Part shown: positions 1 to 39,959 of the stretch, in pieces
Layout: each line of letters begins with the position of its first letter
How positions within the stretch are numbered: the stretch's first letter is position 1
Source of the DNA: Saprospiraceae bacterium
GTDB lineage: Bacteria > Bacteroidota > Bacteroidia > Chitinophagales > Saprospiraceae
Assembly (NCBI GenBank): GCA_026985735.1
Contig: JALSPW010000159.1
Span: 1-39,959 of the forward strand
DNA length: 39,959 nucleotides
Direction: 5' to 3'
Position numbers and translations under genes: made by a program
Notes under the pieces: model-generated
Seen by the model: only the letters and a program-made list of their open reading frames with translations
Database searches by the model: none
Told to the model about the DNA's origin: nothing

Positions 1-98
1 GTTTTTTGAAAATGTGTTTTCAACTCAAATGATTCCGCTTATGTAATTATCATATAAATAATTTAAGAATTTTTAAAGGAATATAGTTTCAAAATAAG

Positions 99-106
99 TA
101 TTTTTG
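99..106 (+). promoter_or_regulatory. candidate -7 box for the nucleoside deaminase gene
   Basis: The sequence TATTTTTG fits the Bacteroidota -7 consensus TAnnTTTG and ends 15 bases before the ATG of the deaminase gene. I see no matching TTG/TTTG box at the usual 19-20 base distance upstream, so this rests on the -7 box alone. Confidence 0.35.
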
Positions 107-121
107 CATTAAATAAATAAA

Positions 122-613
122 ATGAATAAAAAGGAAAAGCAAAAAGACATTGAATTTTTTATGCAAGAAGCTATTAACCTTGCAAAAGAAAGTATGGAAA
201 CGGGAAAGGGAGGTCCATTTGGAGCTGTTGTAGTAAAAGATGGTAAAATAATAGGAAAGGGAAGCAATAATGTAACACAGAATAATGATCCTACTGCACA
301 TGCTGAAATAACAGCCATTAGAAATGCTTGTAAGAATCTTGACTCCTTTCAGTTGGACGGATGTGAGATTTATACCAGTTGTGAGCCTTGTCCTATGTGT
401 TTAGGGGCAATTTATTGGTCCAGACCGGCAGCGGTATATTATGCAGCAACCAAAGATGATGCTGCAGAGGCCGGATTTGATGATGAGTTTATTTATGAAG
501 AAATAGCAAAACCTCTTGATAAAAGAAATATACCGATGAAGCAAATATATAGAGCAAAAGCCCGGGAAATATTTGTAAATTGGATAAAAAAAGAAGATAA
601 AATTAAATATTAA
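122..613 (+). CDS. guaD: guanine deaminase-type nucleoside deaminase
   Basis: This 163-residue cytosolic zinc enzyme most likely deaminates guanine to xanthine in purine salvage. The sequence shows the cytidine/deoxycytidylate deaminase fold signature: His60-Ala-Glu62 (zinc ligand plus proton-shuttling Glu) and Pro-Cys90-Pro-Met-Cys93 (two zinc ligands). GGPFGAVVV at about residues 30-38 and the C-terminal ending rich in aromatic and charged residues resemble Bacillus GuaD, which is of similar length. The main alternative is the tRNA adenosine deaminase TadA. I prefer GuaD because the segment after the zinc motif (DDAAEAGFDDEFIYEEI) matches the C-terminal part of GuaD rather than TadA, but this is from memory of the families. 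The gene stands alone and converges with the patatin gene with a gap of only 16 bases. Confidence 0.8.
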   Translation: MNKKEKQKDIEFFMQEAINLAKESMETGKGGPFGAVVVKDGKIIGKGSNNVTQNNDPTAHAEITAIRNACKNLDSFQLDGCEIYTSCEPCPMCLGAIYWSRPAAVYYAATKDDAAEAGFDDEFIYEEIAKPLDKRNIPMKQIYRAKAREIFVNWIKKEDKIKY

Positions 614-629
614 TCCGGCAATTTAAATA

Positions 630-2843
630 TTATTGGATAACCCCGATATTTATATGAATAACCGGATATTTATACTCTGTAGATTTTGTTATTCCTGCGA
701 TAACCGGTCCAAAAGGAGTTTTTATAATTGCTGCAATACCTCCTCCGTAATGATATTTCCAACCATCTGTTATTCCGAAATTGAATAGTGTTCTAAAATA
801 AATATTCTTTTCAAATTGATATCTCAATCCGGTTCTAAAAACAAATTTATTTGTTGTAATAAGATAATTATCAGGAAGACCCCAAAAGGAACTTTGGTAA
901 TCATTATCGGGAAACATTCCCCCCATTGTTTTGGTTTTTAAAATAAACGGCACATCAGATAATCCCGAATATTCCGCACAAAAACCATTTTCCAGAATCC
1001 AGTTATTTTTCAAAGTATAATAACTATTCCATAAAAACTGAATATTAAAATAATCCGGGTATATTTTTGATTCGCTTTCGTTGTTATGATATGTAGTTTC
1101 AATTTGGGGCTGAAAATTAAAACTTAATTTTGTTTTAAAAATACTTCCTGTTGTAGCAAAGTATTTATCATTTACCGAGTTAAAATAAAATAAAAGGAAT
1201 AAAGTGTGTTTTTGGTATTCGCTTTGGCTAATATCTTCAAAAGCATATCTAAAAGCGTCTTTATAAGTAGTAAATGTATATTTATATCCCAAATTCATCA
1301 AACTGTTTTTGGTTTGAGATACAAATACATTAAATCCGGGTATTATAAAATTTCTATTATAAGCGGTTAATTTGTTATTCCTATCATAAATCGGGATGCG
1401 GTCATTGAAATATTGAAATGATTGTCTGATTCCAAATCGAGTCCTGTCTAAAAAATATTTTGTAAAATATTGAGTGACATAAGGATATTTTGATATTCTT
1501 CCTTTAATATTGAATTTTGAATTTGGCAACAGATAATTTCTGGAAGTCAAACTTGTTATAATACCAAAATCCACCTGGTCCGAGTAATGTATTCCAAGAC
1601 CAAAAGTATTTAGGGGAAGTTGCTGGCAGTGAAAAATAAGTTTATATTTGTTTTTTCCCGGTGTTTTATCAAGATAATAGTTGATATAAGCAAATTCACC
1701 GGAACCGTATAATTCATCTATTTCGGTTTTTATCATTTGTTGCGAAACCCTTTTACCTAATTTCTTTTTAAGTAAAACAATTAGTTGTGTTTCAAAAGTT
1801 TTATTTTTAAGTCCATTGATTTTTATATCCGTTATAGGATAAACTTGATTTTTATTGAATCGTATGTTTTTGACAGGTTTGCTTTCGAATTTATCAAGTT
1901 TTCTTTTTATCGCCAAAAGTTCTTTTCTGTGTTTTTGTGCTGTTTCATATCCGATTTTCATTATTTCTGCAGCTTTATCAAACCGTGTACCCATATCCAA
2001 AACAGGCGGTTCGATTAAAACATCAACTGAATCTTTATATTTATTATAATTTTGTTTGGATCCTATCATGGTTATCAACCAAAACAACCGGGGAAATGAC
2101 CCCAATTGTTCTTCATCAAGATTCATTCTTCCTACATTGGAACCGATAATGATATCCGCACCGTTTTCCAATGCAACGTCAACACCAAAATTGTCAATAA
2201 CACCCCCGTCCACCAAAAGTTTTCCTTTATATTTTTTAGGAATAAAAATAGTAGGTAAAGACATACTGGAGCGCAGTGCAATAGATAGAGGACCATCTTT
2301 AAAAACATATTTTTCCGCATTTAATACATCAACGGCTATAGCTCTGTATTTGATGGGAAACTGATCGAAATTATCATATTTATATGCCGGATATGTCAAT
2401 TTATTAAGATACAATTCAAGTTCATGTCCATATACTAAACCTTTTCCCGGATCCGGTTTTTTCTTTTTTATGATAAAATCAAATAAATAATTTGAAAATT
2501 CATCTTTTTGCTCAATATTAATTTTTCTAAGATCGGTATCATTAGACAAATACTTGTACCAGTCGGAGGTAAGTGCTATTTTTTCCAAATCATCGGTTGA
2601 ATATCCCATCGCATATAATCCCCCTATGATACTTCCCATGCTTGTACCTACAATGATATCGGGTTTAATACCAATTTCTTCAAGAGTTTTAATAACTCCT
2701 ATGTGAGAAAGACCTTTGGCAGTACCCCCACTTAAAACCAAAGCCACCACAGGCTTTTTAAAAGTACTCTGTGAATAGATATAATTTGAAAAAAGCATAA
2801 AAATGAATAAAATATAAACTCCGATTTTCTTCATAATATTCAA
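630..2843 (-). CDS. patatin-like phospholipase with POTRA and outer-membrane beta-barrel domain
   Basis: A 737-residue exported protein. Residues 1-25 form a signal peptide ending in a typical YSQ site; a start at the second Met (residue 4) is equally possible. A patatin domain follows at about 30-310, with the oxyanion-hole Gly pair at 39-40 (GGTAKG), the nucleophile elbow GTSMG with Ser68, and the partner Asp212 in DGG, so the Ser-Asp dyad of a lipid acyl hydrolase is intact. Residues about 335-400 look like one POTRA-type repeat. The rest, to 737, is rich in aromatic, alternating beta strands like the bacterial surface antigen (BamA/Omp85-type) barrel. This architecture resembles PlpD-type self-exported patatins of type Vd secretion; whether the patatin part crosses the outer membrane is inference. 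It lies 21 bases downstream of the dehydrogenase gene and is probably cotranscribed with it. Confidence 0.88.
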   Translation of the reverse strand: MNIMKKIGVYILFIFMLFSNYIYSQSTFKKPVVALVLSGGTAKGLSHIGVIKTLEEIGIKPDIIVGTSMGSIIGGLYAMGYSTDDLEKIALTSDWYKYLSNDTDLRKINIEQKDEFSNYLFDFIIKKKKPDPGKGLVYGHELELYLNKLTYPAYKYDNFDQFPIKYRAIAVDVLNAEKYVFKDGPLSIALRSSMSLPTIFIPKKYKGKLLVDGGVIDNFGVDVALENGADIIIGSNVGRMNLDEEQLGSFPRLFWLITMIGSKQNYNKYKDSVDVLIEPPVLDMGTRFDKAAEIMKIGYETAQKHRKELLAIKRKLDKFESKPVKNIRFNKNQVYPITDIKINGLKNKTFETQLIVLLKKKLGKRVSQQMIKTEIDELYGSGEFAYINYYLDKTPGKNKYKLIFHCQQLPLNTFGLGIHYSDQVDFGIITSLTSRNYLLPNSKFNIKGRISKYPYVTQYFTKYFLDRTRFGIRQSFQYFNDRIPIYDRNNKLTAYNRNFIIPGFNVFVSQTKNSLMNLGYKYTFTTYKDAFRYAFEDISQSEYQKHTLFLLFYFNSVNDKYFATTGSIFKTKLSFNFQPQIETTYHNNESESKIYPDYFNIQFLWNSYYTLKNNWILENGFCAEYSGLSDVPFILKTKTMGGMFPDNDYQSSFWGLPDNYLITTNKFVFRTGLRYQFEKNIYFRTLFNFGITDGWKYHYGGGIAAIIKTPFGPVIAGITKSTEYKYPVIHINIGVIQ

Positions 2844-2864
2844 ACGGTTTATTATATGTTTTTA

Positions 2865-3686
2865 TTAGAAATTACCCGGTATTATTCCTTTTAATTTTAA
2901 TAAATTCATAGAAAAATCCCATATTTTTTGTTGTGTATTTTCATCGTAAGATATTGCTGATGATAACACAAGAGATTTCCCGGCAAAAAACTTCCCTGTT
3001 TCAAAATTTTTTTCCGCTTGTATCATTACATTTTTAATTGCTTCTACGGCATTCTTAACAGGTGCTCCTCCCGACCATAATACATGCAATAATTTTGTAC
3101 TTATCACCCCGGGATGAAGACAATTTACGGTAATTTTTTTGTTTTGCAATTTTTTTGCAAGTTTATACGTAAAAAGAATATTGCATAATTTGGATATTTC
3201 GTATGCTGAATATGAATCAAAAAATTCCGGATCTAAAATAGTGTTAAAATTAATGGTTTCGGCATGTGCAATAGATGCGATATTAATTATTTGCGATCTC
3301 TGTTTTGATTTTAATAATGGCAATACATTTAAAGTCAATAAAAAAGGCGATAGATAATTTACTTGGAATGTTAATTCTATTTTATCAACACTTTCTATAT
3401 ACTCTGGCGCAATAACAGCAGCATTATTTATTAATATATCAAGAAAATTATATTTTCCCAATAGGGATTTACTCATGCTTTGAACTTCCGTCAAAGAAGC
3501 AAAATCTGCAACAATAGTATCAATTTTTTTATTTTTTGTTTTCTTTATAATTTCTAAAGCACTATCTTTTACTTTTTCCCGGTTTCTGCCGTGAATAATC
3601 ACATGATGGCCTTTGCTAGCCATATATTTGGCAAAGGCTTTACCTATTCCGTCTGTTGCTCCCGTTATTAAAATCCGTTTAGACAT
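2865..3686 (-). CDS. short-chain dehydrogenase/reductase (SDR)
   Basis: A 273-residue classical-type SDR. The NAD(P)-binding motif TGATDGIG is at residues 8-15, the structural NNAAV motif at about 87-91, a catalytic Ser lies in the NIASIAHA stretch, and the active-site pair is YEISK (YxxxK). The arrangement and length resemble the retinol dehydrogenase/WW-oxidoreductase-like group of SDRs, but the substrate cannot be read from sequence. It is the first gene of a two-gene minus-strand unit with the patatin phospholipase, which might hint at lipid metabolism; that is inference. A solo end of the repeat family described at 33.8 kb sits directly upstream and would lie in its promoter or 5' leader. 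Confidence 0.85.
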   Translation of the reverse strand: MSKRILITGATDGIGKAFAKYMASKGHHVIIHGRNREKVKDSALEIIKKTKNKKIDTIVADFASLTEVQSMSKSLLGKYNFLDILINNAAVIAPEYIESVDKIELTFQVNYLSPFLLTLNVLPLLKSKQRSQIINIASIAHAETINFNTILDPEFFDSYSAYEISKLCNILFTYKLAKKLQNKKITVNCLHPGVISTKLLHVLWSGGAPVKNAVEAIKNVMIQAEKNFETGKFFAGKSLVLSSAISYDENTQQKIWDFSMNLLKLKGIIPGNF

Positions 3687-3704
3687 ATTGAAATAAATTT
3701 AAAA

Positions 3705-3750
3705 GAAAAAAGATAATTTTTAAATTTTATGACTTTATGGACAGACACTA
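3705..3750 (-). repeat. solo end of the TAGTGTCTGTC foldback repeat family
   Basis: Read on the minus strand, this begins TAGTGTCTGTCCATAAAGTC and continues with the same A/T-rich arm (AAAATT-AAAAAT-ATCTTTTT) as the left arm of the complete element at 33813-33976. No matching opposite end is visible nearby, so it is a solo or decayed end. It lies between the divergent dehydrogenase and LVIVD-protein genes. Confidence 0.65.
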
Positions 3751-3830
3751 TTTAAGTAATTATCCAACCTTTTTTTATTTTAAAACGTCATTAAATATAG
3801 TATGTTATCTTATTAATAAATTTTAAACAG

Positions 3831-5087
3831 ATGAAACGATTATTTTTTTTATTTATGTTTTTTATATTGTCGGGAATAATAATTTTCAATCAATCATGTA
3901 GTTATGATAAATGTCAAGAGACAAGACAATACAAAGTTTACACACCGGTATATAAAACCCGGGCACAATTAAGAAACATTTCTGTTTCGGATGCCAAACC
4001 ATTAAAAAATCCGGGAAAAATATATGTTTATAACCAATATTTGTTAATAAATGAACTTCATAAAGGTATTCATATTTTTGATAATAGCGATATAAAAAAT
4101 CCGGTCAATCTTGCTTTTATCTCAATACCGGGTAATGTGGATATTGCGGTAAAGGACAATATTCTCTATGCTGACAATTTTATAGATCTTCTAAGTTTTG
4201 ATATTTCAAATCCCGTAAATCCACAATATTTGGGTTCTGTTGAAGATATTTTTTCAAATAGGAAATATGAAGATGAAACCAGAGGTTTTTTGGTTTATTA
4301 TAATTCATCGAATATAGTCGAAGAAATACAATGTGACGAAGCTATTTCGGATGTATTGTATAGGGGAGAAAAAGTATTGATTTTAGATAGTTCTTTCGGC
4401 GAAGTAGATTTACAATCAGGAAAAAATAATATCGGCATCGGAGGTTCAATGGCCAGATTCACTATTTTAAATAACAGACTTTATGCTATAGACTATAATG
4501 AACTTCACATTGTTGATATAGAAATTCCCAAACAAGCTAAATTAACCAATGATATTAATATAAGTTGGGGAATAGAAACCATATTTCCGGTTAAAGACAA
4601 ATTATTTATCGGTTCAAATTCGGGAATGTTTGTTTTTGATGCTTCCAATCCCGACAAACCGTCATTGCTTTCTACTTTTGAACATGCATCATCTTGTGAT
4701 CCGGTGTTTGTAACCGGTGATATTGCATATATTACACTAAGATCAGGTAACAGATGTCAGGGATATACCAACCAATTGGATGTAGTAAGCATAAAAGATA
4801 TATTAAATCCTGAATTGATAAAAACATATTCTATGGATAATCCGCACGGACTTACTGTAATCGAAAAAAAAATGGTCTTATGTGAAGGAGATTATGGAGC
4901 AAAAGTTTTAGATGTTTCAAATCCGGAAAAAATAAAAATAAAATCAAAACTTACGGACAAACATTTTTATGATGTTATAGGAATAAGTAATAAAGATGTG
5001 ATTATGGTCGGAAATAACGGATTGTATCAGTATGAATTGGAAGGATATAATCTTAATGAAATCAGCGTTATTGAAATAGAAGAATAA
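3831..5087 (+). CDS. LVIVD-repeat-type lipoprotein
   Basis: A 418-residue protein with a hydrophobic signal segment at residues 5-20 and a cysteine at 23 (NQSC) that is probably lipidated, so a lipoprotein on the periplasmic or outer face of the envelope. The body is a series of beta-propeller-like repeats in which short forms of 'LxIFDxSNPxxPxxLG' recur (for example IHIFDNSDIKNPVNL, LSFDISNPVNPQYLG, MFVFDASNPDKPSLL, AKVLDVSNPEKIK). This is the pattern of the LVIVD repeat family, whose biochemical function is unknown. It is the first gene of a plus-strand group with a barrel protein, an ECF sigma factor and a membrane-anchored barrel protein. The start is preceded by AAATTTTAAACAG, a leader repeated before other genes here. 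Confidence 0.8.
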   Translation: MKRLFFLFMFFILSGIIIFNQSCSYDKCQETRQYKVYTPVYKTRAQLRNISVSDAKPLKNPGKIYVYNQYLLINELHKGIHIFDNSDIKNPVNLAFISIPGNVDIAVKDNILYADNFIDLLSFDISNPVNPQYLGSVEDIFSNRKYEDETRGFLVYYNSSNIVEEIQCDEAISDVLYRGEKVLILDSSFGEVDLQSGKNNIGIGGSMARFTILNNRLYAIDYNELHIVDIEIPKQAKLTNDINISWGIETIFPVKDKLFIGSNSGMFVFDASNPDKPSLLSTFEHASSCDPVFVTGDIAYITLRSGNRCQGYTNQLDVVSIKDILNPELIKTYSMDNPHGLTVIEKKMVLCEGDYGAKVLDVSNPEKIKIKSKLTDKHFYDVIGISNKDVIMVGNNGLYQYELEGYNLNEISVIEIEE

Positions 5088-5186
5088 TTACTTAATAATT
5101 AGAAAAAGCATTGAAATTACAAAAATTGATTGTTTTATAATAGTACATAGACCAAAACATAGTATCTTTAAGGATAATTAAAAAAT

Positions 5187-5248
5187 TTTAAACAGATGAA
5201 ACGAACATGAATTTTATTAATCTTAAAATACCTCAAAATTATGATTAA
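5187..5248 (+). other. short intergenic leader copy with a 13-codon micro-ORF
   Basis: The stretch repeats the AAATTTTAAACAGATGAAAC start region seen before the LVIVD gene and the barrel gene, but here the frame is only four codons (Met-Lys-Arg-Thr-stop). The stop overlaps an ATG at 5207 that opens a 13-residue frame starting MNFINLK (5207-5248). A second micro-ORF with the same first seven residues occurs at 9613. It could be a decayed gene start or a leader peptide for the downstream barrel gene; neither is proved. Confidence 0.3.
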
Positions 5249-5321
5249 AAAAATTTATGTGAGTTCCTGAATGTATTATAAATTTTTTGTATTTTTTTTT
5301 CAAACAAAAAATTTTAAACAG

Positions 5322-6089
5322 ATGAAACAAGTAATTATTTTTTTATTGATGATTATTAGTATCGTTCAGCTTAATGCTCAAAAAAAAGAATACTATAAAG
5401 ATATTGTATATCTAAAAAATGAAAGTAAAATTTACGGTCAGCTTTTGGATTATAAAATAGGAGAAAAAGTTGAAATAAAACTTTCAAACGGACAGATATT
5501 AACATTTCCTGACAATGTTGTGCAGAAAATAGTAATTTATTCTCCTGAAATAAAGGAAAAAAAAGAAAGATTTTTGAATTATGAATTTAAGGATAAAGTA
5601 TTTTATAACAATTTTGGATTTAAAATGATAGGAGGAGCAAGTTCTACCGGTTATCGAAATATTTATCGCAATGGATTTGGTCTTGAATACAATCTTGGAT
5701 ACAGGTACAATCATTATTTATCTGTTGGTTTGGGAGCAGCTATAGAAAATTATAATTATGGTTTGGAAGAATTATTTTATCCTGTTTATTTTGATTTTAT
5801 GAGTTTTTACAGCAAATCAAAAATAAGTCCGTTTTTCAGATTTCAAATAGGATACGGTTTTGTAACTACTAAAAAAAATATTAATATTGATAATGATGGA
5901 GGAATTATGATAAATCCGGCATTTGGTATTAAATATCCTGCAAGCGATAAATTAAATTATATGTTTGATATAAATTTTAAATATCAGAAAGCATATTTTG
6001 TTTATAAGTTTAATGAAAGGAGTTCTCAAATCGCATACAGGGATGTTATTTTCAGAAGAATTGCATTTAGATTCAGTATTATGTTTTAA
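5322..6089 (+). CDS. outer-membrane beta-barrel protein, unknown role
   Basis: A 255-residue protein from the ATG at 5322, chosen because it opens a clean signal peptide (MKQVIIFLLMIISIVQLNAQ, cleavage after NAQ) and follows the leader AAATTTTAAACAG; the frame is open further upstream to 5271, but that extension has no signal-peptide character. Residues about 25-75 form a small beta domain with the pattern 'IVYLKNESKIYGQL...VEIKLSNGQ', resembling short beta-rich domains often attached to barrels in this phylum. From about 90 to the C terminus, alternating strands with aromatic girdles and a terminal Phe (FRFSIMF) indicate an eight- to ten-stranded outer-membrane barrel. No enzymatic motif is visible. 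It ends 30 bases before the ECF sigma factor gene and is probably in the same transcript. Confidence 0.7.
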   Translation: MKQVIIFLLMIISIVQLNAQKKEYYKDIVYLKNESKIYGQLLDYKIGEKVEIKLSNGQILTFPDNVVQKIVIYSPEIKEKKERFLNYEFKDKVFYNNFGFKMIGGASSTGYRNIYRNGFGLEYNLGYRYNHYLSVGLGAAIENYNYGLEELFYPVYFDFMSFYSKSKISPFFRFQIGYGFVTTKKNINIDNDGGIMINPAFGIKYPASDKLNYMFDINFKYQKAYFVYKFNERSSQIAYRDVIFRRIAFRFSIMF

Positions 6090-6119
6090 CAAAATTTTTT
6101 ATTCTGATATCCGAACATA

Positions 6120-6671
6120 ATGAAAACATATTCAGAGGAAGAAATAATAAAAGGATGTAAGAAAAATTCCAGAAAATTTCAGGAAATTTTATATCTGAAT
6201 TATTTTGATAAAATGTATGGAATGTGTTTAAGACATACTACTGATAATGAAATCGCAATGTCTGTTCTTAATGACGGTTTTCTGAAAGTATTTAAAAATA
6301 TTGATAAATACCGGTATGATGGTTCTTTTGAAAATTGGTTAAGAAAAGTTATTTACAATACTCTTAGGGATTATTACCGGAAAAAATCAAATAATCAAAA
6401 GTTTTTAGAAATATTTGACAATCAAACTAATGACAACTATCTTAATAATCTGGAATATGAAGATATCTTAAAAATGGTGGATTCTTTACCACAGAAAAAC
6501 AAAAAAGTATTTGTTTTGTTTGCGATAGAAGGTTATAAACACAATGATATTTCCAGGATATTGAATATACCTGTCGGTACATCAAAATGGCATCTTTCAC
6601 AAGCTAAAAAAAAATTAAAAGAAATGATACTGAAAAGTGAAATAATCTTAAAAGTTGAAAAATATAAATAA
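6120..6671 (+). CDS. ECF-type RNA polymerase sigma factor
   Basis: A 183-residue sigma-70 family protein of the size of extracytoplasmic-function sigma factors. Region 2 spans about residues 22-92, with the -10-contacting part around FENWLRKVIYNTLRDYYRKK, and region 4 spans about 122-172, with a helix-turn-helix in 'YKHNDISRILNIPVGTSKWHLSQAKKKLK'. Regions 1 and 3 are absent, as expected for the class. The downstream gene begins four bases after the stop and encodes a single-pass membrane protein with a short basic cytoplasmic head, the place where an anti-sigma factor normally sits. Its target promoters cannot be read from this window. Confidence 0.9.
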   Translation: MKTYSEEEIIKGCKKNSRKFQEILYLNYFDKMYGMCLRHTTDNEIAMSVLNDGFLKVFKNIDKYRYDGSFENWLRKVIYNTLRDYYRKKSNNQKFLEIFDNQTNDNYLNNLEYEDILKMVDSLPQKNKKVFVLFAIEGYKHNDISRILNIPVGTSKWHLSQAKKKLKEMILKSEIILKVEKYK

Positions 6672-6675
6672 GAAT

Positions 6676-7863
6676 ATGAACAAAAATAATTTTAATAAAG
6701 AGGTTAAAAAGGAAGGGTGGAATAAAATGAAAATCATACTTGATAAAGAAATGCCGGTAAAGAAAAGGCGCTTTTTGCCGTTTTTATTGCTTCTTTTGAT
6801 ACCTGCAGCACTCGGCATTATTTTTATTTATAGTAAAACAACAAAAAAAGAACAAAATCAAATATTTATAAAACAACAAAAAAACAGGTTTTCTTCAGTA
6901 AAAAACATAAAGCAATCTTTAAATATCAATACTACTTCCAATAATTTTAAAAACTTATTAAACAACAAGAAAAATACTAAAATCAAAATAAAAACAAATA
7001 AAAACGACAAAACAAACACCCACATACTCAAGAAATTACACAAAAAAGAATATAAATTAATAGCTGATACCGAACAAAAGAATAATATAAAAAATTTAGT
7101 TTATCATAAAATGACATACGTTGAAAACAATATCGCTTTGTTAAATAAACTAACATTCTTAAATATAAAAACATTGATAACACAACAAAGAAAATATCGA
7201 CCACAATTTGATTTTCATGATTTGAACCTTACAGGAAAAAAAGATATTGGACTTTTCACTCCGGTAATGAGTATTAAATTACATGCTTATAATTATAAAA
7301 AATTTTCACCGAAATTAGAATTTGATTTTGGAAATTATTTTAATATCAGTGACAGGTTTTCTTTCGGAATTGTAATGGCATTGACACAAAGAAATTTGGT
7401 ATACCAAGCAATTCAAAAAGAAAGGTATATTCTTAATGATTCTTATTATACAGAGGTATTAAATTTTAAAAATGAATATGAAATAGAACAGAAAGATTAT
7501 TCAAAATGGATCTTTGAACTTATGATAAAAGAAAAATATAATATCAACAAAAGAATATTTATTGATTTTGGAGGTGGAATTGTATTGGGAGGAATGAAAC
7601 GAATAAAAATAAACTATGATTATACATCAAAAAATGATTTAAAAACAGAATATAATCCCGGTGATTTTAAACCCATATTATTTATCGATATGGGATTGTA
7701 TTATTTTCTTACCAAAAAGATAAATGCAGGATTTGGATATAAATATTATTATTCCGGAACTTATAATTATAATAATATGAGAAATAATGAGGTGCATAGT
7801 CAAAAACTGGTAAATAAAAAATACTCATCGAGATTATTTTTTGGAATAAACTATTGTTTTTAA
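6676..7863 (+). CDS. membrane-anchored beta-barrel-like protein, possible anti-sigma partner
   Basis: A 395-residue protein from the ATG at 6676; an in-frame TTG at 6655 overlaps the sigma gene and is less likely. The order of parts is a cytoplasmic head of about 32 residues containing GWNKMKIILDKEMP, one transmembrane helix at about 33-52, a Lys/Asn/Gln-rich low-complexity linker at about 55-170, and a beta-strand-rich C-terminal region at about 185-395 with a barrel-like alternating pattern ending in FFGINYCF. It has no zinc-binding anti-sigma (ZAS) motif. Its position four bases after an ECF sigma gene and its inner-membrane head suggest that it holds the sigma factor at the membrane, but that is inference from context. 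The adjacent barrel protein and LVIVD lipoprotein could supply the outer-membrane end of the signal path. Confidence 0.6.
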   Translation: MNKNNFNKEVKKEGWNKMKIILDKEMPVKKRRFLPFLLLLLIPAALGIIFIYSKTTKKEQNQIFIKQQKNRFSSVKNIKQSLNINTTSNNFKNLLNNKKNTKIKIKTNKNDKTNTHILKKLHKKEYKLIADTEQKNNIKNLVYHKMTYVENNIALLNKLTFLNIKTLITQQRKYRPQFDFHDLNLTGKKDIGLFTPVMSIKLHAYNYKKFSPKLEFDFGNYFNISDRFSFGIVMALTQRNLVYQAIQKERYILNDSYYTEVLNFKNEYEIEQKDYSKWIFELMIKEKYNINKRIFIDFGGGIVLGGMKRIKINYDYTSKNDLKTEYNPGDFKPILFIDMGLYYFLTKKINAGFGYKYYYSGTYNYNNMRNNEVHSQKLVNKKYSSRLFFGINYCF

Positions 7864-7918
7864 GGACATTTTCAGCAATGATTCTATCTAAGTATTTTTT
7901 TATAAATAAAATAAGTTG

Positions 7919-7926
7919 TATATTTG
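7919..7926 (+). promoter_or_regulatory. -7 box of the small RNA candidate
   Basis: TATATTTG matches the Bacteroidota -7 consensus TAnnTTTG exactly. It sits seven to ten bases before the first base of a compact hairpin-plus-terminator unit, the right distance for a transcription start around 7933. The -33 position holds a run of T rather than a clean TTTG. Confidence 0.5.
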
Positions 7927-7932
7927 TATTTT

Positions 7933-7993
7933 AAAGTGAGGGCAAACACCCGCACTGCCTCAAGGTTTTCTTTTTTAGAAGGCCTTTTTTATT
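7933..7993 (+). ncRNA. candidate small non-coding RNA of about 60 nt
   Basis: Directly after a -7 box comes a hairpin with stem AGTG/CACT (7935-7938 with 7953-7956), an A.G mismatch, stem GGG/CCC (7940-7942 with 7949-7951) and loop CAAACA. Six bases later a second hairpin has a 10-bp stem (7962-7971 with 7977-7986, two G.U pairs), a five-U loop and a U-rich tail. The unit has no ORF, sits 70 bases after the preceding gene and carries its own promoter box, so an independent small RNA is more likely than a plain operon terminator. Its size and the lineage bring to mind small structured Bacteroidota RNAs such as the flavo-1 motif, but I cannot confirm identity. Confidence 0.55.
7962..7990 (+). 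terminator. rho-independent terminator of the small RNA candidate
   Basis: AAGGTTTTCT pairs over ten positions with AGAAGGCCTT (two G.U pairs), the loop is five T, and TTTTTT overlaps and follows the stem. It could also end read-through transcripts of the upstream sigma-factor operon. Confidence 0.7.
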
Positions 7994-8118
7994 TTCATTT
8001 TTTTGTAAATCTTTAAAAAGTTTTTTCGCTTAGTTTAAATATATATTAATTCGGAGAGCATACTTTTTTTATATATTAACTCAGAACAACTGACTCCTAA
8101 AAATAATATTTTAATAAC

Positions 8119-8227
8119 AGCTTGAACATAGTACAAATAATTGAGAATTGAAAATTGAGAATTGAGAATTGAAAATTGAAAATTGAGAATGACAAAAGAG
8201 AAATTTAATTATGAATGGTGAATGGTA
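8119..8227 (+). repeat. dispersed repeat copy 1 containing seven ATTGARA tandem units
   Basis: The segment runs AGCTTGAACATAGTACAAATA, then seven tandem 7-base units ATTGAGA/ATTGAAA (8140-8188), then ATGACAAAAGA, TTTAATTATGAATG and TGAATGGTA. The same order of blocks occurs at 39886-39959 with only two 7-base units. It is non-coding in all frames that I checked. Confidence 0.75.
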
Positions 8228-8582
8228 AATTATGAATTAAAAAGCTGGCTTTGAAGTCACGCTATCGCGTGCTTTGTCTTTAAATGGTACTTCAAATTTA
8301 TTTGAAACAATGGGAAAAATTAATTTTTAAAAATAATCCAATCTCAAAAAATCTCACATGTAGTTAGTTATACGTTTTTTACATATTATAATAATAAATA
8401 TCTAAAAAATACCTTCAAAAAACCTGTCACAAAAGTCACTTTTTCTCATACTATATGTGAACACTGTCAATCAACGCTCCGGAGTAAATGCGCAAAAGTT
8501 TACAGTTTTCAATAACAGGTGAAAAAATGACCCGAACACACCGGAAAAAGAAGTAGGGCGTAAATTTTTAAATTGTTTTATT

Positions 8583-9248
8583 ATGAAAAAAAATATTATT
8601 TTAATTGTTTTTAGTATAATTGCATTAAGTTTAAATGTATATGGCTGTTCATCTATTCATAAATTTACTACTATTAATAAAAAGTATAATTCAAAAAGCT
8701 ACGTAAAATCAGATCCCGAATATACTTACCTTAAAGAAGTTCATGGAAAAAATTTAATTGTTTTTAGTTTATTACCAAATGGTAATATTAAAGAATATAT
8801 TTTTGTTCAAGGTATAGCTGAAGATTTCGATGATGATATTATAAATATTCAATATTCTGAAATTGACAAATACGTAAAATTTATATTATCCAATAACAAA
8901 TTTGTTGTGTATTCAATTGATGATTCTGATAATGCTGTATGTGGAATAGCACATGGCATCTGTACTAATCCGGAAGGTGTTAGTAGAGATGATGCATTTA
9001 ACGTTGACATTGCAGCTATAGGTACTAATGGTTCAAACAATTCAAATTGTGATTCAGGTTGCGTTGCAGGAGGTTGTGGTTCAAATTCGTGTTCTTCTTC
9101 TATTTTTGAATTATCATGTTCTGTTTCATGTAATACAGGATATTTTGCTTGTTGTGGAGCGAGCCTTAAAGACGCTGGCTGTTTTTGTAAATCGGAAAAA
9201 TGTTGTAGCAATTCTAATTCTGTTACTCCAAAATGTAATCGTAAATAA
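8583..9248 (+). CDS. cysteine-rich exported protein of unknown function
   Basis: A 221-residue protein with an N-terminal hydrophobic export segment (residues 4-20) and Cys22 in VYGC, which could be a lipidation site although Tyr at -2 is unusual. Residues 40-140 form an ordinary mixed domain with no motif that I recognise. The last 66 residues carry 13 of the 16 cysteines (156, 160, 165, 170, 179, 183, 190, 191, 200, 202, 207, 208, 218) in a Gly/Ser/Asn-rich background, including CSVSCNTGYFACC. From memory, a similar CSVxC...GYxACC ending recurs in small Bacteroidota proteins of unknown function; I cannot name a family. Outside the cytoplasm the cysteines are likely disulfide-bonded, or they could bind metal. 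It has its own terminator 108 bases downstream. Alternatives include a toxin-like or modified-peptide precursor. Confidence 0.65.
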   Translation: MKKNIILIVFSIIALSLNVYGCSSIHKFTTINKKYNSKSYVKSDPEYTYLKEVHGKNLIVFSLLPNGNIKEYIFVQGIAEDFDDDIINIQYSEIDKYVKFILSNNKFVVYSIDDSDNAVCGIAHGICTNPEGVSRDDAFNVDIAAIGTNGSNNSNCDSGCVAGGCGSNSCSSSIFELSCSVSCNTGYFACCGASLKDAGCFCKSEKCCSNSNSVTPKCNRK

Positions 9249-9355
9249 TAATTTGACTTAAAATATTCAAACTATTCTTTTAAAATATCTGCTTCATTTA
9301 GTAAAAATAATTTTTATACCACAAGTATTCTAATAGAGTAATTACGAAAATTTTT

Positions 9356-9397
9356 GATGAAATGACTTCTGTAATATGTTGTCATTTCATCTTTTTT
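9356..9397 (+). terminator. strong rho-independent terminator after the cysteine-rich gene
   Basis: The perfect 11-bp inverted repeat GATGAAATGAC (9356-9366) / GTCATTTCATC (9381-9391) has a 14-base loop and is followed by TTTTTT (9392-9397). It insulates the downstream nqr operon from the cysteine-rich gene. Confidence 0.85.
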
Positions 9398-9612
9398 ATA
9401 ACTAAATAAATTTAAAATTATAGAAAAAACAATTTTACTTTTTTTTCTTTTTTTAGGCATGAATTATGCATATTCTGGAATCCGTTGATTTTTCCGGATT
9501 GTCAAACAATTTTACTGATTAAAAAAGATGACAGCTGTCCTATGTCCAAGAAACTAATTCTTTTTAATGTCTTAACGACTTAAAAATAAAAAATACAAAA
9601 CATTAATCAAAC

Positions 9613-9669
9613 ATGAACTTTATCAATCTTAAAACATTTGGCAAAAAATTATTAAAAATAATTCTATAA
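9613..9669 (+). other. 18-codon micro-ORF sharing its first seven residues with 5207
   Basis: The frame reads MNFINLKTFGKKLLKIIL, a short basic amphipathic sequence. Its first seven codons encode the same residues as the micro-ORF at 5207, with all nucleotide differences in those codons at third positions (AAC/AAT, ATC/ATT). That hints at selection on the peptide, but seven codons is a small sample. It might be a leader peptide, an unannotated small protein or a repeat remnant. Confidence 0.25.
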
Positions 9670-9677
9670 AAACTAAA

Positions 9678-9704
9678 TTTTGTAATTGTCTGGCTGTATA
9701 TTTG
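9678..9704 (+). promoter_or_regulatory. candidate nqr operon promoter
   Basis: TATATTTG at 9697-9704 matches the TAnnTTTG -7 consensus. TTTTG at 9678-9682 could serve as -33 box, though the 14-base spacing is shorter than the usual 19-20. The position, 52 bases before the nqrA ATG and after a strong terminator, fits an operon promoter. Confidence 0.4.
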
Positions 9705-9756
9705 TTCTTTATTTTAGATTTTATAAAAACTATTAAAAAATAATCTAAATTTTATT

Positions 9757-11157
9757 ATGTTAGGAGCCAATAAAAAACCTGCTTATGTAGGGTCAAACAA
9801 AATTATATTATTAAAAAAAGGTCTAAACATCAATATTAAAGGTAAGGCTGAAAATACATTTATAGAAGAAGCTATAATTGAAAATTTTGCGATTCAGCCA
9901 GGAAATTTTCGCGGTGTAGTTCCAATTCCTAAAGTTGTTGTAAACCCCGGTGATAAAATTTTAGCCGGTGATTTATTGTTTTATGACAAAAAGAGACCCG
10001 ATTTAAAATTTGTTTCACCTGTTAGCGGTACCGTTAAAGCAATAAACAGAGGTGCAAGAAGGTCAATCAAAGAAATTGTAATTACTAAAGATGAGAAAAT
10101 AAAATATAAAAAATTTAATTCTCCTAATCCGGATAATATTTCCCGCGAAGACCTAGTGGATTTTATGTTGGAATCAGGTGTTTGGCCTTTAATAAAACAA
10201 AGACCTTTTGATTTGGTGCCGGACAAAGAAATTGTACCGCAAAATATATTTATTTCAACATTTGACAGCTCCCCGTTAGCTCCCGATTATAATTTTATTA
10301 TTAACGGCAAAGAGAATGTTTTTCAAAAAGGACTTGAAGTTTTAACTAAATTAACTTCCGGAAAAGTTTTTTTAGGTTTAGATGCAAATAATAAATATCC
10401 TCCCGCCGATGCTTTTACAAAAGCTCAAAATGTTGAAAAAGTATATTTCAAAGGTCCTCATCCTTCCGGTAACACCGGTATTCAAATTCATCATCTTGCA
10501 CCGATAAGGGGAGCAAATAAAGTTTGGACGGTGGGTATTCAAGAAGTCATAACAATAGGGAATTTATTTCTAAATAACATTTATGATGCTTCAAGGATAA
10601 TAGCTATTGTAGGAGAGGATATCGAAACACCCGGGTATATAAATACTTATCTTGGTGCGGATATTACCGAATCTGTTAGGGTCTGTTTAAAAGATAGCAA
10701 ATGCAGGGTTATATCAGGAAATGTACTAACCGGTGAAACCAAAGAATACGGTGAATTTTTAAATGCTTTCGATTATATGATTTCCGTTATTCCAACAGGT
10801 AATTACTTCGAGCCTTTCGGTTGGTTTATACCTAAAAAATCCCGGCCTACTTTTTCAAAAACATTTTTAAGTAAATGGATTAATCCCGGGAAAACCTATA
10901 GTGTCGATACAAATATGCACGGACAAGAACGGGCTTTTGTCGCTACAGGTATTTACAAAGAAGTTTTACCGATGGATATTTATCCCGTTCATCTGATGAA
11001 AGCTATTTTAGCAGGAGATATTGAAAAAATGGAAGGTCTTGGAATAAATGAAGTGGCGGAAGAAGATGTAGCATTATGTGAATTTATCTGTCCATCTAAA
11101 CAAGAATTTCAAGCTATATTAAGAGACGGACACCGTATGATGATAGAACAAGAATAA
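9757..11157 (+). CDS. nqrA: Na+-translocating NADH:quinone reductase subunit A
   Basis: This 466-residue cytoplasmic-side subunit belongs to the six-subunit Na+-NQR complex, which passes electrons from NADH to quinone and pumps sodium out of the cell. The sequence shows the family's opening (ILLKKGLNINIKGKAE), the barrel-sandwich segment with 'VNPGDKILAGDLLFYDKKRPDLKFVSPVSGTVKAI', and 'GPHPSGNTGIQIHHLAPI' in the middle, which are hallmarks of NqrA and of related RnfC. The length is a little above the roughly 447 residues of Vibrio NqrA. It is the first gene of an intact nqrABCDEF operon and is separated from nqrB by 94 bases, the largest gap in the operon. Confidence 0.95.
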   Translation: MLGANKKPAYVGSNKIILLKKGLNINIKGKAENTFIEEAIIENFAIQPGNFRGVVPIPKVVVNPGDKILAGDLLFYDKKRPDLKFVSPVSGTVKAINRGARRSIKEIVITKDEKIKYKKFNSPNPDNISREDLVDFMLESGVWPLIKQRPFDLVPDKEIVPQNIFISTFDSSPLAPDYNFIINGKENVFQKGLEVLTKLTSGKVFLGLDANNKYPPADAFTKAQNVEKVYFKGPHPSGNTGIQIHHLAPIRGANKVWTVGIQEVITIGNLFLNNIYDASRIIAIVGEDIETPGYINTYLGADITESVRVCLKDSKCRVISGNVLTGETKEYGEFLNAFDYMISVIPTGNYFEPFGWFIPKKSRPTFSKTFLSKWINPGKTYSVDTNMHGQERAFVATGIYKEVLPMDIYPVHLMKAILAGDIEKMEGLGINEVAEEDVALCEFICPSKQEFQAILRDGHRMMIEQE

Positions 11158-11251
11158 CCCTGGTATTATAAACTTTAATTAATGCTTTTAAAAAAAATTT
11201 TATAATCAAAAGGTGGATTTATAAAAAACAAATAAAAATTAACAAATATAC

Positions 11252-12508
11252 ATGAAACGATTATTAAAGTATTTCAAAAAAATAGAACCTGATAAAACAA
11301 AAAATCCTTTTTTGTTTTCAATGTGGGAAAGTTTTTTTACTTTTCTTTTTGTTCCTGACGACGAAACTCCAGGTACAGGAACACACATTAAAGACAAAAT
11401 GGATCTCAAAAGATTAATGTCTTTTGTAGTTTTAGGCCTTATCCCTGCATATATTTTCGGTATTTACAATATCGGCCATCAGCATTTTCTTGCATTGGGA
11501 CAATATACGGGATTTTGGGAAGGATGGAATTTGAAATTTGCACACGGACTTATTAAATTGGTTCCTATTTTAGTTGTAACTATGGTAGTAGGTCTTGGTT
11601 GGGAGTTTTATTTTTCTTCAAAAAAAGGAAAAGGTATAGAAGAAGGTTTTTTGGTTTCAGGTGCATTAATTCCATTGCTAATGCCTCCCGATATTCCATT
11701 ATGGATTTTGGTTATTGCTGTTTCTTTTGCTGTTGTTTTGGGAAAAGAGGTTTTTGGTGGTACAGGTATGAATATATGGAATGTTGCTCTTTTGGCCAGG
11801 GTTTTTATTTTCTTTGCATATCCTCTGTCCATATCCGGCGACAATGTATGGGTCAGTGGATTTGATAATATAGTAGCAGGAATACATCCTGATTACGGAT
11901 GGTGGCATACCGGATTTTTTAATACTATTTTTGATTGGTTCAATTTGGATAAATTTGATTCGCACATGGCCATTGTTGATGGATTTAGCGGAGCTACGCC
12001 TTTAGCAATAGCCAAAGATGGTGGCTGGGATGCCGTGACACAAGCTTTTTCTACCCATGATTTATTATGGGGCACTATTCCCGGTTCAATCGGTGAAACT
12101 TCAAAACCCTTATTAATTTTAGGAGGATTATTTATATTACTTACAGGCATAGCGGATTGGAGAATTACCATAGGTGCTGTACTCGGTATTATTTTTAGCG
12201 GATTTCTTTTCAATCTCTGGGGTGCGACGCCTTTAATGACTATTCCATGGTATTATCAATTTTATCTCGGAGGAGCATTATTGGCAATTATTTTTATGGC
12301 AACCGATCCGGTTACCGCTGCAAGTACTTTTAAAGGAAAATGGATATACGGTTTTTTAATCGGTGTCATCGGTATGTTGATTAGAGTAATAAACCCTGCT
12401 TATCCGGAAGGATGGATGCTGGCAATTTTATTTATGAATTCATTTGCACCATTAATCGATCATTACATTATTTCAAATCATATTAAAAAACGTTTAAAAA
12501 GTGAATAG
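11252..12508 (+). CDS. nqrB: Na+-translocating NADH:quinone reductase subunit B
   Basis: A 418-residue polytopic inner-membrane subunit that carries covalent FMN and forms much of the sodium path. The FMN attachment motif is seen as SGATPLA, with Thr249 as the expected phosphoester-linked residue. Many hydrophobic helices follow the cytoplasmic N-terminal 50 residues, and the C-terminal half shows 'ATDPVTAAST', the second conserved stretch of the NqrB/RnfD family. The length agrees with Vibrio NqrB (about 415). Its stop overlaps the GTG start of nqrC by eight bases. Confidence 0.96.
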   Translation: MKRLLKYFKKIEPDKTKNPFLFSMWESFFTFLFVPDDETPGTGTHIKDKMDLKRLMSFVVLGLIPAYIFGIYNIGHQHFLALGQYTGFWEGWNLKFAHGLIKLVPILVVTMVVGLGWEFYFSSKKGKGIEEGFLVSGALIPLLMPPDIPLWILVIAVSFAVVLGKEVFGGTGMNIWNVALLARVFIFFAYPLSISGDNVWVSGFDNIVAGIHPDYGWWHTGFFNTIFDWFNLDKFDSHMAIVDGFSGATPLAIAKDGGWDAVTQAFSTHDLLWGTIPGSIGETSKPLLILGGLFILLTGIADWRITIGAVLGIIFSGFLFNLWGATPLMTIPWYYQFYLGGALLAIIFMATDPVTAASTFKGKWIYGFLIGVIGMLIRVINPAYPEGWMLAILFMNSFAPLIDHYIISNHIKKRLKSE

Positions 12509-13250
12509 TTCAAAATATATTATAGGATTTACCGCTCTTCTAACTGCTGTTGTAGCTTTAGTATTATCACTGATGTACACAGGGCTTAAGGAAAAACACA
12601 AACAAAATGAATTATTGTTTGAAAAAAGAGCAATGTTGGGAGCGATACAAGATAAAGCAAGTATTGATGTTTCAAAAATGAAAGATGCCGGTGTTATTGA
12701 TTTTTTCTCAAAAAATATCGAACAACTTGTAGTTGATACAAAAGGCAATATCTTAAAGTCTGAAGATGTTGAAAAAGCAGGTTATAAAGGAGGAAAAGCA
12801 GAAAATGTAGATTTAAAAACCGAAATGAAAAAACCTTTTGAAAAAAGGATTTTGCCGGTATATATCTATAATGGGGAAAAAGGAGATAAAATCTATATTC
12901 TTAAATTATTCGGAAAAGGACTTTGGGATGAAATCAGCGGCTACATAGCTTTATCTTCCGATTTAAATACCGTCGTTGGAGCCAGTTTTGACCATAAAGG
13001 CGAAACTCCCGGCATGGGAGCTGAAATGAAAGATAACCCTAAGTTCCGGGCTCAATTCAAAGGAAAAAAAATATACGATCAATCGGGTAAACTTGTTTCG
13101 ATAAACGTAAGAAAGGGTGGCGCTGTAGATCCCGAACATGATGTTGATGCGATATCCGGTGCAACTTTAACATCAAATGGCATCACGGATATGTTGAAAC
13201 ACAGTCTTGAAAATTATAACAATTATTTGAAAAAATTAAAACAAAAATAA
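12501..13250 (+). CDS. nqrC: Na+-translocating NADH:quinone reductase subunit C
   Basis: A 249-residue subunit anchored by one N-terminal transmembrane helix (about 5-25), with a periplasmic FMN-binding domain. The covalent FMN motif is SGATLTS with Thr222, and '[10 protein letters not shown]' upstream of it is the usual NqrC/RnfG element. It starts at GTG 12501 inside the end of nqrB; this start keeps the N-terminal helix, and no closer ATG does. Attachment of FMN needs the flavin transferase ApbE, which is not encoded in this window. Confidence 0.95.
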
Positions 13251-13251
13251 A

Positions 13252-13959
13252 ATGTCTGAAATGAAAGAAAGTAAAAAAGCTCTTTTCCCTATGACAAAAA
13301 AGGAAAAAAAGTTGCTTTTAGACCCTTTAAATGATAATAATCCGGTAACTGTTCAGGTGTTGGGGATATGTTCTGCATTGGCTGTAACATCTATGCTTTT
13401 ACCTTCCATCGTAATGGCAATTGCCGTGACATTTGTAATTGCTTTTTCAAATCTCGCTATTTCCTTGATGAGAAAATATATTCCTAAACAAGTGAGAATG
13501 ATTGTACAATTGGTGGTAATTGCTTTTTTGGTTACAATTGTAGAACTAACACTAAAAGCATATAGCTATCCGGTTTATAAACAACTATCGGTATTTATCG
13601 GATTGATTATTACCAACTGTATCGTAATGGGAAGACTTGAAGCTTTTGCTATGGCCAATCCACCCTGGCAATCATTTTTAGATGGTATTGGCAATGGCTT
13701 GGGATATGGAATTATCCTTATTATTATATCTTTTTTCAGAGAACTCTTCGGAAGAGGTACACTTTTATCAGGCACCCCTCTCGAAATGAAAATAATCGGA
13801 GCTAGTTCCGACTTTTGGATTAATACAACAACAAATTCATGGTTTGGTTGGTACACCAATAACAACTTAATGGTCTTACCGGCAGCCGCATTATTTATAC
13901 TTGGAATGATTATCTGGTATCAAAGAAGTAAAAACACTAAATTAGTTGATATTTCATAA
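13252..13959 (+). CDS. nqrD: Na+-translocating NADH:quinone reductase subunit D
   Basis: A 235-residue, six-helix inner-membrane subunit of Na+-NQR. The two conserved intramembrane cysteines expected to bind the iron centre shared with NqrE are present as Cys40 (GICSALAV) and Cys123 (TNCIVMGR). The N terminus extends about 20 residues beyond the shortest family members, with a charged stretch ([17 protein letters not shown]). It begins one base after the nqrC stop. Confidence 0.95.
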
Positions 13960-13977
13960 AAGAAAAAATAAATAAAA

Positions 13978-14592
13978 ATGGAAGAATTTTTAAATATATT
14001 TATTAAATCGGCATTTGTAGAGAATCTTGTTCTTTCTTATTTTTTGGGAATGTGTTCATATCTTGCCGTTTCGAAGACTGTTAAAACCGCTTCAGGTTTA
14101 GGATTGGCGGTTATTTTTGTATTGGGAATTACCGTTCCTATCAACTGGCTTATAAACAGATATTTGCTTTCTGAAAACGGTATACTCGGTATGGATCTGA
14201 CCTTTTTAAGGTTTATATTATTTATTGCCGTCATTGCATCAATGGTTCAATTGGTAGAAATGGTAGTGGAAAAAGTCTCTCCTGCATTGTACAATTCCTT
14301 GGGAATTTTCTTGCCCCTTATCACTGTCAACTGCGCAATTTTAGGAGCATCATTGTTTATGATATCCCGAGAATATGACTTTTCCGAAAGTGTAGCATTT
14401 GGCCTCGGTGGAGGCTTTGGCTGGTTTCTTGCTATAGTGGCAATGGCTGCAATCAGGGAAAAATTGAGATATTCGGATATTCCCGCTCCTCTTAGAGGTC
14501 TTGGAATTGCATTTATTATTACCGGCTTGATGGGAATGGCTTTTATGGGAATGATGGGAATTGATCCTGCAATATTTTTTAGTGGAAAATAA
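13978..14592 (+). CDS. nqrE: Na+-translocating NADH:quinone reductase subunit E
   Basis: A 204-residue, six-helix inner-membrane subunit, homologous to NqrD and inserted in opposite topology. The conserved cysteines of the NqrD/NqrE iron site appear as Cys26 ([10 protein letters not shown]) and Cys119 ([10 protein letters not shown]). The length matches the family (about 198-205). It lies 18 bases after nqrD and 13 before nqrF. Confidence 0.95.
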
Positions 14593-14605
14593 AATTTAAC
14601 TTATA

Positions 14606-15928
14606 ATGAACTTGACAATTGATTATAATTTTATACTGGCATCCGTATTGGTTTTTGTCATTATTATTTTACTTCTTGCATTAATGCTAATATATGCCAG
14701 AAAAAAACTTTTACCGCAAGGAAAAGTTAAACTGGTTATTAACGGAAAAGAAAATGAAGCTATCGAAGTAGATCCGGGTTCTTCATTACTCACAACGCTG
14801 GCAGAAAATAATATCTTCTTGCCTAGTGCCTGTGGCGGTGGTGGTACTTGCGCAATGTGTAAATGCGTTGTAAGTGATGGTGGCGGAGATGTTTTACCTA
14901 CGGAACTTAATCACCTTAACAGAAAAGAAGTTGAAAAAGGTGTAAGACTTGCATGTCAGGTAAAAGTCAGAAATGATATGAAAATCAAAATTCCGGAAGA
15001 AATTTTCGGTATCAAAAAAATGGAATGCGAAGTAGTATCAAATTATAATGTCGCTTCTTTTATCAAAGAGTTTAAAGTAAAACTTCCCGAAGGAGAACAT
15101 CTGGATTTTAAAGCAGGTGGTTATGTGCAAATTGATGTACCTGCACCTATTACAGTATATTTTAAAGATTTTGATATTACAGCTCATCCCAAATATCATA
15201 AACGTCCTGATGAATTTAAATCCGAATGGGATCAATATAAAATGTGGGATTTGAAAATGGTAAACGAAGAACCTCAATTCAGAGCTTATTCAATGGCCAG
15301 CTATCCTGCCGAAGGAGATATTATTATGCTTAATATCAGAATTGCAGCTCCACCTTGGGATAGAGAAAAAAATACATGGATGGATGTTAATCCAGGAGTT
15401 TGTTCTTCTTATATATTCAATCAAAAACCGGGAGATAAAGTTGTTATCTCAGGCCCTTATGGAGAATTCTTTATTAAAGAAGATTCCGACCGGGAAATGA
15501 TTTATATCGGTGGAGGAGCAGGAATGGCACCATTGCGGTCTCATATATTCCATATATTCCGTACATTGAAATGGAAACATCGTAAAGTATCATATTGGTA
15601 TGGAGGCCGTACAAGAAGGGAATTGTTCTATATCGAAGATTTCAGGGAAATAGAAAAAGATTTTGATAATTTTAAATTTTATGTTGCTCTTGATAACCCG
15701 CTACCTGAAGATAATTGGAAAGTAAAAGAAAATATCAATGCTCCTGGCGATGGCTTTAAAGGATATATAATGAATGTTCTTTATGAACAATATCTTAAAG
15801 ATCATCCTGAACCGGAAGAATGTGAATATTATTACTGCGGACCTCCAGCTATGGCAGCATCCATTATGAAAACACTGGATGAACTCGGAGTACCGAAAGA
15901 ACAAATTTTCTTTGACGATTTCGGTTAA
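14606..15928 (+). CDS. nqrF: Na+-translocating NADH:quinone reductase subunit F
   Basis: A 440-residue NADH-oxidising subunit and electron entry point of Na+-NQR. It has one N-terminal transmembrane helix (about 8-30) and a plant-type 2Fe-2S ferredoxin domain with Cys76-x5-Cys82-x2-Cys85 and Cys117. A ferredoxin-reductase domain follows, with the FAD motif RAYSMAS, the NADH-side motif IGGGAGMAPLRSH, and a C-terminal YYYCGPPAM element ending in FDDFG. About 30 residues longer than Vibrio NqrF, mostly from a loop near residues 185-225. It ends the operon; the next plus-strand gene is 0.4-0.9 kb away. Confidence 0.96.
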   Translation: MNLTIDYNFILASVLVFVIIILLLALMLIYARKKLLPQGKVKLVINGKENEAIEVDPGSSLLTTLAENNIFLPSACGGGGTCAMCKCVVSDGGGDVLPTELNHLNRKEVEKGVRLACQVKVRNDMKIKIPEEIFGIKKMECEVVSNYNVASFIKEFKVKLPEGEHLDFKAGGYVQIDVPAPITVYFKDFDITAHPKYHKRPDEFKSEWDQYKMWDLKMVNEEPQFRAYSMASYPAEGDIIMLNIRIAAPPWDREKNTWMDVNPGVCSSYIFNQKPGDKVVISGPYGEFFIKEDSDREMIYIGGGAGMAPLRSHIFHIFRTLKWKHRKVSYWYGGRTRRELFYIEDFREIEKDFDNFKFYVALDNPLPEDNWKVKENINAPGDGFKGYIMNVLYEQYLKDHPEPEECEYYYCGPPAMAASIMKTLDELGVPKEQIFFDDFG

Positions 15929-16343
15929 TACCCGGATTGAAATTAATATTATTTTATTTGCTTTTATGTTTGTAAACTGCCGGACATAAAAACAAATGAA
16001 TGGTTATTTGTGGTTATTCGGTAGTCATTAATTCCCGGTCTTCAGTCCGCAATTACCATTAATTTCTCTAATCTTTTGTCCTTCACAATAGATCGGTTGT
16101 CCTGAATATATTTGAAAATGCCCTGCCTTCCTAAGTCTTTTTATGTATTATATATACTCCGGGAAAGCAGATAAATAGTTATATAGCGTCTTATTTATCT
16201 GTTACTAACGACTGGAAATCTAATTTTTCCTTGTACAATTTTAATTTTCTATCTCCTATTTTTTGTTTTCTGTGACTTTTTTTAGATATTTACTTTTTTA
16301 TTAGTGAAAATGGAAATATATAAATAACTGTAAATAACTTAAA
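15929..16343. other. intergenic region after the nqr operon with two inverted repeats
   Basis: A 13-position inverted repeat with one mismatch occurs at 15957-15969/15984-15996 (TTTGCTTTTATGT and ACATAAAAACAAA, 14-base loop) and may help end nqr transcription, though no U-tract follows. A perfect 10-bp inverted repeat CAGATAAATA/TATTTATCTG lies at 16168-16177/16192-16201. I see no coding frame and no apbE or nqrM gene. Confidence 0.4.
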
Positions 16344-16517
16344 GTGAAAAGAATTAATAAAAAATATTTTATATTTGTAATTTTATTGGGTTTTGTTTTA
16401 TCAATTGTATTCCAACAAATAGGAAAATATTTTAAAATTAATTATTTTATTACAATACCAATTTATTTTATTGTTTTTTTGATTATAATTTTATTAGCTC
16501 GAAAAAAATTTAATTGA
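16344..16517 (+). CDS. possible 57-residue two-helix membrane micro-protein
   Basis: A GTG-initiated frame encodes a peptide with a basic start (KRINKKY), a first hydrophobic helix (about 8-22), a second one (about 37-52) and a basic end (ARKKFN). Two helices bounded by positive charges make a plausible inner-membrane hairpin, and the frame is closed by a stop just upstream of the GTG. Against it: the region is so AT-rich that hydrophobic frames arise by chance, and no clear promoter is seen. I do not recognise a family. Confidence 0.35.
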   Translation: MKRINKKYFIFVILLGFVLSIVFQQIGKYFKINYFITIPIYFIVFLIIILLARKKFN

Positions 16518-16850
16518 TACTAATTATAAAAAGTTTAGTTTTCACCATCTTGATAACGGTTTGGCGTTAAGACCGCTTCACTATGTTCGCATATTAGTGC
16601 ATTTTTTGAAATTTTGGAATATGCATCATGTAACTTTTTTATAAACTCAGTTATTATAAAATATCCCCTTACAAAATTTTTATAATTTATAAACCTTTTG
16701 TCATTTTCACTACATTTATTGTTTTAATAATGATTTTTCGTCAGTAATAGATTCAATGTAAGACTATTAAACCAAAGTTGATAAAAAATTCAACTTTATT
16801 ATGTTGACTTTTTAGTCATATACAAATTATCTAAACAAAATTTAATAAAA
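16518..16850. other. 333-base intergenic region upstream of the T9SS cargo gene
   Basis: It contains a short hairpin CGGTTT/AGACCG with loop GGCGTTA (16557-16575) in a locally GC-richer patch. A perfect 8-bp inverted repeat AAAGTTGA/TCAACTTT (16774-16781/16790-16797) lies about 55 bases before the next gene and could be an operator or RNA hairpin. No coding frame is evident. Confidence 0.35.
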
Positions 16851-19040
16851 ATGAAAAAGAAAAATTACTTTGGTTTAATTCCGGCATTAATGATATTATT
16901 AATAAGTATATCATCCGGTTTTTCTCAACTTACGATTACAAATACTACCGATTACAAAACTATGGAACAAATGCTTCTCGCTAATGAAATTAACGAAAGC
17001 GGCGAACCATGGGCTGAAGCTTTGGGATACAATCTTGACGATTTGGATCCTATGATACCGAATCAACCGGATTCAATTAGTTATACTTTGGGAATAGAGG
17101 CTTATGAATATTCAAGATATCAATTAGGTACCGTTATATCCAGATCTGGTATTGGTTTGCACATGATGTGGAGTCCTATGATCAGACAAATGGCATCTAT
17201 GGCTCCCGATGGAATGGATGGTAAGTTTACACCGACAGCTAACGGTTTTAAAGAAGATGATGTACTGATTGGTATGATAATGCAACTGGGGCGTAATGCA
17301 CATTTTATTCCTTTTAAAAATCCATGGCCACAATTTGCAGAATTTATACAGGGAGATCCTCATCTTCCGCAAGATATCGCAAGTGACTTTGCTACCGATT
17401 TTAAAACTCTTAGATGGGATAGAAGTAAAATGGTAAAAACTTTAAATCCTGGTGCTATGGGTCAGGCATTAATGAAACAATACCTCTGGGCACAGGATAT
17501 GCTCGGTAGTTTCCATGATGAAAATGAAAATGAAGTTGTACCCGATGGTATATCCACTCCGGATTCTATAAATGGGAAATTTGATCCTTCCAACAATATT
17601 TTTATCGGTGGTGATAATGCTGATGGATTTATAGGCCAGGTTTTGACAGCAGAAGCTATTAATAAAGTTTTATTCACAATAAACAAACTTGCTTTTGACG
17701 GTTCTTCTCTCGGTGCTGTTAATCCGGCAACATATAATCCGGCAGATGGAATTAAATATTTTCCTCATAAAATTGCTATTAGCGAAGGTATGGTTATGAC
17801 AGGTATGCCTCCTAGATTGAATGGTATGGAAGTAACGGATAAATCCAGTCATCTTTTTGATCAATTATCATTACTTTGGGGAACTCTTAATTTCCGAAAT
17901 ATGATGAATCCTGCCGATAGTAGTGATGAAGCACATGTCGCATATAAATCCGTTTTTGACGGAGATCCTTTTCCCGCACCAATGGCTCAAACAGGTGTAC
18001 CGGGACCTTTTGACCTTATGATGGGAACCAGCAAAGTCTTGTTTATGAATATCGCTGCAATGCATTTCGATCCGGCAAATAAAACATTCGTTGATATTTC
18101 GGAATTAGACAATGGGAGTATTAAAAAAGGTAATATTATTTCTGCAGTAAGTGCAGGATATATTCTTGTTATTTTGAAAAAAATGGAAGAGGAATTTCAC
18201 GGCACCCCAATTGAAGGAAAACCTGCTCAATTAGCTATGGCACAAGCTAATTTTTTAATAAATAATCTTAAATCCGAAACAGGAGATTATTATAATTTCT
18301 TCAAATTAGGAGATGGCCATTCGGAAGGAACATCTTTAAGTGCTATTTCATCAGCTATTCGCGGATTATATGCCGCTTATGAATTAACCGGAAATTCAAA
18401 ATTTTTAGATGAAGCAAATAACGCTTATAAATTTTTAATCGCAAATTATTATGTACCTTCAAAATATATTTTCAAAACAAATCTTAAAAACGGCAAAGCG
18501 ATTTATACTCCATTTAATGTAGCAGTAGTAACAGGCGCTTTAAGAGAAGCAAATCTAGTTGGAAATTTTGCTAATTCTCCGGAAATATACACCGGTTTTT
18601 CCAAAATAGTTATCAACGGTATGCAATTGTCAGAAGCAGGTCCTACCGGTGAAACAGGTGGAGATTCAGATGGAGATGGCATTCCTTTTATTCCCGAACA
18701 AGCTGAAAAACTACCCCCTGTTTTAGCAAATCAAGCTGTTTATGACTTTCTAAATGCAACTTACGATCCGGCCTTTGCCAATCAGGTAAGTCTTACGAAT
18801 TCACCAAATCCATTCACTAATGAAACTGTAATTACATTCAACTTAACCGAAAGGACAAATGTTAATCTTTCTCTCTTTAATATTAACGGAACAAAGATAA
18901 GGACTATAACTGATTCTGAATTTAATAAAGGAATTAACAAAATAAGTCTAATTAATGTAGATAACATTCCTACCGGTATTTATTTTATCAAATTAAAAAC
19001 CAATAAGGGAAATGCAATCCACAAACTTATAATAGAATAA
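16851..19040 (+). CDS. T9SS-secreted protein with type A C-terminal sorting domain, unknown main domain
   Basis: A 729-residue exported protein. Residues 1-25 are a signal peptide ending at FSQ. The last 80 or so residues form a type A T9SS sorting domain, with NSPNPFTNETVITFNL, a middle strand 'VNLSLFNINGTKIRTI' and the closing 'IPTGIYFIKLKTNKG...HKLIIE', so the protein should cross the outer membrane through the type IX system and be released or anchored. The 590-residue middle has no motif that I recognise. Its helix-rich character around 430-570 (ILVILKKMEEEF, AIRGLYAAYELTGNSKFLDEANNAYKFL) resembles an alpha/alpha toroid as in some glycosidases or lyases; that is a guess. An Asp/Gly-rich calcium-like loop (GDSDGDGIPF) precedes the sorting domain. 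It is a single-gene unit ended by a hairpin. Confidence 0.8.
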   Translation: MKKKNYFGLIPALMILLISISSGFSQLTITNTTDYKTMEQMLLANEINESGEPWAEALGYNLDDLDPMIPNQPDSISYTLGIEAYEYSRYQLGTVISRSGIGLHMMWSPMIRQMASMAPDGMDGKFTPTANGFKEDDVLIGMIMQLGRNAHFIPFKNPWPQFAEFIQGDPHLPQDIASDFATDFKTLRWDRSKMVKTLNPGAMGQALMKQYLWAQDMLGSFHDENENEVVPDGISTPDSINGKFDPSNNIFIGGDNADGFIGQVLTAEAINKVLFTINKLAFDGSSLGAVNPATYNPADGIKYFPHKIAISEGMVMTGMPPRLNGMEVTDKSSHLFDQLSLLWGTLNFRNMMNPADSSDEAHVAYKSVFDGDPFPAPMAQTGVPGPFDLMMGTSKVLFMNIAAMHFDPANKTFVDISELDNGSIKKGNIISAVSAGYILVILKKMEEEFHGTPIEGKPAQLAMAQANFLINNLKSETGDYYNFFKLGDGHSEGTSLSAISSAIRGLYAAYELTGNSKFLDEANNAYKFLIANYYVPSKYIFKTNLKNGKAIYTPFNVAVVTGALREANLVGNFANSPEIYTGFSKIVINGMQLSEAGPTGETGGDSDGDGIPFIPEQAEKLPPVLANQAVYDFLNATYDPAFANQVSLTNSPNPFTNETVITFNLTERTNVNLSLFNINGTKIRTITDSEFNKGINKISLINVDNIPTGIYFIKLKTNKGNAIHKLIIE

Positions 19041-19048
19041 AATATCCT

Positions 19049-19090
19049 GTTAAAGAAGGTAGATTATGTAAAAAAACTACCTTCTTTAAC
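19049..19090. terminator. terminator hairpin after the T9SS cargo gene
   Basis: The perfect 14-bp inverted repeat GTTAAAGAAGGTAG (19049-19062) / CTACCTTCTTTAAC (19077-19090) has a 14-base A-rich loop. It lies between the stop of the cargo gene and the convergent OsmC gene, so it can serve either direction, although the U-tract is weak on both strands. Confidence 0.65.
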
Positions 19091-19134
19091 TTAATTGTAA
19101 TCACTCGTATATAATTATAATACCTTGATGATTA

Positions 19135-19560
19135 TTAATCTTCGTGGTAAATTATTTCAAAGGTGACTTCTGAAAATCTTCTGAACATCTCGGTAACTCC
19201 ACAATATCTGTTAAGTGATAAACTGACGGATTTTTCCAATTTATCTTTTTTTAGATCTTTTCCCCAAAAATGATATTCTATATGGGTTTTATAATAATAT
19301 TTAGGGTGTTCTTCTGTTAATTCTCCATTAACATACACTTTGAAATCATCAGGAATCGCACGCATTTTAGTAAATAATGATGCTACATCCATAGCGGTAC
19401 AACCACCTAATGATACCAATGAAAGTGCTTTTGGACGTACTCCGGTACCTTCACCTCCAACATTCGGTTCTGCATCCAATCTGATTTTTCCTCCGGGCAA
19501 TTCAGCTTCAAATGCCATTTTACCCTGCCAATCACATACTATTTTATTTTTTACTCCCAT
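19135..19560 (-). CDS. OsmC/Ohr family protein, likely thiol peroxidase
   Basis: A 141-residue protein of the OsmC family, which reduces organic hydroperoxides with a pair of cysteines. The two expected cysteines are present: Cys54 in LGGCTAMDVAS and Cys120 in NRYCGVTEM. The length is typical. I place the start at ATG 19560 rather than the in-frame ATG at 19590, because a TAATTTTG -7 box on the minus strand at 19588-19595 would put transcription start downstream of 19590. The subgroup (YhfA/OsmC-like versus Ohr) is unresolved, and some family members lack proven peroxidase activity. It is a single gene, convergent with the T9SS cargo gene. Confidence 0.88.
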   Translation of the reverse strand: MGVKNKIVCDWQGKMAFEAELPGGKIRLDAEPNVGGEGTGVRPKALSLVSLGGCTAMDVASLFTKMRAIPDDFKVYVNGELTEEHPKYYYKTHIEYHFWGKDLKKDKLEKSVSLSLNRYCGVTEMFRRFSEVTFEIIYHED

Positions 19561-19587
19561 TATTTTAATTTTTATAAAGAATGTGCG

Positions 19588-19595
19588 CAAAATTA
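19588..19595 (-). promoter_or_regulatory. candidate -7 box of the OsmC gene
   Basis: On the minus strand this reads TAATTTTG, a match to TAnnTTTG, with a TTT triplet 19 bases further upstream. It lies 28 bases before the chosen ATG and argues against the longer reading frame. Confidence 0.45.
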
Positions 19596-19781
19596 CAATT
19601 AATAATTAATAAAGAAACTCATTTTGAATGAAAATATTTTTAATAAAACGATTTTATTAATTTTGGGGTCATCTTAATTTCCTACGAGTCAGTTGTTCTG
19701 AACTTGTTATTAAAACTGTTTTTGACAGGAGTACGTTGTATTTGTGTTTTTTTACTTTTAAAGTTAATAAATTCGATATAT

Positions 19782-20894
19782 TTATCCACTTACTTTTCTA
19801 TAATTCCAAACTGCAAGAGTATTCAATATCACACCATAAATAGCGATTATAATAAAATGATTTTTTACATCTGCAAAAGTACTTCCTTTTAATAATACCA
19901 TGCGCATAAATTCAATAAAATACTTTATGGGATTAAACCAAGTTATTTTTTGTGCCCAAACCGGCATACTTTCTATGGGCGTAAACAATCCGCTCATTAA
20001 AATAAATATCACAAAGATAAAATATGCTATAAACATCGCTTGTTGTTGAGTATTGGATAAAGTAGAAATAAATAATCCAATGCCCAGTACTGCAAATAAA
20101 TACACAAATGTAAACGAATAGACTAAAATCAAACTTCCCTCATAATGCAGATTAAAAACCAGCTTGGCTATAATCAACCCGATACTTAATTCAAAAAAAG
20201 CAATCAATAAAAATGGAAATAACTTACCTATGATAAATTGACTCTTTTTGATAGGAGTCACATTTAATTGCTCTATTGTTCCTATTTCTTTTTCCCTAAC
20301 AATATTTATTGCAGTAAGAAAAACGGCAATCATAGTCACCAATAATACCAGGATTCCAGGAACCATAAAAGTTGAATAAACCATGTGTTTATTATACCAA
20401 TTTGACCAGGTTATACCGATTGGTAAAGAAATTTTTCTTCCTGTATATTTCGCAAATATATCCGTATTAAAGTCTTTAATTATCATACCGGCATAAGCAT
20501 TTGCCAATCCGGCTTTAACACCGTTTACGGCATCTATACTCAAATAAATATTGGTTTTTTCTCCATTGATAAAGTCTTTTTCAAAATCTTTTGGGATTTC
20601 CATAATCAAATCGACCTTACCTTTTTCCAAATCTTCCATAGCCAGTTTATGGCTATTGGTCAAATTTTTTACATTGAAATATGATGAAGCGGAAAATTTT
20701 GAAATCAAATCTGATGAAAAACTGCTTTTATCCGGATCTACAATATGAATATTAAGATTTTTTACTTCAAAACTGGCAGCATAACCCAATAAAATCAATT
20801 GGAAAAACGGCATTATAAAAAGAACTCCCATCATCAATCTGTTTCTTGATATTTGTATAAATTCTTTTTGCAATATATATAGTATGGTTCTCAT
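19782..20894 (-). CDS. ABC-2 type transporter permease (YbhR-like)
   Basis: A 370-residue inner-membrane permease: one N-terminal helix (about 20-40), a large periplasmic loop (about 42-165, containing the 'VDPDKSSFSSDLISKFSASSYF' start typical of the family) and a cluster of five helices at about 175-365. The element NIVREKEIGTIEQLNVTP matches the signature of ABC-2 export permeases. The last gene of a seven-gene minus-strand operon, seven bases after the other permease; the two probably pair as a heterodimer. It aligns in position with ybhR of the E. coli ybhGFSR drug/cation exporter. Confidence 0.88.
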   Translation of the reverse strand: MRTILYILQKEFIQISRNRLMMGVLFIMPFFQLILLGYAASFEVKNLNIHIVDPDKSSFSSDLISKFSASSYFNVKNLTNSHKLAMEDLEKGKVDLIMEIPKDFEKDFINGEKTNIYLSIDAVNGVKAGLANAYAGMIIKDFNTDIFAKYTGRKISLPIGITWSNWYNKHMVYSTFMVPGILVLLVTMIAVFLTAINIVREKEIGTIEQLNVTPIKKSQFIIGKLFPFLLIAFFELSIGLIIAKLVFNLHYEGSLILVYSFTFVYLFAVLGIGLFISTLSNTQQQAMFIAYFIFVIFILMSGLFTPIESMPVWAQKITWFNPIKYFIEFMRMVLLKGSTFADVKNHFIIIAIYGVILNTLAVWNYRKVSG

Positions 20895-20901
20895 AATTAT
20901 T

Positions 20902-22002
20902 CTATTCCAATCTGATTTTATAATTTTTAATACTTATTATCAAAAAGAATGTCATCATTCCGAATAAAATCAAAGTTTCTTTAATAATAAACCGGAATTC
21001 AGTACCTTTTATCATAATATCCCGAAGGATAATCAAAAACCACTTTGCCGGAATAATATGACTGATATATTGTAGTATTTCCGGTAAACTTTCAATAGGA
21101 TAAATAAAACCCGATAAAATAATCGTTGGTAATAATAATCCCATCAAAGACACCAATAAGGCATTTTGTTGAGTCTCAACTTTTGTCGAAATAAAAATTC
21201 CCAATCCTAATGCAGTAATAATAAAGATAATAATTTCCAACATTAATACCGGTAAAGAGCCCCTGATTGGAAGTCCGAATACAAATACACCGAGCAATAA
21301 GATTGTCACTGCATTTACTAATGCAAGAGATATATAAGGTACCACTTTACCTACTATTACCATTAAGGGCTTGATAGGGGAAACCAATAATATCTCCATA
21401 GTTCCTTTTTCTTTTTCCCTCGCTATGGAAATAGAAGTCATCATGGCTGAAATAAGCATAAGAATCACCGTAATAATTCCCGGAACAAACAAATAAACAC
21501 CTTTCAATCCGGGATTGTATTCCATTTTGGATACTACATTCAATCCTCCTGACTTGTTTTTTAAATATTTACTTTGATAATCAAAAACAATGCTACTCAC
21601 ATAATTTATAAGAGTTGTCGCAGTATTAGGATCTGTAGCATCGGCTATTATCTGAACTTGTGGATTTTCGTTTCTATTAAGTTTCTGTGAAAAATCATTT
21701 TCAAAAATAATAGCTATTTTAATTTTACCTTTTTTAAATGACTTTTCTATTTGATTTTTATCTGTCAGATATTCGAATAATTTAAAATATTTGGATGATA
21801 ATATTTTATTGCTTATTTCCTGTGTTACTTCATCTTTTGAATTGTCTAAAATGGCAATCTTTGCATCTACAATTTCATTTGTGATTGCAAATCCAAATAA
21901 AATAACTTGAACCATAGGCATACCTATTAAAATCAAAAGAGACCTCGGATCTCTCCAAATGTGGTAAAATTCTTTTTTTAAAAATGCTAAAAATGCCTTC
22001 AT
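20902..22002 (-). CDS. ABC-2 type transporter permease (YbhS-like)
   Basis: A 366-residue permease with the same layout as its neighbour: an N-terminal helix, a periplasmic loop at about 45-170 with 'ILDNSKDEVTQEI', then helices from about 175 on, and the conserved cytoplasmic element SIAREKEKGTMEILLVSPI. It should form the transmembrane half of the exporter together with the downstream permease. Between it and the upstream ATPase gene lies a 74-base gap holding a solo repeat end; other junctions in the operon are much tighter. Confidence 0.88.
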   Translation of the reverse strand: MKAFLAFLKKEFYHIWRDPRSLLILIGMPMVQVILFGFAITNEIVDAKIAILDNSKDEVTQEISNKILSSKYFKLFEYLTDKNQIEKSFKKGKIKIAIIFENDFSQKLNRNENPQVQIIADATDPNTATTLINYVSSIVFDYQSKYLKNKSGGLNVVSKMEYNPGLKGVYLFVPGIITVILMLISAMMTSISIAREKEKGTMEILLVSPIKPLMVIVGKVVPYISLALVNAVTILLLGVFVFGLPIRGSLPVLMLEIIIFIITALGLGIFISTKVETQQNALLVSLMGLLLPTIILSGFIYPIESLPEILQYISHIIPAKWFLIILRDIMIKGTEFRFIIKETLILFGMMTFFLIISIKNYKIRLE

Positions 22003-22030
22003 ACCGGTTTTATTCTAAAAAATAATTATT

Positions 22031-22074
22031 TAGTGTCTGTCTATAAAATCATTAAAATTTAAAAACATTCTTTT
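22031..22074 (+). repeat. solo end of the TAGTGTCTGTC foldback family inside the efflux operon
   Basis: It begins TAGTGTCTGTCTATAAAATC and continues with ATTAAAATT-AAAAACAT-CTTTT, matching the left arm of the element at 33813. It lies in the gap between an ATPase gene and the following permease gene, so it is transcribed (in antisense) as part of the operon message. No partner end is visible. Confidence 0.65.
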
Positions 22075-22076
22075 AA

Positions 22077-22817
22077 TCATCCTCTTGCTAATTTCACAAA
22101 TACTTCCTGCATATTATCCACTTCAAATCTATTTTTTAAATTTTCAGGTGTATCCAATGCTTTTATCTGCCCGTCAACCATTATAGACGCCCTTGTACAA
22201 TATTCAGCTTCATCCAAATAATGAGTCGTAACGAAAATAGTAGTTCCTTCTGAAGAAGCCTTGTAAATCATCTCCCAAAATTGCCTTCTTGTTATAGGGT
22301 CAACTCCACTAGTCGGTTCATCCAGAAAAACCACAGGTGGCTCATGCACTAAAGATATGGCAAATGCCAGCTTTTGTTTCCAACCCAACGGAAGATCTCC
22401 CACCAATTTCTTCCTTAGGTTTTCCATTCCTAACTCTCCTATCAATTTATTAATTTTGATTTTAATTTCCGATCTTTTTAAACCATAGATTCCGGCATAC
22501 AACCGGATATTCTCATTAACCCTAAGATCATCATAAAGTGAAAATTTTTGACTCATATATCCAATATTCAATTTAACTTTATCGGGATTTGTTTCTACAT
22601 TCCAACCTGCAACTATTGCTTTTCCCGAACTCGGGTTCAACAATCCTGTCAACATTTTCATTGCTGTTGTTTTTCCGGCACCGTTAGCGCCTAGAAAACC
22701 AAAAATTTCACCTTTTTTTACTTTAAAAGATATATTATCCACAGCGATAAAACTTCCGAATTTCTTTGTGAGATTCTCTACTTCCACGATATAATTTCCA
22801 CTATCTTTTTTCATCAC
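22077..22817 (-). CDS. ABC transporter ATP-binding protein (YbhF C-terminal-half type)
   Basis: A 246-residue ATPase with Walker A GANGAGKTT (about 43-51) and Walker B VVFLDEPTSGVD. The signature loop is LPLGWKQKLA rather than LSGGQ. From memory of the family, this LPLGW variant is characteristic of the C-terminal ATPase half of YbhF/RbbA-type exporters. Its start overlaps the stop of the preceding ATPase gene by four bases (ATGA-type overlap), so the two are translationally coupled and likely form a heterodimer that powers the two permeases. Confidence 0.9.
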   Translation of the reverse strand: MMKKDSGNYIVEVENLTKKFGSFIAVDNISFKVKKGEIFGFLGANGAGKTTAMKMLTGLLNPSSGKAIVAGWNVETNPDKVKLNIGYMSQKFSLYDDLRVNENIRLYAGIYGLKRSEIKIKINKLIGELGMENLRKKLVGDLPLGWKQKLAFAISLVHEPPVVFLDEPTSGVDPITRRQFWEMIYKASSEGTTIFVTTHYLDEAEYCTRASIMVDGQIKALDTPENLKNRFEVDNMQEVFVKLARG

Positions 22818-23731
22818 ATATTATTTATCATTTTCGCCATAAAACAATCTTCAATATTTGCATTTATTTTTTTTGTTTCTGTTCTTGCTCCTATTCTTTT
22901 TTCTATCATATCATTCAATTCATGTGTATCAATATTTCTATTGGTTGTCAAATGTATTGAATCACCAAAAGGAAATGCTGTTTTTGTGATTTTCATTTTA
23001 CGTAATTCCAATAATAAATGATAAAAATCATCTCCTTTTACAGAATACAATGGTTCTTCAAATTCCTCAATTATCGTTAATGGTGAATTGATTTCCATTA
23101 TTTTCCCCTTTTGTATAAATGCAACCCTGTCACATAATTTTGCTTCGTCCATATATGGTGTTGAAACCAGAATCGTAAGGTTTTGTTTTTTTAATTTTTT
23201 GAGCATATCCCACAATTCAACTCTTGACACAGCATCAATGCCTGTAGTCGGTTCGTCGAGAAATAAAATATCCGGTTTGTGAATAAGAGCACATGAAAGT
23301 GCTAATTTTTGTTTCATACCCCCAGAAAGCTTTCCTGCTCTCCTATCTTTAAACGGCTCTATTTGAGTGTAAATATCTTCAATAAGATAGTAATTTTCTT
23401 TTATAGAAGTATTAAAAATAGTAGCAAAAAATTTAAGATTTTCTTCCACTGTCAAATCTTCATACAAAGAAAAACGCCCGGGCATATAACCTATTTGTTT
23501 TCTTAATTTCTTAAAATCCTTAACTATATCAAGACCGTTTATTTGTGCATTACCCCGCGTAGGTTTCAATAAAGTTGTTAAAATCCTGATTAATGTCGTC
23601 TTTCCTCCTCCGTCAGGTCCTATCAATCCAAACAATTCTCCTTTACCAATAGAAAAACTTATATTTTCCAGAGCTTTTATTTCTCCATAATATTTATATA
23701 TATTTTCGATATTTATAATAACTTTATTCAT
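22814..23731 (-). CDS. ABC transporter ATP-binding protein (YbhF N-terminal-half type)
   Basis: A 305-residue ATPase from the ATG at 23731; the frame is open to 23767, but the extra 12 residues (MRILLCTTDRKT) precede the normal N terminus of the domain. Walker A is GPDGGGKTT (about 38-46, with Asp in the loop as in YbhF/YhiH N-terminal halves), the signature KLSGGMKQKLA, and Walker B ILFLDEPTTGID. About 75 C-terminal residues follow the ATPase core. In E. coli YbhF this domain and the next are fused in one chain; here they are separate, overlapping genes. Confidence 0.88.
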   Translation of the reverse strand: MNKVIINIENIYKYYGEIKALENISFSIGKGELFGLIGPDGGGKTTLIRILTTLLKPTRGNAQINGLDIVKDFKKLRKQIGYMPGRFSLYEDLTVEENLKFFATIFNTSIKENYYLIEDIYTQIEPFKDRRAGKLSGGMKQKLALSCALIHKPDILFLDEPTTGIDAVSRVELWDMLKKLKKQNLTILVSTPYMDEAKLCDRVAFIQKGKIMEINSPLTIIEEFEEPLYSVKGDDFYHLLLELRKMKITKTAFPFGDSIHLTTNRNIDTHELNDMIEKRIGARTETKKINANIEDCFMAKMINNM

Positions 23732-23768
23732 TGTTTTTCTATCTGTAGTACAAAGCAGAATCCGCAAA

Positions 23769-24662
23769 TTAAAAATTTACCTCTCCCGGCATACCGATTT
23801 TCATACTTCCGTCATTTTTAACTCTAATTTTGATAGGATAAACCAGATTCACCCTTTCTTCTTTGGTTTGAATGGTTTTTGGAGTAAATTCCGCTTTATT
23901 GGATATCCAGCTAATAACCCCTTTATATGATTTATTTGTGCTTTCCGTATCATCTATTAATACGGTAACTTCCTGATTCAATTTAATATGTGACAATTGT
24001 AATCCCGTGATATATGCTTTTAACTCCAAAGTTGATAAATCGGCTATCTTGTATAACGGCATTCCCTGTCCTGCAACTTCTCCTTGTCTTTTGAATATTG
24101 ACAAAACCTGACCATCAATAGGATTGATTACTTTGCTTTTTTCAATTTTTTCCTGCACTTGCCGCAATCTCACCTTCATTGGAGTTATTTGTGCCAAAAT
24201 GCTTTTATTTATATCGGTGACTTTTGATTGTGTTGCCAATATTTTTTTATCCAATACCCTTATCTTCGAATCAAGATCATCCACTTGCTTTTGAGTAGCG
24301 GCATTTCCTTCCTTTAATTTTATCAATCTAACTTTTTCATGTAGCAAATAAGTCTTTTCTTCGTTTAAAACAGCTATTTGTGGCTTTACATTTTGCAATT
24401 TTGATTTGGTTGCCTTTATTGTAGCTCTAAGCAATTGTTTTTGCGTATGTAATAATGTAGTATCTATAACGGCAACAATGCTATTCTTTTTGAGATTTTG
24501 CCCTTCCGAAATATTGAAATATATGATTTTTCCCGGCACTTCAGGTGAAATCATATATTCAACTGCCTCAAAATTGCCGTAAGCATCAGGTTTTTCTTCC
24601 TTTTCAATACAAGAAGAAAAACCGGTTATCAATAATATAAAAAGTAAATATTTGAAGTTCAT
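23769..24662 (-). CDS. HlyD/YbhG-type membrane fusion lipoprotein
   Basis: A 297-residue periplasmic adaptor that should bridge the ABC permeases to the TolC channel. The N terminus is a lipoprotein signal (hydrophobic segment 4-15, Cys18 in FSSC). The body shows the biotinyl-lipoyl-like half motif around 'EVPGKIIYFNISEGQNLKKNSIVAVID', a coiled-coil hairpin rich in Lys/Glu/Leu at about 75-185, the second lipoyl half at 'VINPIDGQVLSIFKRQGEVAGQGMPLYKI' and a beta-barrel ending. The start region is AAATTTAAACAGATGAA, nearly the same as three other start regions in this window. Confidence 0.9.
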   Translation of the reverse strand: MNFKYLLFILLITGFSSCIEKEEKPDAYGNFEAVEYMISPEVPGKIIYFNISEGQNLKKNSIVAVIDTTLLHTQKQLLRATIKATKSKLQNVKPQIAVLNEEKTYLLHEKVRLIKLKEGNAATQKQVDDLDSKIRVLDKKILATQSKVTDINKSILAQITPMKVRLRQVQEKIEKSKVINPIDGQVLSIFKRQGEVAGQGMPLYKIADLSTLELKAYITGLQLSHIKLNQEVTVLIDDTESTNKSYKGVISWISNKAEFTPKTIQTKEERVNLVYPIKIRVKNDGSMKIGMPGEVNF

Positions 24663-24675
24663 CTGTTTAAATTTT

Positions 24676-26019
24676 TTATTTGCCTAAAAAAATCTTTAAT
24701 TTATATTTTAAATTATCTATCCTCATTTTATTAATAACTGCATTGATTTCCGAAATTCTCTTTTTTGTTAATTCCACCAAGAGATCATTTATAGTGGCTG
24801 TACCGTTTTTATATTGATTCTCTATTATTTGTATTATCCGGTTTTGTTTTAATATTATTTCTTTATCAAAATGCAAATTGTCTTCCAAACCTTTTATTTG
24901 TGAAAAAATTCTGTTTGTTTCTATTTTCATATTTTCATCAAATACCTCTATTTTATTATCTATTATGGATTTTTCAATATCCAATTTTTGTTTTTCAATT
25001 GAAGACTTTTTCCAATCCAAAAAATTCCAAACAAATCTTATTCCACCAATTGCATAAGGAGCTATATTATCATTAAAGAAATTGAAGGGATTTGGATATC
25101 CTATTCCGGCTCTTGCAAAAAGAATAACTTTCGGTTTGTTTTTTGCAACTATTATTTGTTTACCCTGTTCCAAAACTTTTATGTTTGAAGCAAAAAATTT
25201 ATATTCAGGCCTTGAAGACCAATTTTTATCATAAAGCATTATATCCTTGTTAATAAGCTTTTTATTTTCTATGTCAATTCCCGTAATATCAGTTAATAGT
25301 AATTTTAATGTTTTAATATTGTTTTGAACAGTTGCAATATCTTTTTTCAATTTAATTTTTTCCAATTCTATTTTATCCATATCGCTTTTTAAAGCAACAC
25401 CATTATCAATTGCCGTCTTTAATTTTTCGGATTTAAGTTTTAATATGGAAAGAGAACTATCTAAAATTTCTTTTTGTTTTTCAAGTGTCAAAATGGAAAA
25501 ATACAAATCAACTACCTTAGACTTTATTTTAAATAACCGGGTTTCAATATTAAATTTGAACATATCCGCTTTCAATCTTTCATTTTCACGTAGCGTTTTA
25601 TTTAAACCTCCATCATAAAATAAATAACTTGCATCTATATCCGTATTTGCTTTATATAATGGCAAACTGATAGGGTCTACATTGGGAATAGGAAATTCCA
25701 AATCAATATTTTCACTTTGCAAAGTAGCTTGAGCCGTCCAGTTAATCTGTGGCAATTGTTGTTTTTTAAGATAATCAATCCGAAGTGCCGTTTTATTTGC
25801 AATTAACGATTTTTGTTTATTCAACGGTTGTTTTTCAAGCGCAGCTTCAATTGCTTTATCCAATGTCAGAATACCGGATTGTGCATTTGCAAAATTGTAA
25901 TCTAAAACAAATATGATAAATACGTAAATAATTACTTGTAAAAAAATGATAATGTCACGAAAACAAATATTTTTAAATTTGTGATATTTTCCTAAAGACA
26001 TCTTATGTGTTAATAGCAT
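24676..26019 (-). CDS. TolC family outer-membrane efflux protein
   Basis: A 447-residue protein that should form the trimeric outer-membrane duct for the exporter. A start at the in-frame Met7 is also possible. A hydrophobic segment at about 25-45 followed by NANAQ-like residues (FANAQ) is an export signal with an unusually long, basic pre-region. The mature part starts with the family's 'LTLDKAIEAALEKQP' helix and continues with the long heptad-rich helices of TolC, in two halves. The C-terminal region 'GTATINDLLVELTKKR' matches the second conserved helix start. It is the second gene of the operon, after tetR, with a three-base gap. Confidence 0.88.
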   Translation of the reverse strand: MLLTHKMSLGKYHKFKNICFRDIIIFLQVIIYVFIIFVLDYNFANAQSGILTLDKAIEAALEKQPLNKQKSLIANKTALRIDYLKKQQLPQINWTAQATLQSENIDLEFPIPNVDPISLPLYKANTDIDASYLFYDGGLNKTLRENERLKADMFKFNIETRLFKIKSKVVDLYFSILTLEKQKEILDSSLSILKLKSEKLKTAIDNGVALKSDMDKIELEKIKLKKDIATVQNNIKTLKLLLTDITGIDIENKKLINKDIMLYDKNWSSRPEYKFFASNIKVLEQGKQIIVAKNKPKVILFARAGIGYPNPFNFFNDNIAPYAIGGIRFVWNFLDWKKSSIEKQKLDIEKSIIDNKIEVFDENMKIETNRIFSQIKGLEDNLHFDKEIILKQNRIIQIIENQYKNGTATINDLLVELTKKRISEINAVINKMRIDNLKYKLKIFLGK

Positions 26020-26022
26020 AAT

Positions 26023-26625
26023 TTATTTTTTTAAACTGTTTATCAAAGTATCAACTATTAATTTTTTTCTCATTTTCATCAACTTCAAATATTCATCACC
26101 GGAAATATTTTCAAAATACACCACAATAGGTTGTATCAAAAATGGAAATATTATCATTGATAATCCATTCAATACAAATTGTAAAGGGTCAATTTTAATT
26201 AATTTGTTTTCTTCAATACCATTATTAATAAAATCCTTTATCATAGTAAAATTAGGTACAAAACCAGTACTTAAGATAGATTCAAAAAAAATATCTTTAT
26301 TATAATTTATTTCATTAAAAATAAAAGAAGGCAATTTAGGATTTCCTGTTAATAACTCAATATAAATATCGATAATTAATTCAATTTTTTCATAAAACGA
26401 CCTTCGGGATTTAATCACATTTTCCAATTTAGGAAAAAGTTCCATGGCAATGGATTTGAAAGCAGCAACAAATAGTATTTTTTTTGATTTAAAATAATAA
26501 TGTAATAAACCTTTGTTGATATTTGCCCTCTCCGCAATATCCCTCATTCTGGCTCCTTGAAAACCTTTTTCTAAAAATATTTCCTTAGCACCTGATAATA
26601 TTATTTCCTTAGTATTTTCGCTCAC
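26023..26625 (-). CDS. TetR family transcriptional regulator of the efflux operon
   Basis: A 200-residue regulator. The N-terminal HTH domain (about 5-55) includes 'MRDIAERANINKGLLHYYFKSKK', the usual TetR recognition-helix ending. The rest is the helical ligand-binding domain, which defines the inducer but cannot be read by eye. It starts at GTG, with no better ATG upstream in frame. As first gene of the operon with an operator-like palindrome 12 bases upstream, it probably represses itself and all six efflux genes until a toxic ligand binds. Its position parallels cecR (ybiH) in the E. coli ybh operon. Confidence 0.92.
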   Translation of the reverse strand: MSENTKEIILSGAKEIFLEKGFQGARMRDIAERANINKGLLHYYFKSKKILFVAAFKSIAMELFPKLENVIKSRRSFYEKIELIIDIYIELLTGNPKLPSFIFNEINYNKDIFFESILSTGFVPNFTMIKDFINNGIEENKLIKIDPLQFVLNGLSMIIFPFLIQPIVVYFENISGDEYLKLMKMRKKLIVDTLINSLKK

Positions 26626-26636
26626 AATATTAATGT

Positions 26637-26652
26637 TTACCCAAACGGGTAA
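26637..26652. promoter_or_regulatory. operator-like palindrome upstream of tetR
   Basis: The perfect inverted repeat TTACCC-AAAC-GGGTAA stands out by GC content from its AT-rich surroundings and lies 12 bases before the tetR start codon. Size and place fit a TetR-family operator that blocks transcription of the efflux operon. Confidence 0.6.
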
Positions 26653-27013
26653 TGCAAAGAAAAAACAAATTATTCTATTATTCTATTTTAATTAAAATTT
26701 ATTTTATTTTTTTTCTATATTGCATATTTAAAACTATTGGATTAGACTATTTTTGAGATAAAAATTTTAACTGTTTTTTCTTGAAATACCATATTTTTTA
26801 ATAAATCAAACTCATAGATACTAATTTACTATAAAAATTTTTACAAAAAAATTTGAAACTAATTAACTATTTATGTAACTTTGCACCCGCTTTTAAAAAG
26901 ATAAGTGATATTTTTACCGGATATAGTTCCGGAACATTAAATGCTTTGTAACGAAACAGGTAGATTACATTAAAACAAAATGATTCTACTTATATGCTTA
27001 CAATGTATAGATT
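26653..27013. other. 361-base intergenic region carrying the tRNA promoter and leader
   Basis: The left part must hold the tetR operon promoter (minus strand), for which I find no clean -7 box. The right part holds the tRNA promoter (26852-26883) and a leader of about 120 bases with the hairpin CCGGA-TATAGT-TCCGG (around 26920-26935). It is otherwise AT-rich and non-coding. Confidence 0.45.
26852..26883 (+). promoter_or_regulatory. promoter of the tRNA gene
   Basis: TTTG (26852-26855), 20 bases, then TAACTTTG (26876-26883) is a near-ideal Bacteroidota -33/-7 promoter. The GC-rich start CACCCGC follows immediately, as often seen at stable-RNA promoters in this phylum. Confidence 0.75.
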
Positions 27014-27087
27014 GGTCCCATAGCTCAGTTGGTTAGAGCACCTGACTCATAATCAGGTGGCCCAAGGTTCAAGTCCTTGTGGGACCA
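27014..27087 (+). tRNA. tRNA with CAU anticodon (elongator Met, or Ile2)
   Basis: All arms fold. The acceptor GGTCCCA pairs with TGGGACC, the anticodon stem CCTGA/TCAGG encloses loop CTCATAA with anticodon CAT at 27048-27050, and the T arm CAAGG/CCTTG encloses TTCAAGT. The D arm is AGCTCAGTTGGTTAGAGC. The discriminator base is A and CCA is not encoded. CAU may be elongator Met or a lysidine-modified Ile2. The acceptor starts with G-C, so initiator Met, which usually has an unpaired first position, is unlikely. Confidence 0.93.
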
Positions 27088-27203
27088 CTTTTCTTCAAAA
27101 CAAAGATTTTCCTGTTGAAATGTCTTAAAATAAAGTGATTTTATATCATATATTATATCTCATTAAACTTCTTGTTAAAGTATAATTAATTTTTAATTAA
27201 TCA

Positions 27204-28070
27204 TTAACTCAACTTCACAATATTAAGCTTCATACCGCTTAAAATTCTTTTTATTTCATTAGATCTGCATATCATATTATACATTTTTCCGGAATCACCT
27301 GAATCAAGAGCATCTTTAAATTCAGTCAGAAAACCGATATATTGATCAAGAGAATCACTAATGTTATTTTTATTATTTTCAAATATCGGCACCCATGTGT
27401 CTGCCGAACTCTTGGCAAGTCTTACCGTCGATTCAAATCCGGTACTGGCAAGATTAAAAATCTGCTTTTCATCTTTTTCTATTTCCAGTACCGTCTGCCC
27501 AAGCATAAAAGAACTGATATGTGACAAATGAGAAACATAAGCCATGTGTTTATCATGATCTTCCGGATTCATAAACATAGAAGTCATACCCAATTGATTA
27601 AAAATATCAACAGCTGTCATTAGAGCGTCTTCATCACTTTTATTCTCTTCACAAATTATATTGTATTTACCTCTAAACAATCCGGATAAAGCGGCATTGG
27701 GGCCGGAATATTCTGTTCCAGCCAGAGGGTGTGCTGCTACAAATCTATTTCGATTGGGATGATTTGCCACCACCTTGCATATATTTGTCTTTATCGAACC
27801 TACGTCAATCACCGTGGTATTGCTTTTGATACTGTCCAATACCATTGGTAATAATCCGATTATAGCATCTACGGGAATTGATAAAATTATCACATCGGAC
27901 TTTAGAATAGCCTCAGACAAATCCGATTGTTCATCTATCAAACCAAGCTGAAGAGATTGTTCTATATGATTAGGATTTTTATCTACTCCTATAATATAAT
28001 TTCCTGCATCTTTAAGATCCAACGCCATAGAACCTCCAATAAGTCCCGGACCCAAAATAGTAATATTCAT
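27204..28070 (-). CDS. tyrA: prephenate dehydrogenase
   Basis: A 288-residue enzyme that oxidises and decarboxylates prephenate to 4-hydroxyphenylpyruvate in tyrosine synthesis. The N-terminal NAD-binding motif GPGLIGG is at residues 7-13, the family's 'AAHPLAGTEYSGP' lies in the middle, and 'MAYVSHLSHISSFML' supplies the conserved substrate-site histidines. No chorismate mutase or ACT domain is attached, so feedback control must come from elsewhere. It is the last gene of the pheA-aminotransferase-tyrA unit, after an 81-base gap. Confidence 0.93.
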   Translation of the reverse strand: MNITILGPGLIGGSMALDLKDAGNYIIGVDKNPNHIEQSLQLGLIDEQSDLSEAILKSDVIILSIPVDAIIGLLPMVLDSIKSNTTVIDVGSIKTNICKVVANHPNRNRFVAAHPLAGTEYSGPNAALSGLFRGKYNIICEENKSDEDALMTAVDIFNQLGMTSMFMNPEDHDKHMAYVSHLSHISSFMLGQTVLEIEKDEKQIFNLASTGFESTVRLAKSSADTWVPIFENNKNNISDSLDQYIGFLTEFKDALDSGDSGKMYNMICRSNEIKRILSGMKLNIVKLS

Positions 28071-28151
28071 TCTTTTACTTTTTATTCTTCAAAAATAATT
28101 TCATATATAATTTTCCACTATAAAGTATTTAATTTTTTAAAACCAGGGATT

Positions 28152-29312
28152 TTAAGAATTGACACTATGTATTATTTTTCTCAATGCTTTATCCAGTTTT
28201 TCCAAACTATTTGTTAATGAAACTCTTATATATCCCTTTCCGTTTTCACCAAAAACCCTTCCGGGAGTTATAAACACATGAGCTTTTTGCAATATATCTT
28301 CAACAAATTCTTCTTCATCTTTCAATCCTGTTTTGCCCCATACAAACATGCCGGTGCTATCCGGTGAATAATCACACCCGAGAACATCCATTATTTCCCA
28401 AACTTTCCTTCTGCGTTTTTCATACATTTTATTGAGTTTATCAAACCAATCTTCATTTAGATTAAGGGCTGTTACCCCTGCTTCCTGTATAGATTTAAAC
28501 ATTCCGGAATCCATATTACTTTTGAATTTAAGAATTTCATTAATGTAATTATCATTTCCTGCTATCGCACCTATCCGCCAACCTGCCATATTATAAGACT
28601 TGCTCAAAGAAACAAGCTCCAAGGCTACTTTCTTGGCATCGGAAATTTGCAATATGCTTATAGGATTATCATTAAGGATAAAATTGTACGGATTATCATT
28701 TACAAGTAAAATGTTATTTTTTATTGCAAAATTTATAAGTTTTTCAAATACCTGCCATGAAGCATTCGCACCTGTCGGCATGTGTGGATAATTCAACCAC
28801 ATAATTTTAACAGAACTTAAATCCTTTTTTTCAAGAGACTCAATATTTGGCAACCAATTATTGCTTTCGTTTAAATCATACCTCAGCACTTCTGCTCCGG
28901 CCAGCTTGGATGCAGCCGTATATGCAGGATATCCGGGATCAGGAACCAAAACTTTGTCTCCCTCATTTAAAAAAGCCATCGCAATATGCATAATGCCTTC
29001 CTTAGATCCCATTAGAATTTGGATTTCTTTTGCCGGATTTATATCAACATCAAAATATTTTTTATACCATTTTGAAAAAGAGTTTCTTAATTCTTCAATT
29101 CCTCGATAGGATTGATAACCGTGATTTACAGGTTTTTTTGCCGATCTGATCAAAGAATTGACAACATCAACATGAGGTTCGAGATCAGGACTTCCGACTC
29201 CGATATTTAAAATATCAAAACCTTTTTTGTTCATTTCTGCAATTTGTGCCATTTTGCCTGCAAAGTAATATTGCTTTATTTTTTGTATTCTGTTTGACGG
29301 TTTTATTATCAT
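28152..29312 (-). CDS. class I/II aminotransferase, probably aromatic
   Basis: A 386-residue PLP enzyme. The Schiff-base lysine is Lys238 in SLSKSYNMAGWR, the Asn/Pro of 'LVNDNPYNF' and the Tyr of 'VPDPGYPAY' are the usual cofactor contacts, and the C terminus has 'GYIRVSLTNS' with the substrate-carboxylate Arg. By fold it groups with LL-diaminopimelate/aspartate-type aminotransferases. Its position between pheA and tyrA, with a four-base overlap with pheA, indicates that it converts phenylpyruvate and 4-hydroxyphenylpyruvate to Phe and Tyr. The substrate assignment rests on context. Confidence 0.88.
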   Translation of the reverse strand: MIIKPSNRIQKIKQYYFAGKMAQIAEMNKKGFDILNIGVGSPDLEPHVDVVNSLIRSAKKPVNHGYQSYRGIEELRNSFSKWYKKYFDVDINPAKEIQILMGSKEGIMHIAMAFLNEGDKVLVPDPGYPAYTAASKLAGAEVLRYDLNESNNWLPNIESLEKKDLSSVKIMWLNYPHMPTGANASWQVFEKLINFAIKNNILLVNDNPYNFILNDNPISILQISDAKKVALELVSLSKSYNMAGWRIGAIAGNDNYINEILKFKSNMDSGMFKSIQEAGVTALNLNEDWFDKLNKMYEKRRRKVWEIMDVLGCDYSPDSTGMFVWGKTGLKDEEEFVEDILQKAHVFITPGRVFGENGKGYIRVSLTNSLEKLDKALRKIIHSVNS

Positions 29313-30151
29313 AATAAAAATTTATGTTTTTTATAAACACCCAATTCTTCCGTTTGATTGGTTATCTCTTTAAGTTTGGATATAAGTTTTTTATACTGCC
29401 TTACTGTTTCAAATTCAAGGTCTATATGAAAATAATATTCATTAAATGACCCTAAAACAGGATATGACTGGAGTTTACTCATATTGACATCGCAACTGTA
29501 TATATGTTCCAACACTTTTAATAAACTACCTTTTTCATGGTTTACTTTTACATAGATGGATGCTTTGTTTTCATCTCCTTTTATATCCGGGATTATACCG
29601 TTTTTCTTTATAATAAAAAATCTTGTATAATTGACGTCCGAAGTTTCTATATCTGCTGCCAATATCTGTAATCCATAGATTTTTGCAGCAGTCTTGCTAG
29701 CAACGGCAGCAATATTTTTTAGTTTGTTATCCGCTATATTTTTAGCACTTAAAGCCGTATCATCAGCTTCTACCAATCTAACATTTTTCATTTTTTTGAG
29801 AAACTTTATACTTTGGTTCAAAGCCATCGGATGTGATACCACCTCTTTTATGTCTTCAATTTTTTGTCCGGGCAACGCCATAAGGTTATGCCTGATTCTC
29901 AGATATTGTTCACCGATTATTCTAAATTGATTTTCTCTAATAAGCCTGTAATTTTGAAGTAAACTTCCGGCAATTGAATTTTCTATCGCCATAATTGCAT
30001 AATCAATATTCTTATCCTCGCACAGCTTGTCTGCTTGAATTTCAAAAGTCATCGCAGGGATAATATCTATTTTTTCATTCCTGAAATATTCCCTCGCAGC
30101 TTCTTCGTGAAAAGCTCCGGAAAATCCTTGTATTATTATATTTTTACTCAT
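29309..30151 (-). CDS. pheA: prephenate dehydratase with ACT domain
   Basis: A 280-residue enzyme converting prephenate to phenylpyruvate. It opens with GFSGAFHEEAAREYF (the GxxGxxSxxA-type start, here with His), shows 'AIENSIAGSL' in the first lobe and the catalytic TRF motif as NYTRFFII. An ACT domain covers about 195-270, with 'VNHEKGSLLKVLEHI'; the Phe-binding ESRP element of many family members is replaced by LQSYP, so feedback inhibition may be altered. No chorismate mutase domain is fused. It is first in the operon and is preceded by an aromatic-rich leader ORF and terminator, described separately. Confidence 0.93.
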   Translation of the reverse strand: MSKNIIIQGFSGAFHEEAAREYFRNEKIDIIPAMTFEIQADKLCEDKNIDYAIMAIENSIAGSLLQNYRLIRENQFRIIGEQYLRIRHNLMALPGQKIEDIKEVVSHPMALNQSIKFLKKMKNVRLVEADDTALSAKNIADNKLKNIAAVASKTAAKIYGLQILAADIETSDVNYTRFFIIKKNGIIPDIKGDENKASIYVKVNHEKGSLLKVLEHIYSCDVNMSKLQSYPVLGSFNEYYFHIDLEFETVRQYKKLISKLKEITNQTEELGVYKKHKFLL

Positions 30152-30167
30152 TGTTACAAATCAGTTG

Positions 30168-30204
30168 AAAAAAAAAGTCCTCAAAAAAATATTTGAGGAC
30201 TTTT
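30168..30204 (-). terminator. attenuator terminator in the pheA leader
   Basis: On the minus strand the stem AGTCCTCAAA pairs perfectly with TTTGAGGACT (30192-30201 with 30176-30185), flanked by extra A-U pairs and followed by nine U (30168-30176). It ends about 17 bases before the pheA start and is preceded by a Phe/Tyr-rich leader ORF, so it can only work as a conditional terminator of the operon it precedes. Confidence 0.85.
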
Positions 30205-30242
30205 GTTATACCGGTTTATTATTAGAATCACATAACACAAAG
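30200..30242 (-). promoter_or_regulatory. candidate anti-terminator hairpin in the pheA leader
   Basis: On the minus strand CTTTGTGTTAT (30242-30232) pairs with ATAACAAAAG (30209-30200) over ten pairs with one bulged G. The 5' arm overlaps the end of the leader ORF and the 3' arm shares five bases with the base of the terminator stem, so the two structures compete only partly. A ribosome stalled at upstream aromatic codons would leave the 5' arm free. Confidence 0.45.
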
Positions 30243-30308
30243 CCCCCTTTTATTCCAGTAAATGAAATAAAAAGAGAAGTTATAATGATTAAAATAATTA
30301 TTTTTCAT
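30228..30308 (-). CDS. aromatic-rich leader peptide of the pheA operon
   Basis: A 26-residue frame (ATG at 30308, TGA at 30228) with Phe at 6, 11, 13 and 15, Tyr at 5, 9, 14 and 17 and Trp at 18: nine aromatic codons in a 14-codon stretch. It ends 24 bases before the terminator stem and sits in front of the Phe/Tyr synthesis genes. This is the arrangement of pheL-type leader peptides, whose translation senses charged tRNA-Phe (and here apparently tRNA-Tyr). AT-rich DNA favours Phe and Tyr codons, which weakens the composition argument, but the position before a perfect terminator supports it. Confidence 0.75.
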   Translation of the reverse strand: MKNNYFNHYNFSFYFIYWNKRGLCVM

Positions 30309-30324
30309 ATAAATTTTTTACAAA

Positions 30325-30332
30325 CAAAAGTA
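30325..30332 (-). promoter_or_regulatory. candidate -7 box of the pheA leader transcript
   Basis: On the minus strand this is TACTTTTG, matching TAnnTTTG, 16 bases before the leader ATG. A TTTG lies 15 bases further upstream, closer than the usual spacing. Transcription from here would start just before the leader peptide. Confidence 0.35.
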
Positions 30333-30363
30333 ATTTTTTTTAAATATCAAAATTTATAGGGAA

Positions 30364-30846
30364 TTATCCCAATATCAATAATACTTGATTTTTGGAAACC
30401 GCATCACCTTGTTTAACTTTTATCGATATTATTTTACCATTTACATGAGCTTTAATAAGGTTTTCCATTTTCATAGCTTCCAATACCAACAAAGTATCTC
30501 CTTTTTTTATTTCCTGTCCCTCTTCAACATCTATATGTAGTACCATTCCGGGCATTGGAGATTTTATTTCTCCGGTACTTTGTTTTTTATTATTAGAAAA
30601 ACCCATTTGATCCAACATTTGATCAAGAGAATCCTTAATGTCAAGGTCAAATTCCTTACCATCAACAGAAACTATATATTTTTTATTATTAATATCCGAT
30701 TTAAGTATGGAAAGGTTATAAGATTTATTTTCGTAAATCAAATTATAGCTACCATCTTTATTTTTTATAATATCAAGATCATCTATATCTGATTTATTTA
30801 CTTCAAATACTATATCATCATTTGTTTTAACAATAAAATCGGCCAT
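30364..30846 (-). CDS. biotin carboxyl carrier protein
   Basis: A 160-residue carrier subunit. The C-terminal 70 residues are a biotinyl domain with the target lysine Lys126 in VLEAMKMEN, preceded by 'KSPMPGMVLHIDVEEGQEI'. A separate N-terminal region (1-75) is beta-rich and a charged linker joins the two. Such stand-alone carriers serve acyl-CoA carboxylases (acetyl- or propionyl-CoA) or sodium-pumping decarboxylases. The PMPGMV motif fits the propionyl/methylmalonyl type, but the partner subunits are not in the window. It lies four bases after the AtpI-like gene in an unusual neighbourhood. Confidence 0.85.
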   Translation of the reverse strand: MADFIVKTNDDIVFEVNKSDIDDLDIIKNKDGSYNLIYENKSYNLSILKSDINNKKYIVSVDGKEFDLDIKDSLDQMLDQMGFSNNKKQSTGEIKSPMPGMVLHIDVEEGQEIKKGDTLLVLEAMKMENLIKAHVNGKIISIKVKQGDAVSKNQVLLILG

Positions 30847-30850
30847 ATAT

Positions 30851-31234
30851 TTATGATTTTTTCAGTGAAAGATTATAAATAAAAACAGTCTCAAAAATAG
30901 TATATATAAAATATATAGTCAAAAACGGCAGAATAAAATATTTTTGCTTTGGATGAGCCAATTTAAAATATACTGCTGCAATAATCATAAATCCAACTAT
31001 TTTAAATATCACATTAAACATCACCAGTTGGATAAATGCCATCTTGTTTGTGCTTTTCAATGCTTTCAATGTTAATAAATAAAATCCCGAAGTTGCAAGA
31101 GCCATATATAAAAATCCGATTATTGATAATATGATATCGGCCTTAAAACTTTCAAATTGATATATGGTTACTAAAAATATCACCACTAAAATCGATATAA
31201 AGCCAAAATATTTCCAAAAAGGATTATTATTCAT
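30851..31234 (-). CDS. AtpI-like small membrane protein
   Basis: A 127-residue protein with four hydrophobic helices (about 10-27, 33-55, 64-85, 98-120). Its place directly after atpZ, overlapping it by eight bases, is where Bacteroidota genomes usually carry a small AtpI-type protein just before the F0 genes atpB, atpE and atpF. I assign it by this position and topology, not by a sequence motif. Here the next gene is a biotin carrier, not atpB. Confidence 0.55.
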   Translation of the reverse strand: MNNNPFWKYFGFISILVVIFLVTIYQFESFKADIILSIIGFLYMALATSGFYLLTLKALKSTNKMAFIQLVMFNVIFKIVGFMIIAAVYFKLAHPKQKYFILPFLTIYFIYTIFETVFIYNLSLKKS

Positions 31235-31427
31235 TATTACTGTTTTTAACTATCTCATAATACAATTTGATCATATAGCCTATCACGGAAAAAACTACGA
31301 GAATAGCAGTTATAAATGATTTTTTGTTATGAAAATATGCATCCAATCTTTTTCCAACAAAAACCATTATCAATACCAAAGCTAATAACTCAAAAGCCAT
31401 TCCCGAATATCGAGCATAATTTTTCAT
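31227..31427 (-). CDS. atpZ: AtpZ/AtpI family F-ATPase accessory protein
   Basis: A 66-residue protein with two transmembrane helices (about 10-28 and 38-58). The opening YARYSGMAFELLALV and 'GKRLDAYF' between the helices are typical of the AtpZ (AtpQ) family, whose members partner AtpI in F-ATPase assembly or magnesium/calcium transport. It sits between the bactofilin gene and the AtpI-like gene, the usual arrangement in this phylum. Confidence 0.78.
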   Translation of the reverse strand: MKNYARYSGMAFELLALVLIMVFVGKRLDAYFHNKKSFITAILVVFSVIGYMIKLYYEIVKNSNNE

Positions 31428-31443
31428 CCGGTTATTTAATTAT

Positions 31444-31860
31444 TTATTTGGCTACGGTATCCTGGATAGTTTTTATTTTCTGCCCTCCCATTATACAACT
31501 GACATTAAACACTGCTCCTGACTCCACATTTAATTGATCGGTAATCACATCACCGTCTATTACTGCAGTTTCCCTTACCGTTAATAAATCATTTACTTTT
31601 AATTTTCCCTTAAAAGTACCATCAATTACTGCATTTTCACAGATGATCTCACCATCTATATTTCCCTTAGGGCCTAATATTAATTTACCCCTACACTCTA
31701 TTTTCCCAGAAACCTTACCATCTATTCTAATATCATTTTCAGTATAAATTTCTCCTTTTACAGAAGTTCCTCCTACCAAACTGTTTATTCCGGAAGAACT
31801 TGAAGTTTGAGTTGTTTTTGCTTGTTTCATTTTTTCTTCATCTTTTTTACTACCAAACAT
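31444..31860 (-). CDS. bactofilin (polymer-forming cytoskeletal protein)
   Basis: A 138-residue protein. The core at about 30-125 is a right-handed beta-helix seen as short repeats (GEIYTENDIRIDGKVSGKIECRG-type turns, then GNIDGEIICENAVIDG and KVNDLLTVRETAVIDG). Unstructured ends flank it, the Lys/Gln-rich N terminus possibly contacting the membrane. Bactofilins polymerise without nucleotide and scaffold cell-wall or envelope machines. It is the first gene of the bactofilin-atpZ-atpI-like-biotin carrier string. Confidence 0.9.
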   Translation of the reverse strand: MFGSKKDEEKMKQAKTTQTSSSSGINSLVGGTSVKGEIYTENDIRIDGKVSGKIECRGKLILGPKGNIDGEIICENAVIDGTFKGKLKVNDLLTVRETAVIDGDVITDQLNVESGAVFNVSCIMGGQKIKTIQDTVAK

Positions 31861-32150
31861 ATATTATATTTTGGGGTTAAATAATAATAACTCTGAAGTA
31901 ATTACTCTTTTAAAAAACTTTTGAAATATAAAATAATATGTTTTAATCAAAAAGATTTTTCTTCAGAAATTACAGATAATAAATATCTTTAAATTAAAAC
32001 TATTTGTATCGCTGATTTTTATGAGAAATTTTATTGTTTTCCGCTAAAAACAGGACTATTATATCGGTCAAATTTAATAATATTTAATTAAAAAGATAAA
32101 AATATTGCAAAAAGAATCGATTTTAAAATCTATCGCATTTTTTTTAAAGT

Positions 32151-33005
32151 TTATTTATCTCCAATAAAACTAAATACTAATATCATTATGAAAATAACAA
32201 TCGTCATACCATCAAGCACTCCTGTAAAATAATAATCGTTCTTTTTATTATAAGAATTGGCGATCAAAATCATTGTTAATAGATAGCCTGTTGTTAAAGC
32301 TATAAAATTTATTTTCCCGTATTGTTCTATCAATAAAAATGAAATTAAAATAGATCCCGTTAGTAATAAAACCGATAAAATTATTGAATTTCTTATTCCT
32401 ATCATGGACGGAATAGTTTTTAAACCATTTAATTTTTCATATTCGCAGTCTCTTATATCAAATGGTATAGTCAAAGCAAAAATATAAAAATAGTTCTGAA
32501 TAAATAATAATATCTTCACTTTTAAAGAAACTTCATTTTCCAACACAGGAATAAAAGAAAGAGTTGCCCATACAAGAGCTATTAAAAAAATTTTAACCAA
32601 CGAATAATCCCTTAATCTTTTTTGCTTACCAAAAATAGGAACTACATACCAAATTGAGATAAATCCCAAAATGGATAAATAAATAACTGTTGATAATTTT
32701 ACATAGAAAAGATTATACATTAAAATTCCTGCAGAAAAACCTATAAATATCGATAACAGGTTTTTCATTTTTGATATAACAATAATTTTATCTCTAATTT
32801 TTTCCGGCTCAGTCTCTTTACTGCCTTTTATATTGTGCAATATGTATAAAAACAGTGTTCCTGAAAAAATAAATAAAACATAATGAATATTTATTTTCAA
32901 ATCAAGAAGAACATAAGTTTGTATAACCAGGCAAGTAGCAGCCAATGCGATGTGAATACTTGAATAAAGATAAAAATCCAATATTTTTCTAAAAAAATTG
33001 CTCAA
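32151..33005 (-). CDS. UbiA-like membrane prenyltransferase family protein
   Basis: A 284-residue membrane protein with eight or nine helices and the general layout of the UbiA superfamily. The second Asp-rich loop is recognisable as IPFDIRDCEYEKLNGLKTIPSMIG, close to the family's DxxxD region. The first NDxxD motif is not clear: the equivalent loop (LHNIKGSKETEPEKIRD) lacks the Asp pair. It may therefore be an inactive or divergent member. From memory, similar divergent UbiA-like proteins are common in Bacteroidota. A single gene, 193 bases after slyD, which has its own terminator in between. Confidence 0.65.
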   Translation of the reverse strand: MSNFFRKILDFYLYSSIHIALAATCLVIQTYVLLDLKINIHYVLFIFSGTLFLYILHNIKGSKETEPEKIRDKIIVISKMKNLLSIFIGFSAGILMYNLFYVKLSTVIYLSILGFISIWYVVPIFGKQKRLRDYSLVKIFLIALVWATLSFIPVLENEVSLKVKILLFIQNYFYIFALTIPFDIRDCEYEKLNGLKTIPSMIGIRNSIILSVLLLTGSILISFLLIEQYGKINFIALTTGYLLTMILIANSYNKKNDYYFTGVLDGMTIVIFIMILVFSFIGDK

Positions 33006-33142
33006 TTTGGTTCTGAATTTTATTGTATAACCAATCAGACATTATCATTTCGATTGAAAAATTTCTTTTTACATCAAATACAAACCATAAATGTATAACA
33101 CTCTTTTGACTTTTGCAATTATTACTAAAGATTTATTAAAAT

Positions 33143-33172
33143 AAAAAAGGGATAATGAATAAACACTATCCC
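33143..33172 (-). terminator. rho-independent terminator of slyD
   Basis: On the minus strand the 9-bp stem GGGATAGTG/CATTATCCC (one G.U pair; 33172-33164 with 33157-33149), loop TTTATT and a TTTTTT tail (33148-33143) follow the slyD stop by 26 bases. Confidence 0.82.
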
Positions 33173-33197
33173 CCATTAAACAAAAAATTAAGAATTA

Positions 33198-33701
33198 TTA
33201 TTTACAACCACATCCGGAACCACATCCACAACTATCCCCCTCATAATATACTTCTCCTGAATATATTTCATCATCAGTAGCATCCCGGACATCCAAAACT
33301 TTTACATAAAACTTTATGGTTTTTCCTGAAAGCGGATGATTAAAATCAATTTTAACGGAATTTTCATCAAATCCCGCTACTTTTACATAAACTTGATTCC
33401 CATCAGAATCAAAACTGGCCAGTGTCATTCCCAATTTTAAATCGATATTCTCAAATTGCTCAATTGGATATTCCTTTATTGCTTCGCTTTTTACTTTCCC
33501 GTATGCATTACTCACAATTACCGTCTTTTCTTCTCCTTTCTCCATTCCTTTTATCTCTTTTTCAAGATCGGCAACTAATTGATTTTTACCCATTATCAGT
33601 TCCAAAGGCTTTCCCTCTATATTACTGTCTAAAAGCACTCCGGTCTCATTATCATAAGCCTGATAAATTAATTTTATAACTTTGTTTGTTTCTAATATCA
33701 T
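33198..33701 (-). CDS. slyD: SlyD-type FKBP peptidyl-prolyl isomerase
   Basis: A 167-residue cytoplasmic foldase and metallochaperone. It has the split FKBP domain with an inserted chaperone flap: 'VIKLIYQAYDNETGVLLDSN', 'LELIMGKNQLVADLEKEIKGM', the flap at about 68-120 containing 'FDSDGNQVYVKVAG', and the return element DFNHPLSGKTIKFYVKVLDV. The C terminus is a short metal-binding tail with Cys-Gly repeats (CGCGSGCGCK), shorter than the His/Cys-rich tail of E. coli SlyD and lacking histidines. It may bind nickel or zinc. It is a single-gene unit with its own terminator. Confidence 0.92.
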   Translation of the reverse strand: MILETNKVIKLIYQAYDNETGVLLDSNIEGKPLELIMGKNQLVADLEKEIKGMEKGEEKTVIVSNAYGKVKSEAIKEYPIEQFENIDLKLGMTLASFDSDGNQVYVKVAGFDENSVKIDFNHPLSGKTIKFYVKVLDVRDATDDEIYSGEVYYEGDSCGCGSGCGCK

Positions 33702-33787
33702 AATTTATTATTTTTATTTAGATTATATAAGATAATAACATTTCTTTCTTTTTTGTGTTTTAAATCAATATTAAATATACTTATTAT

Positions 33788-33803
33788 TGTCGTGAATCCG
33801 ACA
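33788..33803. repeat. short inverted repeat upstream of slyD
   Basis: TGTCG-TGAATC-CGACA is a 5-bp palindrome in AT-rich DNA, about 87 bases upstream of the slyD start and 10 bases from the end of the foldback element. It could be a regulator site; nothing more supports it. Confidence 0.25.
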
Positions 33804-33812
33804 TTGATTAAT

Positions 33813-33976
33813 TAGTGTCTGTCCACAAAGTCATTAAAATTGAAAAATAATCTTTTTGCGATATTTTCACTTCATTCAAATTACTGATGCTAAGGCATCA
33901 CTAATTCTCAGAAAGATAAAAATCTCATCAAAAATCTTTATTTTTCAAAAATCAAGCACTTTATAGACAGACACTA
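33813..33976. mobile_element. foldback MITE-like element, complete copy
   Basis: The element of about 160 bases (33815-33974) begins GTGTCTGTC and ends GACAGACAC, flanked on both sides by TA, as expected for a TA-target transposon relative (for example IS630/mariner type). The two arms are imperfect inverted repeats over most of their length (GAAAAATAA blocks facing each other), and the centre is a hairpin AATTA-C-TGATGC / GCATCA-C-TAATT with loop TAAG (33879-33906). It has no coding capacity, so it would depend on a transposase elsewhere. Confidence 0.75.
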
Positions 33977-34084
33977 ATTACAAGAAAACTATCCGGTGAA
34001 TTATTACATAAACACTATTAAAAAGAAATTTTCTATCTTTAAACTTTCCGTATAAATTTATCAGGTACTAACGATTCTTTCTTA

Positions 34085-34246
34085 TATAGAATTCATTAAA
34101 TTATATATCAAAAAAGTATTTTCCTAATATTACTTTATTCGTTGATTATAACTAATGTGGTAAAATCATTATTTTCAAAGTTTAACGGTATATATTATTA
34201 CCATTAATACATTTATCGTAATTTTGCGATTAAAACAATATTCAAC
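34085..34246. other. upstream region of the ArsR gene with partial palindrome
   Basis: The imperfect palindrome GGTATATATTATTACC (around 34186-34201) is a possible self-operator, as ArsR-type regulators usually bind palindromes at their own promoter. A TAATTTTG box lies just after it. Confidence 0.3.
34219..34226 (+). promoter_or_regulatory. candidate -7 box of the ArsR gene
   Basis: TAATTTTG matches TAnnTTTG and ends 20 bases before the ATG of the ArsR-type gene. No clean -33 box is visible. Confidence 0.45.
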
Positions 34247-34552
34247 ATGACATTAAGTGAAGAAAAAATAATATATGATGAACGGATAATGAAATTAGCT
34301 GTTTTTTCCAAGGCTTTAAGTCATCCGGCAAGAATAAAAATTTTACAATATATGGAAAAAAATTCGTGTTGTTATGTCGGTGATATTGTAAAATTCATAC
34401 CCCTTGCACAATCTACAATATCTCAACATATTAAAGAATTAAAAACTTCTGGATTAATAAATTCTTTTCAGGAATCACAAAAAACAAAATATTGCATTAA
34501 TTGGTCAAATTGGCAATATGCAAAGGCGTTATTTAATAATATTTTCAGATAA
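34247..34552 (+). CDS. ArsR family winged-helix transcriptional regulator
   Basis: A 101-residue DNA-binding protein of typical ArsR size. The winged helix spans about 20-90: 'KALSHPARIKILQYM' is the family's first conserved helix, 'LAQSTISQHIKELKTSGLI' the recognition helix, and the wing is FQESQKTKYCIN. Two adjacent cysteines (NSCCYVGDIV) are near the site where metal sensors carry their ELCVCDL motif, but only one Cys of that pair is in register, so metal sensing is uncertain. It lies between a foldback element and a solo element end, divergent or isolated from all neighbours, so its target is unknown. Confidence 0.85.
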   Translation: MTLSEEKIIYDERIMKLAVFSKALSHPARIKILQYMEKNSCCYVGDIVKFIPLAQSTISQHIKELKTSGLINSFQESQKTKYCINWSNWQYAKALFNNIFR

Positions 34553-34566
34553 TTAGTATATAAATT

Positions 34567-34607
34567 CATTATTTTCAAAAACCCAAGCACTTTATAGAAA
34601 GACACTA
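34567..34607 (+). repeat. solo right end of the foldback family overlapping the ankyrin gene
   Basis: The sequence TTTTCAAAAACCCAAGCACTTTATAGAAAGACACTA matches the right end of the complete element (TTTTTCAAAAATCAAGCACTTTATAGACAGACACTA) with few changes. It includes the stop codon and last four codons of the ankyrin gene on the minus strand. Confidence 0.65.
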
Positions 34608-35080
34608 AATAGCTCTATAATACTTTTATTACCAATCACTTTTGCCATGTCGATAGCCGTATATCCTTTATAATTAGGTATATTAGGATTCGCACCCTTT
34701 TCCAATAAGTAATTTATAATATCTTTTCTTCCTTTGGACGTCAAAACAGCTCTTGCTATAACATTATTTCCATAAGAATCAAACATTTCGATATTTGCTC
34801 CGTTATCAATCAACTTCCGTACCATTCTTATTCTGTATTCATTTATAGCATAATGAAGAGGAGAATAACCGTGCCGGTCAACTACATTAATAAAAGCTTT
34901 GTTTTTTAATAAATAATCAAAAAACAAGTATTTTTCTTCAATTATCGCATAAAATAATAAGGTTCTTTGTTCTTTGTCTTTATAATTGATTACATCCTGA
35001 ATTGTTGCCAACTCTTTAAACGATTCAAAATTATTGTTTCTCAATTGTAATAATGCTCTGTCAAATATCTGATTTATCAT
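34592..35080 (-). CDS. ankyrin-repeat protein
   Basis: A 162-residue protein with about four ankyrin repeats from residue 35 to 155. The clearest cores are HGYSPLHYAINEYRIRMVRKLIDNGANIEM, recognisable by G-x-SPLHYAI and L-x-x-NGANI, and NYKGYTAIDMAKVIGNKSIIELF. No signal peptide is present, so it probably acts in the cytoplasm as a protein-protein adaptor; the partner is unknown. Its start overlaps the stop of the upstream GHMP kinase gene as ATGA, showing translational coupling. The last four residues and the stop are encoded by a repeat-element end, so the original C terminus may have been replaced. Confidence 0.8.
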   Translation of the reverse strand: MINQIFDRALLQLRNNNFESFKELATIQDVINYKDKEQRTLLFYAIIEEKYLFFDYLLKNKAFINVVDRHGYSPLHYAINEYRIRMVRKLIDNGANIEMFDSYGNNVIARAVLTSKGRKDIINYLLEKGANPNIPNYKGYTAIDMAKVIGNKSIIELFSVFL

Positions 35081-35967
35081 ATTTTTATCAAATCAATTTT
35101 TTCAAAAAAATCTTTTATTTTTATTCCTTTTTTTATCATTATCAAATAAAATCCTCCTCCTCCTGCTCCGCATAATTTCATGGAAATGTCTTTTGTTTTT
35201 AATGATTCCTCCCATAATTTAACTAACGGCTCTATTATCATTTCCCCAAAATATTTATATTGTAACCGGGAAATTTCATTTAATATCAAATTAGTGGTTT
35301 TTTCATCTTGCAACAGAAAAGCAGTGATAATTTTATTATTCAATAAAATCATTTTCGGCAAGATCTTATCTGTAAATTTTTTTGTTTTAATCATATTATT
35401 ATAAATATTCACATATTTTATCGTCTCCCGTTTTATTTTTGTGTCCAGTAAATAGAAATTGTATTCTTTAAACTCAATATTGAAATTACTAATTAATTCA
35501 AATTTATTTTTATTAATTAATTTTATTCCCTTATTAAAATACGAAACCATAGGGTCAATACCTGATGAAACACCATGAAAGAATCCTTCAAGTAAAGATA
35601 AAATTGTTTTTATTTTTTTTATGTTAAAATTGTTTTTTTCAAAATATTTATCAAAAATCGCTGCACTTAGTGAACCTGAACTTCCAGCTCCATATCCAAC
35701 CGGTATATTGGAATCAAAAAACAATCCTTTTTCCAAATCTTTTCTCAATTTATCTTCAAAAAATACAGTGTTGTTTTCCTTCCAATCAATATTTTTTAAA
35801 TACTTAACAAAAGGTTCAAATTCATTATTTTTTTTATGTTTATTAAAATTCCATTGACCTACAAATTTTTCAAAAGGGATAGCTAATGCATTAGAACCGT
35901 CTATTATGGTATATTCACCAAATAATAAAATTTTAGAAGGATAATATTTTTTATATGTATCTATCAT
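35077..35967 (-). CDS. GHMP kinase, mevalonate kinase-like
   Basis: A 296-residue kinase of the galacto-, homoserine, mevalonate and phosphomevalonate family. The N-terminal 'YPSKILLFGEYTIIDGSNALAIPF' is the usual substrate-side start, PVGYGAGSSGSLSAAI at about 90-105 is the ATP loop, HGVSSGIDPMVS carries the catalytic Asp, and CGAGGGGFYLI is the third GHMP motif. These fit mevalonate kinase, the first phosphorylation step of the mevalonate pathway, better than the other members. No other mevalonate-pathway gene is in the window, which leaves some doubt. It is the first gene of a two-gene unit with the ankyrin protein. Confidence 0.8.
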   Translation of the reverse strand: MIDTYKKYYPSKILLFGEYTIIDGSNALAIPFEKFVGQWNFNKHKKNNEFEPFVKYLKNIDWKENNTVFFEDKLRKDLEKGLFFDSNIPVGYGAGSSGSLSAAIFDKYFEKNNFNIKKIKTILSLLEGFFHGVSSGIDPMVSYFNKGIKLINKNKFELISNFNIEFKEYNFYLLDTKIKRETIKYVNIYNNMIKTKKFTDKILPKMILLNNKIITAFLLQDEKTTNLILNEISRLQYKYFGEMIIEPLVKLWEESLKTKDISMKLCGAGGGGFYLIMIKKGIKIKDFFEKIDLIKI

Positions 35968-36062
35968 TAATGAATTGACATTTTTTGAAATTCTAACACT
36001 TTATAAGCCTACGCTTAATATCAAATCTACAAATAAAAGTAAAATTTTGAAATGCGCCTATT

Positions 36063-36092
36063 TTTGAATGAGAAAATTTTAATGTATATTTG
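36063..36092 (+). promoter_or_regulatory. promoter of the polytopic membrane protein gene
   Basis: TTTG (36063-36066), 18 bases, TATATTTG (36085-36092) is a good match to the Bacteroidota -33/-7 promoter, 22 bases before the ATG. Confidence 0.6.
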
Positions 36093-36114
36093 TGCTTAAT
36101 ATTAATAATTATCA

Positions 36115-37092
36115 ATGCTAATTAGTATATTTAAAGAAAATCTTTTTTTCAATAGCTTATTATTATTACCGTATGCAATAATAATAAGGCTTTATTCATT
36201 GATACATCCTTTAAAATTAACTCCGGTTGAAGAAGGTGGAACTTTATATAAATTACTATTAAAAATATTACCTGAAAATCCTCTTATTTATTCTATTTTT
36301 AGCATTATTATTGTGTTTATTGAGGCTATATTAATAAATAGACTGGTTATTAAAAACCGTTTTACCAGAGATATGTCACTCTTACCCGGTATGTTTTTTA
36401 TCCTTCTATCATCCTTAAGCCCGGAAATGCTTAAATTTTCACCCTTTATCACAGGGTTGTTTTTCATTATTTTATCTTTTAATGAATTGTTTAAAACATA
36501 TAAAAAATATTATAGCGAACGTATGCTCTACAACGTAGGCTTATATATGAGTATTGCCGTTCTTTTTTATTTTAATTTTGTAATATTATTTATAATTTTA
36601 ATTCTGGGATTTTTATCCATTCGCACCTTAAAAATAAGAGAATTATTTCAATTGCTAAGCGGAGTATTGACCGTAATTTATTTTTATGCGTTTACTATGT
36701 TTTTTTATGATAAAAATATAATATTACCTAAAATAAAAATTTATACTATCTCCCGGTATTTTACTCATGATATTGCTTCAATTATTATTTACTCGATTTT
36801 TATTTTTTTATTCTTTTATTCAACATTTACGTATCGCAAATTTATTATTAAAAAAAGTATTCAATCTCAGAAAAAAATTAATATATTATTTTGGTTATTG
36901 CTTTTCACCATTATAATTTCTATATTTTTTAAGCCCGGTTTTTTACTAAATTATATGGTTGTTATTGCTTTCCCTTTGAGTGTATTTGTTTCCATGATTT
37001 ATCAAAGAATAAAAAACAATTTAATTGCCGAAATTGTTAATTTTGTTATAATTTTTACAATACTTGTTTATCATTTTCAATTTTACAGATAA
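36115..37092 (+). CDS. polytopic membrane protein, probably DUF6427-like
   Basis: A 325-residue inner-membrane protein with about nine to ten hydrophobic helices over its full length. Points seen are the short N-terminal 'MLISIFKEN', a conserved-looking 'LLSSLSPEMLKFSPFITGLFFIILSFNELF' segment at about 98-128 and a central loop 'SIRTLKIRELFQLLSG'. From memory these resemble DUF6427, a Bacteroidota family of unknown function. No catalytic motif is visible. It has its own promoter and stands 101 bases before the dsbD gene, with which it may be cotranscribed. Confidence 0.6.
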   Translation: MLISIFKENLFFNSLLLLPYAIIIRLYSLIHPLKLTPVEEGGTLYKLLLKILPENPLIYSIFSIIIVFIEAILINRLVIKNRFTRDMSLLPGMFFILLSSLSPEMLKFSPFITGLFFIILSFNELFKTYKKYYSERMLYNVGLYMSIAVLFYFNFVILFIILILGFLSIRTLKIRELFQLLSGVLTVIYFYAFTMFFYDKNIILPKIKIYTISRYFTHDIASIIIYSIFIFLFFYSTFTYRKFIIKKSIQSQKKINILFWLLLFTIIISIFFKPGFLLNYMVVIAFPLSVFVSMIYQRIKNNLIAEIVNFVIIFTILVYHFQFYR

Positions 37093-37235
37093 AATCATTT
37101 TTTAAATTTTGCAAGCTGTTTAATTACAATCACAATAAATTTATTATAAACAGTGTTATTTAATCGTTATTAAATAGCTATTTAAAAATATAAATGTTCC
37201 GGTATAAAAATTTCGGTTATAAAAAAAATTATATT

Positions 37236-39887
37236 ATGGTCAGAAAATTTCTCTTTTTAAGTTTGTTTTTAATTATTTCATTCAACTCTTTTAGTCAAAT
37301 TTTGAGACCGGTTAGGTGGAGGTGGAGAGTTGAAAAATTAAATGAAAATGAATATAACTTAATATTTAATGCCAGAATTCAAGATACTTGGTCATTGTAT
37401 TCTCAACATATTAAGGAAGGTGGCCCCGTACCGACATCATTTACATTTGATGAAGGAGACCATTATCAACTGATAGGAGAAGTTAAAGAAAGTGATAATG
37501 TGGAGTCAATACATGATAAAGTCTTTGATATGCAAATAAAAAAATTTCATCACAAGGCTACATTTACACAGACAATAAAAATTCTGGACAAATCAAAACC
37601 GGTAACCGGTTATATCACTTTTATGACTTGTGATGATACAAGATGTTTACCACCAACCGATGTGGATTTTAAATTTGATTTTGAAAAATGGGATAGAGCA
37701 TACCAATCTCATGAACGTGATAAAAAAAAAGAACAAGAAAGTAAAATAAATACCACCGGTGATAAAAAAAATATTGAGCCTACCGATAATCAAAAAAAAA
37801 CGGTAAGTATTCAAAATAAAGAAACTAGCGATAAAGAAAATTCAGTTACTAATATTTTAAGTACAAAAAACGATGATAACGTAAAATCAACATCGAAAAA
37901 CGATAAAAATAAAATTCCCGTTAAATGGAATTTTGAAATAGAAAAAATCAATAATGAAGAAATGATTCTTCGATACATAGCTACTATAGATAAAGGTTGG
38001 GATATCTATTCTATGTATACCGAAGATAATGGTCCTGTTCCTACTTCTATAAACTATGAAACAAAAGATGGTATAGAATTAATAGGAAAACCCGTTGAGA
38101 AAGGTGAATATAAAGAAGGAAAAGATGATTTGTTCGGAGTAGTGGTTAAAAAATTTCTTTGGGAAAAACCCTATATTATCGAACAAAAAATCAAAGTTAT
38201 AGACAAATCCAAACCTTTAAACGGATATATTGGCTATCAAAGTTGTGATAATGAACGCTGTATTTTTCTAGAAAAAAACTTTGCTTTTGATTTAGAGAAA
38301 GGAACGGCTATTGCAGATAATAAGCCGGAAGAGAATCAAAAAAATTCTTCACAAGCAACTGTCTCCGGTTCAGCCGGTAATTCAAGTCCCAATTTGAAAT
38401 ATAAATTTAATTTAGAAGATATTGAAACCGATTGTGGCACTATAGATACTCCGAAAGAAGATAAGGTTAATAATAGCTGGTGGATTATATTTTTTGCGGG
38501 GTTTGTCGGTGGATTATTAGCATTTTTAACACCTTGTGTATTTCCGATGGTTCCTTTGACGGTTAGTTTTTTTACCAAAAGATCCGGTACCAGAGCCAAG
38601 GGAATAAGAAATGCGTTATACTACGGTTTGTCCATAATCGTGATATATGTAATTATGGGACTTGCCGTCACGGGTATTTTTGGTGCTGATGCATTAAACC
38701 AATTATCTACCAATGCTTGGTTTAATATAACTTTTGCTATTTTATTTATTGTTTTTGCTATTTCGTTTTTCGGATATTTTGAAATTACTTTACCGAGTTC
38801 CTGGGCAAATAAATCCGATTCCATGGCAAATAAAGGCGGTATGATAGGCATCTTTTTTATGGCATTCACTTTGGCATTGGTTTCTTTTTCCTGCACAGGT
38901 CCTATCATCGGTACACTGCTTGTACAAACTGCAACAGGAGGCGGACCGACTATATTTGGTAGTATTCCTGCCGGACCGTTATTTGGAATGCTTGGTTTTT
39001 CCACTGCATTGGCTTTACCTTTTGCTTTATTTGCAATGTTCCCTGCCTGGCTCAATTCAATGCCGAAATCAGGTAGTTGGATGAATGTTATAAAAGTTAC
39101 TCTCGGTTTTATTGAAATTGCTTTGGCATTAAAATTCATATCCATAGCGGATTTAACAATGGGGTGGAAGATTATGCCTTATGAATTATTTGTTGGATTA
39201 TGGGTGTTGATAGCTTTGGCAATGGCAGCATACTTTTTTGGTCTTATACGCTTTCCTCTTGATCCTCCAAAACAAAAACTGTCTCTAACCAGAAAGATTT
39301 TAGGTGTTTTAATGTTGGCTTTTGCAATATATTTTGCTTCCGGATTCAGAGTTAGCGAAAGATCAGGAACATTTATTACTCCAAATATGCTTTCGGGTTT
39401 GGCACCACCTGCCGGTCATAGCTACATATTTCCAAAGCATTGTCCGTTAAATATAAATTGTTTTCATGATTTTGAAGAAGGACTGGCTTATGCCAAAGAA
39501 CAAAACAAACCCATATTACTTGATTTTACCGGTTTTGGCTGTGTCAATTGTAGAAGAATGGAGGACAATGTATGGAGTCAAGATGAAATATTCAAATTGA
39601 TAAACGAAGATTATGTTCTGATTTCTCTTTATGTTGATGATAGAAAAAAATTGGATAAGCCTTATTACTCTGATTTTATGGAAAAAAAATTAAGAACTGT
39701 CGGTAATAAATGGGCTGAGTTTCAAGGCATGCATTTTAATAAAATATCACAGCCCTATTATGTATTATTAAGTCCTGATCAAAAAGTATTGAACAAACCA
39801 CATCCTTACACTCCTGATGTAGAAGCATATAAAGCGTTTTTGGAATGTGGATTGAAGAAATTTGAGGAATTAAAAAATAAAGAATAG
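37236..39887 (+). CDS. DsbD-type thiol:disulfide interchange protein with duplicated N-terminal domain
   Basis: An 883-residue protein from ATG 37236, chosen because it opens a normal signal peptide (MVRKFLFLSLFLIISFNSFS); an in-frame ATG at 37194 adds 14 charged/aromatic residues. The order is a first periplasmic DsbD-alpha-like domain (about 22-150) with Cys132-x4-Cys137, a Lys/Asn/Ser-rich linker, a second, homologous domain (about 235-350) with Cys337-x4-Cys342, then eight or so helices (about 420-690) with Cys434 in TPCVFPMVP and Cys553 in SFSCTGP, and a C-terminal thioredoxin-like domain with Cys769-x2-Cys772 (FGCVNCR). It carries electrons from cytoplasmic thioredoxin to periplasmic or outer-membrane thiol proteins. 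The usual protein has one alpha domain; this one has two, each with its own Cys pair. Confidence 0.9.
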   Translation: MVRKFLFLSLFLIISFNSFSQILRPVRWRWRVEKLNENEYNLIFNARIQDTWSLYSQHIKEGGPVPTSFTFDEGDHYQLIGEVKESDNVESIHDKVFDMQIKKFHHKATFTQTIKILDKSKPVTGYITFMTCDDTRCLPPTDVDFKFDFEKWDRAYQSHERDKKKEQESKINTTGDKKNIEPTDNQKKTVSIQNKETSDKENSVTNILSTKNDDNVKSTSKNDKNKIPVKWNFEIEKINNEEMILRYIATIDKGWDIYSMYTEDNGPVPTSINYETKDGIELIGKPVEKGEYKEGKDDLFGVVVKKFLWEKPYIIEQKIKVIDKSKPLNGYIGYQSCDNERCIFLEKNFAFDLEKGTAIADNKPEENQKNSSQATVSGSAGNSSPNLKYKFNLEDIETDCGTIDTPKEDKVNNSWWIIFFAGFVGGLLAFLTPCVFPMVPLTVSFFTKRSGTRAKGIRNALYYGLSIIVIYVIMGLAVTGIFGADALNQLSTNAWFNITFAILFIVFAISFFGYFEITLPSSWANKSDSMANKGGMIGIFFMAFTLALVSFSCTGPIIGTLLVQTATGGGPTIFGSIPAGPLFGMLGFSTALALPFALFAMFPAWLNSMPKSGSWMNVIKVTLGFIEIALALKFISIADLTMGWKIMPYELFVGLWVLIALAMAAYFFGLIRFPLDPPKQKLSLTRKILGVLMLAFAIYFASGFRVSERSGTFITPNMLSGLAPPAGHSYIFPKHCPLNINCFHDFEEGLAYAKEQNKPILLDFTGFGCVNCRRMEDNVWSQDEIFKLINEDYVLISLYVDDRKKLDKPYYSDFMEKKLRTVGNKWAEFQGMHFNKISQPYYVLLSPDQKVLNKPHPYTPDVEAYKAFLECGLKKFEELKNKE

Positions 39888-39959
39888 CTTTAACATAATA
39901 CAAATAATTGAGAATTGAGAATGACAAAAGATTAATTTAATTATGAATGTTGAATGGTA
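39886..39959 (+). repeat. dispersed repeat copy 2 with two ATTGAGA units, cut by the window end
   Basis: The blocks AGCTTTAACATAATACAAATA, two units ATTGAGA (39907-39920), ATGACAAAAGATTAATTTAA, TTATGAATG and TTGAATGGTA correspond in order to copy 1 at 8119-8227. The repeat starts inside the dsbD stop codon and runs past the end of the window. Confidence 0.75.

What the first reader, a model, noticed from the sequence alone, without database searches (positions are those of the whole stretch)
30168..30308. Phe/Tyr-sensing leader peptide and attenuator in front of pheA
Seen: a 26-codon frame with four Phe, four Tyr and one Trp codons within 14 codons, then a partly overlapping hairpin (30200-30242), then a terminator with a perfect 10-bp stem and nine U, ending 17 bases before pheA of a pheA-aminotransferase-tyrA unit. 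Known: pheL-type attenuation couples stalling at Phe codons to read-through in proteobacteria. Inference: the same logic operates here with both Phe and Tyr as signals, which would suit an operon making both. The candidate anti-terminator shares only five bases with the terminator stem, so the switching geometry is not settled.
Basis: partly seen in the sequence, partly recalled or inferred. Interest (0 to 1): 0.62.

Follow-up and report, generated by a model that had tools for sequence, protein, structure and literature searches.

The report
Phe/Tyr-sensing pheA attenuator in Saprospiraceae
In front of the phenylalanine and tyrosine synthesis genes of this bacterium lies a short leader peptide full of Phe and Tyr codons plus switchable RNA hairpins, which very probably lets transcription through only when those amino acids run short; the same switch is found in most relatives examined in its family and is often doubled there.

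Summary
By strict criteria 60 of 67 family pheA upstreams carry an aromatic leader plus terminator, as do 12 of 26 order-level and 14 of 26 class-level ones; shuffles gave 0 of 201. Over 115 modules each antiterminator pairs far better with its own terminator arm than with swapped ones (-12.6 against -8.5 kcal/mol, permutation sd 0.2). Unexpectedly, 26 of 67 family loci have two complete attenuators in series; the window has one.
Kind: ribosome-mediated attenuation, hinted at for pheA in Flavobacterium. The window's element is a new, lineage-specific member; the tandem form in relatives is the less expected part. Nothing was tested at the bench.

The parts
30325..30332 (-). TACTTTTG, match to the Bacteroidota -7 promoter box TAnnTTTG (consensus recalled), ending 16 nt before the leader ATG; no TTG at the usual 17-23 nt spacing upstream (nearest is at 15, read by eye)
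   Evidence: in 56 of 88 first/only modules such a box lies within 80 nt upstream of the leader start, 5.2 expected by shuffle
30228..30308 (-). leader peptide ORF, 26 codons + UGA, MKNNYFNHYNFSFYFIYWNKRGLCVM; control codons Phe/Tyr (and one Trp)
   Evidence: an aromatic-rich leader with terminator stands in 60 of 67 family pheA loci
30243..30277 (-). protector hairpin 1:2, 15 bp, loop 5; region 1 lies in the aromatic codons themselves
30195..30247 (-). antiterminator 2:3, 16 bp with one bulged base: 30247-30239 + 30237-30231 with 30210-30195; -15.5 kcal/mol for the folded stretch 30262-30186 (which holds a further 5-bp helix)
   Evidence: own-versus-swapped test over 115 modules
30168..30204 (-). 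intrinsic terminator 3:4, 13-bp stem 30204-30173 (loop 30191-30186) and T run to 30168; -17.0 kcal/mol
29309..30151 (-). pheA, prephenate dehydratase
   Evidence: PF00800 1.7e-53
28152..29312 (-). class I/II aminotransferase, overlaps pheA by 4 bases
   Evidence: PF00155 2.4e-58
27204..28070 (-). tyrA, prephenate dehydrogenase
   Evidence: PF02153 2.1e-35

Best explanation
It is a ribosome-mediated transcription attenuator of the pheA-aminotransferase-tyrA operon. RNA polymerase starts just upstream of 30308 and a ribosome follows on the leader ORF. If Phe-tRNA and Tyr-tRNA are charged, the ribosome runs to the stop codon, covers region 2 (30247-30231), and the terminator 30204-30173 forms before pheA. 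If Phe or Tyr is short, the ribosome stalls on the run F11-Y17, masks region 1 and leaves region 2 free; region 2 takes the terminator's 5' arm into the 16-bp antiterminator before the 3' arm is made, and the operon is transcribed. Shown in silico: the parts, the mutually exclusive helices, their conservation and their matched pairing. Inferred: translation of the ORF, stalling, the start point, and kinetic trapping (at equilibrium the finished terminator is slightly more stable than the antiterminator).
For: Parts present. Fold far better than shuffles. 60 of 67 family, 2 of 2 further family, 12 of 26 order-level and 14 of 26 class-level pheA upstreams have the same architecture, against 0 of 201 shuffles and 5 of 67 reverse strands; the reverse-strand control of the second set gave 1 of 54. 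Region 2 pairs with its own region 3 at -12.64 kcal/mol on average against -8.51 (sd 0.20, best of 10,000 permutations -9.26), and region 1 with region 2 at -12.24 against -9.19 (sd 0.22); the first test holds in each of the five subsets tried. 114 of 115 leaders have at least two Phe and two Tyr codons. The distance from the last aromatic codon to region 2 is tight (median 15 nt, sd 3.5), close to a ribosome's downstream reach (recalled), while the distances to stop and start codons vary more (sd 9.5 and 13.3); part of the tightness is built in, because region 2 was sought only from the last aromatic codon on. In a footprint model 110 of 115 modules expose the antiterminator for a stall at an aromatic codon, but only 9 of 115 with the ribosome at the stop codon. 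In eight family genomes 4 of 4 hisG, 8 of 17 chorismate-binding (trpE-like and relatives) and 4 of 9 ilvD-type loci scanned carry His-, Trp- or Ile/Val-rich leaders with terminators, including a Trp leader in the window's own genome.
Against: No RNA or expression data for this organism. In the window the -33 element is not at consensus spacing. With the terminator complete, MFE favours the terminator for each of the 14 positions tried, so read-through must be kinetic. In 73 of 115 modules the naked RNA, folded without region 4, already shows the antiterminator, so the protector is not dominant everywhere (in the window it is). The model calls the early non-aromatic codons of many leaders, the window's included, effective too. 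L115 keeps a terminator without an aromatic run. L019, L034 and L045 in the family have no convincing leader and no terminator, and 14 of the 26 order- and class-level misses show neither leader nor terminator in a looser scan.
Confidence: 0.92

Rival explanations
1. The hairpin is simply the terminator of the upstream biotin/lipoyl-carrier gene (30846-30364, same strand), and the aromatic frame is a by-product of AT-rich DNA.
For: The upstream gene is on the same strand and ends about 160 bases before the hairpin; the region is AT-rich. In 48 of 88 module-bearing loci the longest upstream frame is on the same strand.
Against: In 37 of 88 module-bearing loci the longest upstream frame is on the opposite strand and 3 have none (raw stop-to-stop frames of 80 codons or more), yet the module is there. 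AT-rich shuffles do not make it (0 of 201). The clusters are 877 Phe/Tyr of 1157 residues, with only 38 Lys, Asn and Ile together. The antiterminator co-varies with the terminator.
Confidence: 0.03
2. The leader acts on translation of pheA or by Rho, not by an intrinsic terminator switch.
For: The terminator ends 16 bases before pheA in the window, and over 88 loci the first possible pheA start codon lies a median 19 bases after the last hairpin, so a hairpin there could also hide the start region. Bacteroidia ribosomes do not use Shine-Dalgarno pairing (start of the abstract of PMC9976891 in a search listing), so other ways to gate initiation are plausible.
Against: Stem and T run are those of an intrinsic terminator (the detector demands a T-rich tail) and recur across the family. 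In tandem loci the first hairpin stands over 100 bases from pheA, where it cannot hide the pheA start, yet keeps its own antiterminator.
Confidence: 0.04
3. The signal is mainly one amino acid (Phe, or Trp as well), not Phe and Tyr jointly.
For: Phe is the commonest residue (519 of 1157 in clusters) and the enterobacterial pheA leader senses Phe (recalled); the window's leader has W18 at the end of the run.
Against: 114 of 115 leaders have at least two Phe and two Tyr; Trp is in only 32 of 115; the operon makes both Phe and Tyr.
Confidence: 0.2

Closest known systems
Enterobacterial pheA attenuator (pheL; Rfam RF01859 Phe_leader)
   Same: Short aromatic-codon leader, alternative hairpins, terminator before pheA (pheL details recalled).
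   Different: No model relationship (19 bits against a cut-off of 55); here Tyr codons are as regular as Phe, pheA is a dehydratase without a chorismate mutase hit in an operon with tyrA, and the phylum does without Shine-Dalgarno pairing (PMC9976891, abstract start in listing).
5' elements upstream of pheA and hisG in Flavobacterium psychrophilum / Flavobacteriaceae (PMC9723704)
   Same: Same phylum, same gene, proposed leader-peptide attenuation before amino-acid operons, pheA and hisG elements without Rfam match (section 19 read).
   Different: The section read gives no leader sequence, no antiterminator and no tandem form; supplements were not available. Relationship to the Saprospiraceae element was not tested on that genome.
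E. coli trp / his / ilvGMEDA leaders
   Same: Classic 1:2, 2:3, 3:4 switching; leaders with several amino acids are known for multi-product operons (recalled).
   Different: Lineage-specific sequence; in many relatives duplicated in series.
Salmonella mgtCBR tandem attenuators (PMC3641672)
   Same: Two leader ORFs in one 5' leader (passages read).
   Different: mgtCBR's two attenuators sense different signals (ATP, proline) and its stem-loops do not resemble intrinsic terminators; the Saprospiraceae pairs are two full copies with two intrinsic terminators and the same Phe/Tyr codons.

Membership tests
Ribosome-mediated (leader peptide) transcription attenuator | Short ORF with clustered codons for the operon's product | tested here: met
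Ribosome-mediated (leader peptide) transcription attenuator | Intrinsic terminator between leader and first structural gene | tested here: met
Ribosome-mediated (leader peptide) transcription attenuator | Antiterminator exclusive with the terminator, and a protector exclusive with the antiterminator | tested here: met
   predicted in the window; own-versus-swapped pairing over 115 modules; the protector does not dominate in the naked RNA of 73 of 115 modules
Ribosome-mediated (leader peptide) transcription attenuator | Geometry: stall at control codons frees region 2, ribosome at stop covers it | tested here: met
   110 of 115 modules expose the antiterminator at an aromatic codon, 9 of 115 with the ribosome at stop, in a footprint model; early codons also score as effective, so specificity at the 5' side is not shown
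Ribosome-mediated (leader peptide) transcription attenuator | Leader ORF is translated and read-through rises when the amino acid is limiting | not testable with these tools
   needs ribosome profiling and expression data
Rfam RF01859 Phe_leader | Score at or above the gathering cut-off (55 bits) | tested here: not met
   19 bits, E 0.88
Rfam RF00514 His_leader | Score at or above the gathering cut-off (49 bits) | tested here: not met
   17.9 bits
T-box / riboswitch | Rfam match at gathering cut-off in the leader | tested here: not met
   one match in the whole window, a tRNA; none in the seven pheA loci given

The most novel reading that the evidence does not exclude
In one large branch of the Saprospiraceae the pheA operon carries two complete, same-signal ribosome-mediated attenuators in series behind a single promoter. 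Each copy has its own Phe/Tyr leader, its own co-varying antiterminator and its own terminator, so read-through probabilities multiply and the response to Phe/Tyr shortage becomes steeper and less leaky than one attenuator can give. This sits in a lineage whose His, Trp and Ile/Val genes use single leaders of the same kind and whose ribosomes do without Shine-Dalgarno pairing.
Probability: 0.75. Interest if true: 0.65.

Novelty: new member of a known kind. Interest (0 to 1): 0.5.

Why it matters
Leader-peptide attenuation needs a ribosome that keeps close behind RNA polymerase. Finding it with matched pairing before pheA, and leaders of the same kind before His, Trp and Ile/Val genes, in a Bacteroidota family is sequence evidence that such coupling works in a phylum whose ribosomes do not use Shine-Dalgarno pairing. 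The tandem form offers natural single- and double-attenuator operons for asking what a second identical attenuator in series buys. No Rfam 15 family matched the leaders tested (the window and nine loci), so such elements are likely to go unannotated.

Tried and rejected
Rejected: T-box, riboswitch or Rfam leader family. Rejected: division of labour between the two tandem leaders (one for Phe, one for Tyr): both have similar Phe and Tyr shares (0.247/0.151 and 0.222/0.168). Rejected: a second promoter in front of the downstream module (box before 23 of 27 first modules of tandem pairs and 1 of 27 second ones; 1.3 expected for the second). Rejected: cross-pairing between the two modules of a pair as the rule (own pairs average -12.19 and -12.53, cross pairs -9.16 and -9.70 kcal/mol; own pair of the first module beats both crosses in 18 of 27 loci, so not in 9).

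Led nowhere: the named-genome scan found two relatives. The chorismate mutase gene of this genome lies elsewhere (C193) and has no aromatic module in the 1500 bases upstream of its match. Literature searches: searches returned nothing; 21 (30 of 50 listed), 22 (1), 28 (10 of 52,842 listed), 46 (3), 57 (20 of 826 listed), 58 (1) and 61 (2) gave the papers cited here and little else. A 2010 survey by Lopatovskaya and others, cited in PMC4833913 (passages), is not held, so prior mention there cannot be excluded.

Rows dropped: of 69 family genomes with a pheA match, the window's own included, G039 and G005 were left out because the match was partial, leaving 67 (L068 has only 71 bases upstream and was kept as a miss). 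Of 27 order-level matches outside the family, G120 was left out for lack of upstream sequence. G118 appeared in both the order and class samples and was counted once, under order. Of 18 chorismate-binding loci L142 was left out of the trp scan; one search's control used 28 of the 31 hisG/trpE-like/ilvD loci (L142, L150 and L152 left out). Of the 33 strict misses nine were inspected: L054, L055, L079, L111, L113, L114 and L118 do hold an aromatic leader and a hairpin, L044 weakly, L115 not; so the counts are lower bounds. One tandem pair (L063) has overlapping coordinates because the detector chose too early an ATG. The first run of the scan read minus-strand loci in the wrong orientation; it was redone.

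Full report
What is in the sequence. The feature lies on the minus strand. A 26-codon frame (30308-30228) reads MKNNYFNHYNFSFYFIYWNKRGLCVM, with four Phe, four Tyr and one Trp codons among codons 5-18. A 13-pair terminator hairpin (30204-30173) with a T run to 30168 follows, and pheA starts at 30151. Pfam confirms prephenate dehydratase, a class I/II aminotransferase overlapping it by four bases, and prephenate dehydrogenase. The region folds 4.66 sd better than its dinucleotide shuffles. A TAnnTTTG box (Bacteroidota -7 element, consensus recalled) ends 16 bases before the leader ATG, though no TTG stands at the usual spacing. The same-genus genome G077 corresponds by contig number and length to a named Saprospiraceae MAG (JALSPK010000063.1), so I take the family to be Saprospiraceae.

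The switch. Three helices compete. The protector pairs 30277-30263, inside the aromatic codons, with 30257-30243. The antiterminator pairs 30247-30231 with 30210-30195 in 16 base pairs, taking up ten of the thirteen bases of the terminator's 5' arm. The terminator pairs 30204-30192 with 30185-30173. With the RNA free from the leader ATG on (or from a start point assumed 9 bases before it) and region 4 not yet made, the protector forms; with the RNA freed only from 30262 or 30256 on, the antiterminator forms (-15.5 kcal/mol); with region 4 present the terminator wins at each of 14 positions tried. So read-through must rest on the antiterminator forming first. In a simple model with 13 bases covered downstream of the A-site codon's first base, stalls at codons 1 to 18 (W18) leave the antiterminator as the predicted fold and those from codon 19 on do not.

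Conservation. A protein search found pheA in 69 of 100 family genomes, the window's included; 67 were used. With fixed criteria (at least 6 Phe/Tyr/Trp codons in 13, a start codon, a terminator 15-130 bases on) 60 of 67 have at least one module. Controls: 0 of 201 mononucleotide shuffles, 5 of 67 reverse strands, and 3 of 28 upstreams of hisG, trpE-like and ilvD matches, two of these three being Trp leaders. Outside the family 12 of 26 order-level and 14 of 26 class-level pheA upstreams have a module, and 2 of 2 additional family ones. These are lower bounds: of nine strict misses inspected, seven show leader and hairpin, one weakly, and one (L115) a terminator without an aromatic run. Absences that stand are L019, L034 and L045 in the family, and 14 of the 26 order- and class-level misses show neither leader nor terminator in a looser scan.

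Co-variation. For all 115 modules I computed the duplex energy of region 2 with its own terminator arm and with the arms of all others: own mean -12.64, permuted -8.51 (sd 0.20, best of 10,000 -9.26). Region 1 with region 2: -12.24 against -9.19 (sd 0.22). The first result holds for family members alone, for members outside the family, for single modules and for each member of tandem pairs. For the window itself the own region 2:3 duplex is -12.8, and 17% of swapped partners do as well. The last aromatic codon lies a near-constant 15 bases (median, sd 3.5) from region 2, while start and stop codons vary more; part of that tightness is built in, since region 2 was sought only from the last aromatic codon on. 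In 98 of the 111 modules with any effective codon, the last effective codon lies from one before to three after the last aromatic codon. Against: 73 of 115 naked leaders are predicted to form the antiterminator even without a ribosome, so the protector is not decisive everywhere. The rows are related genomes, so permutation spread is a guide, not a strict probability.

Tandem attenuators. In 26 of the 67 family loci, and one order-level locus, two complete modules stand in series. The downstream leader's ATG comes 4-49 bases after the first terminator hairpin, leaving aside L063 where the detector misplaced the start. The promoter-like box stands before 23 of 27 first modules of such pairs and before 1 of 27 second modules, which argues for one transcript with two decision points; over all first or only modules it is 56 of 88, 5.2 expected. 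Both copies carry Phe and Tyr codons in similar shares, and each set keeps its own antiterminators, though in 9 of 27 loci a cross pairing is as good as or better than the first module's own. On a PheA tree of 30 family members the form is clustered: 13 of 16 in one group (support 100/99), 1 of 14 in the group that holds the window; the label needs five changes, against a shuffled mean of 10.2, none of 500 shuffles as low; many inner forks are weak. Inference: two gates in series multiply.

Other operons. In eight family genomes, all four hisG genes found carry a His-rich leader with terminator; 8 of 17 chorismate-binding loci scanned have a Trp-rich one, one of them in the window's genome (C305, MIKNTRYWWLLLYSMTG); 4 of 9 ilvD-type loci have an Ile/Val-rich one. 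No pair of same-type modules was seen; L147 lists a second, overlapping frame on the same terminator and L151 a second frame without the Ile/Val run. Leader-peptide attenuation thus seems common in this family.

Known or new. Ribosome-mediated attenuation is textbook (recalled). A 2010 survey stated that, to its authors' knowledge, leader-peptide systems had not been shown outside Proteobacteria and Actinobacteria before its own Firmicutes case (PMC2965389, passages). A 2021 Flavobacterium psychrophilum transcriptome reports strong clues for leader-peptide attenuation before amino-acid operons, and conserved elements upstream of pheA and hisG without Rfam match (PMC9723704, section 19 read). 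A Bacteroides thetaiotaomicron map mentions short ORFs in long 5' UTRs reminiscent of leader peptides (PMC7366714, passages). So the phylum-level idea is in print in brief form. I saw no description of the Phe/Tyr leader, its antiterminator or tandem copies in the listings, which cover open-licence PMC papers only and, for 21, 28 and 57, only the top of a longer list. The tandem precedent found, Salmonella mgtCBR, senses two different signals and lacks intrinsic terminators (PMC3641672, passages). The Rfam Phe_leader model does not match (19 bits against 55).

Verdict. The finding is real and correctly read. The window's element is a single, lineage-specific member of a known kind; its family context, above all the tandem form, is what raises interest.

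Noticed in passing
L009, L013, L015, L017, L018, L020, L022-L028, L030 and others (26 of 67 family pheA loci): Two complete Phe/Tyr leader-terminator modules in series upstream of pheA, with a promoter-like box mostly only before the first.
   Followed up: yes
L145 768-821 (window genome, contig C305): Trp-rich leader MIKNTRYWWLLLYSMTG with terminator upstream of a chorismate-binding (trpE-like) frame, with a TATATTTG box upstream: the same genome has a probable trp attenuator.
   Followed up: partly
L124-L127 and L128-L134: His-rich leaders (four to six His in a row or nearly so) before hisG and WW/WWW leaders before trpE-type genes in family genomes, each with a strong terminator.
   Followed up: partly
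G000 (window genome): No hisG and no ilvD match in the window's genome or its genus-mate G077 (completeness 94 and 96%), suggesting His and branched-chain auxotrophy while Phe/Tyr and trpE-like genes are kept.
   Followed up: no
window 30364-30846: Biotin/lipoyl carrier protein gene directly upstream on the same strand; 55 bases separate it from the leader ATG, and the promoter-like box lies in that gap.
   Followed up: no
many family leaders, e.g. L026, L027, L030: Leader peptides often end in Phe-Phe-Tyr-Gly-X-Pro-stop: in L027 the Gly-Ser-Pro-stop codons form the top of the protector hairpin, so the recurrent peptide end may reflect RNA structure, not peptide function.
   Followed up: partly
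L118 (class level): Two aromatic-rich frames upstream of pheA with a hairpin missed by the strict detector before pheA: a possible tandem form outside the order.
   Followed up: no
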